From Flintibacter sp. KGMB00164 (GTDB lineage Bacteria > Bacillota > Clostridia > Oscillospirales > Oscillospiraceae), in contig NZ_CP044227.1 of assembly GCF_008727735.1 (NCBI RefSeq), positions 1,364,001-1,428,000 of the forward strand: a DNA stretch of 64,000 nucleotides, read 5' to 3'. Both the position numbers and the translations under genes were made by a program. The notes beneath the pieces were generated by a model. The model worked only from the letters and a program-made list of their open reading frames with translations, was not told the origin of the DNA and did no database searches. Below are positions 1 through 64,000 of this stretch, one piece after another (the first letter of the stretch is position 1; every line of letters starts with the position of its first letter).

Positions 1-696
1 TCCCTGGAGAGCCTGAGGCATACGGCCGGTGCAGGGAAATACCGCCCAGGTGTGGGCCGGGATTGTGCGGGTGATAAAACCGTCGGGGATCTCCTTGGCG
101 GGATCGTAGTTGTCGGCGATGAGATATTCAAACTCGTTGCCGCCCATGCTCTCGTCCAGGTTGATGCCGTACATGCCGCACACCACCTTGCCGCCGCCTG
201 TGCCGAAATGTTCCGCCCAGAACTTGGGAACCTGTGCAGCAGCGTCTTCATACTTGAAAGTCTTTGCCCGGCAGAGCACCGTAAACGCCTCTTTTTTCAT
301 GATCTTGCAATCCATGTTTTGACCACCTTCCAATGTCACTTTGATCCGAAGCGGAGCAAAGGAACGGACCGCGCCTCCGCTTTTTCGCAGTGCGGCAGGT
401 GTGAGACCATGGAATCGGACAAAGGCCTTGGTGAAGCTGTCCGGCGAGTCGTAGCCGAACTCCAGTGCAATATCGATGATTTTCCGGTCCGTCGTGAGGA
501 CCTCCAGCCCGGCGGCGGAGAGCCGGCGCTGGCGGATGTAGTCGCCCACCGTCATACCGCAAAGCATGGCAAAGCCCTTCTGAAAGTAAAAGGGAGACAG
601 GGCCGCCTGCTGTGCGATCTCCCGAATGGTCAGCTCCTCCCGGAGATGTTCTTCGATATACTGGATCGCCTGATGAATGCTTGTTACCCATTCCAT
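1..696 (-). CDS. AraC-family regulator with C-terminal GyrI-like domain (partial)
   Basis: The reading frame is open from an ATG at 696 to the window edge (232 codons, no stop), so the C-terminus is missing. Residues about 8-105 form an AraC-type double helix-turn-helix (motifs IREIAQQAALSPFYFQKGF and IIDIALEFGYDSPDSFTKAF). Residues from about 125 on look like the GyrI/AraC effector-binding domain. This architecture (as in Rob/BmrR-like proteins) usually senses small lipophilic compounds and activates detoxification genes. A second GyrI-like protein is encoded at 2863-3501. The ribosome site (AAGGAC) is weak and I see no strong promoter. Family call is confident; the ligand is unknown. Confidence 0.85.
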   Translation of the reverse strand, partial: MEWVTSIHQAIQYIEEHLREELTIREIAQQAALSPFYFQKGFAMLCGMTVGDYIRQRRLSAAGLEVLTTDRKIIDIALEFGYDSPDSFTKAFVRFHGLTPAALRKSGGAVRSFAPLRIKVTLEGGQNMDCKIMKKEAFTVLCRAKTFKYEDAAAQVPKFWAEHFGTGGGKVVCGMYGINLDESMGGNEFEYLIADNYDPAKEIPDGFITRTIPAHTWAVFPCTGRMPQALQG

Positions 697-806
697 TGGT
701 CACACCGTCCTTCTGAAACCAGCATACCGGAAATCTGTGCCCTCTGCCCGATTTTCCGTGCTCATATTTGTCTGGTGGCGTTTAAGAAGCGCGGAGTTCA
801 AATATT

Positions 807-1316
807 TTATACTTTTTTCCGCGTCATAAAAATACCGACAAGTGCCGCGAGCAGCACAATGGGAGCCAGCCTGACAAACAGCCATTCAAATGCATGAAAA
901 ACCGTGCCGATAACGGCGGTTTCCGGGTCACGAAAGTCCCAACCCAAGTAAGGACTATTGACTACGACCAAAGCCGCTGAAACGACCACGATAACCGCAC
1001 ATAGTGCGATCAGCGACCAATGAAGGAATGCTTTTCGCATTGCCGTTCTTCGTGCAAACTGTAAATTGATGATTTCCAGTTTTTCAGAGAGTACCTTGAC
1101 TGTATCCGCATCCACCTCTGCCACGTTCTCTCCCAACAGCGTGCTCACAGGTGTCTCCAGGGCTTCCGACAGGGCGATGAGCAGATCCGAATCTGGGACA
1201 GACAGTCCCTGCTCCCATTTGGAGACCGTTTGCCGCACTACATTCAGTTTTACGGCAAGCTCCTGTTGGGAAAGCCCTTTTGATTTCCGGATTGTTTTTA
1301 TATTTTCGCTTAACAT
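807..1316 (-). CDS. XRE-family transcriptional regulator with two membrane segments
   Basis: 169 aa. Residues 1-60 are a Cro/C1-type helix-turn-helix (SQQELAVKLNVVRQTVSKWE). The C-terminal half has two hydrophobic stretches, at about 98-118 and 143-163, ending in RKKV, so the protein is probably a membrane-tethered DNA-binding protein. This layout is common in Firmicutes and targets are usually unknown. The start is set by AAAGGAG placed 9 nt before the ATG. It lies in the same direction as the SRPBCC gene upstream (84-bp gap) and the AraC gene downstream. Confidence 0.85.
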   Translation of the reverse strand: MLSENIKTIRKSKGLSQQELAVKLNVVRQTVSKWEQGLSVPDSDLLIALSEALETPVSTLLGENVAEVDADTVKVLSEKLEIINLQFARRTAMRKAFLHWSLIALCAVIVVVSAALVVVNSPYLGWDFRDPETAVIGTVFHAFEWLFVRLAPIVLLAALVGIFMTRKKV

Positions 1317-1399
1317 GAGGGATAACTCCTTTCACTCAGGTGTTACCGCCATCGTAAGGAGAATGGCCCGTTGCCGCAAGCAACGCAGATTAACGCGGC

Positions 1400-1795
1400 C
1401 TATTTCAGTAATTCCTTCCGTAAATCGTCCAGATACAGCTTCTGCTGCCGCTTCAAATAGCTGGGGACAAAGGGGCGCATCCACCAGTGTTTGGCATTGA
1501 TGGTCTCCGTGCAGGTCAGCTGGGTGCCGCCCTCGACTGTTTCGAAAATTCCTTCCCAAGAGCCGGACATGTTGCCGTTCTCCATGGTAAAGGCCCAGAA
1601 GTGGGGCGGCTCACGGGCTGTGACGGTAAATTTCGTGGCATAGCCGTTTTTGGTGTGCTCCACAAAGTGAGTTTCATCCAAAACTTCCACCCGGGCCAAA
1701 TCACTGCGCCAAGCGGTATGGGTAAGGTCGGTCGCGGTCTGCCATACCCGTTCCAGCGGGCAGGGGAACTGGACGGTTACCTTGGAGGTCGCCAT
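1400..1795 (-). CDS. SRPBCC (polyketide cyclase/START-like) family protein
   Basis: 131 aa with the pattern of the SRPBCC ligand-binding fold: an N-terminal beta strand (KVTVQFPCPLERVWQTATD), a central FWAFTMENGNMSGSWEGIFE strand pair and a long C-terminal helix (SYLKRQQKLYLDDLRKEL). Such proteins bind hydrophobic small molecules; no catalytic role can be read from the sequence. The gene starts 4 nt after the DUF3795 stop and has a GGGGTGA ribosome site, so it is the last gene of the minus-strand operon that begins with the WYL regulator at 4737. Confidence 0.75.
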   Translation of the reverse strand: MATSKVTVQFPCPLERVWQTATDLTHTAWRSDLARVEVLDETHFVEHTKNGYATKFTVTAREPPHFWAFTMENGNMSGSWEGIFETVEGGTQLTCTETINAKHWWMRPFVPSYLKRQQKLYLDDLRKELLK

Positions 1796-1799
1796 GGGA

Positions 1800-2357
1800 T
1801 CACCCCTTCTTTGGTTTCTTGTTGAGTTTTAGTCTGATGCCCCGATGGTCCGCCGCCTCCTGAAGCAGTCCCACGGCGGCCAGGGCCCGTTCCTTGACAG
1901 GTTGCTCGGCCAGTTCCGGCTGGTTTTCCAGAGCGGCCATCACGGAGTGCAAATCCTCCAGGGACAGGAGATACACCGCCGTGTTGAAAAAGGTCTTGCG
2001 GCGTCCATCGTTGTAATGGGCCAGAAGTTTTTCTAATATCGCTCGTTTTTCCTCCAATTGGGCAAGGTAAGCCTCCAGACCCAGTCCTTGGGCCAGAGTA
2101 ATATCCTTCTGCCGGTTCCGGTGGGGGACAAAGGAATCTCCCTCGTCGAAGCCCTCGTAGTGGGGGCAGGGGTACTCCGGGCACTGCCAGCAAAACGGAA
2201 TGCCGCCGTGCTCCAGAGAACAGCGGGCTATCGTGCAGCTCTGGTTGCCTGCTCCGCCGCCGCAGCCGGGGCAGTAGCCGCCCAGATGCATGGAGCACAG
2301 GGCACAGTTGAGACCACACAGGGAGAAGCGGGTTTCTGTACGGGTAAAGCCTTTCAT
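1800..2357 (-). CDS. DUF3795-type cysteine-rich protein
   Basis: 185 aa. The N-terminal 70 residues hold nine or more cysteines in patterns such as CGLNCALCSMHLGGYCPGC, CSLEHGG and CWQCPEYPCPHYEGF, typical of DUF3795, which probably binds a metal or Fe-S centre. The C-terminal half is helical and lacks cysteines. The function of this family is not known. The start codon overlaps the stop of the upstream GNAT gene (ATGA), with GGAGGG in front, which points to translational coupling in the WYL-headed operon. Confidence 0.75.
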   Translation of the reverse strand: MKGFTRTETRFSLCGLNCALCSMHLGGYCPGCGGGAGNQSCTIARCSLEHGGIPFCWQCPEYPCPHYEGFDEGDSFVPHRNRQKDITLAQGLGLEAYLAQLEEKRAILEKLLAHYNDGRRKTFFNTAVYLLSLEDLHSVMAALENQPELAEQPVKERALAAVGLLQEAADHRGIRLKLNKKPKKG

Positions 2358-2866
2358 GGTATTCCCTCCATATCAGCATGATTGGTGATGTCCCGCAACA
2401 TTAGATATTCTGTGTCTTTTTCTTCTAAAATTCGAAATCCTGCTCGCTCGTACAGATGTAGAGCCGGATTCTTTTTCTGAACGGAGAGGGATGTCCGAAG
2501 CACCCCATTCTCCTGTAGCAAAAGCAAAAGGGCATTCAGCAGTTGGGTCCCAATACCCAGCCCGCGGTATTCAGGCAGCAACGAGATAGCCAGGGATGGT
2601 GTATTGTTGTCGATGTGACCGTAGTCCCCCATAATACGGCTCCATGCCGCACCCACCACTTTTTCCTCTGTCTCAGCTACCAGACAGTGGTCACCAGGCT
2701 GTGTGCCGAAGCCTGTAACATAGACCTGTAGCTCCGGCAGATCTACCACTGACCGGGGCGGCGGCTCAGCGCCCTCCGGGAGATAGATGGCTTGGTAGAG
2801 AAATTCCCGCAGAAGGCCGTGCTCCTCCGGGCGTATTTTGCGAATAACCGTGTCAATCCGTTTCAT
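2354..2866 (-). CDS. GNAT-family N-acetyltransferase
   Basis: 170 aa from the ATG at 2866. The acetyl-CoA loop is seen as SLLPEYRGLGIGTQLLNALL (R/QxxGxG/A type), followed by LYERAGFRILEE, the usual C-terminal beta-bulge region. The longer frame to 2923 adds a non-conserved leader. The chosen start overlaps the stop of the GyrI-like gene (ATGA) and has AGGAGGG upstream. The acceptor substrate is unknown; it may modify small amines or protein N-termini. It is the fourth gene of the operon. Confidence 0.85.
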   Translation of the reverse strand: MKRIDTVIRKIRPEEHGLLREFLYQAIYLPEGAEPPPRSVVDLPELQVYVTGFGTQPGDHCLVAETEEKVVGAAWSRIMGDYGHIDNNTPSLAISLLPEYRGLGIGTQLLNALLLLLQENGVLRTSLSVQKKNPALHLYERAGFRILEEKDTEYLMLRDITNHADMEGIP

Positions 2867-3501
2867 AACAGTGCCCTCCTGATTGGGTGCCGAATGACGG
2901 TTTTCAGCCGCTCGGGTTTGCACCGCCGCACATCGCTTAAATAGATTTCGTGGTGGAACCGACTTGCCCCAAAATCCGCCTCGTAACCCTGGGCCTTGGC
3001 GTATTCCGCCATCGCGGACACGGTGGCGGGCTCGTTGTCATAGGGGCCGATGTGCATGCACTGGACGCACAGCCCTTCCTCCCAAGGAAAGAACTCTACC
3101 TTGGAGAAGTCCTGCTGTTTCTTTTCCGTAGCCTCTCGGATGGCCCAGTCAAAGACCTCTTTCGTCACAAACTCCGGCAGGCGGATGAGGGAGATCCACT
3201 GGAAATCTTTCTTACGGGTATAGTCCACCCCATGAACGCCCTCCTGCCACCACAGGCCTTCCAGAGGCGGCACCACATAGTCAAAGTAGCCTTCCAGCTG
3301 GTGTTTGCCCAGCTTGCTCATTTTAATGGTGAAAGCCACGGCGTAGAGCATCCCCAAAGCCTGCTTGTAAGCGCCATTCTCCGCATTGGGATCACCATGG
3401 CCCCGTACAGCCAGAAAATTCATGGCAGGCACGGTGACGATGCCCGGCGTTTTGGGCGGCAGATAGAATTCCTTATACTCTTTCTTGTAGTCAAAAGCCA
3501 T
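2863..3501 (-). CDS. GyrI-like small-molecule-binding domain protein
   Basis: 212 aa; a stand-alone GyrI-like domain. Visible family features are FLAVRGHGDPN near residue 30, the GLWWQEGV segment, EEGLCVQCMHIGPYDNEPATV and the closing HHEIYLSDVRRCKPERLKTVIRHP. Members bind or hydrolyse small cyclic or cationic compounds; the exact role here is unknown. An ATG at 3507 overlaps the previous stop, but the GGGGAGG site lies only 2 nt from it and 8 nt from the ATG at 3501, so the latter is preferred. It is followed by the GNAT gene with a 4-nt overlap. Confidence 0.8.
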   Translation of the reverse strand: MAFDYKKEYKEFYLPPKTPGIVTVPAMNFLAVRGHGDPNAENGAYKQALGMLYAVAFTIKMSKLGKHQLEGYFDYVVPPLEGLWWQEGVHGVDYTRKKDFQWISLIRLPEFVTKEVFDWAIREATEKKQQDFSKVEFFPWEEGLCVQCMHIGPYDNEPATVSAMAEYAKAQGYEADFGASRFHHEIYLSDVRRCKPERLKTVIRHPIRRALL

Positions 3502-3503
3502 GG

Positions 3504-3827
3504 TCATTTCCTCCCCGTCTTTTGTGGCTTACTTTTCAACGCCTCGCAGGTTATGCGGGTCAGCTCTGTCATAAGCTTCCGGTTCTCTACATCTTCCACC
3601 AGAAAGGAGTCCTTGGCCCCCTCGTAGGGCGGAGCCTTGGGCAGGTCAGGGAAGGCCGCTTCACCTTGCGGGGTGACCTTTACAAAAAACTGATCGTCGC
3701 AGATGACGGCAAAGAACACATCGTCGCAGTAGAGGCCATATTCGCCGAACATCTTCCGGCTGCGGATAGCGCCAGCCTCCCGCAGCTGCTCGACTACATA
3801 GTCTACGAAGTCCTGATGAGACGCCAT
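3504..3827 (-). CDS. TfoX/Sxy N-terminal domain protein
   Basis: 107 aa covering only the TfoX N-terminal domain (VEQLREAGAIRSRKMFGEYGLYCDDVFFAVICDDQ is the family core and spans residues about 12-45). Full-length Sxy proteins regulate competence in gammaproteobacteria, but small stand-alone members in Firmicutes have no shown role in DNA uptake. A lysine-rich tail (KSKPQKTGRK) ends the protein. The start follows the WYL stop by 1 nt with AGGAGGG in front. Second gene of the operon. Confidence 0.8.
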   Translation of the reverse strand: MASHQDFVDYVVEQLREAGAIRSRKMFGEYGLYCDDVFFAVICDDQFFVKVTPQGEAAFPDLPKAPPYEGAKDSFLVEDVENRKLMTELTRITCEALKSKPQKTGRK

Positions 3828-3828
3828 G

Positions 3829-4737
3829 TCAATCCCTCCTGTAACGATTGGCCAGAGTTTTGGTTAAATTTTCGAGCTGTTCCCGTAATTCCTGTGGTTC
3901 CAGCAGCTCCGCTTTATCTCCAAAGGTCAAAACCCAGCTGAGCACACTGTCCGCATCGGGAAAGCCTCCGGTAAAACGCAGTTTGCCGTCCGGCTCCACG
4001 GTAAATCGGTCCGCGCCGTACTCCTCCACCAGCCGCCAGCGGCAGGTGGAATCAAAAAGAACAGTAACCTGATATTTAACCGGAAAGACCTGCTCCGGCT
4101 CCAGGTTGGGCAGCGGTGCGCAGCGAGGGACAAAAGGCTCGCTGGTGGAGAGCTCCGTCATGCGGTTAAGTTTAAAAAGGCGGTAATCCTTTCGTATCCG
4201 GCACCAGCCCCACACATACCAAGTGGACCAGTGGAATACCAGGTAGTAGGGCTCCACGGTGCGCACCGATTCCCCTTTGGGAGAGAAGTAGGTAAAACAG
4301 ATGGTGCGGTGCTGCTCGATGGCTCCCTGGATGAGCTCAATTTTCGGCGGCAGGCTGGTTTTGTACCAGGAAGAGAGGTCAATGAGCATGTGGGCGCCGC
4401 CGGGTACCAGCCCGCCTGTCCCGGCGGACAGCTTCTCCATCAACTGGGTATAGCGTCGGGTGCCGCTGACGCTGTCAAGGCTGCGCAGTCCCGCCAGGAT
4501 GGCCTGCATCTCCGGATCGGTGAGCACGGTGCGGTCCACCCGGTAGCCCTCCATGATGGAGATACCGCCGCCCGCTCCTTGAGCGGTAGAGATGGGAATG
4601 CCCGCCCGGCACAGAGACTCAATGTCCCGCTGGATGGTCCGGCGAGATACCTCGAACTGCTCCGCTAGCTCCGGAGCGGTGACTTTCTCTCTTTGAAGCA
4701 GGATGGACAAAATGCCGATGAGCCGCTCCATCTTCAT
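3829..4737 (-). CDS. YafY-type WYL-domain transcriptional regulator
   Basis: 302 aa from the ATG at 4737. Residues 1-60 are a winged helix-turn-helix (ILLQREKVTAPELAEQFEVSRRTIQRDIE). A WYL domain follows at about 140-220 (YYLVFHWSTWYVWGWCRIRKDYRLFKLNRM), then a C-terminal WCX-like region. WYL regulators respond to nucleotides or other small ligands and often control adjacent genes. It is the first gene of a six-gene overlapping operon and diverges from the reductase gene at 4866, so it may control both sides. The longer frame to 4851 has no ribosome site and crosses the promoter. Confidence 0.87.
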   Translation of the reverse strand: MKMERLIGILSILLQREKVTAPELAEQFEVSRRTIQRDIESLCRAGIPISTAQGAGGGISIMEGYRVDRTVLTDPEMQAILAGLRSLDSVSGTRRYTQLMEKLSAGTGGLVPGGAHMLIDLSSWYKTSLPPKIELIQGAIEQHRTICFTYFSPKGESVRTVEPYYLVFHWSTWYVWGWCRIRKDYRLFKLNRMTELSTSEPFVPRCAPLPNLEPEQVFPVKYQVTVLFDSTCRWRLVEEYGADRFTVEPDGKLRFTGGFPDADSVLSWVLTFGDKAELLEPQELREQLENLTKTLANRYRRD

Positions 4738-4768
4738 GGGAGCCACCGCCTTTCTGATTTCTGCCTGT

Positions 4769-4774
4769 ATTATA
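4769..4774 (-). promoter_or_regulatory. Extended -10 promoter for the WYL operon
   Basis: On the minus strand TGC-TATAAT lies 31 bp before the WYL start. No good -35 hexamer is seen 17 bp upstream, which is common for extended -10 promoters. It lies back to back with the promoter at 4815-4843. Confidence 0.5.
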
Positions 4775-4814
4775 GCACAGGAACCGGACAACAGTCTGTC
4801 ATGTTTCTTTTGCC

Positions 4815-4843
4815 TTGTTCTTTTCATCACTCTTGGGTACAAT
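4815..4843 (+). promoter_or_regulatory. Promoter of the reductase-GNAT pair
   Basis: TTGTTC, 17-bp spacer, TACAAT, ending 22 bp before the ATG at 4866. It diverges from the WYL promoter, with 40 bp between the two -10 boxes. Confidence 0.6.
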
Positions 4844-4865
4844 AAGGGCAACGGAGGAAATCATT

Positions 4866-5396
4866 ATGGGACAGGTTGTGCTATATCTCGCCATCAGTGT
4901 GGATGGATATCTTGCGGACGAACAGGGCGGCGTGGATTGGCTGTCAGGCGACGGCAGTGAGCCGGATGCCCCCGGCAGTTACCCGGCGTTTTTGGATACG
5001 GTGGACGCCATCGTTATGGGCTGGACTACCTATCACCAGCTCGTCACAGAGCTCTCCCCAGATAGCTGGCCCTATGAAGGTCGGCCCTGTTATGTGGTGA
5101 CCCACCGGCAGAAAGAAGATCAGGAGAATATTTTCTTCTGGAATGGGGAACTGACTGCCTTAGTGGACAAGCTGAAAGAGTCACATGAGGGCAATGTCTG
5201 GATCTGCGGCGGCGCGTCTGTGGCTGGACAGCTGTTGAAAGAGGGCCGCATCGATAAACTGTGGCTGTCCATCATCCCCACGGTACTGGGTAAGGGCGTG
5301 AGGCTGTTTCCGGAGCTTCCTCGGGAACTGCCGCTGAAGCTGGTAGGGACGGAACATTGGAACGGGATCGTAGATCTGGTGTATGAAAAGCGGTGA
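4866..5396 (+). CDS. Dihydrofolate reductase-like / RibD C-terminal family protein
   Basis: 176 aa. The N-terminus VVLYLAISVDGYLADEQGG, the DAIVMGWTTYHQL segment, the VWICGGASVAGQLLKEG nucleotide-binding loop and the LWLSIIPTVLGKGVRLFPEL segment are typical of the YyaP/YwjB type RibD-C reductase family (NADPH-dependent). The substrate is not known and it is probably not the housekeeping DHFR. The ATG at 4866 follows GGAGGAA by 7 nt; the earlier in-frame ATG at 4815 lies inside the promoter. Confidence 0.82.
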   Translation: MGQVVLYLAISVDGYLADEQGGVDWLSGDGSEPDAPGSYPAFLDTVDAIVMGWTTYHQLVTELSPDSWPYEGRPCYVVTHRQKEDQENIFFWNGELTALVDKLKESHEGNVWICGGASVAGQLLKEGRIDKLWLSIIPTVLGKGVRLFPELPRELPLKLVGTEHWNGIVDLVYEKR

Positions 5397-5404
5397 GTGC
5401 AGGT

Positions 5405-5848
5405 ATGAAGATCAAGAAAATCGGAACAAATAAAAAGCAGTATCTGGATCTGCTTCTGCTGGCGGACGAGCAGGAGGACATGATCGACCGCTATCTGGAG
5501 CGTGGAACCATGTATGTGCTGGAGGAGGACGGCGTTCAGGCCGAATGTGTGGTGACGGACGAGGGCGGCGGCATCCTGGAACTGAAAAATATTGCTGTAA
5601 GACCGGAAGTTCAGGGCAAAGGCTACGGGAAGACCCTGGTGGAATTCCTCGTCCGAACCTACAAAGAGCAGTATACCGTGCTGCAGGTGGGCACCGGGGA
5701 CAGTCCCTCCACCATCCCGTTTTATGAATCCTGCGGCTTTCGCAGGCACCACCTGGTCAAGAACTTTTTCACCGACCACTATGACCACCCCATCTACGAA
5801 TGCGGGGTTCAGTTAGTGGATATGGTGTATCTGCAAAAAGAAATGTAA
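5405..5848 (+). CDS. GNAT-family N-acetyltransferase
   Basis: 147 aa. The acetyl-CoA motif is seen as LKNIAVRPEVQGKGYGKTLVEFLV, followed by GTGDSPSTIPFYESCGFRRHH, which fits the small YvbK-like GNAT subgroup. The end (NFFTDHYDHPIYECGVQLVDMVYL) is also typical of that subgroup. A GTG at 5393 overlaps the upstream stop but lacks a ribosome site; the ATG at 5405 follows GGTGAG by 8 nt. Co-transcribed with the reductase and ended by the hairpin at 5850. Substrate unknown. Confidence 0.82.
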   Translation: MKIKKIGTNKKQYLDLLLLADEQEDMIDRYLERGTMYVLEEDGVQAECVVTDEGGGILELKNIAVRPEVQGKGYGKTLVEFLVRTYKEQYTVLQVGTGDSPSTIPFYESCGFRRHHLVKNFFTDHYDHPIYECGVQLVDMVYLQKEM

Positions 5849-5849
5849 A

Positions 5850-5886
5850 AATGTGGAGTGTCTGTTGGTACACTCCACATTTTTTC
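5850..5886. terminator. Bidirectional intrinsic terminator
   Basis: Stem ATGTGGAGTGT / ACACTCCACAT with an 8-nt loop, a T run on the right and an A run on the left. It serves both the plus-strand GNAT gene and the minus-strand flavodoxin gene that ends at 5902. Confidence 0.88.
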
Positions 5887-5901
5887 AATATCCGGGGTGC
5901 T

Positions 5902-6378
5902 TTATAGTTTCAGCCCTTCTGCCCAGGCCTTCAGTTCTGCCTCATTCAGGCGGCCATTGAGCATCCGACCATCCACGATCTTGGCGCCAGGGGCGCTGGA
6001 ACGCAGCCCAGCGGCCGACTTGCCCAGACCGCTGCCGCCGGAGGTGGCAAAGAGAACGATGGTTTTTCCGGAGAAGTCATAGGACTCCAGGAAGGTGTTG
6101 AGGATGGTAGGGGCCACATACCACCACACGGGGAAACCCAGGAAGATCACATCGTGTCCGGCCACCGGGGCGTTGGTGTCGGCCAAAGCGGGGCGGGAGT
6201 GGGCATCCTTCATCTCCTCGCTGGAGCGGGAGCTCTTGTCCATCCAGTTCAGATCGGCGCTGGTGTAGGGGACGGCGGGTTTGATCTCATAGAGATCCCC
6301 GCCCATAGCATTTACCAGAGCCTTTGCCGCCTTGGCGGTGGTGCCGGTGGCGGAAAAATAAGCAACCAATGCGTTCAT
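5902..6378 (-). CDS. Flavodoxin-like protein, cytoplasmic
   Basis: 158 aa. The FMN phosphate loop is at residues about 7-14 (YFSATGTT, the T/SxTGxT pattern of flavodoxins). Further FMN-side motifs are FLGFPVWWYVAPTILNTFLESYDF and FATSGGSGLGKS. It probably carries electrons for an unidentified reductase. The start at 6378 follows AAGGAGG. The gene diverges from a LysR regulator at 6533 and has a second, lipoprotein copy at 7864 with the same motif order, so the two are likely used in different compartments. Confidence 0.85.
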   Translation of the reverse strand: MNALVAYFSATGTTAKAAKALVNAMGGDLYEIKPAVPYTSADLNWMDKSSRSSEEMKDAHSRPALADTNAPVAGHDVIFLGFPVWWYVAPTILNTFLESYDFSGKTIVLFATSGGSGLGKSAAGLRSSAPGAKIVDGRMLNGRLNEAELKAWAEGLKL

Positions 6379-6410
6379 ACGAATAACCTCCTTACGCATT
6401 TTCTGGCTCT

Positions 6411-6439
6411 ATTGTAAATCCAGCATCCAGAAATGTAAA
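6411..6439 (-). promoter_or_regulatory. Promoter of the flavodoxin gene
   Basis: On the minus strand TTTACA, 17-bp spacer, TACAAT, 33 bp before the start codon. It lies in the gap divergent to lysR, where a LysR-type protein would usually bind. Confidence 0.65.
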
Positions 6440-6532
6440 ATACTCATTTTCTATTTGCAGTTATTCTGCACAGGCATTTTTATCTTGCGGGAGCGCAATA
6501 GGAATGGTAGGATGAAGGAAGGAGGGATACCT

Positions 6533-7429
6533 ATGGAACTTCGTGTTTTGAGATATTTTCTGGCGGTAGCCCGGGAGGAAAACATCACCAAGGCTGCTGC
6601 GCTGCTCCATCTGACCCAGCCCACCCTGTCCCGGCAGCTGATGCAGCTGGAGGAGGAATTGGGGGTGCAGCTCTTTCACCGCAGCCGCTACCACATTGTC
6701 CTGACCGATGAAGGGATGCTGCTGCGCCGCCGTGCCCAAGAACTGGTGGACTTGGCGGACAAAACAGCCCGGGAATTTGCCGCTCGGGAGACGGAACTGA
6801 TGGGGGAAATCGCCATCGGCGCGGGGGAGACCCGGAGCATGACCTTCCTCTCCCAGGCCATCCGCACCTTCCGGGAACGTTACCCCAAAGTCACCTTCCG
6901 GATCTTCAGCGCCAACGCCGATGACGTGAAAGAGCGGCTGGATATGGGACTTCTGGACATGGGGCTGCTGACGGAGCCGGTGGATGTGGGCAAATATGCT
7001 TTCTGCCGAATGCAGGAGAAGGACCGCTGGGGCGTGTTGGTGCGGACAGATTCCTCCTTGGCGAAACAGGATGCGGTCACACCACAAGATCTAGAATCGG
7101 TTCCTCTGCTGGTCAGTGGCCGGGAGAGCGTACAGCAGGAGCTGGCCAGCTGGTTTGGAGATCATTGGGATCGCCTGCAGATCGCCGCCACCTTCAACCT
7201 GATCCTCAACGCCGCCAATATGGTGCGATGCGGTGTGGGAGCGGCGCTGGGCTTTGATCTGAACCTGGCCTTTGATGATCTCCGCTTCCTGCCTCTTTCG
7301 CCTGCCATGGAAACAGGAACGGTGCTGGTCTGGAAGAAGGATCAGGCGCTGACTGCGGTGGTTGAGGCCTTCCATCAGCACATCAAAAATGTCCAAGAGG
7401 CATATCAGGAGAAAGAAAATAAGCATTAG
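6533..7429 (+). CDS. LysR-family transcriptional regulator
   Basis: 298 aa. Winged helix-turn-helix at residues 1-60 (MELRVLRYFLAVAREENITKAAALLHLTQPTLSRQ is split over residues 1-35), then a periplasmic-binding-protein-like effector domain at about 90-290. The start follows AAGGAGGGATACCT; the longer frame to 6455 has no ribosome site. Divergent LysR genes usually control the neighbouring gene, so the flavodoxin at 5902-6378 is the likely target, with oxidative or redox stress as a plausible but unproven signal. Confidence 0.88.
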   Translation: MELRVLRYFLAVAREENITKAAALLHLTQPTLSRQLMQLEEELGVQLFHRSRYHIVLTDEGMLLRRRAQELVDLADKTAREFAARETELMGEIAIGAGETRSMTFLSQAIRTFRERYPKVTFRIFSANADDVKERLDMGLLDMGLLTEPVDVGKYAFCRMQEKDRWGVLVRTDSSLAKQDAVTPQDLESVPLLVSGRESVQQELASWFGDHWDRLQIAATFNLILNAANMVRCGVGAALGFDLNLAFDDLRFLPLSPAMETGTVLVWKKDQALTAVVEAFHQHIKNVQEAYQEKENKH

Positions 7430-7452
7430 ACATAGAGGAGAAACCGTTTTAG

Positions 7453-7488
7453 AATGTGGGTGTCCGAAGAAGGACGCCCACATTTTTT
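7453..7488 (+). terminator. Intrinsic terminator between lysR and merR genes
   Basis: Stem ATGTGGGTGTCC / GGACGCCCACAT (one mismatch) followed by six T. Only 16 bp separate it from the MerR start, leaving no room for a promoter, so the MerR gene depends on read-through or on a promoter inside lysR. Confidence 0.85.
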
Positions 7489-7504
7489 ATTTGGAGGCTT
7501 TGAT

Positions 7505-7867
7505 ATGACCATACAGGAGGCGAGCGAGCGCTATCATATCCCCATGCACATTCTGCGGGAATACGAGAGTTGGGGCCTGTGCGGCGCGGTGAAAAAAGTG
7601 ATGGGCGATTGGCAGTATGACGACGGCGACCTGGAGCGGCTGAGTACCATCATGACCCTCCACGACATCGGATTTACCGTGGAGGAAGTGGAGGCCCATA
7701 TGCGCCTTCTGCTGGAGGGAGATCATACGGCAGCCCAGCGTCTCAGAATGCTGGAGAAAAAGCGCAGTGCTGCCTTGGAGGAGATCCACTTCAAGGAGCG
7801 CCAGCTCCAGCGGCTGGATTACCTGCGCTATGAGATCCGAAAAACACAAGGGGGGAGGAGAGAATGA
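7505..7867 (+). CDS. MerR-family transcriptional regulator
   Basis: 120 aa. N-terminal MerR helix-turn-helix (TIQEASERYHIPMHILREYESWGL) with the wing (DDGDLERLSTIMTLHDIGFT), then a coiled-coil dimerisation helix from about residue 75 (RLRMLEKKRSAALEEIHFKE). There is no C-terminal effector domain and no cysteine set for metal sensing, so the signal is unknown. Start 7505 follows TGGAGG. Its stop overlaps the start of the flavodoxin lipoprotein (ATGA), so the two are co-translated. Confidence 0.85.
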   Translation: MTIQEASERYHIPMHILREYESWGLCGAVKKVMGDWQYDDGDLERLSTIMTLHDIGFTVEEVEAHMRLLLEGDHTAAQRLRMLEKKRSAALEEIHFKERQLQRLDYLRYEIRKTQGGRRE

Positions 7868-8523
7868 AACGAATCCTTGCCATGCTGAGCGCTGTGATGC
7901 TGCTTTGTACTCTGACGGCCTGCGCAGAAGCGGAGAACCAAAGTGGCTCCCATTCTTCTCAGACTGTCCAGGGGGAGAACGCATCCGAAGACGAAATTTT
8001 CTCCATGCCGGATGAGAGCAAGTCGACCGTGCATGAGAAATCCCGTGTGTTGGTGGCCTATTTTTCTGCCACCGGCAATACAGAGCATGTTGCCCAGTAT
8101 GTCCAAACTGTTTTGGATGCTGACCTCTATGAGATCGTCCCCGAGGAGCCTTATACCGATAACGATCTCGATTACAGCAACGGTGACTGCCGTGCTAACC
8201 TGGAACAAAATGATCCCGATGCCCGGCCCACTATTGCCGGAACACTGGAGCATCCGGAGGATTATGATGTGGTGTTTTTGGGTTACCCGATCTGGTGGGG
8301 ACAGGCGCCCAAGATCATGCAGACCTTTCTGGAAAGCTATGATTTTGACGGCGTGACCATTGTGCCTTTTTGTACCTCCGGCTCCAGCGGTATTGGTTCC
8401 AGTGCTGAGAATCTCCACAACTCTGCTCCTGACGCCAAGTGGCTGGCAGGCCAGCGCTTTGGCAGCAATGCCTCCCAGGAGGAAGTGGCGGCATGGGTGG
8501 AGGAACTGGAGCTGTCTGAATAA
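7864..8523 (+). CDS. Flavodoxin-domain lipoprotein
   Basis: 219 aa. Signal peptide with lipobox LTAC and lipid-modified Cys20, a Ser/Glu-rich linker to about residue 58, then a flavodoxin domain (VAYFSATGNTEHVAQYV; FLGYPIWWGQAPKIMQTFLE; CTSGSSGIGSS). It is predicted to sit on the outer face of the cytoplasmic membrane, which suggests extracytoplasmic electron transfer, perhaps with an FMN-binding or quinone-linked partner not seen here. Starts within the merR stop (ATGA) after GGGGAGGAG. Clearly a paralogue of the 5902-6378 product. Confidence 0.87.
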   Translation: MKRILAMLSAVMLLCTLTACAEAENQSGSHSSQTVQGENASEDEIFSMPDESKSTVHEKSRVLVAYFSATGNTEHVAQYVQTVLDADLYEIVPEEPYTDNDLDYSNGDCRANLEQNDPDARPTIAGTLEHPEDYDVVFLGYPIWWGQAPKIMQTFLESYDFDGVTIVPFCTSGSSGIGSSAENLHNSAPDAKWLAGQRFGSNASQEEVAAWVEELELSE

Positions 8524-8550
8524 GCGATCAAGTTCCGTGATATAAAGCGC

Positions 8551-8584
8551 AGAGCAGATCCCATTTGGGATCTGCTCTATTTTC
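8551..8584 (+). terminator. Intrinsic terminator of the merR-flavodoxin operon
   Basis: Perfect 12-bp stem AGAGCAGATCCC / GGGATCTGCTCT with loop ATTT, followed by ATTTT. The T tract favours the plus strand. Confidence 0.8.
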
Positions 8585-8801
8585 AGTATTGGGTAGAAAT
8601 CTCGCGCTCGTCGATGCCGTAGAGGCGCCGAAACTCCTCCAGGTCGCCGGGGGTGCGGATCAGCATGATTTCAGTAAACTTCCCGGTATGTATGTCCTGA
8701 AATCCCGCAGCCTTTTCCCCGGTACAGATGCTGGAACGGATCACCGGTTTCTGATTTTCCTTGTCATAGGACCGCTTTTCCTGCTTTTTCTTGAAAAACA
8801 T
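8583..8801 (-). CDS. Conserved hypothetical small protein, 72 aa
   Basis: Starts MFFKKKQEKRSYDKENQKP and continues with RSSICTGEKAAGFQDIHTGKF, a pattern I recall from short uncharacterised proteins of Clostridia that are sometimes mislabelled aspartate dehydrogenase. No membrane segment; a single cysteine. The ATG at 8801 follows GAGGAG by 9 nt and lies 13 bp after the alpha/beta hydrolase stop, so the two form an operon. Function unknown. Confidence 0.7.
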   Translation of the reverse strand: MFFKKKQEKRSYDKENQKPVIRSSICTGEKAAGFQDIHTGKFTEIMLIRTPGDLEEFRRLYGIDEREISTQY

Positions 8802-8814
8802 TCTGTATCTCTCC

Positions 8815-9543
8815 TCATTTCTGAGATTCAGCCGATTGCAGAAATGCCTCGATGGCAGCCACCGTCTGGGCCTGCTGCTCTTCCGTAGAAATCGTTGCGG
8901 GCAGGTCCCCCTTCTGTGGGCCGTAGTTGCCGAACTGAGCGTGGTTTCCGCCTTCAATCTCCACAATGTTCTCCGTGTAGTCGATGTGGTCCTCCACGCT
9001 CTGGTTAAGGGAGCCATAAACAGTCAAAGTCTTTTCATCCGGATAATCTCCATAGATGTAGGCACCCAACAGGATAAGTCCATCGACCTGATCGGGATGA
9101 TCAGAGGCGAACTTGGAAGCCATGGCGCCGCCCATGGAGTGTCCGGCGATATACCAATGCTGGATTTCAGGGAATTGAGCAATCACTTCTTCTGCCGCAT
9201 TGGCATCAAAAATCGCCATATGGAACGGCATATGGACCAAAATGCAGGTAACCCCGGTCTGTCGAATCTGATTGAGCAGAGGAAGGTAGGCCTCTGCTTC
9301 GACTTTGGCGCCGGGATAGAAAATGATGGCGGTGTCGGTGGGGGAAGATGGAGAAAGGATAGTCAGATTGTCTTGCATCGAGATGCTGCTGTCCTGAGCC
9401 AGGACCTCAAGAGCCACATCCTCTGCCCGGTAATAATCGGACACGTACCAGAAAAACGCGGCCGCCAGAATGGCCAGGACCAGAAGAACGATTCCTCCGG
9501 CAATGAGCCATTTTTTGCGCCGGGACGTTTGCTTTGTCTTCAT
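8815..9543 (-). CDS. Membrane-anchored alpha/beta hydrolase
   Basis: 242 aa. One N-terminal membrane segment at about residues 11-33 (KKWLIAGGIVLLVLAILAA) with a positive start, then an alpha/beta hydrolase domain: oxyanion region IIFYPGAKVEAEAYLPLL, nucleophile elbow AGHSMGGAMAS (serine in GHSMGG), and a late GGNHAQFGNYGPQKGD with the probable catalytic histidine. The domain should be outside the cell. Substrate unknown; an esterase or lipase-like role is likely. Followed by the 72-aa gene. Confidence 0.82.
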   Translation of the reverse strand: MKTKQTSRRKKWLIAGGIVLLVLAILAAAFFWYVSDYYRAEDVALEVLAQDSSISMQDNLTILSPSSPTDTAIIFYPGAKVEAEAYLPLLNQIRQTGVTCILVHMPFHMAIFDANAAEEVIAQFPEIQHWYIAGHSMGGAMASKFASDHPDQVDGLILLGAYIYGDYPDEKTLTVYGSLNQSVEDHIDYTENIVEIEGGNHAQFGNYGPQKGDLPATISTEEQQAQTVAAIEAFLQSAESQK

Positions 9544-9709
9544 GTTTCAATCACCTCAGTCAGTATAGGCCCAATCAAGCCCCGATCATCCAGCCAATGG
9601 CCTTGGAATAGACCTTGGGAGCAGTGTGCCGGTGGTTTAGAAGAACGAGAACGATACAACCTTAAGGGCAATTAAGAAAAAATTCATCTCAAATGTGTTT
9701 TTTATATGG

Positions 9710-9715
9710 TATAGT
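9710..9715 (+). promoter_or_regulatory. Extended -10 promoter for the YcxB-like gene
   Basis: TGG-TATAGT (extended -10 form) 48 bp before the ATG at 9763, in an A/T-rich stretch; no clear -35. Confidence 0.4.
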
Positions 9716-9762
9716 GATGCTCACATTGAAAAATAGCTGTTGTGACGGCCTGGGAGGTACCT

Positions 9763-10278
9763 ATGGAGTTTACTTGTCATACCACATATGACCACAAGGC
9801 ACTGACCGCCATGGCACGGGCGATTCGAAAGACGGTCCGGGCCAAAAGAAGTCGGCAAATCCGCGTGTATGCCTGGATCATCATCGGGCTTTTACTAGTA
9901 TCCCTTTGGCTGTCCTGGGGGAGAGTATGGCAGACGGTGCTCCACTGCGCGGTGATTGCAGCATTGCTGTTGCTTCACTGGAAAGAAGATTCCATCAATG
10001 CGTATTTTGCAAAGCGTAAGGCTTTGCCAGGCACAGACTTTGCCGATACCACATTCTATGCCGACCATTACCTTGTAAAAACTCCCGCGGCAGAGACCAA
10101 ATGGCAGTATGAAAAGATCCTCGCACTGGCAGAGAGCGGAGGTTATCTTGTTTTTGTAATGGGAAAGAACCACGCCCTGGCCATGGAAAAGGCGGCGCTG
10201 AAGGGCGGCAGTATCCCGGAATTCTACCGTTTTATAGAAGAAAAGTCCGGACGCAGAGTTCAGAACATTGGAGGATAA
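9763..10278 (+). CDS. YcxB-like membrane protein
   Basis: 171 aa from the ATG at 9763 (GGGAGG, 5-nt gap). A short N-terminal cytoplasmic part (FTCHTTYDHKALTAMARAI), two adjacent membrane segments at about 37-75, then a C-terminal domain with DHYLVKTPAAETKWQYEKI and LVFVMGKNHALAMEKAALK typical of the YcxB-like family (PF14317). Function of the family is unknown. It is followed 7 bp later by an unrelated small gene, probably in one transcript. Confidence 0.72.
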   Translation: MEFTCHTTYDHKALTAMARAIRKTVRAKRSRQIRVYAWIIIGLLLVSLWLSWGRVWQTVLHCAVIAALLLLHWKEDSINAYFAKRKALPGTDFADTTFYADHYLVKTPAAETKWQYEKILALAESGGYLVFVMGKNHALAMEKAALKGGSIPEFYRFIEEKSGRRVQNIGG

Positions 10279-10284
10279 AAGAAC

Positions 10285-10671
10285 ATGAAAACAGGTCACA
10301 AAGCTGCGGCTCTGAGCTGTCTGGCAGTTGGAGCTGGTGCGGCTGCCTGCTGGCGCTGGATGTTTCGGATGCCGCTCAAGGAGTTCACCCGATATGCGCT
10401 CTATATGGCAGTTATGGACGATGAGATCTGCCGGAACGAGTTAGAGGGGAACTGGATTGGAGACAAGGTCATTACATTCCCACCTAAGATAGACACCCTG
10501 CAGGGGCGGTACCATCTTTTCTTGAAGATGAACCAAACAAAAAGTCGCCGGCAGATTCAGAAGGAGATTAGAAAAATGGAGCAGCGGCTCCAGGAGTCCC
10601 GGCAGTATATCGGCCAGCCCAAAGAGCAGCTGGAGGTGGAGTTTTTCGAAGAAAACGATCCGCTGCAATAG
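10285..10671 (+). CDS. Hypothetical protein with N-terminal hydrophobic segment
   Basis: 128 aa. Residues about 5-25 (AALSCLAVGAGAAACW) could form a membrane anchor or signal. The rest is charged, with a helix-forming region (KSRRQIQKEIRKMEQRLQES) that may be a short coiled coil, and an acidic end. I do not recognise the family. It starts 7 bp after the YcxB-like gene and appears co-transcribed with it. No terminator is obvious between it and the converging DUF1801 gene 20 bp away. Confidence 0.6.
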   Translation: MKTGHKAAALSCLAVGAGAAACWRWMFRMPLKEFTRYALYMAVMDDEICRNELEGNWIGDKVITFPPKIDTLQGRYHLFLKMNQTKSRRQIQKEIRKMEQRLQESRQYIGQPKEQLEVEFFEENDPLQ

Positions 10672-10690
10672 CTGCGTCCATGGTTTCCTC

Positions 10691-11041
10691 TTACAGCTTC
10701 AGGAAGTCGCCGATGCTTTCCTCAACGGTATGGAGCGACTGCTCATCGCCGTATTTGATGTTGATGCAGCGTTTTCCACGTTTGCAGGCTGGAAGACTCT
10801 CGGCTAAACGATTCAGAAATTCCTCATCAGAAAAATGGATGGAGAAGTGATTTTTTGCAGCAGAAACTGCGACATATCCTTCGGACATCTTTTTTCCGAT
10901 CAGCCACATGGGCATGGAAAAAGAGATTTTATTGGTCAGCTGAGGATAGTTGGTGTTCATAAAATGAATAAATGCATTGACAGGCTGCTGTTGCTGCTCG
11001 TTTAGTGATGCAGCGTACTCGGAAACAGAAGCTGCGCCCAT
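10691..11041 (-). CDS. DUF1801 family protein
   Basis: 116 aa from the ATG at 11041 (TTGGAGG, 6-nt gap). The pattern FIHFMNTNYPQLTNKISFSMPMW, followed by GYVAVSAAKNHFSIHFSDEEF and CINIKYGDEQSLHTVEESI, matches DUF1801 (YdhG/Fra-like fold). The biological role of the family is not settled. The longer frame to 11065 lacks a ribosome site. It stands alone, tail to tail with the gene ending at 10671. Confidence 0.78.
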   Translation of the reverse strand: MGAASVSEYAASLNEQQQQPVNAFIHFMNTNYPQLTNKISFSMPMWLIGKKMSEGYVAVSAAKNHFSIHFSDEEFLNRLAESLPACKRGKRCINIKYGDEQSLHTVEESIGDFLKL

Positions 11042-11090
11042 ACAGTACCTCCAAAGTTTAGACATAAATAAAATTGATAATTAAACGCAG

Positions 11091-11116
11091 AAAAACCGCC
11101 AAATGTGGCGGTTTTT
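11091..11116 (-). terminator. Terminator of tRNA-Pro
   Basis: Stem AAAAACCGCC / GGCGGTTTTT with a 6-nt loop; A/T runs on both sides let it act in either direction. It begins 10 bp after the CCA end of the tRNA. Confidence 0.8.
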
Positions 11117-11126
11117 CCAATAAAAA

Positions 11127-11202
11127 TGGTCCGAGTGGGGAGACTCGAACTCCCGGCATCTTGCTCCCAAAGCAAGCGCGCTACCAACTGCGCCACACCC
11201 GG
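11127..11202 (-). tRNA. tRNA-Pro (anticodon TGG)
   Basis: 76 nt on the minus strand with the CCA end encoded. Acceptor arm CCGGGTG / CACTCGG (one G-U), D-arm GCGC...GCGC, anticodon arm CTTGC-TTTGGGA-GCAAG giving anticodon UGG, variable loop ATGCC with G at position 46, T-arm GGGAG-TTCGAGT-CTCCC and discriminator A. It reads proline codons CCN by wobble. Position G46 is the target of TrmB, which is encoded divergently at 11349. Confidence 0.97.
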
Positions 11203-11270
11203 TTATAGGATCGTTGATGCAAAATTGATTTGCTCACAGAGCACCAACATGCGCGAAGCTATATTAGTAT

Positions 11271-11294
11271 AGTATATTTTTAAAAAGATTGCAA
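11271..11294 (-). promoter_or_regulatory. Promoter of tRNA-Pro
   Basis: On the minus strand TTGCAA, 17-bp spacer, TATACT, with about 69 bp from the -10 box to the mature tRNA 5' end. The -35 box is palindromic and shared with the trmB promoter. Confidence 0.7.
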
Positions 11295-11317
11295 GTGTTG
11301 TTTGAGTATGGTAATAT
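11289..11317 (+). promoter_or_regulatory. Promoter of trmB
   Basis: TTGCAA, 17-bp spacer, TAATAT, 31 bp before the trmB start. It uses the same palindromic TTGCAA at 11289-11294 as the divergent tRNA promoter, so the two promoters probably compete for RNA polymerase. Confidence 0.6.
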
Positions 11318-11348
11318 GATTGCGAAAAAAGTGTGAGGTGAACATGGG

Positions 11349-12092
11349 ATGCGAATGAGAAAAAAGCCCAACCTGATCCCCAGAATGGAGCGCTGCGCTC
11401 AATTTTTGGTGTCTGATCCGGCAGGTCAGCGAGGAAAGTGGCGGGAGCTGATGCCCGAGGCAAAGCAGATCTGGCTGGAGCTGGGATGCGGCAAGGGACG
11501 TTTTACAGCGGAAATGGCGGAGCAGCACACTGACGTTTTGTATATCGCGGTGGAGCGCGTACCTGACGCGATGGTCATTGCCATGGAGCGCTGTGCAGAG
11601 AAGAAACTGACGAATGTGTTCTTTGTGGACGGCGATGCGGCCCGGCTGAGAGATTATTTTGCCCCGGAAGAGGTAGACCGGCTGTTTATCAATTTCTGCG
11701 ATCCCTGGCCGTCCAATCACCATGCCCGGCGTCGTCTGACCCATAAGAACTTCCTGGTGCTGTACCGCGGAGTGCTGAAGGACGGGGGAGAGATCCACTT
11801 TAAGACGGATAACCGGGACCTGTTTGAATACTCTTTGTTTCAGTTCCCCAAGGCGGGGTATACGCTGTCGGAGGTGACCCGAGATCTGCATGCCAACGGT
11901 ATTCAGGGGGTTATGACCGATTACGAGGAGAAGTTCCATAATCTGGGCACCCCCATTAACCGCTGCGTGGGGACCAAGGAACATATGGAGGAGGAACCGG
12001 AGTTTGTTCCCATTGCCGGACCGATGAATCGTCCGGTGGAGAAAGAGGCGCAAGAGACGCAGCCGGAAAGCGCTGCAGAACAGACAGAGTAA
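11349..12092 (+). CDS. trmB: tRNA (guanine-46-N7)-methyltransferase TrmB
   Basis: 247 aa. Makes m7G46 in the variable loop of tRNAs using S-adenosylmethionine. Class I methyltransferase motifs are visible: LELGCGKGRFTAEMA (SAM site, about residue 43), NFCDPWPSNHHARRRLTH (catalytic region) and FKTDNRDLFEYS. The last 30 residues (EKEAQETQPESAAEQTE) are a non-conserved polar tail. Start at 11349 (GAGGTG upstream); the ATG at 11355 is an alternative. Single-gene unit closed by a terminator. Confidence 0.95.
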   Translation: MRMRKKPNLIPRMERCAQFLVSDPAGQRGKWRELMPEAKQIWLELGCGKGRFTAEMAEQHTDVLYIAVERVPDAMVIAMERCAEKKLTNVFFVDGDAARLRDYFAPEEVDRLFINFCDPWPSNHHARRRLTHKNFLVLYRGVLKDGGEIHFKTDNRDLFEYSLFQFPKAGYTLSEVTRDLHANGIQGVMTDYEEKFHNLGTPINRCVGTKEHMEEEPEFVPIAGPMNRPVEKEAQETQPESAAEQTE

Positions 12093-12104
12093 ATCAAATT
12101 ATAC

Positions 12105-12143
12105 GCCGGAGAGGAAGTGCAGAGCCTCTCCGGCTATTTTTTA
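12105..12143 (+). terminator. Terminator of trmB
   Basis: Stem GCCGGAGAGG / CCTCTCCGGC followed by TATTTTTTA. Confidence 0.85.
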
Positions 12144-12151
12144 TGGGGGAA

Positions 12152-12179
12152 TTGACAGAAAAAAGTGAACTGCTATAAT
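12152..12179 (+). promoter_or_regulatory. Promoter of the marR-ABC exporter operon
   Basis: Consensus TTGACA, 16-bp spacer, TGC-TATAAT. The -10 box touches the operator palindrome that follows. Confidence 0.88.
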
Positions 12180-12205
12180 TGACATATCAATAATTGATAT
12201 GTCAA
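12179..12205 (+). promoter_or_regulatory. MarR operator, perfect palindrome
   Basis: TTGACATATCAA, 3-nt centre TAA, TTGATATGTCAA: a perfect 12-bp inverted repeat covering the end of the -10 box and the transcription start. Binding here by the MarR protein encoded 22 bp later would block transcription, i.e. autorepression relieved by a ligand. Confidence 0.85.
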
Positions 12206-12226
12206 GAAAAGGGGAGGGGATAACCG

Positions 12227-12670
12227 ATGGAACGAACCTTTCACATGCTGCTCTACCGGGCGTTTCATGCTCAGCGCAATTATTTGCGTCCCTGTTTTGG
12301 GCGCGTTGGGCTGGGGGCGGGGCAGCCTAAACTTCTGGTCTATCTGAACAGCCATGGTCCCTGCCGGCAGAAGGAGTTGGCGGACTATTTTGAGATTGAC
12401 CCGGCGGCGGTATCCCGGATGATAGATGCCTTGGAGCGAGGCGGCTTTGTAGTGCGCAGAAGGGACGAGACCAGCCGGCGTGGTGACCTGGCGGAGCTGA
12501 CCGAGAAGGGACGGCAGGCGGTACAGGCTTGGACAGAGTTTTGTGCCCAGGAAGAGGAGCAGATGCTCCAGGGCTTTACGCCGGAGGAGCGGCAGCAGTT
12601 TGCGGACTTCCTGGTGCGGGCGTACCGGAATCTCCGGATGGGGAAGGAGGAAGAGCGATGGGAGAACTGA
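12227..12670 (+). CDS. MarR-family repressor
   Basis: 147 aa. Winged helix-turn-helix at about residues 45-100 (CRQKELADYFEIDPAAVSRMIDALERGGFV, then the wing VRRRDETSRRGDLAELTEKG), flanked by dimerisation helices. MarR proteins sense phenolic or other toxic compounds. The operator in its own promoter and the downstream drug-exporter genes, whose first start codon lies 13 nt inside this gene, make it the likely local repressor of the exporter. Inducer unknown. Confidence 0.92.
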   Translation: MERTFHMLLYRAFHAQRNYLRPCFGRVGLGAGQPKLLVYLNSHGPCRQKELADYFEIDPAAVSRMIDALERGGFVVRRRDETSRRGDLAELTEKGRQAVQAWTEFCAQEEEQMLQGFTPEERQQFADFLVRAYRNLRMGKEEERWEN

Positions 12671-14394
12671 AGCGTCTGCTGCGCTATCTTGGCCCCTATC
12701 GAAAGGATCTGCTGATCGGCGCCTTGCTGGTTGTGGTGGAGACCTGCTTTGAACTGGTGATCCCGGTGCTGATGGCAGACCTCATCGACGTGGGTGTAGC
12801 CAATCAGGATATTGATTACGTTCTCTATAAGGGCGGTCAAATGGGAATATGCGCTCTTTGCGCCCTGGTGACTGGGCTGCTCTATGCCCGGTTTGCTGCC
12901 CGGGCATCCTATGGTTGGGGAGCTCAAGTGCGCCGCGCCCAGTTTGCCCAGGTTCAGCGCTATTCCTTTGCCAATCTGGATCACTTTGACGCCGCTTCCT
13001 TGGTTACTCGGATGACCACTGACGTGACAGTGCTGCAAAACGCCATCAACGGCGGATTCCGGCCTCTGGTGCGCAGCCCCATCATGCTGGTGATGGGAGT
13101 AGGATTGTCGTTCTGGATGAACGCCCGGCTGGCCGTGATTTTTATCGTGTGTGCCCCCATTCTGGGAGCCATTCTCTTTTGCATCGTGCGGAAGGTAGCG
13201 CCCATGTATGGACGGCTCCAGAAAGCAGTGGACCGGCTGAACAATGTAGTGCAGGAGAATCTGACAGCCATCCGCGCAGTAAAGGCCTTTGTTCGGGGTG
13301 AGGCGGAGGAGGAGCGCTTTCAGGTGGTCAACAGCCGTCTGGCGGACACCTCCAAGGAGACCTTCCGTTGGGCGGTGCTGAATCTGCCTTCTTTGCAGCT
13401 GACTATGTATACCGCCATCGTGCTTATCATGTGGTTTGGAGGAAACATGATCCTGGACGGAGACCTTTTGGTGGGAGACCTGACGGGATTTCTCAGCTAT
13501 GTGTTTCAGGTCATGAACTCCATGATGATGCTCTCCAACGTGTTTTTGCTGCTCACCCGGTCTCTGGCCAGTGTCCACCGCATTACCCAGGTGTTGGAGG
13601 AGCAGCCCCAGATCACCTCGCCTCAGAATGCGGTCACCCAGGTGGCCGACGGCAGTGTGGACTTTGAAGGAGTATCGTTTAAATACCATGCGGATGCGCA
13701 GGAATATGCCTTGTCTCAGGTAGATCTGCATATCAAGGCGGGGCAGACCGTGGGCATTCTGGGCGGTACCGGTTCAGCAAAGAGTACCTTGGTACAGCTC
13801 ATTCCCCGCCTCTACGATGCCACCGAAGGAAGTGTCCGGGTAGGCGGCCGGGACGTGCGGGAGTATGATATCCATGCCCTGCGGGACGCGGTAGGGATTG
13901 TGCTGCAAAAGAACGTGCTTTTTTCCGGTACAGTGGAGGACAACCTGCGCTGGGGCGATGCCCAGGCAGAGGAGGAGCAGCTGTGGGCGGCCTGTAGGGC
14001 GGCCTGCGCCGATGAATTTGTTTCGGAAATGCCAGGCGGCCTCAAGAGCGACTTGGGGCAGGGAGGCGTGAATGTCTCTGGCGGACAGAAGCAGCGGCTG
14101 TGTATCGCTCGAACACTGCTCAAGCACCCCAAGGTGCTCATCTTTGATGACTCTACCAGTGCGGTGGACACCGCGACCGAGGGAAAAATCCGCCGGGAGC
14201 TGGCCAGCCTGGAGGGTGTGACCAAGATCATCATTGCCCAGCGGATCACCTCGGTGATGAATACGGACCAGATCATCATTCTGGACGACGGCAAGGTCCA
14301 CGCGGTAGGAACCCACCAGCAGCTCCTGGAGCGCGACCCCATCTACCAGGAGATCTACGCATCCCAGATGAAAGGAGGGGAGCTCCATGGCTAG
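12658..14394 (+). CDS. ABC exporter half-transporter, subunit with degenerate ATP site
   Basis: 578 aa. Six membrane segments (residues 15-310) then an ATPase domain (350-578): Walker A GGTGSAKST, signature VSGGQKQR, Walker B VLIFDDSTSAVD and H-loop IIAQRITS. The catalytic glutamate after Walker B is Asp and the H-loop histidine is Gln. Both changes are typical of the inactive-site partner in heterodimeric exporters such as BmrC/TM287. The ATG at 12658 overlaps marR by 13 nt and has AAGGAGGAAGAG upstream. Works with the next gene; likely exports drugs or peptides/lipids. Confidence 0.93.
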   Translation: MGELKRLLRYLGPYRKDLLIGALLVVVETCFELVIPVLMADLIDVGVANQDIDYVLYKGGQMGICALCALVTGLLYARFAARASYGWGAQVRRAQFAQVQRYSFANLDHFDAASLVTRMTTDVTVLQNAINGGFRPLVRSPIMLVMGVGLSFWMNARLAVIFIVCAPILGAILFCIVRKVAPMYGRLQKAVDRLNNVVQENLTAIRAVKAFVRGEAEEERFQVVNSRLADTSKETFRWAVLNLPSLQLTMYTAIVLIMWFGGNMILDGDLLVGDLTGFLSYVFQVMNSMMMLSNVFLLLTRSLASVHRITQVLEEQPQITSPQNAVTQVADGSVDFEGVSFKYHADAQEYALSQVDLHIKAGQTVGILGGTGSAKSTLVQLIPRLYDATEGSVRVGGRDVREYDIHALRDAVGIVLQKNVLFSGTVEDNLRWGDAQAEEEQLWAACRAACADEFVSEMPGGLKSDLGQGGVNVSGGQKQRLCIARTLLKHPKVLIFDDSTSAVDTATEGKIRRELASLEGVTKIIIAQRITSVMNTDQIIILDDGKVHAVGTHQQLLERDPIYQEIYASQMKGGELHG

Positions 14395-16189
14395 AACCTT
14401 CAGCGGGAAAAAGCCCAAGCGTCTGGGCTATACGGTAAAGACCTTCCTCTCCTACCTGGGACGGCACAAGTTCCTGCTGCTGGCAGTGGGGGTGTTGGTG
14501 GCTGTCAGCGCCACAGCCAATCTGCTGGGCACCTACATGATCCGTCCAGTTGTCAACGCGCTGGTGTCGGGAAATATGGAGACCCTGATTCAGGGCATTG
14601 CCCTGACGGTGGTCATCTATGGGATCGGCGTGCTGTGTTCCTTTGGATATACTCAGACCATGGTGCGGGCGGCCCAGAAGGTGCTGCTGGATATTCGGCG
14701 GGATCTGTTTGCCCACCTCCAGACTTTGCCTCTGCGCTTCTTTGATACCCGCCGGCACGGCGATATTATGAGTTACTTCACCAACGACGTGGACACCATC
14801 GCCGATGCGCTGAACAACAGCTTTGCCATGGCCATCCAGAGCTTCATTCAGATGACGGGCACCCTGATTTTGCTCTTTGTACTCAATTGGCAGCTGTCCC
14901 TGGTGGTGGTTGTGTGTTATGCAGCCATGTTTGCCTACATCCGCTTCAGCAGCCGCCGCAGTCGGGCTTACTACACCAAACAGCAGGCCTGTCTGGGCGA
15001 TCTGGATGGTTATATCCAAGAGATGGTCAACGGACAGAAAGTGGTACAGGTCTTCAACCACGAGCAGGCCAGCATGGAGATTTTTGACGAGAAAAACGAG
15101 GCCCTGCGCCGGGCAGGTACCGGAGCCCAGGGCTATGCCGCTACCATGATCCCTGCGGTAGTGACCATCTCTTATATCAACTACGCCATTGTCTCTGTTC
15201 TGGGAGGCATTATGGCCCTGAAAGGGATGACCGACGCGGGCAGTCTGGCCAGCTATCTGGTCTTTGTGCGTCAGGCCGCCGCGCCCATCAATCAGTTTAC
15301 CCAGCAGAGCAACTTCCTGCTGGCTGCGCTGGCAGGTGCCGAGCGTGTCTTTGAGGTCATGGATGAAGCTCCTGAGGTGGATGAGGGAGCCGTGAGTCTG
15401 GAAAAGGCAGGGCCGGGCTGGGCCTGGCATAAGCCGGAGGGAGCAGATGTTCCCCTGCGGGGCGATGTGCGCTTTGAGCATGTGGACTTCGGCTACGAGC
15501 CTGGACACCCCGTGCTGAGAGATGTGAGTCTGTATGCCAAGCCGGGGCAAAAGATTGCCTTTGTAGGCTCCACCGGTGCAGGCAAGACCACCATCACCAA
15601 TCTCATCAACCGGTTTTATGATGTGCAGGGGGGACGCATCCTCTATGACGGGATCGACGTGCGGGATATCCAGAAGAGCGCCCTGCGCAGTTCTTTAGGT
15701 ATTGTTCTCCAGGACACCCACCTGTTTACCGGAACCATCGCTGACAACATCCGCTTCGGGAAACTGGATGCTACCATGGAGGAGATCCAGCGGGCGGCCT
15801 GCATCGCCAATGCCGACTCCTTTATCCGCCGATTGCCCCGCGGCTACGACACCCTGGTCACCGCCGACGGCGCTAATCTCTCTCAGGGACAGCGGCAGCT
15901 GCTGGCCATTGCCCGGGCGGCGGTGGCCGACCCACCGGTGCTCATTCTGGATGAGGCCACCTCGTCCATCGATACCCGTACCGAGGCCTTGATTGAGAAG
16001 GGCATGGACCAGTTGATGGAGGGACGCACGGTATTTGTCATTGCCCACCGGCTGTCTACGGTCCGTAACGCCGACGCCATTATGGTGCTGGAGCACGGTA
16101 AGATCGTGGAGCGGGGCAGTCATGATGAACTGCTGGAGCAGCAGGGGGTATACTACCAGCTCTATAACGGAATGTTCGAGCTCTCCTAA
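14387..16189 (+). CDS. ABC exporter half-transporter, catalytic partner
   Basis: 600 aa. Membrane domain with six segments (about 20-320), then an ATPase domain: Walker A GSTGAGKTT, signature LSQGQRQ, Walker B LILDEATSSIDTRTE with the proper glutamate, H-loop FVIAHRLSTVRNAD. It therefore carries the canonical residues missing in the preceding subunit, as in BmrD/TM288. It starts 8 nt before the end of that gene (AAAGGAGG upstream), so both are made in equal amounts. Substrate unknown; the MarR control suggests a xenobiotic. Confidence 0.93.
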   Translation: MARTFSGKKPKRLGYTVKTFLSYLGRHKFLLLAVGVLVAVSATANLLGTYMIRPVVNALVSGNMETLIQGIALTVVIYGIGVLCSFGYTQTMVRAAQKVLLDIRRDLFAHLQTLPLRFFDTRRHGDIMSYFTNDVDTIADALNNSFAMAIQSFIQMTGTLILLFVLNWQLSLVVVVCYAAMFAYIRFSSRRSRAYYTKQQACLGDLDGYIQEMVNGQKVVQVFNHEQASMEIFDEKNEALRRAGTGAQGYAATMIPAVVTISYINYAIVSVLGGIMALKGMTDAGSLASYLVFVRQAAAPINQFTQQSNFLLAALAGAERVFEVMDEAPEVDEGAVSLEKAGPGWAWHKPEGADVPLRGDVRFEHVDFGYEPGHPVLRDVSLYAKPGQKIAFVGSTGAGKTTITNLINRFYDVQGGRILYDGIDVRDIQKSALRSSLGIVLQDTHLFTGTIADNIRFGKLDATMEEIQRAACIANADSFIRRLPRGYDTLVTADGANLSQGQRQLLAIARAAVADPPVLILDEATSSIDTRTEALIEKGMDQLMEGRTVFVIAHRLSTVRNADAIMVLEHGKIVERGSHDELLEQQGVYYQLYNGMFELS

Positions 16190-16204
16190 AATACAGACAG
16201 AAAG

Positions 16205-16247
16205 AAACCCGGCTGAGAGACCAAATGGTCTCCCAGCCGGGTTTTCT
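16205..16247. terminator. Bidirectional terminator between exporter and gal genes
   Basis: Long stem AAACCCGGCTGAGAGACC / GGTCTCCCAGCCGGGTTT (one mismatch) with AAAT loop, T run to the right and A run to the left; the minus-strand galT ends at 16278. Confidence 0.85.
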
Positions 16248-16277
16248 AATGAGAAAAATGTGGCAGTCAATGTTCCT

Positions 16278-17768
16278 TTACAGAGTGTTCAGGAAGCGGA
16301 GGAAGGCCTCCTTGCCCTCGGCGTTGCGCTTGTAGACGCCGGCGTGCTCCAATACCTGGGCAAACACCAGGCCGGTCTCCTTCTGGACCACGTCCAGGGC
16401 GTTGTCGGCAGTGATTTCATACTTGCCCTTAAAGCCCTCAGCCCAGTCAGCGTGAGAGGCGGTGAGGGGATCGGCACGCAGGTCCTCGCCCTTGGCCAGC
16501 TTCTCGGCCACGGCGGCCAGCTCCGTCTTCAGACGGGCGGGCAGGACAGCCAAACCCATGACCTCGATGAGGCCAATGTTCTCCTTCTTGATGTGGTGCA
16601 GCTCCGCATGGGGGTGATAGACGCCCAGGGGGTGCTCCTCGGTGGTCAGGTTGTTGCGCAGCACCAAGTCCAGCTCATAGTCCTCGCCGCGGCGGCGGGC
16701 AATGGGGGTGATGGTGTTGTGGGGCTCGCCGTCGGTCTCGGCCAGGATCAGGGCCTTCTCGTCGGTGTAGCCGCGCCAGGCGGTGAGGATGTGGTCGGCC
16801 AGGTCGATGAGCCGCTGGGGATCGGCGCAGGTCAGGCGCACCACAGACATGGGCCACTTCACGATGCCGGCCTGTACATCCTCATAGCCGGGGAAGGTGA
16901 AGGGGGTCTCTACGGGAGCCTTGGCCATGGCGAAGGTGTACCGGCCGCCCTGGAAGTGGTCGTGGGCCAGAATGGAGCCGCCCACGATGGGCAGGTCGGC
17001 ATTAGAGCCCACGAAGTAGTGGGGGAACTGGCCCACAAAGTCCAGGAGCTTACCGAAGCAGGCCTTGTCAATCTTCATGGGGGTGTGCTCGCTGTTGAGG
17101 CAGATGCAGTGCTCGTTGTAGTACACATAGGGGGAGTACTGCAGGAACCAGGGAGAGCCGTTGATGGTGATGGGCACGATGCGGTGGTTCTGACGGGCGG
17201 GGTGGTTTACCCGGCCGGCATAGCCCTCATTCTCCGCGCACAGCTGGCAGCGGGGATAGGCGGAGGCGGGCAGGTTCCGGGCGGCGGCAATGGCCTTGGG
17301 ATCCTTCTCGGGCTTGGACAGGTTGATGGTGATGTCCAGCTCGCCGTACTCGGTGGGAGCCTTCCACTGCATGTCCTTGGCAATGCGGTCCCGGCGGATG
17401 TAATTGGTGTCCTGGCTGAACTGGTAGTACCAGTTGGTGGCCTTCTGGGGGTCTTCCGCCCGCAGAGTCTGGAACTTCTCGATGACCTGGGCAGGACGGG
17501 GGGTGAGAGCGCCCATGATCTTGGTGTCAAACAGGTCGCGGTAGACGATGGAGTTCTCCTTCATCACGCCACGGGCATAGGCATCGTCCATCAGCTCGTC
17601 CAGCACGGCGGGCAGGTCTACCTCGCCCACTTCCTTGCCGGAGGGAGTGTAGCTGTCCAGCTCCAGCACCTCCAGCAGGGTGTTCAGAGCCCACAGCTTC
17701 TCACAGGGCTGGATCAGCTCTTTTTCCAGAGCATAGGCAAGCAGTTTTTCAATGGCGTAGTCGATCAT
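16278..17768 (-). CDS. galT: Galactose-1-phosphate uridylyltransferase, class II
   Basis: 496 aa, the long Firmicutes type (galT_2), unlike the 350-aa enteric enzyme. Transfers UMP from UDP-glucose to galactose-1-phosphate in the Leloir pathway. Visible features: CQLCAENEGYAGRVNHPARQ near residue 190 and ILAHDHFQGGRYTF near 265 containing an HxH that should include the nucleophilic histidine. Last gene of galK-galE-galT; begins 3 nt after galE ends. Confidence 0.95.
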   Translation of the reverse strand: MIDYAIEKLLAYALEKELIQPCEKLWALNTLLEVLELDSYTPSGKEVGEVDLPAVLDELMDDAYARGVMKENSIVYRDLFDTKIMGALTPRPAQVIEKFQTLRAEDPQKATNWYYQFSQDTNYIRRDRIAKDMQWKAPTEYGELDITINLSKPEKDPKAIAAARNLPASAYPRCQLCAENEGYAGRVNHPARQNHRIVPITINGSPWFLQYSPYVYYNEHCICLNSEHTPMKIDKACFGKLLDFVGQFPHYFVGSNADLPIVGGSILAHDHFQGGRYTFAMAKAPVETPFTFPGYEDVQAGIVKWPMSVVRLTCADPQRLIDLADHILTAWRGYTDEKALILAETDGEPHNTITPIARRRGEDYELDLVLRNNLTTEEHPLGVYHPHAELHHIKKENIGLIEVMGLAVLPARLKTELAAVAEKLAKGEDLRADPLTASHADWAEGFKGKYEITADNALDVVQKETGLVFAQVLEHAGVYKRNAEGKEAFLRFLNTL

Positions 17769-17770
17769 AA

Positions 17771-18763
17771 TTAAGCCTCCTCATAGCCTCTGGGGTGGGC
17801 ACTGTGCCACTTCCAGGCAGAAGCAATAATGGTGTTCAGGTCGTTGTACTTGGGTTTCCAGCCCAGCTGCTCCACCGCCTTCTTGGAGGAGGCGATAAGC
17901 TGAGCGGGGTCGCCGGCCCGGCGGGGGCAGGTCTCGGCGGGAATGGGGTGGCCGGTGACAGCCCGGGCCACGTCGATGACTTCCTTTACGGTGAAGCCCA
18001 CGCCGTTGCCCAGGTTGAACACGTCGCTTTCGCCGCCCTGGAGCAGGTGGTCCAGAGCCAGGATGTGAGCCTGGGCCAGGTCAGAGACGTGGATGTAGTC
18101 CCGGATGCAGGTGCCGTCCTTGGTGGGATAGTCGTCACCGAAGATGGAGATCTTCTCCCGCTGGCCGTTTGGCACCTGAAGGATCAGAGGAATGAGGTGG
18201 GTCTCAGGGTTGTGAGCCTCACCGATGGCACCGGAGGGGTGGGCGCCGCAGGCATTGAAGTAGCGCAGAGCCACATACTTCAGACCGTGAGCCCGGGAGA
18301 CCCAGCGCATCATGTGCTCCATAGCCAGCTTGGTCTCGCCGTAGCAGTTGGTAGGATCGGTGCGGTCGGTCTCCAGGATGGGTACCCGCTCAGGCTCACC
18401 GTAGGTGGCGGCGGTGGAGGAGAAGACGATCTTGTCCACTCCGTGGGCCACCATGGCCTGGAGGAGCACCATGGTTCCGTGAAGGTTGTTGTCGTAGTAC
18501 TTGAGAGGATCGGACATGGACTCGCCCACCTGAGAGGAGGCGGCAAAGTGGATCACGCCTTCGATCTTCTCCTTGGTGAACAGCTCATCCAGGGCGCTGC
18601 GGTCCCGGATGTCCAGCTGATAAAAGCGGGCCTTGGGATGGACCGCGGCACGAAAACCGGTGAGCAGGTTGTCGGCCACCACCACGTCCCGGCCGGCGTC
18701 AATGAGTTCATAAACGGTATGGGAGCCAATGTAGCCGGCTCCGCCCAAAACAAGAATAGCCAT
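17771..18763 (-). CDS. galE: UDP-glucose 4-epimerase
   Basis: 330 aa. Interconverts UDP-galactose and UDP-glucose. NAD-binding GGAGYIGSHT at residues 7-16, SSTAATYGE, the catalytic YGETK (YxxxK) pair, and RYFNACGAHPSGAIGE are the classic extended short-chain dehydrogenase features. The start at 18763 follows AAAGGAA; the longer frame reaches back into galK and is not used. Middle gene of the gal operon, 26 bp from galK. Confidence 0.95.
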   Translation of the reverse strand: MAILVLGGAGYIGSHTVYELIDAGRDVVVADNLLTGFRAAVHPKARFYQLDIRDRSALDELFTKEKIEGVIHFAASSQVGESMSDPLKYYDNNLHGTMVLLQAMVAHGVDKIVFSSTAATYGEPERVPILETDRTDPTNCYGETKLAMEHMMRWVSRAHGLKYVALRYFNACGAHPSGAIGEAHNPETHLIPLILQVPNGQREKISIFGDDYPTKDGTCIRDYIHVSDLAQAHILALDHLLQGGESDVFNLGNGVGFTVKEVIDVARAVTGHPIPAETCPRRAGDPAQLIASSKKAVEQLGWKPKYNDLNTIIASAWKWHSAHPRGYEEA

Positions 18764-18789
18764 GTTCTTGTGCTTCCTTTCTGATTTGC

Positions 18790-20091
18790 TTAAGCCAGAA
18801 TGACGCAGCCGCCCTGAGGACGGATGTGGAGGATATGGCACATGCCGGTGCCCAGCAGCTTCTCCATGCCGCTCTTGAAGACGGTCAGCTTCTCCACGGG
18901 AACAAAAGCCTGGATGGTGCCGGCAAAGCCGCCGCCGTGGACCCGGATAGCGCCGGTGCCCTCCAGCAGTTCCTGGCCGATGGCCAGAGCCATGGGGATG
19001 GCCTGCTGCTTGGGATCGGCGATGGACCAGGTGTTCTGCAGATACAGGGAGGAGGAGATGCCGGAGGCATTCACCAGAGCCAGGAAGCGGTCAAAGTCAC
19101 CCGCCTCCAGGGCATCGGCCTCCTCTACGGCACGGCGGTCGTCGTCATAGAAGTGGAGAGCCCGCAGCACGGCACGGTCGCCGCAGCGTACCCGCAGGGA
19201 GGGAAGCTCCGCGCGGAACTGTTCCTCGGGCACGTCCCGCAGGAACTGCTTTCCGAAGTGAGCGGCCACGGCGCCCATTTCCTGGGTAATTTCGGCGTAG
19301 TCGTCGGTGAGGTCGGCATGGCAGGAGCCGGTGTCCACAATGCACAGGGCGTGGCCAGACTTGGAGAAGTCGTAGTCCACCTTCCGCACCACAGGGGCGG
19401 TGGGGTCGGCGAAGTCAATGGCCACCGCACCGCCCACGGAGGAGCCCATCTGGTCCATCAGGCCGCAGGGCTTGCCGAAATAGACGTTCTCGGCGTACTG
19501 GCCGATCTTGGCGATCTGAATGGGGGTAAGGGCGCCCTCACAGAAGAAGTGGTTGACGATGTTGCCCACCAGCACCTCGTAGGCGGCGGAGGAGGACAGG
19601 CCGGAACCGGACAGCACGCTGGAGGTGGCCCAGGCGTCAAAACCGCCCACCTTGTGGCCCAGCTCCTGAATCTTGGCCGCCACGCCCCGCACCAGAGCGG
19701 CGGAGGTGTTGCGCTCCTCCGGGCGGGGGAGCAGCTGGTCCAGTTCCACCTCCAGGGCGGGGTAGCCCTCGGAGATGATGCGGATGACATTCAGGCCGTT
19801 GGGAGCGGCGCAGCAGATCATGTCCAGATCCACGCTGCCGCACAGCACATGGCCGTGCTGATGGTCGGTGTGGTTGCCGCCGATCTCGGTGCGGCCGGGG
19901 CCGCTGAACAGAGCGGCAGCAGTATCTTCGGCGGGGGAGAAGGCAGACTGGAACTCCTCTACCGCACGCAGAGCGCGGGCACGGGCGGCAGCCAGGCTGC
20001 TGTCCGCGCCGTCCAGGGCATACAGGCTGGCAAGGATCTGGTCACACTCTCCGGCGGACAGGGAACGGCGCAAAGATTCACAAGTTCGCAT
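18790..20091 (-). CDS. galK: Galactokinase
   Basis: 433 aa. Phosphorylates galactose at C1, the first Leloir step. GHMP-kinase motifs: the galactokinase signature GPGRTEIGGNHTDHQHG near residue 65, ATP loop VLSGSGLSSSAAYE near 160, and motif 3 VHGGGFAGTIQAF near 395. About 40 aa longer at the N-terminus than the E. coli enzyme, as seen in related Clostridia. The ATG at 20091 follows GAGGTG by 6 nt; the in-frame GTG at 20100 is less likely. First structural gene behind the promoter at 20124. Confidence 0.95.
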   Translation of the reverse strand: MRTCESLRRSLSAGECDQILASLYALDGADSSLAAARARALRAVEEFQSAFSPAEDTAAALFSGPGRTEIGGNHTDHQHGHVLCGSVDLDMICCAAPNGLNVIRIISEGYPALEVELDQLLPRPEERNTSAALVRGVAAKIQELGHKVGGFDAWATSSVLSGSGLSSSAAYEVLVGNIVNHFFCEGALTPIQIAKIGQYAENVYFGKPCGLMDQMGSSVGGAVAIDFADPTAPVVRKVDYDFSKSGHALCIVDTGSCHADLTDDYAEITQEMGAVAAHFGKQFLRDVPEEQFRAELPSLRVRCGDRAVLRALHFYDDDRRAVEEADALEAGDFDRFLALVNASGISSSLYLQNTWSIADPKQQAIPMALAIGQELLEGTGAIRVHGGGFAGTIQAFVPVEKLTVFKSGMEKLLGTGMCHILHIRPQGGCVILA

Positions 20092-20123
20092 GGTGGTCAC
20101 CTCATTTATTTTTTGTTGTACCT

Positions 20124-20152
20124 AGTATATTTATTTTTTACTAAAAATTCAA
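20124..20152 (-). promoter_or_regulatory. Promoter of galK-galE-galT
   Basis: On the minus strand TTGAAT, 17-bp spacer, TATACT, 33 bp before the galK ATG and after the regulator gene, so the three enzymes can be transcribed separately from galR. Confidence 0.72.
20135..20147 (-). promoter_or_regulatory. Candidate GalR/LacI operator
   Basis: A 13-bp palindrome TTTTTA-G-TAAAAA (minus-strand reading) lies between the -35 and -10 boxes. Its position fits a repressor site, but it lacks the central CG common in LacI-family operators and is low-complexity. Confidence 0.3.
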
Positions 20153-20185
20153 TCTGGCAGTTTGCACAAGAATTCATGTTGAATT

Positions 20186-21235
<1,050 letters not shown>

Positions 21236-21238
21236 TTA

Positions 21239-21267
21239 AAGATACCGCGTTTTATTCCAGGTGACAA
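21239..21267 (-). promoter_or_regulatory. Promoter of the LacI-family regulator
   Basis: On the minus strand TTGTCA, 17-bp spacer, TATCTT, 31 bp before the ATG. Confidence 0.6.
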
Positions 21268-21330
21268 GAGAAAAACCACAAAAAGGAGGAGAGATGTACA
21301 AGGATAAGATGGAAAATCGCACAAAAGAGA

Positions 21331-21359
21331 TTGACAGTAAAGTGTGTTACTTGTATAAT
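21331..21359 (+). promoter_or_regulatory. Promoter of the GntR/ABC operon
   Basis: Consensus TTGACA, 17-bp spacer, TATAAT. The -10 overlaps the operator that follows. Confidence 0.88.
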
Positions 21360-21377
21360 ACACTTAGAAAGTGTATT
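21357..21377 (+). promoter_or_regulatory. Candidate GntR (YtrA-type) operator
   Basis: Perfect inverted repeat AATACACTT-AGA-AAGTGTATT covering the end of the -10 and the start site. A further AAGTGTGTTAC half-site lies in the spacer. The GntR protein encoded 33 bp later is the obvious binder. Confidence 0.8.
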
Positions 21378-21410
21378 AGTCATATAATACGGTTGAAAGG
21401 AGGGAGGACC

Positions 21411-21800
21411 TTGCTTGCCTTTGATTCCTTCCGCATGGAAGAGGGAGTACCCATCTATTTGCAGATCATGCGCTTTGTAGAGCGCTCCGTGGCTGCCGGA
21501 ACGGCTCGGGACCAGGAGGAGCTGCCCTCCCGCCGTACCCTGTCCGCCATGCTAGGGGTCAACCCCAACACGGTGCAGAAGGCCTACCGGCTGCTGGAGG
21601 AGGAGGGACTGATGGAGTCCCGCTCCGGAGCAAAAAGTGTACTGACGCTGGACGAGAGGAAGGTGCGGGACGTGCGGACCAAGCTGTTGGAAGGCGAAAT
21701 CGCCGTACTGGTAGCGGCTCTGAAGGAGACGGGCAACTCGAAAGAGGAGGCCCTAGAATTGGTGGCCCGGCTGTGGGACCGGGAAGGAGGAGAACTATGA
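21411..21800 (+). CDS. GntR-family (YtrA subfamily) regulator
   Basis: 129 aa with a TTG start at 21411, chosen because AAAGGAGG lies 7 nt in front and because the product then begins just ahead of the conserved EEGVPIYLQIMRFVE. Winged helix-turn-helix at about 30-75 (ELPSRRTLSAMLGVNPNTVQK), then a short dimerisation tail of about 50 aa and no large effector domain, as in YtrA. YtrA proteins usually repress their own ABC operon and respond to cell-wall stress. The ATG at 21435 has no ribosome site. Stop overlaps the next start. Confidence 0.88.
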   Translation: MLAFDSFRMEEGVPIYLQIMRFVERSVAAGTARDQEELPSRRTLSAMLGVNPNTVQKAYRLLEEEGLMESRSGAKSVLTLDERKVRDVRTKLLEGEIAVLVAALKETGNSKEEALELVARLWDREGGEL

Positions 21801-22600
21801 GAGCCTGTCGATCTTATTTATCCCTGATGGCCCGCAGTACCTTATATAAAGAATTGGCTCTGTTTGTGGTGATGGCAGTAGTGGAACTGGCTCTGTTCAT
21901 CCCAAATCTGGAGAAACAATTCAGTGAAGTGGTGGGGATCGGTGAAAATGGAGAAGAGATCTATTCCATGTACTCCCTACCCGTTGATGAGATAGCGGAA
22001 AACACCCATTTGCAGTGGGTTTGGATTGCGGCTCTGGTGCTGCTGAGCTTGATTTTGATCCTTACAGCCGGACAGTGGAGAGACTATACCTTGGACCGTC
22101 TGGGAATCAGCCGCAGGCAAGGAAACTTGCTTTATGGCCTGTACGGTACGCTGTCCTTCTTGCTGCTGTGGGCCTTTCAGGCTGCGTTGGTTTTGGTCAT
22201 GTGTCTGCTGTACCGACAGAACCTGCCGGCAGAGAAGGTGACGGAGCAGACGGTCCTTCTCAGTATCTATCGCACGCCGTTCTTCTTTAGTATGCTGCCT
22301 CTGGCTGGCTGGGCGCGGTGGGTCACCAATGCATGTATGATGGCGGCGCTGGGCCTGTGCGCCGCCAGCGGAGCAAGACTGCGGCGCCTGGGCCGAGCAC
22401 CTGCGGCATCGATCGGTCTGATTTTGCTCCTTTTTTGGTCTGGATTTGGAGGAACCGGAGTTTCCAACCTGGACGGAGACGCAGGCTTTTTTGCCGTGGC
22501 ATTTTGCTTTGCAGCGGTGGCCGTTGCCCGGATGACCGTGTGGGACAGTGAGGATAATGGGGAGGGGGAGCCCTATGAGAGACTGGACAATCAAGTTTGA
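21797..22600 (+). CDS. Membrane protein of GntR-linked ABC system
   Basis: 267 aa. About six hydrophobic segments (one near residue 25, then about 75-95, 115-145, 165-185, 190-215, 230-250), with an outside loop after the first. The sequence is not close to any permease I know, but it lies between a YtrA-type regulator and an ABC ATPase, so it is probably one of two transmembrane subunits. Starts inside the gntR stop (ATGA) after GGAGGAGA. The 3' end overlaps the next gene by 26 bp. Confidence 0.72.
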   Translation: MRACRSYLSLMARSTLYKELALFVVMAVVELALFIPNLEKQFSEVVGIGENGEEIYSMYSLPVDEIAENTHLQWVWIAALVLLSLILILTAGQWRDYTLDRLGISRRQGNLLYGLYGTLSFLLLWAFQAALVLVMCLLYRQNLPAEKVTEQTVLLSIYRTPFFFSMLPLAGWARWVTNACMMAALGLCAASGARLRRLGRAPAASIGLILLLFWSGFGGTGVSNLDGDAGFFAVAFCFAAVAVARMTVWDSEDNGEGEPYERLDNQV

Positions 22601-23105
22601 GAGCTGGCTGAAAGCCCATATCCCCCTTGGAATTTCAGTGGAGCGGGAACGGGTCAACCTGATGCTGGGGCTGTCTCTGTCCGTTCTTTGGGCAGTGCTT
22701 GCTTATATGTGGGCGTATGGCATAGCGCTTTCTGATCTGTATACGACGCAGAACGGAAAACGGATTTTGCTTCTTGACGCCCGGATGGCTGACTTTGGCC
22801 AAGTGTTCCGGTTTGTGCCGGCAGGGTTCCTGATTCTGATCGGTTTGCTGGTAGCAAAAGGATTTTGGTTCCAGGCCTACCACCGTCAGGGCAGCATGAG
22901 CATCTATCTCATGCGCCGTCTGCCGGACCCCAGAGAATATGCCCGTCGGTGCTGGACACTGCCGCTGGTGGGGGTAGGGATATGCCTGGTGCTGACGGCA
23001 GTGACCACAGCGGTATGTTACCTGATCTATATGAAGTGTACGCCGGCATCTTGTCTGGTGCCGGGACAGTGGACGCGCTTTTGGAGCGCGCTGGTAGGGA
23101 GATGA
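22575..23105 (+). CDS. Second membrane protein of GntR-linked ABC system
   Basis: 176 aa from the ATG at 22575 (GGAGGGGGAG upstream). Three membrane segments (about 30-52, 78-98, 127-150) and a QGSMSIYLMRRLPDPREYARR stretch between the second and third that resembles the coupling region of ABC-2-type permeases. Partner of the previous gene, with which it overlaps by 26 bp, and of the ATPase that starts within 10 bp of its stop. Function unassigned. Confidence 0.72.
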   Translation: MRDWTIKFESWLKAHIPLGISVERERVNLMLGLSLSVLWAVLAYMWAYGIALSDLYTTQNGKRILLLDARMADFGQVFRFVPAGFLILIGLLVAKGFWFQAYHRQGSMSIYLMRRLPDPREYARRCWTLPLVGVGICLVLTAVTTAVCYLIYMKCTPASCLVPGQWTRFWSALVGR

Positions 23106-23110
23106 GCGCT

Positions 23111-23848
23111 ATGTTGGAGTTGAAGCAAGTAATCAAGCAATACGGAAGCAAGACGGCTCTGGACGGGGTGGACCTGAAAATCCCTCAGGGTGAGATCGTG
23201 GGATTGTTTGGCGAGAACGGCGCAGGAAAAACGACCCTGATGAAGTGTGTCTTTGGCTTTATCCCATATAAAGGTACCATCACCCTGGACGGAGAGCCCA
23301 TCACCCCGAAAAATATTACCCGGCTCTCCTTTGCCACCTGCGAGCACTCCTTCTTTCCCAATCTCAGTCCGGAGAGCCACCGGCAGTTTTATCAGGAGCA
23401 TTTTCCCAACTTCCGGGACAAACGGTTCCGGGCGCTGCTGGATTTCTTCGAGTTGCCCGTCCATAAACCTGCCCGTTCTTTTTCCACTGGGCAGAAAAAC
23501 CAGCTGGAAGTAATTTTGGCCCTGAGCCAGGGAGCGGACTATATTCTGATGGACGAACCCTTCGCAGGCAACGACGTATTTAACCGGGAAGACTTTTATA
23601 AGGTGCTGCTGGGAATTCTGGAGCCCAATGAGACGGTGCTGCTCTCAACTCATCTGCTGGAGGAGGTGGAGCATTTTATCGGTCGGGCGCTGCTGCTGCA
23701 AAAGGGCAAGCTGGTGGGAGATGTGACTACCCTGGAGCTGGAGGAGCAGGGCAAGACCCTCATGGACTTTGTCAAGGAGACCTACCGCTACAAGGCCGAC
23801 CGTGTGGTTCAGGCTCTGAAAGATCTGACGGGAGAGGAGGAGCCATGA
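23111..23848 (+). CDS. ABC transporter ATP-binding protein
   Basis: 245 aa. Walker A GENGAGKTT at about residues 37-45, Q-loop region around LSFATCEHSFFP (the usual glutamine is not obvious), a divergent signature FSTGQKNQLEV (STGQK instead of SGGQ), Walker B YILMDEPFAGND and H-loop LLSTHLLEEVEHF. The signature variant is common in ABC-2/YtrB-type ATPases. The ATG at 23111 lies 9 nt after AGGGAG; the ATG at 23102 overlaps the upstream stop. Energises the two preceding membrane proteins. Confidence 0.9.
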   Translation: MLELKQVIKQYGSKTALDGVDLKIPQGEIVGLFGENGAGKTTLMKCVFGFIPYKGTITLDGEPITPKNITRLSFATCEHSFFPNLSPESHRQFYQEHFPNFRDKRFRALLDFFELPVHKPARSFSTGQKNQLEVILALSQGADYILMDEPFAGNDVFNREDFYKVLLGILEPNETVLLSTHLLEEVEHFIGRALLLQKGKLVGDVTTLELEEQGKTLMDFVKETYRYKADRVVQALKDLTGEEEP

Positions 23849-25245
23849 AAAAGAGTTTTCTTCTGTTCCTGCTGTTGATTTGTCTGGCTGTGGGCGGCCT
23901 GACCGGGATGTCCGTTTGGGTGAGCAAGGATAACGAGGCGGTAGAAGTGACTCAGACTACCCTGCAGGGGGATCCCGCCGCCGCCCAGGGGCTGACCATT
24001 ACGGTTCACAACCAGATGTTTAATCAGCTGTTCTGGGATACCAAGTTTCCTGCCACAAATGCGGCGGAAGCCACAAGTGAATTTCGTTTTTCGCAGAAAG
24101 CTCTGAATTTCTACGAATTTCATGACTACCCGCCCGAGATATCTACGCCCTCTTTCAGTGGCGGCATGTCTTCGGATATGGGGATCGACCTGGAGAGGGA
24201 AGACTGGGGAAACGGTGGTGTACTGACCAGACCGGCCATTGATCTGGCCAAAACCATGGGTCCCAATGAGACCAAATCCAAGACGGTGCATGTGGCAGAT
24301 TATTATTCCTGCTATCCCATTGTGCTGGACTACTACACTCGATATTATGGAGATGAGGATCTTGAGGACCAGTGGCGGAACGGGCAGGAGGCATTCCAAC
24401 GCTTTTTCAGTATTCCAATCCCTTCTCAAATTCAGGTGACCTACACCATCACTACCAATGAGATGGGCGAGGTGATTGAGTTATACTGTGATACGCAATC
24501 CTGGTTGGAACTCAATACAGCGGTAGCTCAGGGCGATGGAGGATACTACTATATTCTGGACAGCCATATCTCGGAGGATGAGGCAAAGAATGGGATGGTC
24601 CAGATGGACCTGAGCCATATCCAGGGAGGATATGGAGTGTACTTTGTTCCTTTCCTTGAGAATGAGGCCAGCGGATGGGCGGACCTGAAGATGGAGCAGG
24701 TACAGACCGTCTATCAAGTGCCCCAGGGAGAGCGGACCGTGAACCTTTTTACCAATGAAAAGGGAAACCTGATGCTGTACACGGTGGCAGGGGAAACGTG
24801 GTATCTCAATGTCCTCAGCAGCGATGGACGGCAGCTGCTCCAGCGGCTGGAACTGGGTCAAATGGGCAGCAATGGCTATATGGTCGATCCGCTGGAGGGG
24901 GAGGACCACATGCTGCTCTTCTTCAACGATCATCAGCTGATTCTGCTCACCTGGGATGGGGAGGATTATGCCTTGGCGCATGCCCTACAGATGCCCGAGG
25001 ATGAACAGTGGGATGACTCAGGCAAAGAACAGCTTGCCCACTGGGACGGTCAGAGACTGGCCCTGCTGGAGCGGAACAGTCTTTCCTGGGAAGATACAAG
25101 TTACCGTCTGACCGTGTGGCAGGGGGGAGAGCTGACCTACCAGGGTGTGTATACCATGAGTTTTGCGAAAAACAATGCCACACAGCGCTATTCCAATGCC
25201 ATCATAAGAGGAATCGATTCGCAAGCGATCGAATTAAGTGGATAA
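23845..25245 (+). CDS. Secreted or membrane-anchored protein of unknown function
   Basis: 466 aa. One N-terminal hydrophobic segment (KKSFLLFLLLICLAVGGLTGM) acts as signal or anchor; there is no lipobox cysteine. The remaining 440 residues are rich in aromatic and acidic residues, with repeated strand-like units in the second half (e.g. LYTVAGETWYLNVLSSDG; LLFFNDHQLILLTWDGE) that suggest a beta-propeller. I do not recognise the family. It is the last gene of the GntR/ABC operon (4-nt overlap), so it may sense or present the substrate outside the cell. Confidence 0.72.
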   Translation: MKKSFLLFLLLICLAVGGLTGMSVWVSKDNEAVEVTQTTLQGDPAAAQGLTITVHNQMFNQLFWDTKFPATNAAEATSEFRFSQKALNFYEFHDYPPEISTPSFSGGMSSDMGIDLEREDWGNGGVLTRPAIDLAKTMGPNETKSKTVHVADYYSCYPIVLDYYTRYYGDEDLEDQWRNGQEAFQRFFSIPIPSQIQVTYTITTNEMGEVIELYCDTQSWLELNTAVAQGDGGYYYILDSHISEDEAKNGMVQMDLSHIQGGYGVYFVPFLENEASGWADLKMEQVQTVYQVPQGERTVNLFTNEKGNLMLYTVAGETWYLNVLSSDGRQLLQRLELGQMGSNGYMVDPLEGEDHMLLFFNDHQLILLTWDGEDYALAHALQMPEDEQWDDSGKEQLAHWDGQRLALLERNSLSWEDTSYRLTVWQGGELTYQGVYTMSFAKNNATQRYSNAIIRGIDSQAIELSG

Positions 25246-25282
25246 AACAGCGCCCCGGCGAACTTCGCCGGGGCGCTGTTTG
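25245..25282. terminator. Bidirectional terminator
   Basis: Near-perfect palindrome AAACAGCGCCCCGGCG / CGCCGGGGCGCTGTTT around AACTT; it separates the ABC operon from the converging small genes. Confidence 0.85.
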
Positions 25283-25291
25283 TGCGTTTGA

Positions 25292-25408
25292 TCAGGATTT
25301 GGATCTGGGGGTGGGGTCAAAGTTGCTCCGCTTCTTGCCCGGCTCGCCGGGAATGGGGGTGGCGGGAACGTCGGGGATCATGCGGGGCTTCTTCTCCTTC
25401 TTGGACAT
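25292..25408 (-). CDS. Small Lys/Pro-rich protein, 38 aa
   Basis: Starts MSKKEKKPRMIPDVPATP and ends PTPRSKS; highly basic and proline-rich, no hydrophobic segment. AAGGAGGAATTGAAC gives a near-ideal ribosome site before the ATG at 25408, and it lies 13 bp after another small gene, so it is probably a real gene although very short. Function unknown; disorder and charge would fit a nucleic-acid- or ribosome-associated role, but that is a guess. Confidence 0.6.
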   Translation of the reverse strand: MSKKEKKPRMIPDVPATPIPGEPGKKRSNFDPTPRSKS

Positions 25409-25421
25409 GTTCAATTCCTCC

Positions 25422-25595
25422 TTAAACGCGCTCACCGTGCAGACAGCGGTGGGCATAATCCTTGAGACCTTCCAGATTTTTGATCCCGTTGGGCCGGATG
25501 CGCAGCTGGTCCTGGACATAGTCAGGCAGAGCGTCAAAGAAGCGTTTGGCCTCCGGCTCGCGGCGGAACAAGGCGTACATGTCGCGGTAGTCCAT
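25422..25595 (-). CDS. Small conserved protein, 57 aa
   Basis: Begins MDYRDMYALFRREPEAKRFF and continues ALPDYVQDQLRIRPNGI, then LKDYAHRCL. This layout (short helix, F-x-x-LP-x-YV, then a second amphipathic helix) recalls a family of uncharacterised small Clostridial proteins. GAGGTGATGTACC precedes the ATG at 25595; TAA at 25422. It is too short for most gene-length cut-offs. Co-directional with phosphoketolase (71 bp upstream) and the 38-aa gene (13 bp downstream). Function unknown. Confidence 0.65.
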   Translation of the reverse strand: MDYRDMYALFRREPEAKRFFDALPDYVQDQLRIRPNGIKNLEGLKDYAHRCLHGERV

Positions 25596-25666
25596 GGTAC
25601 ATCACCTCGATGTCCAGTATGACCGCTTTTGGAGGGAAATATTCCAAGCAGAGAGAAATTTTTCGT

Positions 25667-28108
25667 TTAATCCGGATAGATGCCCTTGCCCTCGTTCCAG
25701 GCCCAGTTGCGGATCTCGGGCATGTCCTGGCCGTGGGTGGTGATGTACTGGTGGTGCTCAATGAGCTTGTCCTTCATCTCCTGGATGAGATAGGCGGCGC
25801 TGTTGCCCAGCTGGGGCAGGCGCATCACCGTGTCAATGACCAGATCAAAGCGGTCGATATCATTTTGGACCCGCATGTCGAAGGGAGTGGTGATAGTGCC
25901 TTCTTCCTTATAGCCGCGCACGTGGAGGTTCTTGTTGTGGCGGCGGTAGGTAAGCTCGTGGACCAGGGTGGGATAGCCGTGGAAGGCGAAGATGATGGGC
26001 TTGTCCTTGGTAAAGATGGCGTCGTAGTCCTCGTCGGTGAGACCGTGGGGGTGCTCGGTGTGGGGCTGGAGCTTCATCAGGTCCACCACATTGACCACAC
26101 GGATCTTCAACTGGGGCAGGTAGTGGTGCAGAATGGTCACCGCCGCCAGAGTCTCCAGCGTGGGGGTATCGCCGCAGCAGGCCATGATCACGTCGGGCTC
26201 CACGCCCCGGTCGTTGGAGGCCCACTGCCAGATGCCGATGCCCTGGGTGCAGTGCTTCACCGCCTGGTCCATGGTGAGCCACTGGGGACGGGGATGCTTG
26301 GAGGCCACAATGACGTTGATGTAGTTGCGGCTCTTGATGCAGTGGTCAAAGCAGCTGAGCAGGCAGTTGGCATCGGGGGGAAGGTAGAGGCGCACCACAT
26401 CGGCTTTCTTGTTGGCCACGTGGTCCAGAAAGCCGGGGTCCTGGTGGGTGTAGCCGTTGTGGTCCTGCTGCCAGACGTTGGAGGAGAGCACGTAGTTGAG
26501 AGAGGCGATCTTCTGCCGCCAGGGGAGCTGACGGCACACCTTCAGCCACTTGGCGTGCTGAGCCACCATGGAGTCCACGATGCGGATAAAAGCCTCATAG
26601 CAGGTGAAGAAGCCGTGGCGTCCGGTGAGCAGATAGCCCTCCAGCCAGCCCTGGCACATGTGCTCGGAGAGCATGGAGTCCATCACCCGGCCGTCCTGGT
26701 CCAGATGGTTGCTCAAATCCTCCTGGTCCTGGTCGGTCCAGCGCCGGCCGGTGGCCTGGAGCATGGCGGAAAGCTGGTTGGAGGAGGTGACGTCAGGGCC
26801 AAAGACCCGGAAGTTCCGGGATTTCAGATTGCGTTTGATGAGATCCCGCACGTAGCCGCCCAGCACCTGGGTGTCCTGAGCCTCCACCGCGCCGGGCTGG
26901 GGCACCGCGACACCGTATTCACGGAAATCGGGGGTGCGCAGGTCCCGCAGCAGCAGGCCGCCGTTGGCATGGGGGTTGGCTCCCATCCGCCGATCTCCCT
27001 TAGGGGCCAGCTCCTGCAGGCGGGGAATAAGAGCGCCGTGCTCGTCAAAGAGCTCCTCGGGATGGTAGCTGCGCAGCCATGCCTCCAGCTCCTCCAGGCG
27101 GCCGGGCTTGCCGTCCCATACGGGAATGGGGATCTGGTGGGCACGCCAGCTGCCTTCGGAGGGCTTGCCATCCACCTGGGCAGGACCGGTCCACCCCTTG
27201 GGGGAGCGGAAAACGATCATGGGCCAGCGGGGACGCTCCACACTGCCGCTGCTGCGGGCGTACTCCTGGATACGCTGGATCTCACGCACCGCCCAGTCCA
27301 TGGCGGCGGCCATCTTCTGGTGCATCTGCTTGGGATCGTCCCCCTCCACAAAGCGAGGTTCCCAGCCGCAGCCCTTAAAGAACATCTCGGTTTCCTCCCG
27401 AGTGAGACGGGAGAATACACTGGGGTTAGAGATCTTGAAACCGTTGAGGTGGAGAATGGGCAGCACGGCACCGTCGGTGATGGGATTCAAAAACTTGTTG
27501 GAGTGCCAGGAGGTGGCCAGGGGGCCGGTCTCTGCCTCGCCGTCGCCCACCACGCAGGCAGCGATGAGGTCGGGGTTGTCCATGACCGCACCGAAGGCGT
27601 GGGCCAGAGAGTAGCCCAGTTCGCCTCCGTCATTGATGGAGCCGGGGGTCTCGGGGGAGGCAGTACTGGGGATGCCGCCGGGGAAAGAGAACTGCTTGAA
27701 GAGCTTCTTCATTCCCTCCGTATCCTGGCTGATGTTGGGATAGATCTCACTGTAAGAGCCGTCCAGGTAGTCCTGAGCGACAATAGCATTGCCGCCATGA
27801 CCGGGTCCGGAGATATAGATCATATCGAGATCATACTTGACAATGGCTCGATTGAGATGGGTATAGATAAAGTTCTGCCCCGGACAGGTGCCCCAGTGGC
27901 CCACAATGGAGCGCTTCAGGTGCTCGGGACGCAGGGGCTCCCGGAGCAGGGGGTTGTCCAGTAAGTAGAGCTGGCAGGCGGACAGGTAGTTGGCTGCACG
28001 CCACCAGGCGTTGATGTCCCGGACCTGCTCCCGGGTAAGGGGGTCCTTTTTGGACATCCGGGCCGGAGCCTTGGGAGCAGATTTCGGGGCTTCTGGGGTT
28101 CTTGGCAT
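25667..28108 (-). CDS. xfp: Xylulose-5-phosphate/fructose-6-phosphate phosphoketolase
   Basis: 813 aa, the usual family length. Thiamine-diphosphate enzyme that splits xylulose-5-P or fructose-6-P with phosphate to give acetyl-P and a sugar phosphate. Visible motifs: [24 protein letters not shown] region near residue 100, [16 protein letters not shown] near 158, TPP-binding [22 protein letters not shown] near 188, and GHHxxx-like late segments. A Lys/Pro/Ala-rich leader of about 20 aa precedes the domain. Start follows GAGGAGGCG. It has its own promoter and gives the cell a shortcut from pentoses to acetyl-P. Confidence 0.96.
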
Positions 28109-28144
28109 GGGAAGACGCCTCCTCTGATGGTGTTTCTTATCTTA

Positions 28145-28172
28145 AGTATACCGTAAAGCGTTGAAAAGTCAA
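28145..28172 (-). promoter_or_regulatory. Promoter of xfp
   Basis: On the minus strand TTGACT, 16-bp spacer, TATACT, 37 bp before the ATG. No catabolite-response element is evident nearby. Confidence 0.7.
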
Positions 28173-28301
28173 TCATGTACGGGCTTTCGAGATATTAAGA
28201 GGAGGTTAAGATTCCTTATCTGGATACTAACGAGAAGAAAATGAATCAGAATTGGGGCTTTTCCGGGAAAACAGAGATAAAAACCAGGCGCTAAGAGAAC
28301 A

Positions 28302-28335
28302 TAAAGCCCGGCCTGGAGATTTCCAGGCCGGGCAA
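28302..28335 (-). terminator. Terminator of leuA
   Basis: On the minus strand stem GCCCGGCCTGGA / TCCAGGCCGGGC with loop AATC, then TTTAT. Confidence 0.8.
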
Positions 28336-28346
28336 AAGAAGGTGAT

Positions 28347-30032
28347 TTATTTCCGCTTGGCGCGGTTAATGGCGGACAGAATGGCGCGGAGAGGAGCCAG
28401 GTTAATGTTGTGAGACAGGCCCACGCCCCAATACTCTTTCCCATCCCGCTGGTCCTTCAGCAGGATATAGGCCACGCCCTGGGAGTCGGAACCGTCGGTA
28501 ATGGCGTGGGAGGAGTAGTCCAGGAAGGAGAAGCGGGCCATCTTCTCGCCCTTGATGGCGTTGAAGAAGGCGTCGATGGGGCCGTTGCCCTCGCCGGATA
28601 CCTTAAAGATAGTATCGGTGTGCTGGAGGGTGCCCCAGAAGGTGACGTGGGAGTGACCCTCGTTGTCCACGCTCTCCTGGAAGGCGTGCTTAAGCAGCTT
28701 GTAGGGCTCCTTGACGTCCACATATTCCTGGTGGAAAAGCTCGTTGATGCGCTCGGGAGTGATCTCCTTGCCCACCGCGTCGGTCTCCACCTGAACGATG
28801 TGGCCAAACTCCGGGTGCATGGCCTTGGGCAGATCGAAGCCGAAGTTGTGCTCCATGATATAGGCGGCGCCGCCCTTGCCCGACTGGGAGTTGATGCGGA
28901 TAATGGGCTCGTATTCCCGGCCCACGTCGGCGGGGTCGATGGGCAGATAGGGGATCTCCCAGAAGTCGCTGCCGCTCTCCTTCATATACTGAGTGCCCTT
29001 GTTGATGGCGTCCTGGTGGCTGCCGGAGAAAGCGGTGAACACCAGCTTGCCGGCGTAGGGCTGCCGGTCGCCCACGGGCATCTTGGTGCAGCGCTCGTAC
29101 ATGTCCTTGATCTTGTTGATGTTGGAGAAGTCCAGCTCAGGGTCCACGCCCTGGGTCCACATGTTCATGGCCAGGGTGACCATATCCACGTTGCCGGTGC
29201 GCTCGCCGTTGCCGAAGAGGGTGGCCTCCACCCGCTCGGCACCAGCAAGCAGTCCCATCTCGGCGGTGGCTACGCCGCAGCCGCGGTCATTGTGGGGGTG
29301 CAGGGAGATAATAGCGCAGTCCCGGGAGGGGAGTTTTCTGCAGAAGTACTCCAGCATGTCGGCAAACTGGTTGGGCATGCAGTTCTCCACGGTGGTGGGC
29401 AGGTTCAGGATGACCTTGTTCTCCGGGGTGGCGTGGAGGTGCTCCAGCACGGCCTGGCAGATGTCTACGGCATAGTCCATCTCCGTGCCCATAAAGGACT
29501 CGGGGGAGTACTCAAAGCGCAGGTTCATGCCCTCCTCAATCATGGGCTGGGACATCTCGTAGATGAGGTCGGCCGCGTCGGTAGCGATCTTGGTGATGCC
29601 CTCCATGTCCATGTGGAAGACCACCTTGCGCTGGAGGGTGGAGGTGGAGTTATAGAAGTGGAGAATGACGTTCTTGGCGCCCTTGATGGCCTCAAAGGTC
29701 TTCTTGATGAGGTGCTCCCGGGCCTGTACCAGTACCTGGATGGTCACGTCATCGGGGATGTGACCGCCCTCGATGAGCTCACGGCAGATCTCATATTCCG
29801 TCTCGCTGGCGGAGGGGAAGCCAATCTCAATCTCTTTGACGCCGATATCCAGCAGGGTATGGAAATATTCCAGCTTTTCCTGAAGATTCATGGGGTCCAC
29901 CAGAGCCTGGTTGCCGTCCCGCAGGTCTACCGAGCACCAGACAGGAGCTTTGGTGATGACATGGTCAGGCCAGGTGCGCCCCTCGATCTTCTGGGGCTGG
30001 AAGGGAATGTACTTTGTGTATCCGGGATTCAT
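28347..30032 (-). CDS. leuA: 2-isopropylmalate synthase, long form (LeuA type 2)
   Basis: 561 aa. Joins acetyl-CoA and 2-oxoisovalerate in the first committed step of leucine synthesis. Catalytic TIM-barrel motifs SVDLRDGNQALVDPMN (residues about 34-49) and ISLHPHNDRGCGVATAE; a C-terminal regulatory domain from about 430 that normally mediates leucine feedback inhibition. Monocistronic, with a leucine T-box leader in front and a terminator behind; no other leu or ilv gene is in the window. Start follows GGAAAGGAGAG. Confidence 0.95.
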   Translation of the reverse strand: MNPGYTKYIPFQPQKIEGRTWPDHVITKAPVWCSVDLRDGNQALVDPMNLQEKLEYFHTLLDIGVKEIEIGFPSASETEYEICRELIEGGHIPDDVTIQVLVQAREHLIKKTFEAIKGAKNVILHFYNSTSTLQRKVVFHMDMEGITKIATDAADLIYEMSQPMIEEGMNLRFEYSPESFMGTEMDYAVDICQAVLEHLHATPENKVILNLPTTVENCMPNQFADMLEYFCRKLPSRDCAIISLHPHNDRGCGVATAEMGLLAGAERVEATLFGNGERTGNVDMVTLAMNMWTQGVDPELDFSNINKIKDMYERCTKMPVGDRQPYAGKLVFTAFSGSHQDAINKGTQYMKESGSDFWEIPYLPIDPADVGREYEPIIRINSQSGKGGAAYIMEHNFGFDLPKAMHPEFGHIVQVETDAVGKEITPERINELFHQEYVDVKEPYKLLKHAFQESVDNEGHSHVTFWGTLQHTDTIFKVSGEGNGPIDAFFNAIKGEKMARFSFLDYSSHAITDGSDSQGVAYILLKDQRDGKEYWGVGLSHNINLAPLRAILSAINRAKRK

Positions 30033-30093
30033 AATGCTTGCTCTCCTTTCCTGATTCCGCCGCGTTGGGGGGCGGATCGTGCCGCGGGGGAGA

Positions 30094-30361
30094 AAATCAA
30101 AAACGCCCCCGACTTTTTCAAGTCAGGGGCGTTATACTAACGCGGTACCACCCTGGTTCAGCCGCCGGTTGCCCGAACGGCCCTCAAAGCCTCCAACAAG
30201 GCCGCGGCTGATAACGAAGCCAACCGTCCCACCTTACTGTTGTTCAGGCGGACTGCTCAGGGACCAGTTATACACGGAGGGGCCGCACACCGGTTCACAC
30301 CAACCACCGGCTCTCTGAAGAGGGACACGCGCCGTCTTTTTTCCCGTCGTCGCATTTCTTA
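30094..30361 (-). ncRNA. Leucine T-box leader of leuA
   Basis: Minus-strand leader of about 270 nt. T-box core AGGGTGGTACCGCG at 30141-30154 contains TGGT, able to pair with the ACCA end of uncharged tRNA-Leu. Stem I can be folded with AGAGAG and GTGTGAA elements; the lower stem GGGA/TCCC and upper ACGG/CCGT frame an internal loop whose 3' strand reads TATAACTGG, giving specifier CUG (Leu) at 30266-30268 followed by a purine. The terminator AACGCCCC...GGGGCGTT plus T run lies at 30094-30133. Uncharged tRNA-Leu should stabilise the antiterminator. Confidence 0.93.
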
Positions 30362-30367
30362 TGGTAG

Positions 30368-30396
30368 ATTTTAGCGGAGCAAAGTCAGTTTGTCAA
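30368..30396 (-). promoter_or_regulatory. Promoter of the T-box/leuA unit
   Basis: On the minus strand TTGACA, 17-bp spacer, TAAAAT; transcription should begin near 30361. Confidence 0.88.
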
Positions 30397-31031
30397 GGGA
30401 AAGATTTTGCGTTGGATTTGGGAGAACGCGCATAGACATAGAGGGAGAGAGGGGGCGGGCCGTTTTGGGGGAGCTGTGGCCGCTGGCGGGCGGCGGGACC
30501 TTGCGGGTACGGGAGGAGGACCTCTGGGTGTACCTGGAGGCGGTGCGCCCCGACGATGGCAGGGGACTTTATAAAGTGTGGTGCACCGGACCGGAGGGCG
30601 AATTTCTGCTGGGAACCTTGGTTCCCCAGGGGGGCGGCCTGCGTCTGGAGCGGCGGGTGGCCAGGAAAACGCTCCAGCAGGCGGGGGCCTGGCCGCTGAT
30701 TGGCGGAAAGACTGTCATGGTATATTCCTTTACAGATAGAGACGGGGTGCAGGAGGCGTGGCACAGGGAGGACCATCCGGAGAATTTCTGCCGGGACCGG
30801 GTGGTACGTGCCTGCCTGAGAGGGGCACAGGGGGTGCTCAGCCGGGAGAAGGGGGCGGTCCAGCAGCTGGCGATACCCTTTTCAACCTGTAAACCGATTT
30901 TACTTAACACGCTATTTTGCCTGGCGCAAGTCCGGGAGAGGCAGGGACAGCGGTATCTGGTGTGGAGCTTTGACTGGGAGGGGCGGCCTCTGCTGCCTGG
31001 GAAACAGGGGGAGAAAGACAGGGAAAAATAA
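30390..31031 (+). CDS. Hypothetical protein
   Basis: 213 aa if started at the TTG at 30390; that start overlaps the leuA promoter and has no ribosome site, so the true start may be later, e.g. the TTG at 30465 (before GELWPLAGGG), which follows a purine-rich GAGAGGGGGCGG. The protein is rich in Gly/Arg with beta-like units (TLRVREEDLWVYLEAV; WCTGPEGEFLLGTLVPQGGGL). No known domain, no membrane segment. It ends just before the trmD promoter. I do not recognise it. Confidence 0.55.
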   Translation: MSRERFCVGFGRTRIDIEGERGRAVLGELWPLAGGGTLRVREEDLWVYLEAVRPDDGRGLYKVWCTGPEGEFLLGTLVPQGGGLRLERRVARKTLQQAGAWPLIGGKTVMVYSFTDRDGVQEAWHREDHPENFCRDRVVRACLRGAQGVLSREKGAVQQLAIPFSTCKPILLNTLFCLAQVRERQGQRYLVWSFDWEGRPLLPGKQGEKDREK

Positions 31032-31041
31032 AACAAATCCA

Positions 31042-31070
31042 TTGAAAAACCAGAAGGACTTGCGTATAAT
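31042..31070 (+). promoter_or_regulatory. Promoter of trmD
   Basis: TTGAAA, 17-bp spacer, TATAAT, 37 bp before the ATG. Confidence 0.8.
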
Positions 31071-31106
31071 CAGGAAAGACTATAAGGAAGAAATGGAGCA
31101 GGACCT

Positions 31107-31865
31107 ATGTACCGTATCGATATTATGACGTTATTCCCCGACGTGGTAGGAGATATGCTGTGTGAGTCCATTCTGGGCCGGGCTCAGGAGCGGGGCTATA
31201 TCCGCATTGAGTGCCACCAGATCCGGGACTATACCTTAAATAAACAGCGGCAGGTGGACGACTACCCCTACGGCGGCGGCCGGGGGGCCGTGATGCAGGC
31301 CGATCCTCTCTACCAGTGCTGGAAGCACATCTGCGACGAGGCAGGGGAGCGGATCCATACCATTTATATGTCTCCCGCAGGCAAGACCTTTGATCAGGCC
31401 GACGCCCGGCGGCTGCGGGACGATTATGAGCGCCTGATCCTGGTTTGCGGCCACTACGAGGGTATTGACGAGCGTTTTATTGAGGAGTGTGTGGACGAGG
31501 AGATCTCCATCGGGGACTTTGTTCTCACCGGCGGAGAAATTCCTGCCATGGCGGTGGCCGATGCTGTGTGCCGTCTGGTGCCCGGCGTGCTCTCCGACCC
31601 CTCCTGCTATGAGAATGAGAGCCACTGGAACGGTATGCTGGAGGCTCCCCAGTACTCCCGGCCCGAGGTTTGGCATGATCGGGCTGTGCCCGCCATCCTG
31701 CGCTCCGGAAACCATGCTAAGGTGGACCAGTGGCGGCGCAAGCAGTCTATTCTCCGTACCCGTCACCGCCGTCCCGACCTGTATGCCAAGCTGGATCTTA
31801 CCAGCAAGGCCGACCGCAAGCTGCTCAAAGAGCTGGAGGAGGAGACGGGGGAGAAGTTCCTCTAA
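31107..31865 (+). CDS. trmD: tRNA (guanine-37-N1)-methyltransferase TrmD
   Basis: 252 aa. Makes m1G37 next to the anticodon and so prevents +1 frameshifting. SPOUT-fold features: YPYGGGRGAVMQADPL near residue 55, LVCGHYEGIDERFIEE near 112, and knot segment SIGDFVLTGGEIPAMAVADAVCRLVPGVL near 133. The end RRPDLYAKLDL is also typical. Unusually it stands apart from rpsP, rimM and rplS (rplS is at 51537). Own promoter; no clear terminator after it. Confidence 0.97.
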   Translation: MYRIDIMTLFPDVVGDMLCESILGRAQERGYIRIECHQIRDYTLNKQRQVDDYPYGGGRGAVMQADPLYQCWKHICDEAGERIHTIYMSPAGKTFDQADARRLRDDYERLILVCGHYEGIDERFIEECVDEEISIGDFVLTGGEIPAMAVADAVCRLVPGVLSDPSCYENESHWNGMLEAPQYSRPEVWHDRAVPAILRSGNHAKVDQWRRKQSILRTRHRRPDLYAKLDLTSKADRKLLKELEEETGEKFL

Positions 31866-31893
31866 ATTTTTCCCGATTTGTGAGGGGAATCGC

Positions 31894-31922
31894 TTTACAT
31901 TCCCTTCCTTTTATGATATGGT
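31894..31922 (+). promoter_or_regulatory. Promoter of degV-like gene
   Basis: TTTACA, 17-bp spacer, TATGGT, 44 bp before the ATG at 31966. Confidence 0.55.
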
Positions 31923-31965
31923 AAATAAAATCTGATTTTTAAAATCACATTTGGAGATGAAACAC

Positions 31966-32802
31966 ATGAGTTTTAAGATTGTTGTGGACAGCTGCTGCGA
32001 CCTGACCGCTCAGATGCTGAAAGATCCCTGCTTTGTCAAGGTGCCGCTGACCATTCACTCCAATGGCAGTACCTTTGTGGATGACGATACCTTTGACCAG
32101 GCCGACCTGCTCTGGTCTATGAAGCAGAGTGAGCAGGCTCCTTCCACCGCCTGCCCCTCTCCTCAGGCCTATCTGGATGCCTATCAGTGCGGCGTGGAGG
32201 ACGTATATGTGGTTACTCTGTCCGCCTTGCTCAGCGGTTCCCACAACAGCGCCGAACAGGCTCGGGTGCTGCTGGAAGAGGACGAGCCCGGTGTCAATGT
32301 GCATGTGTTCAACTCCTGCTCCGCGGCCGCGGGTGAGGTGCTGGTGGCGCTGAAGATCCGGGAACTGGCCCAGTCCGGCATGCCCTTTAAAAAGGTCGTG
32401 CGGGAGGTGGAGCAGTATATCTACCAGATGCAGACTATGTTTGTGCTGGAGACTCTGGAAAACCTGCGCAAGAATGGCCGCCTGACCAAGCTGCAGGCGG
32501 TGGTTACCGGCGCGCTGAAAATTAAGCTGTTTATGGGTGCTACTCCTGAGGGCGAGATCTGCAAGCTGGGCCAGGCTCTGTCCATGAAGCAGGCCCTGAG
32601 CAAGCTGGTGGATAAGATCGCTTCCGACCCCAACCATGTGGGCCGTACCCTGGTCATCTGCCACTGCAACTGCAAAGAGCGGGCAGAGAAGGTTAAGGAG
32701 CAGATCCTTGCCAAGTGCCAGGTAGGTGAGATCCTGGTGGTGGGTGCGGGAGGCATCACCACTGTTTATGCCAACGATGGCGGCGTGGTCGTGGCCTATT
32801 GA
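31966..32802 (+). CDS. DegV family fatty-acid-binding protein
   Basis: 278 aa. The N-terminus FKIVVDSCCDLTAQML, the VPLTI strand, TACPSPQAYLDAY, VTLSALLSGSHNSAEQA and the late VVGAGGITTVYA are DegV features. DegV/FakB proteins hold a fatty acid and present it to the kinase FakA for phosphorylation; no fakA is in the window. The start follows GGAGATGAAACAC; the ORF start at 31951 has no ribosome site. Its stop codon overlaps the -35 box of the next promoter. Confidence 0.9.
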   Translation: MSFKIVVDSCCDLTAQMLKDPCFVKVPLTIHSNGSTFVDDDTFDQADLLWSMKQSEQAPSTACPSPQAYLDAYQCGVEDVYVVTLSALLSGSHNSAEQARVLLEEDEPGVNVHVFNSCSAAAGEVLVALKIRELAQSGMPFKKVVREVEQYIYQMQTMFVLETLENLRKNGRLTKLQAVVTGALKIKLFMGATPEGEICKLGQALSMKQALSKLVDKIASDPNHVGRTLVICHCNCKERAEKVKEQILAKCQVGEILVVGAGGITTVYANDGGVVVAY

Positions 32803-32826
32803 CAAGAAGAGAATTTGGTTTACACT
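32799..32826 (+). promoter_or_regulatory. Promoter of the HD-domain gene
   Basis: TTGACA, 16-bp spacer, TACACT. The -35 overlaps the degV-like stop codon. Confidence 0.78.
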
Positions 32827-32859
32827 GATAGAGGTGTGAGGAGCGCTCACACCTCTATC
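32827..32859 (+). promoter_or_regulatory. Perfect inverted repeat at the transcription start of the HD-domain gene
   Basis: GATAGAGGTGTGAG-GAGCG-CTCACACCTCTATC, a 14-bp perfect stem immediately after the -10 box. It spans the predicted start site, so it may be an operator or, in RNA, a 5' hairpin. It lacks a T tract, so it is a poor terminator. Confidence 0.6.
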
Positions 32860-32882
32860 TTCACATTTGGGAGGAGATCACG

Positions 32883-33455
32883 ATGACAAGAGAGCAGGCC
32901 TGGGCATTGCTGACCCAGTATAATAAGGAGCCCTTTCACCTCCGCCACGCCATTACGGTGGAGCATGTGATGGGCTGGTTTGCCCAAAAACTGGGCTACG
33001 GGGAGGAGAAGGAGTTCTGGTCCCAGGTTGGGCTGCTCCACGATCTGGATTTTGAGATGTGGCCGGAGGAGCACTGTGTCAAGTCTCAGGAGCTGATGCG
33101 CGAGGCTGGCGTGGATGAGGCCATCATCCGGGCCACTGCCTGTCACGGTTGGGGCCACTGTGTGGACATCAAGCCGGAGCACGAGATGGAGAAGGTGCTC
33201 TTTGCCTGCGACGAGCTGACCGGACTGATCGGTGCCGCCGCTCTCATGCGTCCCTCCAAGAGTGTGTCCGATATGGAGCTCAAATCCCTGAAAAAGAAGT
33301 TTAAGGATAAGAAGTTTGCCGCCGGCTGCTCTCGGGATGTGATCGCCCAGGGGGCTGAGATGCTGGGCTGGGATCTGGATAAGCTGCTGGATCTTACCTT
33401 GTCCGCCATGCGGGATGAAGAAGAGGCCATCGAGGCCGCTGTGGCTGCCCTTTAA
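32883..33455 (+). CDS. HD-domain phosphohydrolase
   Basis: 190 aa. HD superfamily metal-binding residues: H near residue 20 (PFHLRHAITVEHV), the HD pair in VGLLHDLDFEMWPE near 52, and ATACHGWGHC near 88, followed by a conserved aspartate in FACDELTG. Such proteins hydrolyse nucleotides or phosphomonoesters; the exact substrate is not clear. The start follows GGGAGGAGATCACG. Single gene with its own promoter. Confidence 0.87.
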   Translation: MTREQAWALLTQYNKEPFHLRHAITVEHVMGWFAQKLGYGEEKEFWSQVGLLHDLDFEMWPEEHCVKSQELMREAGVDEAIIRATACHGWGHCVDIKPEHEMEKVLFACDELTGLIGAAALMRPSKSVSDMELKSLKKKFKDKKFAAGCSRDVIAQGAEMLGWDLDKLLDLTLSAMRDEEEAIEAAVAAL

Positions 33456-33475
33456 CAGAGGACAGGGGATTGGGG

Positions 33476-33504
33476 TTGACAACCGCTTTTTCCCATGTTA
33501 CCAT
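33476..33504 (+). promoter_or_regulatory. Promoter of the leader RNA and OadB gene
   Basis: TTGACA, 17-bp spacer, TACCAT; transcription should begin near 33511, right at the structured leader. Confidence 0.75.
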
Positions 33505-33510
33505 GAAACC

Positions 33511-33600
33511 ACAAAGGGGAGTAGTCGGCACAGCGTCTGCTGTGCGGTAGGACCAACAAGCATGGGGGAGTTATCCCTCTGGTTTTGCCTGAAATGACCA
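33511..33600 (+). ncRNA. Structured leader RNA, candidate riboswitch (yybP-ykoY-like)
   Basis: About 90 nt between the promoter and a strong terminator. It has AAAGGGGAGTAG at 33513-33524, the hallmark 5' loop of the yybP-ykoY (Mn2+) riboswitch, then hairpin GCACAGC-GTCT-GCTGTGC (33528-33545) and a second arm AGGACCA/TGGTTTTGCCT (33549-33590) topped by GGGGGAG...CCCTC. The 3' loop reads CCAGACC where yybP-ykoY has CGAGACC, and the CAAAGG of the 5' strand does not find its usual CCTTTG partner. A divergent member or a different aptamer, placed before a cation-pump gene. Confidence 0.55.
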
Positions 33601-33637
33601 GACCTGCGTTCCGATTCGGAACGCAGGTCTTTTTTCT
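33598..33637 (+). terminator. Leader terminator before the OadB gene
   Basis: Perfect stem AGACCTGCGTTCCG / CGGAACGCAGGTCT around ATT, followed by a T run. It stands 80 bp before the OadB start, so it must be bypassed for expression. The 5' arm begins inside the aptamer-like CCAGACC, which would let ligand binding and termination exclude each other. Confidence 0.9.
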
Positions 33638-33716
33638 TACCTGTCTGGGCAAACTCTACCGTGCGGAGCGCTGTCTCCCAAAAATGCCGGCGCAGATCAA
33701 CAAGGGAGGAAATCAC

Positions 33717-34862
33717 ATGGAATTTTTGTGGGAAAGCCTGCTGTCCATCACCTGGCAGCAGCTGGTCATGTATGTTGTGGGCGGATTGCTCATCTGGCTG
33801 GCCATTGAGAAAGGCTTTGAGCCCGCCCTGCTCTTGCCCATGGGGTTTGGCGCTATCCTGGTCAATCTGCCTACTTCGGGCGTGATCAACCAAGTGACCG
33901 CCGGAGTGGGGGAGACCCACGGCATTATCCAGTGGCTCTTTGAGGTTGGCATCAGTGCCAGTGAGGCCATGCCCATCCTGCTGTTCATCGGCATTGGAGC
34001 CATGATCGACTTTGGTCCCCTGCTGGCCAACCCCAAGCTCTTCCTGTGCGGCGCTGCCGCTCAGGCGGGCATTTTCCTCACCATCCTCCTGGCCGCTGCC
34101 CTGGGCTTTGATATGAAGGACGCCGCCTCCATCGGTATCATCGGCGCCGCTGACGGCCCCACCTCCATCCTGGTCTCCCAGGTGCTCCACTCCAACTATG
34201 TGGGAGCCATCGCGGTGGCTGCCTACTCCTATATGGCCTTGGTACCCATCATCCAGCCCTTTGCCATCAAGCTGGTGACCACTAAGAAGGACCGGGCCAT
34301 GCGGATGCCCTATCGGGCCCAGGGCGTGTCCAAGCGGCTGCGCATCCTGTTCCCCATTATCGTCTCGGTGATCGCCGGGCTGGTAGCCCCCTCCTCGGTG
34401 GCTCTGGTGGGCTTTCTCATGTTCGGCAATCTCATCCGGGAGTGCGGAGTGCTCACCACCCTGTCTAAGACCGCCCAGAATGAGCTGGCCAACCTGATTA
34501 CTCTGCTGCTGGGCATCACCATCTCCTTCTCTATGAAGGCGGACCAATTTGTAAAGCCTGAGACGCTGCTCATCATGGTGCTGGGCCTGGTGGCCTTTGT
34601 GCTGGATTCTGTGGTGGGTGTACTGTTTGTGAAGGTGCTCAACCTCTTCACCCCCAAGAACAAGATCAATCCTATGGTGGGTGCGGCGGGCATCTCCGCC
34701 TTCCCCATGTCCTCCCGTGTCATTGAAAAGCTGGGACAGGAGGCCGACCCCCAGAATCATCTGCTGATGCACGCAGTGGCCGCCAACGTATCCGGACAGA
34801 TCGCCTCGGTGGTGGCTGGCGGCGTGATCCTGCAGTACTGTGCCACCCATATGATCGGCTGA
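33717..34862 (+). CDS. Sodium-pumping decarboxylase, beta subunit (OadB/GcdB/MmdB type)
   Basis: 381 aa integral membrane protein with about 9-10 membrane segments. GIIGAADGPTSILVSQ near residue 138 holds the conserved aspartate used for Na+ translocation, and GITISFSMKADQF near 265 and VGAAGISAFPMSSRV near 322 are also family hallmarks. In complete pumps it couples decarboxylation of carboxybiotin to Na+ export. No carboxyltransferase or biotin-carrier gene is adjacent, so the substrate (oxaloacetate, glutaconyl-CoA, methylmalonyl-CoA) cannot be named. Start after AAGGGAGGAAATCAC. Confidence 0.93.
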   Translation: MEFLWESLLSITWQQLVMYVVGGLLIWLAIEKGFEPALLLPMGFGAILVNLPTSGVINQVTAGVGETHGIIQWLFEVGISASEAMPILLFIGIGAMIDFGPLLANPKLFLCGAAAQAGIFLTILLAAALGFDMKDAASIGIIGAADGPTSILVSQVLHSNYVGAIAVAAYSYMALVPIIQPFAIKLVTTKKDRAMRMPYRAQGVSKRLRILFPIIVSVIAGLVAPSSVALVGFLMFGNLIRECGVLTTLSKTAQNELANLITLLLGITISFSMKADQFVKPETLLIMVLGLVAFVLDSVVGVLFVKVLNLFTPKNKINPMVGAAGISAFPMSSRVIEKLGQEADPQNHLLMHAVAANVSGQIASVVAGGVILQYCATHMIG

Positions 34863-34881
34863 GCGTAAGGAGGAGACGAAT

Positions 34882-35010
34882 ATGAACATGGAAAACATCG
34901 GCCTGGCCTTGGAGATGATGGGCCAGGGAATGCTGGGTATCTTTGTGGTGCTGGGCGTCATTGCCCTGCTGGTGGCGCTGATGCAGAAGATCGACAACCG
35001 AAAGAAGTAA
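34882..35010 (+). CDS. OadG-like small subunit, 42 aa
   Basis: Starts MNMENIGLALEMMGQGM, then one membrane segment (LGIFVVLGVIALLVALM) and a basic end DNRKK. Size, position 20 bp after the beta subunit and the single N-terminal membrane helix match the minimal gamma/delta subunit (OadG/GcdD type) that anchors the decarboxylase complex. AAGGAGGAGACGAAT precedes the ATG at 34882 (ATG at 34888 also possible). It lacks the Pro/Ala-rich, zinc-binding tail of full-length OadG. Confidence 0.75.
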   Translation: MNMENIGLALEMMGQGMLGIFVVLGVIALLVALMQKIDNRKK

Positions 35011-35023
35011 GAAGATATATTTC

Positions 35024-35055
35024 AAACAGCTCCGCTGCGGCGGAGCTGTTTTTAT
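35024..35055 (+). terminator. Terminator of the OadB-OadG pair
   Basis: Perfect stem AAACAGCTCCGC / GCGGAGCTGTTT with loop TGCG, then T. Confidence 0.88.
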
Positions 35056-35319
35056 GGAAACCCGAGCGGACGGAGATAGCGTGGAGTTGTGAAAAATGAG
35101 AAGGGGAAAAAGTACACAAAAATGCCGGAATAAATGAAAAATCGCCGTTTTTTTCAGTAGAACAGAAAAAATGCACAAGTAAAACAAGGAAAGTATAGTG
35201 ATTTTTGCCCTTGTTTCCGGGGCTCCATTTGGTTACAATGTGGTAACAAAAGTAACAGCCCGTTGCTTTTGATGTCATAATTGTTGACATAATTTTGTAA
35301 CTAAATAGGAGTGAAGACA
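35056..35319. other. AT-rich intergenic region
   Basis: No gene seen. It is markedly AT-rich with A/T tracts, holds the promoter at 35211-35239, the GGTTAC...GTAACA short inverted repeat just after its -10 (35231-35246), and ATGTCA-N7-TGACAT at 35272-35290, a possible binding site close to the next start codon. Confidence 0.5.
35211..35239 (+). promoter_or_regulatory. Promoter of the SleB-like hydrolase gene
   Basis: TTGTTT, 17-bp spacer, TACAAT, leaving a leader of about 75 nt. Confidence 0.6.
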
Positions 35320-36282
35320 ATGACACGAAAGCTGTTTTCGCTGACGCTGAGCGCCTTTGCCTTGCTTCTCCTGATGGGTGCCGGGGTGGAAGAAGATTCC
35401 GCCGGGCAGATCCAAACTGAGAAAGGGACCCGTGGGGCCCAGTTGGTTCAGACCAGCGAAACTCACGATCAGGAAGCAGACCAGGCGCACATGGTGACCG
35501 CAGTGGCGGGCTCCAGCGTGCTGACTCTGGTAGAGGACATGGACCGGACCTTGACGGTTGACGGCAAGCCGGTCTCCTCGGAGGTAAGCAAGACTCAGAA
35601 GAGCGGAACGACTTATGTGGCTCTGGTCCCTATGGCCAAGGAGCTGGACTCCTCCGTCTCTGTTGTTTGGGACGGCGGCAGTCAGACCGTGACGGTGCGC
35701 AGCAGCAAGCTGAATTTGACCGCCAAGGTTGGACAGCTGTATCTGGTGGCCAACGGCCGCTACCTGTACATCCCTGAGGGAGTACAGCTGGTAAACGGCC
35801 GGGTGACGGTCCCTCTGTCCGTGCTGACCGAGGCCTTTGACGCCTCCCTGACCTGGAACGCCGCCACCGGTGTGGTGGCTGTGACCCGGGGCAGCGGTGC
35901 GCTGACCCCCGCGGACCAGTATTATAACCAGGACGATCTGTTCTGGCTGTGCCGTATCATTTACGCCGAGAGCGGAAACCAGCCTCTGGAGGGCATGATG
36001 GCGGTGGGCAACGTAGTGCTCAACCGGGTCAACGACCCCATCTATCCCAACACCATCGTGGGCGTGCTGGCTCAGAAGAACCAGTTCACCACCTATCAGT
36101 CCGGCAAGCTGGCCTACCGCACCCCCAATGAGAACAGCGTCATCGCCGCCAAGCTGGTGCTGGACGGCGGTGTCGTGGAAGAGACCAAGGGAGCCACCCA
36201 TTTTGACTCCTGCAGCAACAGCTGGGCCTCCCGACATAAGACCTGTGTGGCCGTGATCGGCGGTCATCGGTTCTACGCTTAA
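35320..36282 (+). CDS. Secreted cell-wall hydrolase (SleB/CwlJ type) with copper-amine-oxidase-like N domain
   Basis: 320 aa. Signal peptide at residues 1-24 (LTLSAFALLLLMGAGV). Residues about 70-200 resemble the copper amine oxidase N-terminal-like repeat (VDGKPVSSEV; TYVALVPMAKEL; VWDGGSQTVTV; YIPEGVQLVNGRVTVPLSVLTEAF), a wall-binding module. Residues about 205-320 are the SleB hydrolase domain: LFWLCRIIYAESGNQPLEG with the catalytic glutamate, GNVVLNRVNDPIYPNTI, and FDSCSN. Acts on peptidoglycan outside the cell, perhaps in spore cortex lysis. ATG at 35320 follows TAGGAG. Confidence 0.88.
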   Translation: MTRKLFSLTLSAFALLLLMGAGVEEDSAGQIQTEKGTRGAQLVQTSETHDQEADQAHMVTAVAGSSVLTLVEDMDRTLTVDGKPVSSEVSKTQKSGTTYVALVPMAKELDSSVSVVWDGGSQTVTVRSSKLNLTAKVGQLYLVANGRYLYIPEGVQLVNGRVTVPLSVLTEAFDASLTWNAATGVVAVTRGSGALTPADQYYNQDDLFWLCRIIYAESGNQPLEGMMAVGNVVLNRVNDPIYPNTIVGVLAQKNQFTTYQSGKLAYRTPNENSVIAAKLVLDGGVVEETKGATHFDSCSNSWASRHKTCVAVIGGHRFYA

Positions 36283-36325
36283 AAAACGTGATCCGTCCGG
36301 ATTTCCGGGCGGATCACGTTTTTTC
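36281..36325 (+). terminator. Terminator of the SleB-like gene
   Basis: Stem AAAAAACGTGATCCGTCCGGA / (G)GGCGGATCACGTTTTTT; starts at the stop codon. Confidence 0.88.
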
Positions 36326-36387
36326 CATATTCAGGAGATTATGCAGAGAAGAAGGGAGCAGGGGTGCGGGTTTGTGAATTTTAGGGC

Positions 36388-36416
36388 TTCCTTTTTTGCA
36401 TATTCATGTATATAAT
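36388..36416 (+). promoter_or_regulatory. Promoter of the nusB cluster
   Basis: TTCCTT, 17-bp spacer, TATAAT, about 87 bp before nusB. The -35 is weak, the -10 perfect. Confidence 0.55.
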
Positions 36417-36502
36417 ATACCTTGTGAAATCAGCGTTTCCACAAGTGCGTTTTACTTTGGAACGAAAATGAACGCAGGTTACTGCGCCACGGAGGAGTCA
36501 CT

Positions 36503-36997
36503 ATGACAAGAAGTACGGCCCGCGAGATTGCGGTGCATCTGATCTTTTCTCTGGGCTTTGGCACCCAGAGCGCCGAGGAGGTCCTGGACAGCGAGCTGAC
36601 CCGGGAGCGATTTGAGGAGCTGGGTGGGGAGTCCCAGCTGTATGCCCAGTTCCCCAACGAGAAGCAGGAGCGGTATATCCGTGACCTGGTGCGTGGGGTA
36701 TTTGCCCATGGACCGGAGCTGGACGACTACATTGCCCGCTATGCGGTGGGCTGGTCCTTTGCCCGCATTCCCCGCATGGCAGCGGCCATTCTGCGCACCG
36801 CCATGTATGAGGTGCTGTATATGCCGGATATCCCCAACGCCGCCGCTATCGACGCCGCGGTGGAGATGACCAAGAAGTATGAGCCCCAGGAAGTGGCCGC
36901 TTTTGTCAACGGCATTCTGGGTACCTTTGTGCGCACGGAGTTCCCTGATACCCCCGCTAAGCCGGAGAAGAGCGACTCTGCCGGCGAGGAGGAGTAA
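36503..36997 (+). CDS. nusB: Transcription antitermination factor NusB
   Basis: 164 aa, all-helical. Binds boxA RNA with NusE/S10 and prevents early termination in rRNA operons. Family landmarks: STAREIAVHLIFSLGF at the start, FARIPRMAAAILRTAMYEVLYMPDIP and the closing AAIDAAVEMTKKYEPQEVAAFVNGILG. A 20-residue charged tail (KPEKSDSAGEEE) follows. First gene of a long co-directional run to recN; the next start lies 2 bp after its stop. Confidence 0.95.
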   Translation: MTRSTAREIAVHLIFSLGFGTQSAEEVLDSELTRERFEELGGESQLYAQFPNEKQERYIRDLVRGVFAHGPELDDYIARYAVGWSFARIPRMAAAILRTAMYEVLYMPDIPNAAAIDAAVEMTKKYEPQEVAAFVNGILGTFVRTEFPDTPAKPEKSDSAGEEE

Positions 36998-36999
36998 GT

Positions 37000-37944
37000 A
37001 TGTCCGTCTTGGCGCTGGACACCAGCAACTACACCACCTCCGCGGCAGTCTTCGACGGCCGGGAGGGGGAGAACGTGGGGCGGCTGCTTCAGGTGCGCCC
37101 CGGTGAGCTGGGCCTGCGGCAGAGCGACGCCCTGTTCCAGCACGTCAAGCAGCTGCCTCAGCTGATGGAGCAGCTGGCGTCCCAGGGACAGCTGGAAAAT
37201 ATCCAGGCCGTAGGAGCCAGCACCCGCCCCCGGGCGGTGGAGGGCTCTTACATGCCCTGCTTTTTGGCGGGAACCAGCCAGGCCCAGTGTCTGGCCCATA
37301 CCTTGGGTGTACCCTTTTTTGCCTTCTCCCACCAGCAGGGACATCTGGCGGCGGCGGCCTGGTCCGCCGGGCGGCTGGATCTGCTGGAGGGGCCGTTTTT
37401 GGCCTGGCATTTGTCGGGGGGCACCACCGAGCTGCTGCGGGCAGAGCCGGAGCAGGATGGAGTAGCTATGACGGCGGAAATCCTGGGAGGGACCAGCGAT
37501 ATTTCCGCCGGGCAGCTCATCGACCGCACCGGCGTGCTGCTGGGCCTCCAGTTCCCTGCGGGCAAGGCTTTGGATGCACTCAGTGCCCAGGCGGAGAAGG
37601 TAAAACCGTTCCCGGTAAAGGTGGAGAACTGCACTTTCTCCCTGTCGGGCATGGAAAATAAGGTAAAGCAGATGACGGAGAAGGGGGAGGCCCCGGAGAC
37701 CGTGGCCCGCTTTGCGCTGGAGACCGTGGCCCGTGCAGTGGTGAAGGCCACCCGGCAGGCGCTGGAACGCTTCCCGGGACTGCCTGTGCTGTGCTCCGGA
37801 GGCGTGGCCTCCAATTCTCTGCTGCGCCAGGTAATGGAGCGGGAGTGCGGAGCTATATTTGCTCAGCCCCGCTTTTCCACCGACAACGCCATGGGTACCG
37901 CCATTTTGACCTGGCGGGCTCTGGAGCAGGAGAGAACCCAATGA
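37000..37944 (+). CDS. TsaD/Kae1-like paralogue (ASKHA fold)
   Basis: 314 aa. Shares the TsaD/Kae1 fold: N-terminal LALDTSNYTTSAAVFDG, the metal-binding pair H111 and H115 in FSHQQGHLAAA (same spacing as TsaD), WHLSGGTTELL and the late LCSGGVASNSLLRQ. It differs from true TsaD in being about 25 aa shorter and in the STRPRAVEGSYMPCFLAG segment, where TsaD has GPGLVGALLVG. True TsaD makes t6A in tRNA; this paralogue's job is unknown. Lies between nusB and xseA, overlapping xseA by 4 nt. Confidence 0.8.
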   Translation: MSVLALDTSNYTTSAAVFDGREGENVGRLLQVRPGELGLRQSDALFQHVKQLPQLMEQLASQGQLENIQAVGASTRPRAVEGSYMPCFLAGTSQAQCLAHTLGVPFFAFSHQQGHLAAAAWSAGRLDLLEGPFLAWHLSGGTTELLRAEPEQDGVAMTAEILGGTSDISAGQLIDRTGVLLGLQFPAGKALDALSAQAEKVKPFPVKVENCTFSLSGMENKVKQMTEKGEAPETVARFALETVARAVVKATRQALERFPGLPVLCSGGVASNSLLRQVMERECGAIFAQPRFSTDNAMGTAILTWRALEQERTQ

Positions 37945-39164
37945 GACAGGAAGCGTCCATCCTTACCCCCAGTCAGGTGGGACAATATATCAAAGGCTTT
38001 ATGGACCGGGACCGGCTTCTGTCCGGTCTGTTGGTGCGGGGGGAGCTGTCCAACTATAAGATGTATCCCTCCGGTCACCACTACTTTACCCTGAAAGACC
38101 GGGAGGGGGCCCTGCGGTGCGTGATGTTCCGGGGGGATGCTGCCTCCCTGCGTTTCCGTCCTCAGAATGGGATGCAGGTCATCGCCGCCGGGCGGGTGAC
38201 CGTCTTTCCCCGGGACGGACAGTACCAGATGTACTGCGTCCGCCTCACCCCCGAGGGTGCGGGGGACTTGTTTGTGGCCTTTGAACAGTTGAAAGAACGA
38301 TTGTTGCGCCAGGGACTCTTTGCCCAGGAGCACAAGAAGCCCCTGCCTCGGATGCCGGGGCGCATCGCTCTGGTGACTTCTCCGGCGGGAGCTGCGGTAC
38401 GGGACATGCTGCGCATCCTGGGGGCCCGTTGGCCCATGGCACAGGTGCGGATTCTGCCCGTGCGGGTCCAGGGAGAGGGAGCGGCGGAGGAAATCGCCGC
38501 TGCCATCCGTTGGGCAAACCTTCATCAAGTGGCCGACCTCATGATCACCGGGCGAGGCGGTGGCTCCATGGAGGACCTGTGGGCTTTTAATGAAGAAGTG
38601 GTAGCCCAGGCGATTTATGACTCCAACATTCCGGTAATCTCCGCTGTGGGCCACGAGCCCGATGTGACCATCGCTGACTTTGTGGCCGACCTGCGGGCGG
38701 CGACCCCATCCAACGCCGCCGAACTGGCGGTGCCCGACCAAAATGAGGTGTATGCCGCTTTGCTGGGCAGCAAGCAGCGCATGGAGCAGGCGATGCGTCA
38801 GCGGCTGCTGCGCGGCCGCCAGCAGCTGGAGCGGCTGGGAAAGAGCCGGATGCTTACCGATCCCAAAGCCTATGTTCAGGATAAGCGTGTGCTGCTGGAT
38901 TACCAGAGCCGCCGCATGGACCAGGCCATGACCAATCTGTTGGCGGTTAAGCGGGCACGGACGGGACAGCTGGCCGCCGCTCTGGACGCCATGAGTCCTC
39001 TGAAGGTTCTGGGCCGGGGCTATGCCATCGCCCAGAAGCAAGACGGAGGCATCATCGCCCACACCGGCGATGCCGCGCCTGGAGAGCGATTCCGGCTGCG
39101 GGTGTCCGACGGGGAGCTGCCCTGCCGGGTGGAAGAGACCGACGCGTGTGATACGGCCCAATAA
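37941..39164 (+). CDS. xseA: Exodeoxyribonuclease VII large subunit
   Basis: 407 aa. With XseB it degrades single-stranded DNA in both directions. OB-fold at residues 1-100 (LVRGELSNYKMYPSGHHYFTLKD), then the catalytic domain with IALVTSPAGAAVRDML, MITGRGGGSMEDLWAFNEE and ISAVGHEPDVTIADFVAD, and a coiled-coil region at 270-340 that binds XseB. The ATG overlaps the upstream stop (ATGA). Confidence 0.96.
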   Translation: MRQEASILTPSQVGQYIKGFMDRDRLLSGLLVRGELSNYKMYPSGHHYFTLKDREGALRCVMFRGDAASLRFRPQNGMQVIAAGRVTVFPRDGQYQMYCVRLTPEGAGDLFVAFEQLKERLLRQGLFAQEHKKPLPRMPGRIALVTSPAGAAVRDMLRILGARWPMAQVRILPVRVQGEGAAEEIAAAIRWANLHQVADLMITGRGGGSMEDLWAFNEEVVAQAIYDSNIPVISAVGHEPDVTIADFVADLRAATPSNAAELAVPDQNEVYAALLGSKQRMEQAMRQRLLRGRQQLERLGKSRMLTDPKAYVQDKRVLLDYQSRRMDQAMTNLLAVKRARTGQLAAALDAMSPLKVLGRGYAIAQKQDGGIIAHTGDAAPGERFRLRVSDGELPCRVEETDACDTAQ

Positions 39165-39187
39165 CGGGCCGGGAAAGGATGTGCCCT

Positions 39188-39424
39188 ATGGCGCCCAAGA
39201 AGAAGCTGAGTTTTGAGGAGTCCACCGCCCGGCTGGAGGAGATTGTGAGCCTGCTGGAGCGGGGAGACGCCCCGCTGGAACAGGCTATGGCTCTTTTTGA
39301 AGAGGGAGCCGGGATTTTACGAACTTGTACCGCCATGCTGGACCAGGCGGAGCAGAAGGTTACGCTGCTTACCGCCGGACCCGACGGCCAGCCCCAGGAG
39401 CGGGAGTTTCAGGAGGAAGAGTAA
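39188..39424 (+). CDS. xseB: Exodeoxyribonuclease VII small subunit
   Basis: 78 aa. LSFEESTARLEEIVSLLERGDAPLEQAMALFEEG is the whole family motif spread over two helices. The ATG at 39188 is preferred (AAAGG, 9-nt gap) to the ATG at 39179. The stop shares one base with the ispA start (TAATG). Confidence 0.94.
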   Translation: MAPKKKLSFEESTARLEEIVSLLERGDAPLEQAMALFEEGAGILRTCTAMLDQAEQKVTLLTAGPDGQPQEREFQEEE

Positions 39425-40305
39425 TGGAACAGGACGTATTTCGCCTGCACTATGAGGCTACCCAGGCTCGGGTGGAAGAGGCTCTGCGGGAGCGGGTAGG
39501 CCAAATGGGCCGCTACGCCGACCTGCGGGAGGCGATGGAGTACTCTTTGATGGCGGGAGGCAAACGCATCCGGCCGGTGCTGGTACTGGAGAGCTGCCGC
39601 ATGTGCGGCGGTGATCCGGAGGCCGCCCTGCCCTTTGCCTGCGCGGTGGAGATGATCCACACCTATTCGCTCATTCACGACGATCTGCCCGCCATGGACG
39701 ATGACGAACTGCGCCGGGGCCGTCCCACCAACCACATGGTCTACGGGGAGGCCACAGCGATCTTGGCCGGTGACGGCCTGCTGACTGCCGCCTTTCAGAC
39801 CCTGACCCAGGCCCAGCTCACTGCCCAGCAGGTGGTGGATGCGGTAGCCTGCTTGTCCCTGGCCGCCGGGCCGGATGGCATGGTGGGCGGACAGGCGCTG
39901 GACATGGCCGGGGAGGGGCGCAGCCTCACCCGGGCAGAGCTGGAACAGCTCCAGAGCCTGAAAACCGGTGCCCTCATTGCCGCGGCCGCGGAGCTTGGCT
40001 GTATCGCCGCCGGAGGCAGTCCCGAGCAGCGGGAGTCGGTGCGGCAGTATGCCCAGTGTCTGGGCCGGGCCTTCCAGGTCCAGGACGACATTCTGGACGT
40101 GACCAGCACCGACGAGGAGCTGGGCAAGCCCACAGGTTCTGACCGGGAGAAGGAGAAGAACACCTTTGTCTCCCTGCTGGGTCTGGACCGCAGCCGGGAG
40201 CTGGTGGCAGAGCTCACCGCTCAGGCCATCTCCGCTCTGGACGGGTTTGCCAGCCCGGATTTCCTGGTGTGGCTGGCCAACACCCTGGCTCAGCGTACGA
40301 AATAA
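39424..40305 (+). CDS. ispA: Polyprenyl (farnesyl/geranyl) diphosphate synthase
   Basis: 293 aa. Condenses isopentenyl diphosphate with allylic primers. First Asp-rich motif DDLPAMDDDELRRGRPTNH near residue 80 (DDxxxxD form typical of short-chain synthases), second motif FQVQDDILDVTSTDEELGKPTGSD near 220, and AGGKRIRPVL near 42 for IPP binding. The linked dxs supplies the MEP pathway. Translationally coupled to xseB. Confidence 0.94.
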   Translation: MEQDVFRLHYEATQARVEEALRERVGQMGRYADLREAMEYSLMAGGKRIRPVLVLESCRMCGGDPEAALPFACAVEMIHTYSLIHDDLPAMDDDELRRGRPTNHMVYGEATAILAGDGLLTAAFQTLTQAQLTAQQVVDAVACLSLAAGPDGMVGGQALDMAGEGRSLTRAELEQLQSLKTGALIAAAAELGCIAAGGSPEQRESVRQYAQCLGRAFQVQDDILDVTSTDEELGKPTGSDREKEKNTFVSLLGLDRSRELVAELTAQAISALDGFASPDFLVWLANTLAQRTK

Positions 40306-40342
40306 GGCTTACCGTCTCCCAGCGGGAGAGAAAGGGGGCAGT

Positions 40343-40801
40343 ATGGATCATACAGGCTTCTTGACGGGAAACCTGACCTTGGATCTGGCAATCTTCGCTT
40401 GGTTCATTGCGCAGGTGATCAAAACACTGATCCACTTCGTGGCAAACCGGAACCTGGATCTGAAACGTATGGTGGGCAGCGGCGATATGCCCAGCTCGCA
40501 CTCTGCCTTTGTCTGTGCGGCGACTATGTCCATCGGACAGGTGTGCGGATGGCGGGACCCTCTGTTTTCTCTGTCTGCTGCCATTGCTCTGGTGGTCATG
40601 TATGACGCGTGCAACGTGCGCCGGGCGGCGGGCGAGCAGGCCAAAGTGCTTAACTATGTCATTGAGCACTGGAGCGAGATGCCCGAAGAGATGAAGCAGA
40701 AAAAGCGTTTGAACGAAAACCTGGGCCATACGCTGCCGCAGGTGATCATGGGCGCGCTTTTGGGGACTGTCATTGGTCTGGCAGGGCCGATCCTCCTTTA
40801 A
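40343..40801 (+). CDS. Divergent PAP2-family membrane protein
   Basis: 152 aa with 4 membrane segments. KRMVGSGDMPSSHSAFVCAATMS near residue 42 and NENLGHTLPQVIMGALLG near 125 contain the conserved Ser-His and His of the DUF212/YuiD (divergent PAP2) family. Probably a lipid or prenyl-phosphate phosphatase; its place between ispA and dxs suggests action on polyprenyl phosphates, as inference only. Start after AAAGGGGG. Confidence 0.87.
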   Translation: MDHTGFLTGNLTLDLAIFAWFIAQVIKTLIHFVANRNLDLKRMVGSGDMPSSHSAFVCAATMSIGQVCGWRDPLFSLSAAIALVVMYDACNVRRAAGEQAKVLNYVIEHWSEMPEEMKQKKRLNENLGHTLPQVIMGALLGTVIGLAGPILL

Positions 40802-40845
40802 TGGATCACGCCAGTGAACGCACTGGGGAGATGTGAGGGGTTACC

Positions 40846-42705
40846 TTGACAAAAAAAGATGAGACAACTGAAAACGGACCGATTCTGAAGGATCTGACCG
40901 ATCAGGAGGCCACGGCCCTTTGCGCCGAGCTTCGGGAAGAACTGGTGCGGGATGTCTCTCGAACCGGAGGACATCTGGCATCCAACCTGGGCGCGGTAGA
41001 GCTCACCGTGGCTATCCATCGGGTGTTTGATACCAGCCAGGACCGACTGGTCTTTGATGTGGGACACCAGTGCTATCTGCACAAGATGCTCACTGGACGC
41101 CGGGAGCAGATGTCTACCCTGCGGCAGTATGGCGGCATTGCCGGGTTTCCAAAGCCCAATGAGAGCATACACGACGCATTTATTGCCGGTCACGCCTCCA
41201 ACTCGGTGGCGGTGGCGCTGGGCATGGCTCAGGCCCGTACTGCTCTGGGAGAGGACTACAAAGTGCTCGCCCTGATCGGAGACGGAGCTCTCACCGGCGG
41301 CCTGGCCTATGAGGGACTGTCCAACGCCGGGCAGTGCGGTCAGCAGCTGCTGGTCATCCTCAACGATAACGGGATGTCCATTACCCGCAATGTGGGTGGT
41401 GTGGCCCAGCTTCTGGCCCGGCAGCGACTGAAACCGAAATACCTGCGCTTTAAGCAGAACTACCGCCGGGTGATGCACGCTTTCTGGCTTGGACGTCAGA
41501 TCTATAAAGTGACCCACGAACTCAAAAGGGCTCTAAAACAGAGCTTGCTGCCCTGCAGCATGTTTGAAGATATGGGTTTTACCTACCTGGGGCCAGTAGA
41601 CGGCCATGATGTGGCGCAGCTGACCAAGACACTGCGCTATGCAAGCACATTGAATGAGCCGGTTGCCCTGCACGTAAGAACGGTAAAGGGAAAAGGCTTT
41701 GCGCCTGCCGAGGCCAATCCCGATGCCTTCCATGGTGTTTCTCCCTTTGATCCGGAGACTGGAAAGGCGCTCAAGAGCGGGGGAGAGAATTTTTCCGCTG
41801 TTTTTGGACGCACCTTGGTGCGCCTGGCCCGGACAGATCGTCGGGTGTGCGCTATGACCGCGGCAATGGTCAGCGGAACGGGGCTGGTGCCCTTCTCCAA
41901 AGCGTTCCCCAAGCGGTTTTTTGATGTAGGCATCGCGGAAGGATGTGCCGTCTCTATGGCGGCAGGCATGGCCAAGCAGGGGGCGGTACCCGTGTTTGCC
42001 GTCTATTCCACCTTCCTGCAACGCAGCTATGATATGCTCCTCCACGATGTGGCCATTGACAGACTGCATGTGGTCTTTGCCGTGGACCGTGCCGGTTTAG
42101 TGGGCGACGATGGAGAGACCCACCACGGTGTATTTGACGTGGCCTATCTGGATACCATCCCAGGCATGAAGGTCTATGCTCCGGCCAATTTCTCCGAACT
42201 GGACCGGATGCTGGAGCAGGCGGTCTGCCAAGACAGCGGCCCGGTGGCAGTGCGCTATCCCCGGGGAGGCCAAGGTGGTTATCAGGAAGACTCGGGCGAA
42301 GAAAACGCAGTTATATTAAGGACTGGCAAGGATATTACCTTGGCAGGGTACGGCATGGAGATAAATGAACTGCTCTCGGCGGCGGACCAGCTGGCCGGGC
42401 AGGGAATCCAGGCCGAGGTACTGAAATGGAATGTCATCACTCCTTTGGATTGCACTCTGGCAGTGGAGTCGGTCAAGAAGACCGGCGCACTGCTGGTGGC
42501 CGAGGAGTGTGCAGAGCAGGGCGGCGTAGGCCAGCGGGCTCTGGCGGCGCTGGAGGAGGCGGGAGTACCCGCCCGGACGGCGCTGGTCAACTGCGGCGCA
42601 GGCTACGTGCCCCACGGGGCGGTTTCCCTGCTGAAACGAGATTTGGGCCTGGACGGGGCAGGTGTGTTCCGTCGGGCAATGGAGGTGCTGGGCCGTGACC
42701 AATAA
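40846..42705 (+). CDS. dxs: 1-deoxy-D-xylulose-5-phosphate synthase
   Basis: 619 aa. Thiamine-diphosphate enzyme joining pyruvate and glyceraldehyde-3-P, first step of the MEP pathway. Motifs: GGHLASNLGAVELTVAIHRVF, FDVGHQCYLHKMLTGR, GDGALTGGLAYEGLSNAG (TPP/Mg2+), FFDVGIAEGCAVSMAAGMA with the catalytic Glu, and RAGLVGDDGETHHGVFD. TTG start preceded by GAGGGG. The 3' end overlaps tlyA by 11 nt. Confidence 0.96.
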   Translation: MTKKDETTENGPILKDLTDQEATALCAELREELVRDVSRTGGHLASNLGAVELTVAIHRVFDTSQDRLVFDVGHQCYLHKMLTGRREQMSTLRQYGGIAGFPKPNESIHDAFIAGHASNSVAVALGMAQARTALGEDYKVLALIGDGALTGGLAYEGLSNAGQCGQQLLVILNDNGMSITRNVGGVAQLLARQRLKPKYLRFKQNYRRVMHAFWLGRQIYKVTHELKRALKQSLLPCSMFEDMGFTYLGPVDGHDVAQLTKTLRYASTLNEPVALHVRTVKGKGFAPAEANPDAFHGVSPFDPETGKALKSGGENFSAVFGRTLVRLARTDRRVCAMTAAMVSGTGLVPFSKAFPKRFFDVGIAEGCAVSMAAGMAKQGAVPVFAVYSTFLQRSYDMLLHDVAIDRLHVVFAVDRAGLVGDDGETHHGVFDVAYLDTIPGMKVYAPANFSELDRMLEQAVCQDSGPVAVRYPRGGQGGYQEDSGEENAVILRTGKDITLAGYGMEINELLSAADQLAGQGIQAEVLKWNVITPLDCTLAVESVKKTGALLVAEECAEQGGVGQRALAALEEAGVPARTALVNCGAGYVPHGAVSLLKRDLGLDGAGVFRRAMEVLGRDQ

Positions 42706-43507
42706 AAAGCGGCTGGATGTAGCGATGGTAGAACGGGGGCTGGCTGAGAGCCGCCAGAAGGCCCAGGCCATCATTATGGCCGGACAAGTCTATGTGGACG
42801 ACCAGAAGGTAGATAAGGCCGGAGCTCCTGTGAAAGAAGAGCAGGTGATTCAGGTGCGGGGCAAAACTCTGCGCTATGTCAGCCGGGGCGGACTGAAGCT
42901 GGAAAAGGCCATGGCCTGTTGGCCCATCTCGCTGGAGGGCACCATCTGTGCCGACATTGGAGCCTCTACCGGCGGCTTTACCGACTGTATGCTGCAAAAT
43001 GGAGCCAGCAAAGTGTATGCTGTGGATGTGGGTTACAACCAGCTGGACTACCGCCTGCGTACCCACCCCCAGGTGGTGTGTATGGAGCGTACCAACGCCC
43101 GCTACCTCACCAAGGAGCAGATCCCGGAGCCCTTGGATTTCTTTTCTGTGGATGTGTCCTTCATCTCTCTGAACCTGATTTTGCCTGCCCTGCGGCCCCT
43201 CATGAAGGAAGGAGGCCAGGCGGTATGTCTGGTCAAGCCCCAGTTTGAGGCGGGGAAGGAGAAGGTTGGAAAGAAGGGCGTGGTCCGGGACCCAGCTGTT
43301 CATCTGGAGGTGCTGGAGCACTTCCTGGAGCATGCCGCCAACGCCGGATTTGCTGTAAAGGATATTACCTTTTCTCCTATTCGGGGACCGGAGGGAAACA
43401 TTGAATATTTGGGTTATCTCTATGCCGGAGAAGGCCCGGACTGTGAGGTGGATCTGAAAGCCCTGGTGGATGCCTCACACCAGCAGCTGAAGGGGGGAGA
43501 GGAATGA
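42695..43507 (+). CDS. tlyA: TlyA family rRNA 2'-O-methyltransferase / hemolysin-like
   Basis: 270 aa. N-terminal S4 RNA-binding domain (RLDVAMVERGLAESRQKAQAIIMAGQVYVDD is split over residues 5-36), then an FtsJ-like methyltransferase domain with ADIGASTGGFTDCMLQNGA (SAM site), VDVGYNQLDYRLR and CLVKPQFEAGKEKVGKKG (catalytic lysine region). In mycobacteria TlyA methylates 16S and 23S rRNA. GTG start with GGAGG upstream inside dxs. Confidence 0.92.
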   Translation: MTNKKRLDVAMVERGLAESRQKAQAIIMAGQVYVDDQKVDKAGAPVKEEQVIQVRGKTLRYVSRGGLKLEKAMACWPISLEGTICADIGASTGGFTDCMLQNGASKVYAVDVGYNQLDYRLRTHPQVVCMERTNARYLTKEQIPEPLDFFSVDVSFISLNLILPALRPLMKEGGQAVCLVKPQFEAGKEKVGKKGVVRDPAVHLEVLEHFLEHAANAGFAVKDITFSPIRGPEGNIEYLGYLYAGEGPDCEVDLKALVDASHQQLKGGEE

Positions 43508-44376
43508 GAGTTCTCCTCAGCTCCAACCCTTACCGGGACCGGGGGCTGCGGGCCGCCCTGGAGGCCCGGAAGATTCTGGAACGCGCCGGGGTCGAGACCG
43601 CCCTGTGCCTGCCTTTTGTACCCAAGAAAGGGGACCGGCTGGAGCTGCCCCGCCACGCACAGCTGAAAAATATGGAGGAAGAGCTACCGAAGGCAGACCT
43701 TCTCATCTGCTTTGGCGGGGACGGGACCATTCTCCACGCTGCCCGGGATGCCACCCTGCATGAGTTGCCCATCCTGGGGGTCAACATGGGTAGTGTAGGC
43801 TTTATGGCCGAGCTGGAGCGCTCCGAACTGGGCCGCTTGACTCAGCTGGCCAAGGGAGACTACACCACCGAGGAGCGTATGATGCTGGATGTTCGGGTCT
43901 ACCGGGGAGAGAAGCTTCTCAGCCAAGACCTGGCCCTTAACGATGCGGTGTTCTCCAAGGGATCTATTGCCCGGGTGGCGGAGATGGAAGTCTTTGCCGA
44001 CCAGGTGCTGATACGCCAGCTTATGGGGGACGGTGTCATCGTGGCTACCCCCACCGGCTCTACCGCCTACTCTATGTCTGCCGGAGGCCCCATTGTGGAG
44101 CCCACATCTCAATGCCTGATCGTCACGCCCGTGTGCGCCCACCAGCTGGCGGTGCGGGCCATGGTGCTGGGAGCGGAGCGCACCGTCACGGTGCAGCTGC
44201 CCAAGGGGAACCGAAAGAGCATCTATCTGTCGGTAGATGGTGGCAAGGCAATACGCCTTACAGGAAATGAACGCGTTGAGATCAGCCGCTCTGAGCATAC
44301 CATCCGCCTAGTGCGGCTGGTAGGGCGGAGCTTTTATCAAGTGGTCAATCAGAAATTAGGAGGTTATGTGCCATGA
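43504..44376 (+). CDS. nadK: NAD kinase
   Basis: 290 aa. Phosphorylates NAD to NADP. LICFGGDGTILHAAR near residue 68 is the GGDG nucleotide loop; GVNMGSVGFMAEL, LNDAVFSKG and GVIVATPTGSTAYSMSAGGPIV are further family motifs. Starts within the tlyA stop (ATGA); the argR start lies within its stop. Confidence 0.96.
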   Translation: MRVLLSSNPYRDRGLRAALEARKILERAGVETALCLPFVPKKGDRLELPRHAQLKNMEEELPKADLLICFGGDGTILHAARDATLHELPILGVNMGSVGFMAELERSELGRLTQLAKGDYTTEERMMLDVRVYRGEKLLSQDLALNDAVFSKGSIARVAEMEVFADQVLIRQLMGDGVIVATPTGSTAYSMSAGGPIVEPTSQCLIVTPVCAHQLAVRAMVLGAERTVTVQLPKGNRKSIYLSVDGGKAIRLTGNERVEISRSEHTIRLVRLVGRSFYQVVNQKLGGYVP

Positions 44377-44822
44377 AGCGAGCTCGACAGGCTGAGATTT
44401 TGAAGATCATCCAATCCGTGGACGTAGAGACCCAGGAGCAGCTGTTGGACGAGCTGAAGCGCCGGGGCTTTGCCTCCACTCAGGCCACCATTTCCCGGGA
44501 CATCAAGGAGCTGCGTCTGGTCAAGGAGATGGCCGGAGGCGGCTACCGGTATGTGGTCTCCGAGCGTAAGGGGATGGTGGATTCCGATGTTCGCCTGCGC
44601 AATATCTTCAAAGAGGGCGTGGTGTCGGTGGATCTGGCCCAGAATATCGTGGTGGTGCGCACCATGCCCGGTCTGGCCTCGGCGGCCTGTTCGGCCCTGG
44701 ACAGTATGGACATTCCGGGAATGGTGGGCAGCCTGGCAGGCGATGACACCGGAATTCTCATTATGCGGGACAACGCTTCCGCCGAGCAGTTTAACCGGGA
44801 GGTCCATAAGCTGCTGAAATAA
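44373..44822 (+). CDS. argR: Arginine repressor
   Basis: 149 aa. N-terminal winged helix (FASTQATISRDIKELRLVK near residue 33) and C-terminal hexamer/arginine-binding domain with MVGSLAGDDTGILIMRDNASA near 114. Controls arginine metabolism in response to L-arginine; no arg gene is in the window. Its place before recN is conserved in Firmicutes. Confidence 0.95.
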   Translation: MKRARQAEILKIIQSVDVETQEQLLDELKRRGFASTQATISRDIKELRLVKEMAGGGYRYVVSERKGMVDSDVRLRNIFKEGVVSVDLAQNIVVVRTMPGLASAACSALDSMDIPGMVGSLAGDDTGILIMRDNASAEQFNREVHKLLK

Positions 44823-44847
44823 GCGCGGAAGAGATGGGGGTGATTGT

Positions 44848-46542
44848 TTGCTTTCCCTGCTTCATATTGAAAATATCGCCCTGATCCAGTCAGCGGATAT
44901 CCGCTTTGAACCGGGCTACAACGTGCTCACCGGTGAGACCGGTGCAGGTAAATCCATTGTCATTGACTCCATCGGCGCTGTGCTGGGGGAGCGTACCAGC
45001 CGGGAACTCATCCGCACCGGGGCCAAGTCGGCTCTGGTGACGGCAGTGTTTACCCAGGTGCCGCCCTTGCCCTGGCTGGAGGAGAACGGCATTGCCCTTC
45101 AGGATGGGGAAGTGCTGCTCCAGCGGGAAATCCAGGGGGATGGGCGCAACGTGTGCCGGGTAGATGGGCGGCTGGTGACGGTAGCCCAGCTGCGGGAGTT
45201 GGGACGCCAGCTGCTGAATATCCACGGCCAACACGACGGCCAGCAGCTGCTGGACCCCGCCAGCCACCTGGGATATCTGGACCGCTGCGGCGGACACACC
45301 GAGCTTTTGGAACGTTACCGTACCGCATACCAGACTTGGAACGGCCTGCGCAAGCAGATCGCCGCCCTGGAGATGGACGAGGCAGAGCGCAGCCGTCGGG
45401 TGGATACCCTGAACTTTCAGATCCGGGAGTTGGAGCGCGCCCAGCTGCGCGCCGGAGAGGACGAGGAGCTGGACCAGCGCCGGACGCTGCTGCGCAGCGC
45501 GGGTAAGCTGATGGACGCCCTCCAGAGTGCGGAGTACGCCCTGTGCGGAGACGACGAGGGCGGAGGAGTCTGTTCCCTGCTGGCTGACGCAGAGGGAGAG
45601 CTGGACAGCGTGTCTCAGTTCAGCGCAGCCCTGGAGGAACTGGCGCGGCAGGTAAGCGAGCTGCGCAGCGCCGCCGACGATGCGGCAGACACCCTGCGGG
45701 ATCTGACCCGTGAGATGGAGTTTTCTCCTGGCGAGCTGGATGAAGTGGAGAGCCGCTTGGATATTCTCTACCGCCTGAAAAAGAAGTATGGCGCCACCGT
45801 GGAGGAGATGCTCCAGTATCTGGATAAGTGCCGCAAGGAGTTGGACGAGATCCAATTTGCTGACGATACCATTGCCCGGCTCACGAAAGAACTGGACAAG
45901 GCTCGAAAGGAAGCGGACCGGGCGGCACAGGCCCTGTCCCAGCAGCGCCGCAAGGCGGCGGAGAAGCTGGAAAAGCGGGTCCAGGAGGAACTGCGGCAGC
46001 TGGATATGCCGAAAGTGCGCTTCCAGGTGGAATTCTCCCCCATCGATAACCAGTGGGGGCTGGACGAGACAGGTATGGATCAGGTGCAGTTTTTGATGTC
46101 GGCCAATGTGGGTGAGGCCCTCAAGCCCATTCAAAAAGTGGCCTCGGGCGGCGAGTTGGCCCGCATCATGCTGGCGCTGAAAAATGTACTGGCTCAGGAC
46201 GACGAGATCGGCACCCTGGTTTTTGACGAGGTAGATACCGGCGTCTCCGGCCGGGCGGCCCAGAAGGTGGCCGAAAAGATGGCTCAGGTGGCACGGCACA
46301 AGCAGGTGCTGTGTGTCACCCACTTGCCTCAGCTGGCTGCTATGGCAGACACTCACTTCTCGGTAAGTAAGGGAGAACGGGAGGGCCGCACCTACACCAA
46401 TCTGGAGCGGCTGGACCGGAAACAGCGCCGAGAGGAGCTGGCCCGGCTCATTGGCGGCGCGGCGGTGACTCCGGCTCTGTTGGAGAGCGCGGAGGAGCTG
46501 CTTGCTCAGGCGGATGCCTGGCGGGAAAAACATAAGAAATGA
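44848..46542 (+). CDS. recN: DNA repair protein RecN
   Basis: 564 aa SMC-like ATPase in double-strand-break repair. Walker A GETGAGKSIVIDSIG near residue 31, long coiled coil with a hinge region (about 160-360), signature VASGGELARIMLALK near 432, Walker B LVFDEVDTGVSGRAAQ and the VTHLPQLAA switch. TTG start with GGGGGTG upstream. Last gene of the nusB-recN run. Confidence 0.96.
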   Translation: MLSLLHIENIALIQSADIRFEPGYNVLTGETGAGKSIVIDSIGAVLGERTSRELIRTGAKSALVTAVFTQVPPLPWLEENGIALQDGEVLLQREIQGDGRNVCRVDGRLVTVAQLRELGRQLLNIHGQHDGQQLLDPASHLGYLDRCGGHTELLERYRTAYQTWNGLRKQIAALEMDEAERSRRVDTLNFQIRELERAQLRAGEDEELDQRRTLLRSAGKLMDALQSAEYALCGDDEGGGVCSLLADAEGELDSVSQFSAALEELARQVSELRSAADDAADTLRDLTREMEFSPGELDEVESRLDILYRLKKKYGATVEEMLQYLDKCRKELDEIQFADDTIARLTKELDKARKEADRAAQALSQQRRKAAEKLEKRVQEELRQLDMPKVRFQVEFSPIDNQWGLDETGMDQVQFLMSANVGEALKPIQKVASGGELARIMLALKNVLAQDDEIGTLVFDEVDTGVSGRAAQKVAEKMAQVARHKQVLCVTHLPQLAAMADTHFSVSKGEREGRTYTNLERLDRKQRREELARLIGGAAVTPALLESAEELLAQADAWREKHKK

Positions 46543-46580
46543 GAACAGGCTCCCACGACAGCGTCGTGGGAGCCTGTTGT
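46543..46580. terminator. Hairpin between recN and the SLH gene
   Basis: Perfect stem ACAGGCTCCCACGAC / GTCGTGGGAGCCTGT with loop AGC. Only short T-rich ends (TGTTGTGCTTT), so it is a strong fold with a weak tail; it may end both converging transcripts. Confidence 0.6.
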
Positions 46581-46583
46581 GCT

Positions 46584-47909
46584 TTACCAGGGAAGCCAGC
46601 CGTCCTCCTCGCGCTGGCTGAGCACGTCAAGTGCTCCGTCCAGCAGCATAGCGGCCTGAGCCCGATCCAGACCGGTGGACAGGGCGGCAGAGTTGGTCTC
46701 CTCCACCCGGATGACGCCGGAGGCGGCCAGGTTGGCGGCGGCCTGTCCCGCCCAGTGGGTATCGGAACCTTGGGCGGAGAAAACTTCCAGAGGCACATCG
46801 CTGAGATTGAGCAGCTGATCCAGCATGACAGTGGCCTCGCCCTGGGTGATATTCTCCGAGGCATCAAACACCGGTGCGCCGGAGTCGTCCCGGGACCCTT
46901 GGATCACGCCCGCCATCACGGCAGCGGATACCGCACCCTTGGCCCAAGTAGGAATGGCTGCATCGTCGGTGAAGCCGGTGGTGGTCACATCTTCCAGAGG
47001 GGCCATGCCGACGGTGGCCATGGCCATGGTGAGAAATTCTGCTCGGGTGACCGGGCGGTCGGGGTCAAAGAAGTACTCCCCGTTGAGATAGGAACCGACG
47101 AAGATGCCCTCCTCGGCCAGGCGGATAGAGGCCTTGTGGGAGGGATCACCCTCCATATCGGCGTAGGTCACTTTGGTATCCGGTTTGTTGATCTGAATGG
47201 TCACCTTAGCCTCGGAAGAGGTGTTGCCCGCTGAGTCGATGGCCACATAGGTGAAGGAGTCTTTGCCGGTTTTGTTCTCGTAGGGAGTGTAGACAAACTT
47301 GGCCGAGCCATCCTCCGCCAAAGTTACAGCGCCCCGGGCAGGGGTGTCCATGAGCTGGAAGGTGAGGGTGTCGCCCTCGCTGTCCACTGCGTCAAAGTAG
47401 CCGGTGATAGCCACATTTTTATAGGTGCTCAGATCCATGTTCCGGGCAATAGGGGCCTCATTGGCGGCAGTGAGCAGATAGAGGGTGACAGTCGTAGGCT
47501 GCTGGGCCTGGGCGCCGTCGTCAAAGGCAGGCAGGAAGGAAAAGGTTGTGGTAGTGACGGAGGGCTGAGACAGCGACTGGAAACGCAGCCCGGCCAGAGC
47601 ACTGGCTTCTACCACGGAGTCTGCCGCCAGAGGCTGGCCGCCCAGAGTCAGAGTGCCTGCTCCTGGATCGGGCAGAGCGGTGATGGTGATCGAGGTCAGC
47701 TTGATGCCATCCCCGTTCTGTACGGAGAAGTCCTGGTCAGAGAAGGCAACTGTGTCGCCCACCAGAGCATTTTTGGAGAAATCGGGGATGGTGGGGGAGG
47801 ATGCCTTTTTGTTCCAGAAGAAGGCGGAGACGGGGAGAGAGAGGGTGCTGAGCAGCACAAGGGAGAGGAGCAGCGCGCCGCTTCGGCGCACAAGCCAGAG
47901 ACGTTTCAA
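46584..47909 (-). CDS. Secreted surface protein with cadherin-like and SLH domains
   Basis: 441 aa. Signal peptide at residues 1-30 ending near VSAFFW. Residues about 40-245 hold two beta-sandwich units; the second (EAPIARNMDLSTYKNV; YTPYENKTGKDSFTYVAID) matches the cadherin-like/Big_9 tandem type. Residues 250-435 hold three S-layer homology units (YFFDPDRPVTRAEFLTMAM; FDASENITQGEATVMLDQL; LSTGLDRAQAAMLLDGAL), which bind wall pyruvylated polymers. TTG start with AAAGGAGG in front. Likely part of an outer protein layer. Confidence 0.87.
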   Translation of the reverse strand: MKRLWLVRRSGALLLSLVLLSTLSLPVSAFFWNKKASSPTIPDFSKNALVGDTVAFSDQDFSVQNGDGIKLTSITITALPDPGAGTLTLGGQPLAADSVVEASALAGLRFQSLSQPSVTTTTFSFLPAFDDGAQAQQPTTVTLYLLTAANEAPIARNMDLSTYKNVAITGYFDAVDSEGDTLTFQLMDTPARGAVTLAEDGSAKFVYTPYENKTGKDSFTYVAIDSAGNTSSEAKVTIQINKPDTKVTYADMEGDPSHKASIRLAEEGIFVGSYLNGEYFFDPDRPVTRAEFLTMAMATVGMAPLEDVTTTGFTDDAAIPTWAKGAVSAAVMAGVIQGSRDDSGAPVFDASENITQGEATVMLDQLLNLSDVPLEVFSAQGSDTHWAGQAAANLAASGVIRVEETNSAALSTGLDRAQAAMLLDGALDVLSQREEDGWLPW

Positions 47910-47974
47910 CGGGAAAACCTCCTTTTTTGGTTCAGGTTATCCCTAGTCTCTGCGATAGAAAGGAAACTATGCGC

Positions 47975-48017
47975 AAAAAAGGGGCGTCTGCTCCAGGCAA
48001 AGACTGGAACAGACGCC
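47975..48017 (-). terminator. Terminator of the rodA-like gene
   Basis: On the minus strand stem GGCGTCTGTTCCAG / CTGGAGCAGACGCC, then CCTTTTTT. Confidence 0.85.
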
Positions 48018-48031
48018 GCAAGATAGAAAAT

Positions 48032-49216
48032 TTAAAGTGCGCCGCGATCCCGCAGCCAGCTGGGCAAGGCTCTGGCCTTGGCGCTGGATACTAAACCCAT
48101 GGCGGCATAGAGGGTGATGATGGAGGAGCCGCCATAGCTGATGAAGGGGAGGGTAAGGCCCATAACGGGGAAGACAAACAGGCACATGCCCACATTGGCG
48201 GCGATCTGAACGATGAGCATACCGGCCATACCCATGGATACGTAGGCGTAGAAGGGAGAGCTGGCGTGGCGGGCCACCCAGATGCACCGCAGCACCACCG
48301 CAGACAGCAGAGCCAGCAGGGCCAGACAGCCCACCATGCCCAGCTCTTCGCCGCACACGGCAAAGATAAAGTCGGTATCGCGGGCGGGAAGGGTGGATTC
48401 ATAGGCAGACTGGGTCATAGAGCCCTGGAGATATCCCTTGCCGAAAATCTGACCGGAACCGATAGCCAGGACAGAGCGGGTCTGCTGGAAGCCAACGCCT
48501 TGGGGATCGTAGCTGTGATCGAAGAGGACCCGGAATCGTTTGATCAGGTAGAGCTTATCCCAGGCCTCTGTTTTGGGTAAAACAAAGAACCACAATATCA
48601 CAAAGGCAATGACAATGGCACTGCCAACCAAAACAAACCAGCGCAGTTTGACTCCGGCGCTCCAGGACATGATGGCAAAAATCATCGTGTAGACCACACA
48701 CATGCCCATGTCGCCGCAGATACCGGCAATGAGAGCCAGCATGAAGGCGGCGTGAGCTCCGATCTGTGCGACGGAAAAGACCGAGCCGATGTCGTGGCCC
48801 CGCTCCTGAAGCTTGTGGATCTGCATGGCCAGAAGCAGGATATAAGGGATTTTTACCACTTCGTTGGGCTGGATCAGAATGGGGAAGCCGGGAAACTGCA
48901 GCCAGTTGCGGTTTCCGCCGCGGGTCACACCGAATGGTGTGAGCAGCAAGAGCAGGAAAATGATGCTGAATCCCAGCAGCCACTTCCAGTTCTTCTCCAC
49001 AAAAGACTCAAAGTCCACATAGGTACAAAGGATATAGACCAGGATACCCAACAAGATGGCGACGATCTGGACGGCTACCTCTTTATTGTTGTCATTGTAG
49101 CGGGTAGCGGAAAAAATAAGGGCCACGCCAAAGCCGCTGGCCAGCAGACACAAAGACAGCAGCAGCATATCCCCTTTTTTTAGAAATTCTTGGAGGGGAG
49201 AAAATAGGGTCTTCAC
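48032..49216 (-). CDS. rodA: RodA/FtsW/SpoVE-type peptidoglycan polymerase
   Basis: 394 aa with 10 membrane segments. SEDS-family glycosyltransferase that polymerises lipid II together with a class B PBP. Visible motifs: NRNWLQFPGFPILIQPNEVVKI near residue 100, RDTDFIFAVCGEELG near 290 (catalytic Asp region) and PFISYGGSSIITLYAAMG near 357. Elongation-type (RodA) is favoured by sequence feel only; FtsW or SpoVE cannot be ruled out. GTG start with GAGGAG 6 nt upstream; single-gene unit. Confidence 0.9.
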   Translation of the reverse strand: MKTLFSPLQEFLKKGDMLLLSLCLLASGFGVALIFSATRYNDNNKEVAVQIVAILLGILVYILCTYVDFESFVEKNWKWLLGFSIIFLLLLLTPFGVTRGGNRNWLQFPGFPILIQPNEVVKIPYILLLAMQIHKLQERGHDIGSVFSVAQIGAHAAFMLALIAGICGDMGMCVVYTMIFAIMSWSAGVKLRWFVLVGSAIVIAFVILWFFVLPKTEAWDKLYLIKRFRVLFDHSYDPQGVGFQQTRSVLAIGSGQIFGKGYLQGSMTQSAYESTLPARDTDFIFAVCGEELGMVGCLALLALLSAVVLRCIWVARHASSPFYAYVSMGMAGMLIVQIAANVGMCLFVFPVMGLTLPFISYGGSSIITLYAAMGLVSSAKARALPSWLRDRGAL

Positions 49217-49250
49217 AGCATCTCCTCGCTTTCCTAGGATACGGCCTTAT

Positions 49251-49279
49251 ATTTTATCACTTTTTGGTGGAAAGGTAAA
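49251..49279 (-). promoter_or_regulatory. Promoter of the rodA-like gene
   Basis: On the minus strand TTTACC, 17-bp spacer, TAAAAT, 35 bp before the GTG. Confidence 0.6.
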
Positions 49280-49291
49280 CCATATCTGTGC

Positions 49292-49297
49292 TATAAT
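49292..49297 (+). promoter_or_regulatory. Extended -10 promoter of tsaE-tsaB
   Basis: TGC-TATAAT 46 bp before the tsaE start; no clear -35. Confidence 0.55.
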
Positions 49298-49342
49298 CTT
49301 TCCAGATTTCGAAAACAATCTATGAACGCAGGGGAGGACCCA

Positions 49343-49777
49343 ATGGAATATTGTTCAAACAGTGAGCGAGATACCGAGGAACTGGGACGCCGCCTGGGTG
49401 AGCGGGTGGCGCCGGGGACGGTCATTGCCTACACCGGCGACCTGGGAGCGGGAAAGACTGCCTTTACCCGGGGGCTGGCCCAGGGACTGGGGGTGCCCGG
49501 TCAGGTGACCAGCCCCACCTTTACCATTGTCAACGAGTACGAGGGGGGACGGCTGCCCCTGTTCCACTTTGATATGTACCGCCTGGGCAGTGCGGATGAG
49601 CTCTTTGATATCGGCTGGGAGGACTACCTGGCCCGGGGTGGTGTGTGCGCGGTGGAGTGGAGCGAGAATGTGGAGGAAGCTCTGGAGGAGGATACCATTC
49701 GGGTGGATATCCGTCGGGGCGATACCGACCAGCAGCGGCGCATCTCGATCCAGGGCGGACCGACCCTGGAAAACTAA
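49343..49777 (+). CDS. tsaE: tRNA t6A biosynthesis ATPase TsaE
   Basis: 144 aa. Small P-loop ATPase that, with TsaB and TsaD, makes threonylcarbamoyl-adenosine at tRNA A37. Walker A GDLGAGKTAFTRGLAQGLG near residue 33, SPTFTIVNEYEG, HFDMYRLGSADELFDIGWEDYL and AVEWSENV are family hallmarks. The start at 49343 has GGGGAGG in front; the ORF begins earlier at 49322 without one. 20 bp before tsaB. Confidence 0.94.
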   Translation: MEYCSNSERDTEELGRRLGERVAPGTVIAYTGDLGAGKTAFTRGLAQGLGVPGQVTSPTFTIVNEYEGGRLPLFHFDMYRLGSADELFDIGWEDYLARGGVCAVEWSENVEEALEEDTIRVDIRRGDTDQQRRISIQGGPTLEN

Positions 49778-49797
49778 GAAGAAAAGGGTATGATACC

Positions 49798-50514
49798 ATG
49801 AAAATATTGGCTTTGGAATCGTCCGCCGTGGCCTGCTCCGCGGCCTTGTGGGGGGAGGAGGGGCTCATCGCCCAGAACTTTCAGCAAAGCGGCCTGACCC
49901 ACAGCCGCACCCTGCTGCCTATGGCTCACGATCTGCTGAAAAACTGCGGGGTCAGTTTGTCTCAGGTGGATGTGATCGCCGTGGCGGCAGGCCCCGGCTC
50001 CTTCACCGGACTGCGGATCGGAGTGGCTACCGCAAAGGGACTGGCCTGGGGAGAGGACAAGGACTGCGCTGCCTGCTCTACCCTGGAGTCTATGGCCTGG
50101 CCGCTGGCTTTCTATCCGGATGCCGTGATCGTTTGCGCCATGGATGCCCGGCGCAAGCAGGTGTACAACGCCCTGTTCCAGACGGATGGGGAGAAGCTGG
50201 AGCGCCTGTGCCCCGACCGGGCCATCGGCCTGGAGGAACTGGGGGAAGAACTGAAAAAAATTGAAAAACGAAAAATAGTCGTTGGAGACGGGGCCAAGCT
50301 GTGCTATAATACCCTAAGAAGTCAGGGAATCGATCTGGAGCTTGCCCCTGAAGCTCTGCGGCAGCAGAGCGCATGGGGGGTGGCCCGGGCCGCGGTAGAG
50401 CAGATCCAAGCCGGAGCCCTGGTGAAAGGAAAAGACCTGGTGCCTGTCTACCACCGACTGTCTCAAGCTGAGCGGGAACGGCTGAAGCGGCAGGGCCGCA
50501 GTACACAAAAATAA
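49798..50514 (+). CDS. tsaB: tRNA t6A biosynthesis protein TsaB
   Basis: 238 aa. Inactive ASKHA-fold partner of Tsa[20 protein letters not shown] at the N-terminus, [22 protein letters not shown] near residue 60 and [16 protein letters not shown] near 110 are diagnostic. The usual neighbours rimI and tsaD are not next to it; instead upp follows 13 bp later, so the three may share a transcript. Confidence 0.93.
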
Positions 50515-50527
50515 AGGGGTTTTTGAG

Positions 50528-51163
50528 ATGTTTGACAGCAAAGTACATGTTTTGGACCATCCGCTGCTGCAGCACAAGCTGAGCATCCTGCGGGATGAGC
50601 GTACCGGGGTCAAGGAGTTCCGGGAGATCGTCTCTGAGATCGCTGCCCTGGAGTGCTATGAGGCTACCCGGGATCTGCCCCTGGAGGATGTAGAGATCAA
50701 GACCCCCGTGGCTACCGGCACCTTCAAGCAGCTGGCGGGCAAGAAGCTGGCCATCGTCCCCATCCTGCGCGCCGGCCTTGGTATGGTGGATGGCATCCTG
50801 AATCTGATCCCCTCTGCTAAGGTGGGACACATCGGCCTGTACCGGGACCCCGAGACCCATCAGCCTGTGGAGTATTACTGCAAGATGCCCTCTGACATTG
50901 CCGATCGGGATGTGATCGTGCTGGATCCCATGCTGGCCACCGGCGGCTCCGCCTCCGCTGCCATCACCTTCCTGAAGGGCTATGGCTGTAAGCACATCAA
51001 GCTGATGAACATCCTGGCTGCCCCCGAGGGCATTGAAGTGATTCGCCGGGATCATCCCGACGTAGAGATCTATGTGGCTGCGGTGGATGAGAAGCTCAAT
51101 GAGCACGCCTATATCGTCCCCGGCCTGGGCGACGCAGGCGACCGTATTTTCGGTACGAAGTAA
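50528..51163 (+). CDS. upp: Uracil phosphoribosyltransferase
   Basis: 211 aa, full length. Converts uracil and PRPP to UMP in pyrimidine salvage. [21 protein letters not shown] near residue 78 and the PRPP loop [18 protein letters not shown] near 130 are plain, with the [14 protein letters not shown]-terminus. The last 33 bp of the gene recur 204 bp downstream (see the repeat at 51331). Confidence 0.96.
51127..51159 (+). repeat. First copy of a 33-bp repeat (3' end of upp)
   Basis: The segment coding for the end of upp is repeated at 51331-51363 with one base change. An inverted copy of its first 11 bp, CTGCGTCGCCC, lies at 51199-51209. Confidence 0.9.
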
Positions 51164-51198
51164 GAGGTAAAAGGGAATCGGGAAGAAGTAAGTTTCGA

Positions 51199-51363
51199 CT
51201 GCGTCGCCCAGAACCGCGCCTTTTGGCGCGTCCAAGCGTTTTTGCCTTTGGCAAAAACCTTGCCGCAGGGACAATTCACTTGTCCCGAGGATTTCAGATG
51301 TTGGGGTCCCCACACGGCGTGAGCCGGGTGGGGCGACGCGGGCGACCGTATTTTCGGTACGAA
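51199..51363. repeat. Palindrome-rich intergenic repeat ending in a second copy of the upp tail
   Basis: No gene seen. In order: inverted CTGCGTCGCCC (51199); CGCGCC-TTTT-GGCGCG (51215-51230); GTTTTTGCC-TTT-GGCAAAAAC (51238-51258); GGGACAA-TTCAC-TTGTCCC (51268-51286); CCCCAC...GTGGGG (51308-51333); then the 33-bp copy of the upp end at 51331-51363. Looks like a non-coding dispersed repeat element inserted after upp. Confidence 0.7.
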
Positions 51364-51401
51364 TGAGGAAAAAGTAATTTTTGCGGCAGAGCAAAAAAGG
51401 C

Positions 51402-51430
51402 TTGCATTGCTGGAAAAATTGTGATATCAT
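51402..51430 (+). promoter_or_regulatory. Promoter of rplS
   Basis: TTGCAT, 17-bp spacer, TATCAT; predicted start near 51437, giving a leader of about 100 nt. Confidence 0.65.
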
Positions 51431-51436
51431 CTTTTA

Positions 51437-51536
51437 GTCTGAAATAACGGGCGGTCCTCTGCCTGCGCTCCGCACAGGGGTGCGGACATCCAATTTGGAA
51501 GCGGCAAGAACGCCTATACAACAGGAGGAAATAACA
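51437..51536 (+). promoter_or_regulatory. rplS leader, possible L19-type regulatory RNA
   Basis: About 100 nt with hairpin potential (GCGGTCCTCTGCC, GCGCTCCGCACAGGGGTGCGGACATCC) before the AGGAGG of rplS. Autoregulatory L19 leaders are known in Firmicutes, but I cannot confirm a match. Confidence 0.35.
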
Positions 51537-51878
51537 ATGGATTTGATGCAGGCTTTTACTCAGAAGCACCTCAAGGCTGAGGCTCCCCAGGTTCAGGTGG
51601 GCGACACCATCCGTGTGCACCTGAAGGTTAAGGAAGGTAACCGTGAGCGTATCCAGGTCTTCGAGGGCACTGTGATCGCTAAGAAGCACGGCGGCATTGA
51701 GGAGACCTTCACCGTCCGCCGCATCTCCTATGGCATCGGCGTGGAGAAGGTGTTCCCTGTCCACTCCCCCGCCATCGAGAAGATCGAGCTGGTGCGTCAC
51801 GGCAAGGTCCGCCGCGCCAAGCTGTACTACCTGCGCGGCCGCGTGGGCAAGGCAGCCAAGATCAAGGAGGCCCTGTAA
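51537..51878 (+). CDS. rplS: 50S ribosomal protein L19
   Basis: 113 aa. [33 protein letters not shown] and [21 protein letters not shown] together make an unmistakable L19. The ATG at 51537 follows AGGAGGAAATAACA; the longer frame to 51480 overlaps the leader. Separated from trmD, its usual neighbour. Own promoter and terminator. Confidence 0.97.
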
Positions 51879-51890
51879 TCCAAGTGCGAG

Positions 51891-51920
51891 AAAGGAGCGG
51901 TGCAAAACCGCTCCTTTTTT
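51891..51920 (+). terminator. Terminator of rplS
   Basis: AAAGGAGCGGT / ACCGCTCCTTT stem with GCAAA loop and T run. Confidence 0.88.
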
Positions 51921-51947
51921 CGTAGCTGACGGTAGGAGGAACGAGCG

Positions 51948-52826
51948 ATGAATATACAGTGGTACCCCGGGCATATGACCAAGACCCGGCGGCAGATCGA
52001 AGCCGATCTGAAAAACGTAGATATTGTAGTGGAGATCATTGACGCCCGCATCCCCATCTCCAGCCGAAACCCGGACATTGACGCCATCTGCGCCGGGAAG
52101 CCCCGTCTGGTGATCCTGAACCGGGCAGATCAGGCTGACCCCGCCCAGAACAAGGCCTGGGGGGAGTGGTTCCGGAAGCGTGGCTGTTCCGTGCTGGAGA
52201 CCGACGCCAAGACCGGTAAGGGAGTGGGTCAGTTCTCCGCGGTGGTCCAAAATGTTCTGAAGGACCAGATCGCCCGCTGGCAGGAGCGCGGCTTGGTAGG
52301 CCGTCCGGTGCGGGCCATGATCGTGGGGGTGCCCAATGTGGGCAAGTCCACCTTTATCAATAAGGTAGCCAAACGGAAGACCGCCAAGGCGGGCGACCGG
52401 CCCGGCGTGACCCGGGGCAAGCAGTGGGTCACCGTGGACCGGGGGCTGGAGTTGCTGGATACTCCCGGCATCCTGTGGCCCAAGTTTGAGGATGAGGAGA
52501 TCGGCTTGCGTCTGGCCTTTACCGGAGCGGTAAAAGATGAGATCATGGATGTGGAGACCCTGGGCTGCCATCTGATGACCTTTTTGGCCACCTACTATCC
52601 CGACGCCCTGGCCGCAGGCTATAAGCTGCCCGCCGTGCCGCAGCGGGAAGAGGAAGAAAACGATGTGGCCTACGGCTACCGTCTGCTGGAGACCTGTGCC
52701 CAGAAGCGGGGCATGCGGATCTCCGGAGGTGAATTTGATACCGAGCGCATGGCTCGGGTGCTGTTGGACGAGTACCGGGGTGGAAAGCTTGGACGCTTTA
52801 CCCTGGAACAGGCCCAAGAGAATTGA
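51948..52826 (+). CDS. rbgA: Ribosome biogenesis GTPase RbgA (YlqF)
   Basis: 292 aa. Circularly permuted GTPase needed for late 50S assembly. WYPGHMTKTRRQIEADLKNVD at the N-terminus; G-motifs in the order G4 LNRADQAD (near residue 58), G1 GVPNVGKSTFINK (near 126), G3 DTPGILWPKFED (near 170); C-terminal helical domain. Lies between rplS and rnhB, a conserved order. Start after GGTAGGAGGAACGAGCG. Confidence 0.96.
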   Translation: MNIQWYPGHMTKTRRQIEADLKNVDIVVEIIDARIPISSRNPDIDAICAGKPRLVILNRADQADPAQNKAWGEWFRKRGCSVLETDAKTGKGVGQFSAVVQNVLKDQIARWQERGLVGRPVRAMIVGVPNVGKSTFINKVAKRKTAKAGDRPGVTRGKQWVTVDRGLELLDTPGILWPKFEDEEIGLRLAFTGAVKDEIMDVETLGCHLMTFLATYYPDALAAGYKLPAVPQREEEENDVAYGYRLLETCAQKRGMRISGGEFDTERMARVLLDEYRGGKLGRFTLEQAQEN

Positions 52827-52867
52827 CCTTTCGTCTCGTTGAGACAGGGGAGAGGAGGAAGAAGACG

Positions 52868-53473
52868 ATGGCAGGCTGGGACTATGAGACGCAGGCTCGG
52901 GAGCAGGGCTATACCGCTGTGTGCGGCTGCGATGAGGCGGGCGCTGGCCCGCTGGCCGGCCCGGTGTATGCGGGCGCGGTGATCTTGCCCTTTGGGGTAG
53001 AGATTCCGGGGCTGGATGACTCCAAGAAGCTGACAGAGAAGCGCCGTGAAGCACTTTTCCCTGTCATTCAGGAGCTAGCTTTGGCCTGGGCGGTCGCCAA
53101 GGTGGATGCGGAGGAGATCGACCGCACCGACATCCTCAGCGCCCGGATGAAGGCCATGCAGCTGGCCATTGACGCGCTGGAGGTTCCCGCCGACTTTGCC
53201 CTGGTGGACGGGAACCGGGACCATGGAAAGTCGGCGGCGGTGACGACACCTCATCTCTGCGTTATAAAGGGAGATTCCTTGTCTATGTCTATCGCAGCAG
53301 CGTCCATCCTGGCCAAAGTGAGCCGTGACCACTGCATGATGGAGATGGCTCAGGTGTATCCCGAATACGCCTTTGAAAAGCACAAGGGGTACGGAACAAA
53401 GCTCCACTACGAGCGCCTGCGGGCCTACGGACCCAGTCCCATCCACCGCCGCTCCTTTTTAAAGAACCTGTGA
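52868..53473 (+). CDS. rnhB: Ribonuclease HII
   Basis: 201 aa. Removes ribonucleotides from DNA and RNA of hybrids. Catalytic residues in CGCDEAGAGPLAGPVYAGAV (DE pair near residue 19), the DD(S)KKL motif, VDGNRD near 117 and AAASILAKVSRDHCM near 146. The ATG at 52868 follows AGAGGAGGAAGAAGACG; the upstream in-frame TTG at 52823 is not used. Stop overlaps the yraN start. Confidence 0.95.
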   Translation: MAGWDYETQAREQGYTAVCGCDEAGAGPLAGPVYAGAVILPFGVEIPGLDDSKKLTEKRREALFPVIQELALAWAVAKVDAEEIDRTDILSARMKAMQLAIDALEVPADFALVDGNRDHGKSAAVTTPHLCVIKGDSLSMSIAAASILAKVSRDHCMMEMAQVYPEYAFEKHKGYGTKLHYERLRAYGPSPIHRRSFLKNL

Positions 53474-53838
53474 GCGGGCAAGAGAGCCGCCTGCTGGGCA
53501 GGTGGGGGGAGGCCCTGGCGGCCGACTTTTTGCGGCAGCGGGGATATGAGATCGTGGCTGCGGGCTGGCGGTGCCGGTTTGGAGAACTGGACCTGGTTGC
53601 CCAGGACAGAAGCTATTTGTGTTTTGTAGAGGTGAAGCTGCGCCGCAGCGCCGCCTTCGGCACCGCGGCGGAGTTTGTGGACTCGCGCAAGCAGCAGCGC
53701 CTGCGCACCACCGCCCAGCTCTATCTTCAGCAAAATCCCACACAGCTTCAGCCCCGCTTTGATGTCATCGAGGTACTGGCGCCTCAGGGAATGGATACAA
53801 GAGCTCCCAAAATACGACATCTTGCGGACGCTTTTTGA
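53470..53838 (+). CDS. yraN: YraN family nuclease-like protein (UPF0102)
   Basis: 122 aa. LGRWGEALAADFLRQRGYEIVAAGWRCRFGELDLVAQD and FVEVKLRRSAAFGTAAEFVD show the PD-(D/E)xK-like core of UPF0102. Role unresolved, often linked to rnhB as here. GTG start overlapping the rnhB stop (GTGA). Confidence 0.9.
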   Translation: MSGQESRLLGRWGEALAADFLRQRGYEIVAAGWRCRFGELDLVAQDRSYLCFVEVKLRRSAAFGTAAEFVDSRKQQRLRTTAQLYLQQNPTQLQPRFDVIEVLAPQGMDTRAPKIRHLADAF

Positions 53839-53878
53839 AAAAATTCTAAATGAAGTGTCAGCTTTTCTGCTGTGGAAC

Positions 53879-53907
53879 TTGACCTGCCCGGAGAAAACTG
53901 GCATAAT
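53879..53907 (+). promoter_or_regulatory. Promoter of thrC
   Basis: TTGACC, 17-bp spacer, CATAAT, 70 bp before the thrC ATG. Confidence 0.6.
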
Positions 53908-53976
53908 AATAGCTTAGAAAACCGTTCTCCGGTTCCCTGCCGGAGGCAATCCTTAAAAAGATTGGAAGGAATCACC

Positions 53977-55461
53977 ATGCAATACATCAGCACAAGAGAC
54001 CGGGAACAGCAGTTCTCCGCCTCCCAGGCCATTGCCAAGGGTCTGGCTGACGACGGTGGTCTGCTCACCCCCGTGTATCTGCCCAAGCTGCCCCGCCGCG
54101 CCCTGGAGGAGCTGAAGGACATGTCCTATCAGCAGCGGGCAGTGTATGTGATGAAGCTGTTTTTGGATGAGTTCACAGTAAAGGAGCTCACCGACTTTGC
54201 CAATGCGGCCTACGGTCCGGAGAAGTTTGACACTCCCGCTGTGGCTCCGGTGCGCGGCCTGGACAGCAACACCTTCTGCCTGGAGCTGTGGCACGGTCCC
54301 ACCTGCGCCTTTAAGGACATGGCCTTGCAGATGCTGCCCCACCTGCTCACCGCCTCTCTGCGCAAGCAGGAGGAGGAGAAGACGGTGTGCATCCTGGTGG
54401 CTACCTCCGGCGACACCGGCAAGGGCGCTCTGGAGGGCTTCAAAGATGTGGACCACACCCGTATCTTGGTGTTCTATCCCAAGGACGGCGTGTCTGCCAT
54501 CCAGGAGCTGCAGATGGTCACCCAGGAGGGCGGCAACGTAGGCGTGTGCTCTGTGGTGGGCAACTTCGACGACGCTCAGACCGGCGTGAAGAAGCTCTTC
54601 TCCGACGAGAAGCTGCGCCAGGAACTGGCCCAGCGGGGCTTCTTCCTCTCCTCGGCCAACTCCATCAACTGGGGCCGGGTGCTGCCTCAGATCGTCTACT
54701 ACATCTCTGCCTACTGCGACCTGGTGCGGGACGAGAAGATCCAGCTGGGCGACCCCATCAATGTCTGCGTGCCCACCGGAAACTTCGGCAACATCCTGGC
54801 TGCCTACTATGCCAAGGATATGGGCGTGCCCATCAACAAGCTCATCTGCGCCTCCAACAGCAACAACGTGCTTACCGATTTCCTGCGCACTGGCGTCTAT
54901 GACCGCAACCGCACCTTTTATAATACTATGTCCCCCTCCATGGATATTCTGATCTCCAGCAATCTGGAGCGTCTGCTCTACGCCATCACCGGGGAGGACC
55001 AGCAGGTACGGGAGTACATGGATGAGCTGAACCGGACCGGCCGCTACGAGGTGAGCGAGCGGGTGAAGGAGAAGATTCAGCGCCTGTTTGTGGGTTACTG
55101 CTGCGACGATACGGTGACCCAGAAGGTCATCAGCACCATCTACCGCAGCTTTGACTACCTCATCGATCCCCACACCGCCGTGGGCTTCTCCGCTCTGACC
55201 CAGTACCGGGAGGAGACCGGGGACATGACCCCCACTGTGGTAGCTTCCACCGCCAGCCCCTTCAAGTTCTGCGACAACGTGCTGGGCGCGCTGGGCGAGA
55301 CCAGCCTGCGGGATGGCCTGGATATTCTGGATCAGCTCAGCGAGAAGACCGGTCAGCCCGTTCCCGCTCCTCTGGCGGGCCTGCGTGGCAAGCAGCCCCG
55401 CTTCCAGCGCACCGAGGAGAAGGAGCACATGGTGGACGCGGTGCTGGACATGCTGAAATAA
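53977..55461 (+). CDS. thrC: Threonine synthase
   Basis: 494 aa, the long (type 2) PLP enzyme that converts O-phosphohomoserine to threonine. The PLP lysine is in PTCAFKDMALQ near residue 112; VATSGDTGKGALEGF is the phosphate loop; VPTGNFGNILAAYYAKDMG near 264 is also diagnostic. The ATG at 53977 follows GGAAGGA; the ORF start at 53872 lies within the promoter. No hom or thrB is near. Confidence 0.96.
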   Translation: MQYISTRDREQQFSASQAIAKGLADDGGLLTPVYLPKLPRRALEELKDMSYQQRAVYVMKLFLDEFTVKELTDFANAAYGPEKFDTPAVAPVRGLDSNTFCLELWHGPTCAFKDMALQMLPHLLTASLRKQEEEKTVCILVATSGDTGKGALEGFKDVDHTRILVFYPKDGVSAIQELQMVTQEGGNVGVCSVVGNFDDAQTGVKKLFSDEKLRQELAQRGFFLSSANSINWGRVLPQIVYYISAYCDLVRDEKIQLGDPINVCVPTGNFGNILAAYYAKDMGVPINKLICASNSNNVLTDFLRTGVYDRNRTFYNTMSPSMDILISSNLERLLYAITGEDQQVREYMDELNRTGRYEVSERVKEKIQRLFVGYCCDDTVTQKVISTIYRSFDYLIDPHTAVGFSALTQYREETGDMTPTVVASTASPFKFCDNVLGALGETSLRDGLDILDQLSEKTGQPVPAPLAGLRGKQPRFQRTEEKEHMVDAVLDMLK

Positions 55462-55479
55462 GGAAAAGGAGTTGCGTAC

Positions 55480-56166
55480 ATGGCCCTTTACGCCATTGGG
55501 GATACCCACTTGTCCCTGAGTGTGGACAAGCCGATGGATGTGTTCGGCGGAGGCTGGCGCGGCTACGTGGATAAGCTCAGGGAGGGCTTTTCCACCGTCA
55601 AGGCGGAGGACACCGTGGTTTTGTGCGGAGATCTCTCCTGGGGCATGAGCCTGGAGCAGGCGGAGCAGGACTTCGCTTTTCTGGACGCCCTGCCCGGGCG
55701 GAAGATCCTGCTTAAGGGCAACCACGACTACTGGTGGACCACCGCGGCCAAAATGGAGCGCTTTTTTGCCGAGCATGGGTTTTCTACTCTGGAGATTCTG
55801 CACAACAACTGCCGCCTGTACGGCGAGTTGGCTCTGTGCGGCACCAGGGGATGGTTTTATGAGGAGGACCGTGGGGAGCACAGCGCGAAGATCTTTAACC
55901 GGGAGCTGATGCGCCTGGAGGCGTCGCTGAAAGCGGCAGGGGAGAGGGAGAAATACTGCTTTCTCCACTACCCGCCTTTGTATCAGGGCTACCGCTGCCA
56001 GGAGATCCTGGATCTGCTGGAGGCCTATGGCGTGCGGCGCTGTTTTTACGGACATCTCCACGGCGGAAGCCACCGTCTGGCGATTTCCGGACAGGTCGGG
56101 AGCGTGGAATACCGCCTGATTGCAGCGGATTATCTGGGGTTCCGACCGGAAAAACTGCTTGATTAA
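55480..56166 (+). CDS. Metallophosphoesterase
   Basis: 228 aa. Calcineurin-like motifs: GDTHLSL near residue 7, VLCGDLSWGM near 48, LLKGNHDYWW near 78, FLHYPPLY near 165 and FYGHLHGG near 192, i.e. the full D-x-H, GDxx, GNHD/E, H, GHxH set for a two-metal site. Substrate unknown. It starts 18 bp after thrC and is likely co-transcribed. No T-rich terminator follows. Confidence 0.9.
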   Translation: MALYAIGDTHLSLSVDKPMDVFGGGWRGYVDKLREGFSTVKAEDTVVLCGDLSWGMSLEQAEQDFAFLDALPGRKILLKGNHDYWWTTAAKMERFFAEHGFSTLEILHNNCRLYGELALCGTRGWFYEEDRGEHSAKIFNRELMRLEASLKAAGEREKYCFLHYPPLYQGYRCQEILDLLEAYGVRRCFYGHLHGGSHRLAISGQVGSVEYRLIAADYLGFRPEKLLD

Positions 56167-56208
56167 GCAACAAAACCGAAAAAATGCGGAAATTTCCGAA
56201 ATTTAGTC

Positions 56209-56237
56209 TGGTCAAACAGAGCGTTATCTGGTAAAAT
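56209..56237 (+). promoter_or_regulatory. Promoter of tig
   Basis: TGGTCA, 17-bp spacer, TGG-TAAAAT. A CGGAAATTTCCG palindrome lies just upstream (56187-56198). Confidence 0.55.
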
Positions 56238-56307
56238 ACCATGGCGAAAGTATACAAGGCGTCCTTAGGACCGATGGGTCCCGGGCGCTCACAGGAGGAA
56301 AAGTTAC

Positions 56308-57735
56308 ATGAAGGTCACCAACGTTGAGAAGAAAGAAAAGAGCACAGTGGAGCTGACCATCCAGGTGGAGGCCGGCGAGTTTGAGGCTGCCGTTCAGAAG
56401 GCTTATCTGAAGAACCGCAACCGCATCAGCGTCCCCGGCTTCCGTAAGGGCAAGGCCCCCCGGAAGATCATCGAGAGCATGTACGGCTCCGGCGTGTTTT
56501 ATGAAGACGCCATCAACGATGTGTACCCCGGCGCCTATGAGGCTGCTGTGAAGGAGCAGGGCCTGGAGGATATGGGCCACCCTGTCATGGACATCGTGGA
56601 GGTGGGCAAGGACGGCCTGACCTTTACTGCTCTGGTCTCCGTGCGCCCCGAGGTGAAGCTGGGCCAGTATAAGGGCCTGCAGGCTCCCAAGACCTTTAAC
56701 GAGGTCACCGATGCCGACATCGAGAATGAGCTGGAGTCCTATATCAAGCGTGCCACTCGTCTGGTGAGCGTGGAGCGTCCCATCTCCATGGGCGATACCG
56801 CTGTCATCGACTTCGAGGGCTTTGACAATGGCAAGCCCTTCGAGGGCGGCAAGGGCACCGATTACAGCCTGGAGATCGGCTCCGGCTCCTTTGTGCCTGG
56901 CTTTGAGGATCAGCTCATCGGCCTGAGCGTGGGCGATGAGAAGGATCTGGACATCACCTTCCCCGAGGACTACGTGAAGGATCTGGCCGGCAAGGCTGTG
57001 GTGTTCCACGTGAAGGTCAAGGAGGTCAAGGAGTCCCAGATCCCCGAGGTGGACGACGAGTTCGCCAAGGACGTGTCTGAGTTTGAGACCCTGGCCGACT
57101 TCAAGAAGGATCTGGGCGAGAAGCTCAAGCAGCGCCGTGAGGCCCAGGCTGAGAGCGCTTTCGAGAGCGCCGTTCTGGAGCAGCTCATCGACAACCTGGA
57201 GGCTGAGATCCCCGACGGTATGGTGGAGACCCAGCTGGACAAGGTGATGGACGAGTACGCCATGCGTATGCAGAGCCAGGGCATGGCCATGAACGACTAT
57301 CTGAAGATGATGGGCATGACTCCCGAGATGATGCGTGCTTCCGCTAAGCCCTCCGCTCTGCGTCAGGTGCAGCTGGAGCTGGCCCTGGATGCCGTGGCCG
57401 CTGCCGAGAACATGGAGATCACCGACGAGGACTGCGCCAAGGAGATCACCAAGCTGGCCGAGCAGTACAACATCACCGAGGATCAGGTGAAGGCCGCTCT
57501 CTCCATGGATATGCTCAAGCACGACCTGCGCCTGCAGAAGGCCAACGACTTCGTCGTGGCTCAGGCTGTGGTGGGCGAGGCCCCCAAGAAGGAGGAGGCC
57601 GCCGAGGAGAAGGCTGAGAAGCCCAAGCGTACCCGCAAGAAGGCTGCCGAGGAGAGCGCCGAGGGCGAGGAGAAGCCCAAGCGCACCCGCAAGAAGAAGA
57701 CCGAGGAGAGCACTGAGGAGCCCAAGGCGGAGTAA
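56308..57735 (+). CDS. tig: Trigger factor (peptidyl-prolyl isomerase chaperone)
   Basis: 475 aa. Ribosome-binding domain with VPGFRKGKAPRKIIESMYG near residue 42, FKBP domain at about 160-245 (GDTAVIDFEGFDNGKPFEGG; SFVPGFEDQLIGL), then the helical chaperone domain to about 425. The last 45 residues are an added Lys/Glu/Arg-rich tail with two KPKRTRKK units, absent from most trigger factors. Heads the tig-clpP-clpX-lon series, a conserved order. Start after AGGAGGAAAAGTTAC. Confidence 0.96.
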   Translation: MKVTNVEKKEKSTVELTIQVEAGEFEAAVQKAYLKNRNRISVPGFRKGKAPRKIIESMYGSGVFYEDAINDVYPGAYEAAVKEQGLEDMGHPVMDIVEVGKDGLTFTALVSVRPEVKLGQYKGLQAPKTFNEVTDADIENELESYIKRATRLVSVERPISMGDTAVIDFEGFDNGKPFEGGKGTDYSLEIGSGSFVPGFEDQLIGLSVGDEKDLDITFPEDYVKDLAGKAVVFHVKVKEVKESQIPEVDDEFAKDVSEFETLADFKKDLGEKLKQRREAQAESAFESAVLEQLIDNLEAEIPDGMVETQLDKVMDEYAMRMQSQGMAMNDYLKMMGMTPEMMRASAKPSALRQVQLELALDAVAAAENMEITDEDCAKEITKLAEQYNITEDQVKAALSMDMLKHDLRLQKANDFVVAQAVVGEAPKKEEAAEEKAEKPKRTRKKAAEESAEGEEKPKRTRKKKTEESTEEPKAE

Positions 57736-57753
57736 AATCCAGCTTGATATCCA

Positions 57754-57782
57754 CCCGGGGCGGCAGAAATTGCCGCCCCGGG
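57754..57782. terminator. Hairpin after tig
   Basis: Perfect GC stem CCCGGGGCGGCA / TGCCGCCCCGGG with loop GAAAT but no T run (CGTGTGTG follows), so it may stabilise the 3' end or act only partly as a terminator. Confidence 0.5.
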
Positions 57783-57907
57783 CGTGTGTGCGTTATGGCA
57801 GGGGAGACCGGGAAGCCCGCAGAGGAAGCATAAATTCTGAAAAAGGAATCATGTTCCAATTTTGCGGGCATACTTTGGTATCACTGTTTTGAAAAGGAGT
57901 CATTCCC

Positions 57908-58489
57908 ATGAGTTTAGTTCCTTATGTAGTAGAGCAGACCAACCGGGGCGAGCGGTCCTATGACATCTTCTCCCGCCTGCTCAATGACCGCATCATTTTC
58001 CTGTCTGAGGAAGTCAACGACACCACTGCTTCTCTGGTAGTGGCCCAGCTGCTGTACCTGGAGAGCCAGGACCCGGACAAGGACATTCAGTTCTACATCA
58101 ACAGCCCCGGCGGCTCCGTCACTGCGGGCATGGCCATCTATGACACCATGCAGTATGTCAAGTGCGACGTGTCCACCATCTGCATCGGTCTGGCCGCCAG
58201 CATGGGAGCGTTCCTGCTCTCCGCCGGCGCCAAGGGCAAGCGTCTGGCTCTGCCCAACTCCGAGATCATGATCCACCAGCCCTCCGCCGGTACCCAGGGT
58301 CAGATCACCGATATGGCCCTGCACCTGAAGCGGTTGGAAGTGGTGAAGAAGCGCATGAACCGCATCCTGGCTGAGAACACCGGCAAGAGCATCGAGCAGG
58401 TCACTGCCGACTGTGAGCGGGACAACTTCATGTCTGCCCAGGAGGCCCTGGAGTACGGACTCATCGACCGGGTGATCGAGAAGCGGTGA
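57908..58489 (+). CDS. clpP: ATP-dependent Clp protease proteolytic subunit
   Basis: 193 aa serine protease. Catalytic triad Ser98 (GLAASMGAF), His123 ([10 protein letters not shown]), Asp172 (CERDNFMSA) all present; [20 protein letters not shown] near 62 is typical. Forms the 14-mer chamber served by ClpX encoded 66 bp downstream. Start after AAAAGGAGTCATTCCC. I see no clear CtsR site in front of it. Confidence 0.97.
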
Positions 58490-58555
58490 GAAACCGGCGC
58501 GCGCCGCAGTTTGGGTGCGCACCCGGTATCACAGAGAATTTGAGGTAATAGTTTC

Positions 58556-59872
58556 ATGGCAAAAAACGACGAAAAGCGGTCTGTCCGCTGTTCCTTCTGC
58601 GGAAAGCATCAGGATCAGGTGCGCCGCCTCATCGCCGGGCCTGGCGCTTATATCTGCAATGAGTGCGTGCAGCTGTGCATGAGCATCCTGGAGGACGAGG
58701 GAGAGCTGACCCAGGAGGCGCTGGAGAGCGCCATCCCTGACGCCATCCCCACGCCCCGGGAGATCCACGCTGTGCTGGACCAGTATATCATCGGCCAGGA
58801 GAAGGCTAAGGTGGCCTTGTCCGTGGCGGTGTACAACCACTATAAGCGTATCTACTTCGGTGGAGCGGAGGATGTGGAGCTGCAGAAGAGCAACATCCTT
58901 CTCATGGGCCCCACCGGCTGCGGCAAGACTCTGTTTGCCCAGACTCTGGCCCGGGTGCTGAAGGTGCCCTTCGCCATCGCCGACGCCACCACCCTTACCG
59001 AGGCGGGCTACGTGGGCGACGACGTGGAGAACATCCTGCTGCGTCTGGTCCAGGCCGCCGACTACGACATCGAGTTGGCCGAGCGGGGCATCATCTATAT
59101 TGATGAGATGGATAAGATCGCCCGTAAGAGCGAGAACACCTCCATCACCCGCGACGTGTCCGGCGAGGGTGTCCAGCAGGCGCTGCTGAAGATCCTGGAG
59201 GGGACCGTGGCCAATGTGCCTCCTCAGGGCGGCCGGAAGCACCCCCACCAGGAATTTATCCAGATCGACACCAAGAACATTCTGTTCATCTGCGGTGGTG
59301 CCTTTGACGGCATCGATAAGATTATTGAGAGCCGCCTGGATAAGCGCTCTCTGGGCTTTGGCGCTGAGATCCAGAGCAAGAAGGAGCGCAACGTGGGCGA
59401 GCTGATGAAGGAGATCCAGCCTCAGGACCTGCTGAAGTTCGGCATCATCCCCGAGCTGGTGGGCCGTATGCCCATCATCACCACGCTGGAGTCTCTGGAC
59501 CGGGATCAGATGATGCAGATCCTCACCGAGCCCAAAAACGCTCTGGTGAAGCAGTATCAGAAGCTGATGGAGTACGACGACGTGGAGCTGGAGTACACCC
59601 ACGATGCCCTGGAGGCGGTGGCCGACCGGGCCGTGGAACGGGGCATCGGCGCCCGTGGCCTGCGGGCCATTCTGGAGGAGGTCATGACCCAGGTCATGTA
59701 CGATGTGCCCTCCGACCCCACCATCGCCAAGGTGACCATCAACGCCGCCTGTGTCAAGGACGGAGCGGAGCCGGAGATCCTCCGGGATCCCCAGCGCACC
59801 CAGCGCCCGCCCTTGGGAAAAGCGTCTCTGCACGCAGAGCGGGGCGGACTGCCCGGTACCCACGCTGGCTGA
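58556..59872 (+). CDS. clpX: ATP-dependent Clp protease ATP-binding subunit ClpX
   Basis: 438 aa. N-terminal zinc finger ([17 protein letters not shown] and CNECVQLC), AAA+ core with Walker A GPTGCGKT near residue 122, pore loop [10 protein letters not shown], Walker [12 protein letters not shown], and sensor regions. The C-terminus carries a 25-residue Pro/Arg-rich extension ([18 protein letters not shown]) beyond the usual end. Unfolds tagged substrates for ClpP. Confidence 0.96.
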
Positions 59873-59882
59873 CGAACACAGT

Positions 59883-59930
59883 AACAGCCCCGCGGTCCCC
59901 GGAAAACGGCGGGCCCGGGGCTGTTTTATC
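59883..59930 (+). terminator. Terminator of clpPX
   Basis: Outer stem AACAGCCCCG / CGGGGCTGTT with an inner CCG/CGG arm, then TTAT; moderate T content. Confidence 0.7.
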
Positions 59931-59984
59931 TTATGACAGGGGAGCTTTCTCCTGTGAAATACCCCTAGAGAGGAAGTGATTTTC

Positions 59985-62405
59985 ATGGAAAAGGACTGGA
60001 CGACCCAGCAGGTCGAAACCATGCCTGTGATTGCCCTGCGGGGCCTGACGATTTTTCCCAATGTGCTGATCCACTTCGACGTGGCCCGGGAGATCTCCAT
60101 CAAAGCCCTGGAGGAAGCCATGACCGCCGGCTCGCCGGTGTTCCTGGTGGGCCAGAAAGATCTGGCCGTGGAGAAGCCGGAAGCAAAAGACCTTTACACT
60201 GTCGGCACCGTGTCCAAGGTGCGGCAGATCCTGCGCATGCCCGGAGATAACGTTCGGGTGATGGTGGAGGGCCTGTGCCGGGGCGGCCTGGATGAGCTTA
60301 AGCGCACCAGCCCCTATTTGGAGGCGGTGGTACGCACCATCCCCGCAGAGAAGGCGGGCAACAACTCCGCCAAAACGGAGGCCCTCATCCGCTCCACTTA
60401 CGAGATGTTCCAGCAGTACACCGAGCTGGCCCCCAAGACGGCCCCCGATCTGCTCATCAACGTGCTGGCCAGCGAGGACCCCGGGTACATCGCCGACTTT
60501 ATTGCCCAGAACATCGCCATGCGCAACAGCGACAAGCAGGCGGTGCTGGAGGAGCTGCGCCCGGTGCGCCGTCTGGAGCGGCTGTACCGCCTGCTGTGCC
60601 GTGAGGTGGAGATCCTGGGTCTGGACATGGAGATCCAGAACCGGGCACGGGAGCAGATGTCGGACAACCAGCGGGACTACTACCTCCGGGAGCAGCTCAA
60701 GGCCATTCAGGCCGAGCTGGGCGAAGGGGAGGGGGGCGCGGACTCCGAGCTGGGCGACTACCGCAAGAAGATCGCTCAGGCCAAGCTGCCCGACGATGTG
60801 CGGGAGCGGCTGGAGAAGGAAGTAAGCCGCCTGGCCAAGCAGCCCTACGGCTCCTCCGAAGCCACTGTCATGCGCAACTACCTGGATGTTTGCCTGGAAC
60901 TGCCTTGGGGCAAGAAGACCAAGGAGAAGATCAGCGTGGAGAGCGCCCGGAAGGTGCTGGACCACGACCACTTTGGCCTGGAGAAGGTGAAAGAGCGGGT
61001 ACTGGAGTTCCTGGCCGTGCGCCAGCTCACTCCCGACTTGAAGGGGCAAGTGATTTGCCTTGTCGGACCTCCGGGCGTCGGCAAGACCTCCATCGCCATG
61101 TCGGTGGCCCGTGCCCTGCACCGTAAGCTGGGCCGTATCTCTCTGGGCGGCGTCAGCGATGAGGCCGAGATCCGGGGTCACCGTAAGACCTATGTGGGCT
61201 CCATGCCCGGCCGAATCATCAGCGCCATCAACCAGGCGGGCAGCTGTAACCCTCTGCTGCTGCTGGACGAGATCGACAAGATGGGCAGCGACCACCGGGG
61301 CGACCCTGCTGCCGCCCTGCTGGAGGTGCTGGACGTAGAGCAGAACAGCACCTTCCGGGACAACTTCCTTGAGGTGCCCTTCGATCTGTCCGACGTTCTC
61401 TTTATCACCACTGCCAACACCACCGAGACCATTCCCCGTCCTCTGTTGGACCGCATGGAGGTCATTGAGCTGCCCAGCTATACTGACGAGGAAAAGCTGC
61501 AGATCGCCAAGCGTCACCTGCTGCCCAAGGAGATGAAGCGCCATGGGCTGAACAAAACTCAGCTCAAGGTGTCTGACGGCGCCATCCGAGAGCTGATCGC
61601 ATCCTATACCCGGGAGTCGGGCGTGCGTGTGCTGGAGCGCAATCTGGGCAGCCTGTGCCGAAAGGCGGCCATGAAGCTGGTATCTGAGGATGTAAAGCAA
61701 GTCCGCATTACAGATAAAGACCTGAAAAATCTGCTGGGTGCTCCCAAGTACTACCCCGAGCGGCAGGTGCTGGAGGAGCGTGTGGGCGTGGTCAACGGCC
61801 TGGCCTGGACTTCCGTGGGCGGCGAGCTGCTGGAGGTAGAGGTCAACGTAGTGCCCGGCTCGGGCAAGGTGGAGCTCACTGGAAACCTGGGCGATGTGAT
61901 GAAGGAGTCGGCTCATGCCGCCCTCAGCTTCATCCGCAGCCAGGCCGACCGCCTGGGCATCCCCGCCGACTTCTACAAGGAGAAAGACATCCACGTCCAC
62001 TTCCCCGAGGGCGCTGTGCCTAAGGACGGCCCCTCTGCCGGTATTGCTATCACCACCGCTATGGTGTCCGCCCTCACTGGGGCTCCTGTGCGCCGCGGCA
62101 TCGCCATGACCGGCGAGGTGACCCTGCGTGGCCGGGTGCTGCCCATCGGCGGCCTGCGGGAGAAGACCATGGCCGCCCTGCGCAACGGCATCCAGACGGT
62201 GATTATCCCCGCTGACAACGAGAAGGACCTGGACGAGATCGACCAGACCGTGCGCAATGCTCTGAACTTTGTGCTGGTGGATCAGGCGGAGCAGGTGCTG
62301 GCCCAGGCTATCCTGGCCCCCGGGGGCGCGGCCGAGCGGGACAAGGCTCTGGACGCCAAGCTGCCCGATTCTCAGGGCCGGGGGCACGCCCGCCTGCGGC
62401 AGTAA
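59985..62405 (+). CDS. lon: ATP-dependent protease Lon
   Basis: 806 aa. LON N-domain ([21 protein letters not shown] at residues about 13-33), central coiled coil, AAA+ module with Walker [10 protein letters not shown] near 356 and Walker [14 protein letters not shown], and the serine-lysine protease domain: catalytic Ser in PKDGPSAG near 680 and Lys in [11 protein letters not shown] near 722. Degrades damaged and regulatory proteins. The ATG at 59985 is chosen over the GTG at 59976 because GAGGAAG is better spaced. Confidence 0.97.
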
Positions 62406-62416
62406 GGAGGAGCAAT

Positions 62417-63052
62417 ATGGCCATCAATCTGCAAAAGGCGGAGTTCATTCTCTCTGCCGTGGCACCGAAGTTTTTCCTGCGGGATGGACTGCCCCAGGTG
62501 GCCTTTTCCGGCCGTTCCAACGTTGGTAAGTCCTCGGTCATCAACCGCCTGCTCAACCGGAAAAATTTCGCCCGGGTGGGCGCCGCGCCTGGCAAGACCA
62601 CCCAAATCAACTATTTTAAAATCGACAACGCCTTCTACCTGGTGGACCTGCCCGGCTACGGATACGCCAAGGTGTCCAAAGCCGAGCGGGACCGCTGGGG
62701 CAAGCTGATGGAGAGCTACTTTGCCGACCTGGAGCTGATGACGCTGGGTGTGATGATCGTAGATTCCCGGCACAAGCCCACGGCAGACGACTGCACCATG
62801 GCTCAGTGGTACCGGGAGGCGGGCTGCCCCTTTGTGGTGGTGGCCAATAAATTGGACAAGCTGAAAAAGAGTCAGGTGGAGCCCAACCTCCAGGTGATCC
62901 GGGAGACCCTGGAGCTGGGAGAGGGGGATGTAGTCATCCCGTTCTCCGCAGAGAAGGGCACCGGACGCCAGGAACTGGTGAGCGCCATTCTGGCCAGCGT
63001 GGAGGGCCGCAAGACCCCCGGCGCTTGTCAAGGGGAGCAAAACTTGGTATAA
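62417..63052 (+). CDS. engB: Ribosome biogenesis GTPase EngB (YsxC/YihA)
   Basis: 211 aa. GTPase for 50S assembly. G1 GRSNVGKSSVINRLL near residue 32, G2 KTTQINYF, G3 VDLPGYGYAKVSK near 78, G4 VVANKLDKL near 142. Follows lon by 11 bp with GGAGGAG, the typical lon-engB pair. The promoter of the next gene lies inside its last codons. Confidence 0.96.
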   Translation: MAINLQKAEFILSAVAPKFFLRDGLPQVAFSGRSNVGKSSVINRLLNRKNFARVGAAPGKTTQINYFKIDNAFYLVDLPGYGYAKVSKAERDRWGKLMESYFADLELMTLGVMIVDSRHKPTADDCTMAQWYREAGCPFVVVANKLDKLKKSQVEPNLQVIRETLELGEGDVVIPFSAEKGTGRQELVSAILASVEGRKTPGACQGEQNLV

Positions 63053-63053
63053 T
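63025..63053 (+). promoter_or_regulatory. Promoter of the M50 protease-scpA operon
   Basis: TTGTCA, 17-bp spacer, TATAAT, embedded in the 3' end of engB. Confidence 0.85.
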
Positions 63054-63109
63054 CCCAATATTAACTCTCCATTCGATGTTTTTTCTTTGGCGGAAGGAAA
63101 GGTTCAATC

Positions 63110-63796
63110 ATGGGTGCGCTGACGGAATTTTCAAACCATATGGACTGGCAGGGAATGCTCATGTTTCTGATGAGCGCCGTGGCCTGTCTCATCTGCCTGA
63201 CCATCCACGAGCTCTCCCACGGGCTGATCGCCCGGCAGCTGGGGGACCCCACCGCCAAAGTGAATGGGCGGCTCACCCTCAACCCTCTGGCCCACATCGA
63301 CTGGGTGGGCCTGTTTCTGCTGCTGACCGTAGGGGTAGGCTGGGCCAAGCCTGTGCCGGTGGATATGCGGAACTTCCGCAATCCCAAAGCGGGCATGGCG
63401 GCTACCGCTCTGGCGGGTCCCATCTCCAATTTCCTGCTGGCCCTGGTGTGTATTTGCCTGGGTGGCTTTGTGCTGCGGGATGGCATGGGAAGGGCCTGGT
63501 CGGCCTATGTGCTGCTGTTTTTATGCCAGCTGGCGGTGCTCAATGTGGGACTGGGAGTATTTAACCTTATCCCCATCCCGCCGCTGGACGGCTCCCGGGT
63601 CGTGAGCGCCTTTCTGCCTGACCGGGCCTACCTGTGGCTCATGAAGCGGGAGCGGTTTCTCATTGTGGCGGTGGTGCTGCTGGCCTGGTCCGGCCTGCTG
63701 GGCGGGCCTCTGGAGGCTGCCATCGCCTGGGTTGTGAAGGCCATGTGCCATGTGGCCGGATTCCCCTTTGCCATCATGGAATTCTACTTCTTCTAA
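63110..63796 (+). CDS. Site-2 protease family (M50) membrane metalloprotease
   Basis: 228 aa with about six membrane segments. Zinc site HELSH in LTIHELSHGLIARQLGDPTAK near residue 34, second motif NLIPIPPLDGSRV near 153. It is the short type (as in SpoIVFB-like/YwhC proteins) often placed before scpA in Firmicutes; the substrate is unknown. Start after GGAAGGAAAGGTTCAATC. Confidence 0.92.
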   Translation: MGALTEFSNHMDWQGMLMFLMSAVACLICLTIHELSHGLIARQLGDPTAKVNGRLTLNPLAHIDWVGLFLLLTVGVGWAKPVPVDMRNFRNPKAGMAATALAGPISNFLLALVCICLGGFVLRDGMGRAWSAYVLLFLCQLAVLNVGLGVFNLIPIPPLDGSRVVSAFLPDRAYLWLMKRERFLIVAVVLLAWSGLLGGPLEAAIAWVVKAMCHVAGFPFAIMEFYFF

Positions 63797-63809
63797 GGGA
63801 GGGGCGGGA

Positions 63810-64000
63810 TTGGACAGTCCCATCTATCATTTGCAAGGGGTGGTCAAGGACCGCTCCGAAGATCTGCAGGACTTTGTGGGGCCTTTGGACCTCATTTTGC
63901 ACCTGCTGAGCAAAAACAAAATGGAGATCAAGGACATCCAGATCTCCCTGATCCTGGACCAATACCTGGCCTGGATGAACCAGCGCAAGCAGCTGGATCT
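63810..64000 (+). CDS. scpA: Segregation and condensation protein A (partial)
   Basis: The frame is open to the window edge (63 codons). TTG start with AAGGGAGG 7 nt upstream. YHLQGVVKDRSEDLQDFVGPLDLILHLLSKNKMEIKDI is the ScpA N-terminal helix region that binds Smc; it continues ISLILDQYLAWM. Kleisin subunit of the Smc-ScpAB condensin. Coupled to the M50 protease gene (13-bp gap). Confidence 0.92.
   Translation, partial: MDSPIYHLQGVVKDRSEDLQDFVGPLDLILHLLSKNKMEIKDIQISLILDQYLAWMNQRKQLD

Follow-up and report, generated by a model that had tools for sequence, protein, structure and literature searches.

The oadB locus and its surroundings

Within the window (the whole stretch of DNA that was analysed, 64 kb), the interval between a gene ending at position 33455 and oadB contains a promoter, an RNA of about 95 nt and then a 14-pair terminator followed by U's. 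The ATG of oadB at 33717 lies 86 bases 3′ of the terminator stem. The features are listed below with the evidence on which each assignment is based; R2 denotes a covariance model built from mntP leaders only, which is described further below.

33476..33504, plus strand: sigma-70-type promoter (TTGACA 33476-33481, TACCAT 33499-33504, spacer 17; promoter scan)
33511..33605, plus strand: predicted aptamer, a branched RNA assigned to the yybP-ykoY family (R2 match 33511-33609, covariation, fold)
33512..33517, plus strand: CAAAGG, putative 5′ strand of the switch helix P1.1 (sequence)
33518..33523, plus strand: GGAGUA, 5′ strand of L1 (sequence, R2 match)
33524..33527, plus strand: GUCG, 5′ strand of P1.2, pairing with 33595-33598 (covariation, fold)
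33528..33545, plus strand: P2 hairpin GCACAGC-GUCU-GCUGUGC (5 of 7 pairs changed on both sides)
33546..33589, plus strand: P3, L3 and the L3 hairpin (covariation)
33558, plus strand: candidate metal-contact A in CAACA of L3 (equated by us with A48/A41, CAACA versus ACA48UACU)
33595..33598, plus strand: UGAC, 3′ strand of P1.2 (covariation)
33599, plus strand: variable base N of C[N]AGAC, a C in the window leader
33600..33636, plus strand: intrinsic terminator (14-pair stem 33600-33630, U-tract to 33635; terminator scan, fold)
33704..33709, plus strand: GGGAGG, ribosome-binding site of oadB (sequence)
33717..34862, plus strand: oadB, lone Na+-translocating decarboxylase beta subunit, 381 aa (ORF, TIGR01109, PF03977)

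The gene product is OadB, as it scores 403 bits against TIGR01109 (cut-off 190.6) and also matches PF03977. Aligned to 6iva, it keeps the positions counted as D203, N373, G377, S382 and R389, which we take to be conserved residues with roles in the solved beta subunit. A second OadB copy in the genome, 48% identical to the lone one, has 2-hydroxyglutaryl-CoA dehydratase subunits and biotin/gamma proteins as neighbours, a setting that presumably represents the glutaconyl-CoA decarboxylase pathway. Near lone-type oadB genes, oadA was found in 1 of 87 loci and a biotin/gamma protein in none of the 87, within a reach of up to 3 kb on each side that was often shorter. The PF02436 match of the genome, an OadA-like protein, lies about 440 kb from the lone oadB (L350:3549-5525, minus strand; about 1837548-1839524 in G000). 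This protein of 658 aa carries a biotin domain, and the stretch between its carboxylase and biotin domains has no domain match. We also considered that lone OadB needs OadA, but saw no coupling: a PF02436 match is present in 35 of 41 genomes with lone OadB versus 7 of 8 without it (the window genome and 48 of the genus). This co-occurrence does not settle the matter; several of these genomes are incomplete, and PF02436 also matches pyruvate carboxylase. Lone OadB may serve a distant alpha subunit or act alone. Elsewhere in the window, a T-box leader (30122-30359, minus strand, 108.3 bits) precedes the ORF 28347-30032, which we assume to be 2-isopropylmalate-synthase-like.

The oadB leader is a structured RNA with covarying helices

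A reading of this DNA made from the sequence alone had placed a promoter, a foldable RNA and a terminator ahead of OadB, and motif scans as well as comparison with shuffled sequences confirm this arrangement. The promoter agrees with the consensus at 10 of 12 positions, with one such promoter found versus a mean of 0.1 in shuffles, and its TTGACA box is also visible 5′ of the leader in the oadB loci of relatives that were displayed. The region 33500-33640 folds with −62.2 kcal/mol (z −5.6), a value reached by none of 200 shuffles, and the terminator stem alone with −25.9 kcal/mol (z −9.0). Folded in isolation, 33511-33605 adopts a closed, branched fold with a z of −2.3, which 3 of 200 shuffles equal. 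It comprises P2, P3 together with the L3 hairpin, P1.2 and a closing helix of three pairs that lies one base off the register of the family. The terminator scan also reported three further terminator-like sites inside the L3 hairpin.

In the aptamer, P1.2, P2 and P3 form a three-way junction. P3 pairs 33546-33554 with 33581-33589, the loop L3 reads CAACAAGCAUG, and the L3 hairpin spans 33564-33579. The first conserved box, AAAGGGGAGTAG, is located at 33513-33524, and the second reads CCAGACC at 33598-33604. Both strands of L1 are thus present, GGAGUA at 33518-33523 and NAGAC at 33599-33603, and A33520 would correspond, in the presumed register, to the A-minor residue A10 of the crystal structures. 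CAAAGG at 33512-33517 stands opposite CCTGCG at 33603-33608, and the family register allows pairing of AGG with CCU only, which leaves the window leader (L142) with a P1.1 of three contiguous pairs (33515-33517 with 33603-33605). The 5′ arm of the terminator has AGACCU (33600-33605) in common with L1 and P1.1, AGACC being the foot of the arm. The layout of a transcription-attenuating leader of divergent yybP-ykoY type, the altered second box and the unclosed P1.1 running into the terminator, all pointed out in the sequence-only reading, are indeed seen in the sequence.

Covariation among homologous oadB leaders, which had been set beforehand as a test of the RNA, is present. In a set of 34 diverse aptamers, of which 33 precede oadB and one precedes mntP and for which we chose the sequences and wrote the structure, 94.1% of the cells are paired, and 146 cells carry a double change compared to 39.2 in shuffles; this number falls to 12-36 when the helix partner is slid. 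P2, P3 and the L3 hairpin each contain 5-7 pairs with change on both sides (7 of 9 and 5 of 6 pairs in the P3 and L3 helices, helices 4 and 5), and over 31 leaders the positions of the core loops show little or no variation while the helices covary. The leader is a genuine structured RNA.

The leader belongs to the yybP-ykoY family and recurs before oadB

Two models were used: R1, seeded with the 33 oadB leaders and the one mntP leader, and R2, built from 27 mntP leaders from outside the genus, the members of which were found and aligned with R1. Applied to the window, R2 returned the oadB leader as its sole match (33511-33609, 62.3 bits, E 2.2e-14). The sequence-only reading had recognised a yybP-ykoY signature box, and this match by a model of mntP leaders only bears the family membership out. 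We therefore consider the assignment of the window leader to the yybP-ykoY (Mn2+ riboswitch) family to be well supported by sequence comparison. The same match speaks decisively against the further suggestion of an unrelated aptamer, or of an RNA that resembles yybP-ykoY by chance, which we regard as extremely improbable. What could be said for it is the silence of Rfam. In the leader of the window, no RF00080 match reached the Rfam gathering score, and 33440-33740 searched against all 4227 Rfam families at E up to 5 yielded no usable match in the leader and none to the Na+-I or any other Na+ riboswitch model. RF00080, a model of 177 positions, matched 1 of 14 oadB loci (L018, 38.3 bits, E 7.5e-7, gathering score 45). 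However, among 11 mntP leaders it reported only two, both under the threshold, nor did it report the mntP leader L036 when this was scanned. As most of the mntP leaders tested are missed too, the silence of RF00080 on the window means little. The Rfam check proposed in the earlier reading is uninformative here, and RF00080 as it stands seems to overlook most such leaders in these bacteria.

Another Rfam family, RF02617 (SSRC10, ‘Streptococcus sRNA 10’), matched mntP and tetR leaders end to end with 33-41 bits at a gathering score of 56 (L172:149-268, L206:151-263, L173:154-262, L036:1497-1609). Its consensus includes the boxes GGGAGUAG and GCGAGAC. In Streptococcus pyogenes, SSRC10 sits before a ‘putative calcium transporter’ according to an excerpt of PMC3675131. 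RF02617 may be a leader of the Mn2+ riboswitch type and not an sRNA.

The leader stands before lone-type oadB in many relatives. A search with the OadB protein in 80 related genomes gave 30 best lone-type loci, the one of the window included, and the leader is present in all 30, although in one of them (L023) it is placed further upstream of oadB than in the other 29. A second set was drawn from named genomes (Pseudoflavonifractor, Flavonifractor, Lawsonibacter, Flintibacter, Agathobaculum and others), of whose 176 oadB loci the best 80 were kept. R1, which was partly seeded with these loci, found the leader in 60 of 80, and R2 in 60 of the 79 tested. Among the 20 loci without it, one has no upstream DNA (L114), and one, located at the end of a contig, shows no more than a 3′ remnant (L119). 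In this 80-locus set, the leader was absent from nearly all Lachnospiraceae and Spirochaetales/Spirochaetae records, L115 being a locus that has it. More widely, R1 matched in 131 of 300 genomes of the family, 59 of 64 of the genus and 84 of 391 of the class. Part of these matches was extracted and, together with the loci already collected, amounted to 249 distinct leaders, which precede mntP, genes for P-type ATPases and Na+/Ca2+-type exchangers, tetR regulators and oadB. The genes were labelled by tblastn with six reference proteins that had themselves been named by Pfam.

The window genome holds two more such leaders, one before mntP (L172) and one before tetR (L173). The latter (L173:153-238; 1539792-1539877 in G000) precedes a regulator of the TetR family according to Pfam, and across the family 10 matches, including the one in this genome, precede tetR, which is an unusual target for a metal riboswitch.

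Leaders of oadB differ from those of mntP in three features

We tallied the variable base N of C[N]AGAC by gene class in 246 of the 249 matches, dropping three without a readable NAGAC. Some gene labels were corrected by hand, namely L148, L150 and L265 from P-type ATPase to mntP (all have mntP first), L314 from oadB to unknown, and L054, L055 and L144 to oadB; membership of the genus was likewise assigned by us. Leaders of mntP have G in 83, A in 2 and C in 1 case (n = 86; 83 of 87 with G if L314 is counted as mntP), leaders of oadB have C in 56, A in 21 and G in 7, and leaders of P-type ATPases have G in 28, C in 12 and A in 7 (n = 47). U occurs in no gene class among the 246 readable matches. 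Fisher values calculated from these counts take no account of kinship.

Inside the genus the separation is complete: N is C or A and P1.1 has at most 4 pairs in 49 of 49 oadB leaders, whereas N is G in 24 of 24 mntP leaders, the P1.1 of which has at least 5 pairs. Outside the genus, non-G bases occur in 28 of 35 oadB versus 3 of 62 mntP leaders, and P1.1 does not exceed 4 pairs in 19 of 35 versus 9 of 62. In mntP leaders P1.1 covaries. L3 differs as well, as CAACA is followed by CAUG in 41 and by CUG in 8 of the 49 oadB leaders of the genus, compared to CUG in all 23 mntP leaders of the genus with a loop of the CAACA type; L3 of the 24th, L347, reads CAATAGACTGG. Leaders of P-type ATPases are mixed, with C or A at N in 19 of 47 and CAUG in 15 of the 44 with that loop type; in 40 of 47, P1.1 has 5 pairs or more. 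L261 carries two tandem leader matches (1501-1593 and 1645-1733) upstream of a P-type ATPase gene, separated by about 50 bases, the first with C and the second with G at the variable base.

A quickly built OadB tree calls for no fewer than 11 changes of the variable base and has two groups, one of 42 and one of 10 leaders, in which G is absent. For 44 P-type ATPases, a similarly quick tree implies a minimum of 11 switches between G and non-G, some of them between near neighbours. The variable base also takes part in the terminator. A terminator hairpin satisfying our scan begins in L1 in 78 of 84 oadB and 64 of 83 mntP leaders, counted with the gene labels used in that scan. The terminator base opposite N shifts along with it: among the 63 mntP leaders with G that were scored, it is C or U in 61, and the 7 oadB leaders with G have C there in 6 cases. 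Opposite A it is U in 17 of 19 oadB leaders, and of 52 leaders with C, 43 have U there, which leaves the C unpaired, and 7 have G. A non-G base in the oadB leader and G in the mntP leader L172 coexist in the window genome. The short P1.1 and the non-G base are, to judge from this distribution, heritable traits of oadB leaders. Together with the altered L3 they set these leaders apart, on sequence grounds, as a new branch within the Mn2+ riboswitch family.

A probable Mn2+-responsive ON switch of oadB

The comparison shows a branched aptamer with the core of the family (GGAGUA, CAACA, NAGAC) and a terminator whose 5′ arm consists of the 3′ strands of L1 and P1.1. With a probability of roughly 0.65, we propose that the leader is an oadB-specific variant of the yybP-ykoY Mn2+ transcriptional riboswitch that is turned ON by its ligand through competition with the terminator, with Mn2+ as the most probable ligand. 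As long as no ligand is bound, the legs of the aptamer would remain undocked, the terminator would form and transcription would stop before oadB. A divalent cation, most likely Mn2+, would dock L1 on L3 and thereby hold AGACCU in L1 and the three-pair P1.1, so that the terminator would lose its lowest pairs, a gap would open before the U-tract and oadB would be transcribed. We can only infer this ON mechanism, because P1.1, the published antiterminator, has just three pairs in the window leader; an ON switch is still expected despite a P1.1 of AGG and CCU only, because the 5′ arm of the terminator starts inside L1. The short P1.1 and the non-G base would then tune the set point and not the ligand, and OadB would be a further cation transporter of the regulon beside mntP, the P-type ATPases and the Na+/Ca2+-type exchangers. 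In the distant genome of L314, a leader with C at the variable base (CCAGAC, 149-251) stands before an mntP-like gene that has an oadB-like gene behind it, an order that fits the placement of OadB in a metal regulon, although we know of no Mn2+ role of OadB.

Unlikely in our view is that the oadB leaders are a variant class that uses the yybP-ykoY scaffold to sense another cation, be it Na+, Ca2+, Mg2+ or a different metal ion. The change of ligand would then have left its traces in the non-G base, the short P1.1 and the CAUG loop. The split at the variable base (non-G in 49 of 49 oadB versus 0 of 24 mntP leaders of the genus, 28 of 35 versus 3 of 62 outside) would agree with this, as would its persistence, since mntP stays G and oadB non-G, with both occurring in one genome, and the two groups on the OadB tree lack G even though A to G is a transition. 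The gene itself encodes a subunit of a Na+ pump; Na+-I riboswitches sometimes control oxaloacetate decarboxylase (PMC9337991, from an excerpt), and yybP variants that respond to other divalent ions are anticipated in an excerpt of a review (PMC7266159). Against it stand the behaviour and the position of the variable base. By the register we infer, this base corresponds to position 91 opposite A13, presumably in the sheared pair of a sarcin-ricin-like motif, and would therefore lie outside the published metal contacts described in the excerpts available. Because it also has a role in the terminator and varies among P-type ATPase leaders, with the at least 11 exchanges on the tree of 44 proteins, it is weak evidence for a new ligand, and the idea that the C of CCAGACC marks one is weakened accordingly. 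The difference in L3 between oadB and mntP leaders, CAUG in 41 of 49 versus CUG, does count against the Mn2+ reading; the L3 loops of Xanthomonas and Lactococcus also differ, however, and both riboswitches sense Mn2+ according to the excerpted reports. In favour of Mn2+, A33558, the base equated with the metal contact, is kept, and no Na+ riboswitch model matched. Overlap with the terminator is normal in the yybP-ykoY family, and its presence here does not speak for a new ligand. Of the earlier proposal of a variant with another ligand, perhaps Na+, the variant stands, while the features cited for the ligand (a base that would not be a contact, is exchanged among G, C and A and is shared with the terminator) do not support that part. 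A more specific form of the proposal, a separate class that senses a cation other than Mn2+, Na+ in the first place, combined with stand-alone OadB as a cation exporter without an alpha subunit, seems quite improbable to us.

We attach little probability to a decayed riboswitch, in which a working terminator would have outlived its antiterminator P1.1 and leave a fixed low readthrough. The P1.1 of three pairs and the very stable terminator (−25.9 kcal/mol) would suit such a remnant, but decay would let the core loops drift, whereas these are near-invariant over the 31 leaders while the helices covary, and the foot of the terminator stays in L1. The preferred reading of an Mn2+ riboswitch variant ties a widespread subfamily of stand-alone OadB proteins to a cation riboswitch regulon and makes the role of OadB testable.

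Comparison with known Mn2+ and Na+ riboswitches

Published Mn2+ riboswitches are described, in the excerpts considered here, as four-way junctions in which Mn2+ is contacted by phosphates and by N7 of an L3 adenosine (A48/A41; PMC6754395, PMC9190785). L1 contains G9-G93 and G8-A94 with A10 extruded (same sources), and Mn2+-stabilised P1.1 blocks the terminator, which otherwise contains the 3′ strand of P1.1 (PMC11087558, PMC9190785, PMC6754395). Compared to the RF00080 leaders of Lactococcus lactis yoaB and Xanthomonas oryzae yebN, the window leader is alike in L1 (GGAGUA and NAGAC), in P1.2, P2, P3 and an L3 with the equated metal-contacting A, and in a P1.1 3′ strand that is held in common with an intrinsic terminator. 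It differs in the base before AGAC, which in oadB leaders is C or A where G is customary, in its P1.1 of three pairs, in CAUG after CAACA and in its position before a lone oadB. Its junction has three arms and not four, as in the oadB model in general, but this is equally true of the mntP leaders of these bacteria.

The Na+-I (DUF1646) riboswitch is occasionally associated with an oxaloacetate decarboxylase gene (PMC9337991, in part), whereas the window leader, searched at E up to 5, is without an Rfam riboswitch match. The literature searched, as judged mostly from titles and listings, contains no report of a yybP-ykoY leader associated with oadB, while the general idea of yybP variants for other ions is already in print (PMC7266159, in part). 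Within the window genome, the leaders before mntP (L172) and tetR (L173) agree with the window leader in core and terminator overlap and differ by G at the variable base, a P1.1 of five pairs and UACUGG in L3. Among P-type ATPase leaders in the same class of bacteria, some resemble oadB leaders in the C or A base and CAUG, mostly with a longer P1.1. Leaders of mntP, P-type ATPases and oadB, some of them within one genome, offer a natural series for studying how this scaffold tunes affinity or changes its ion.
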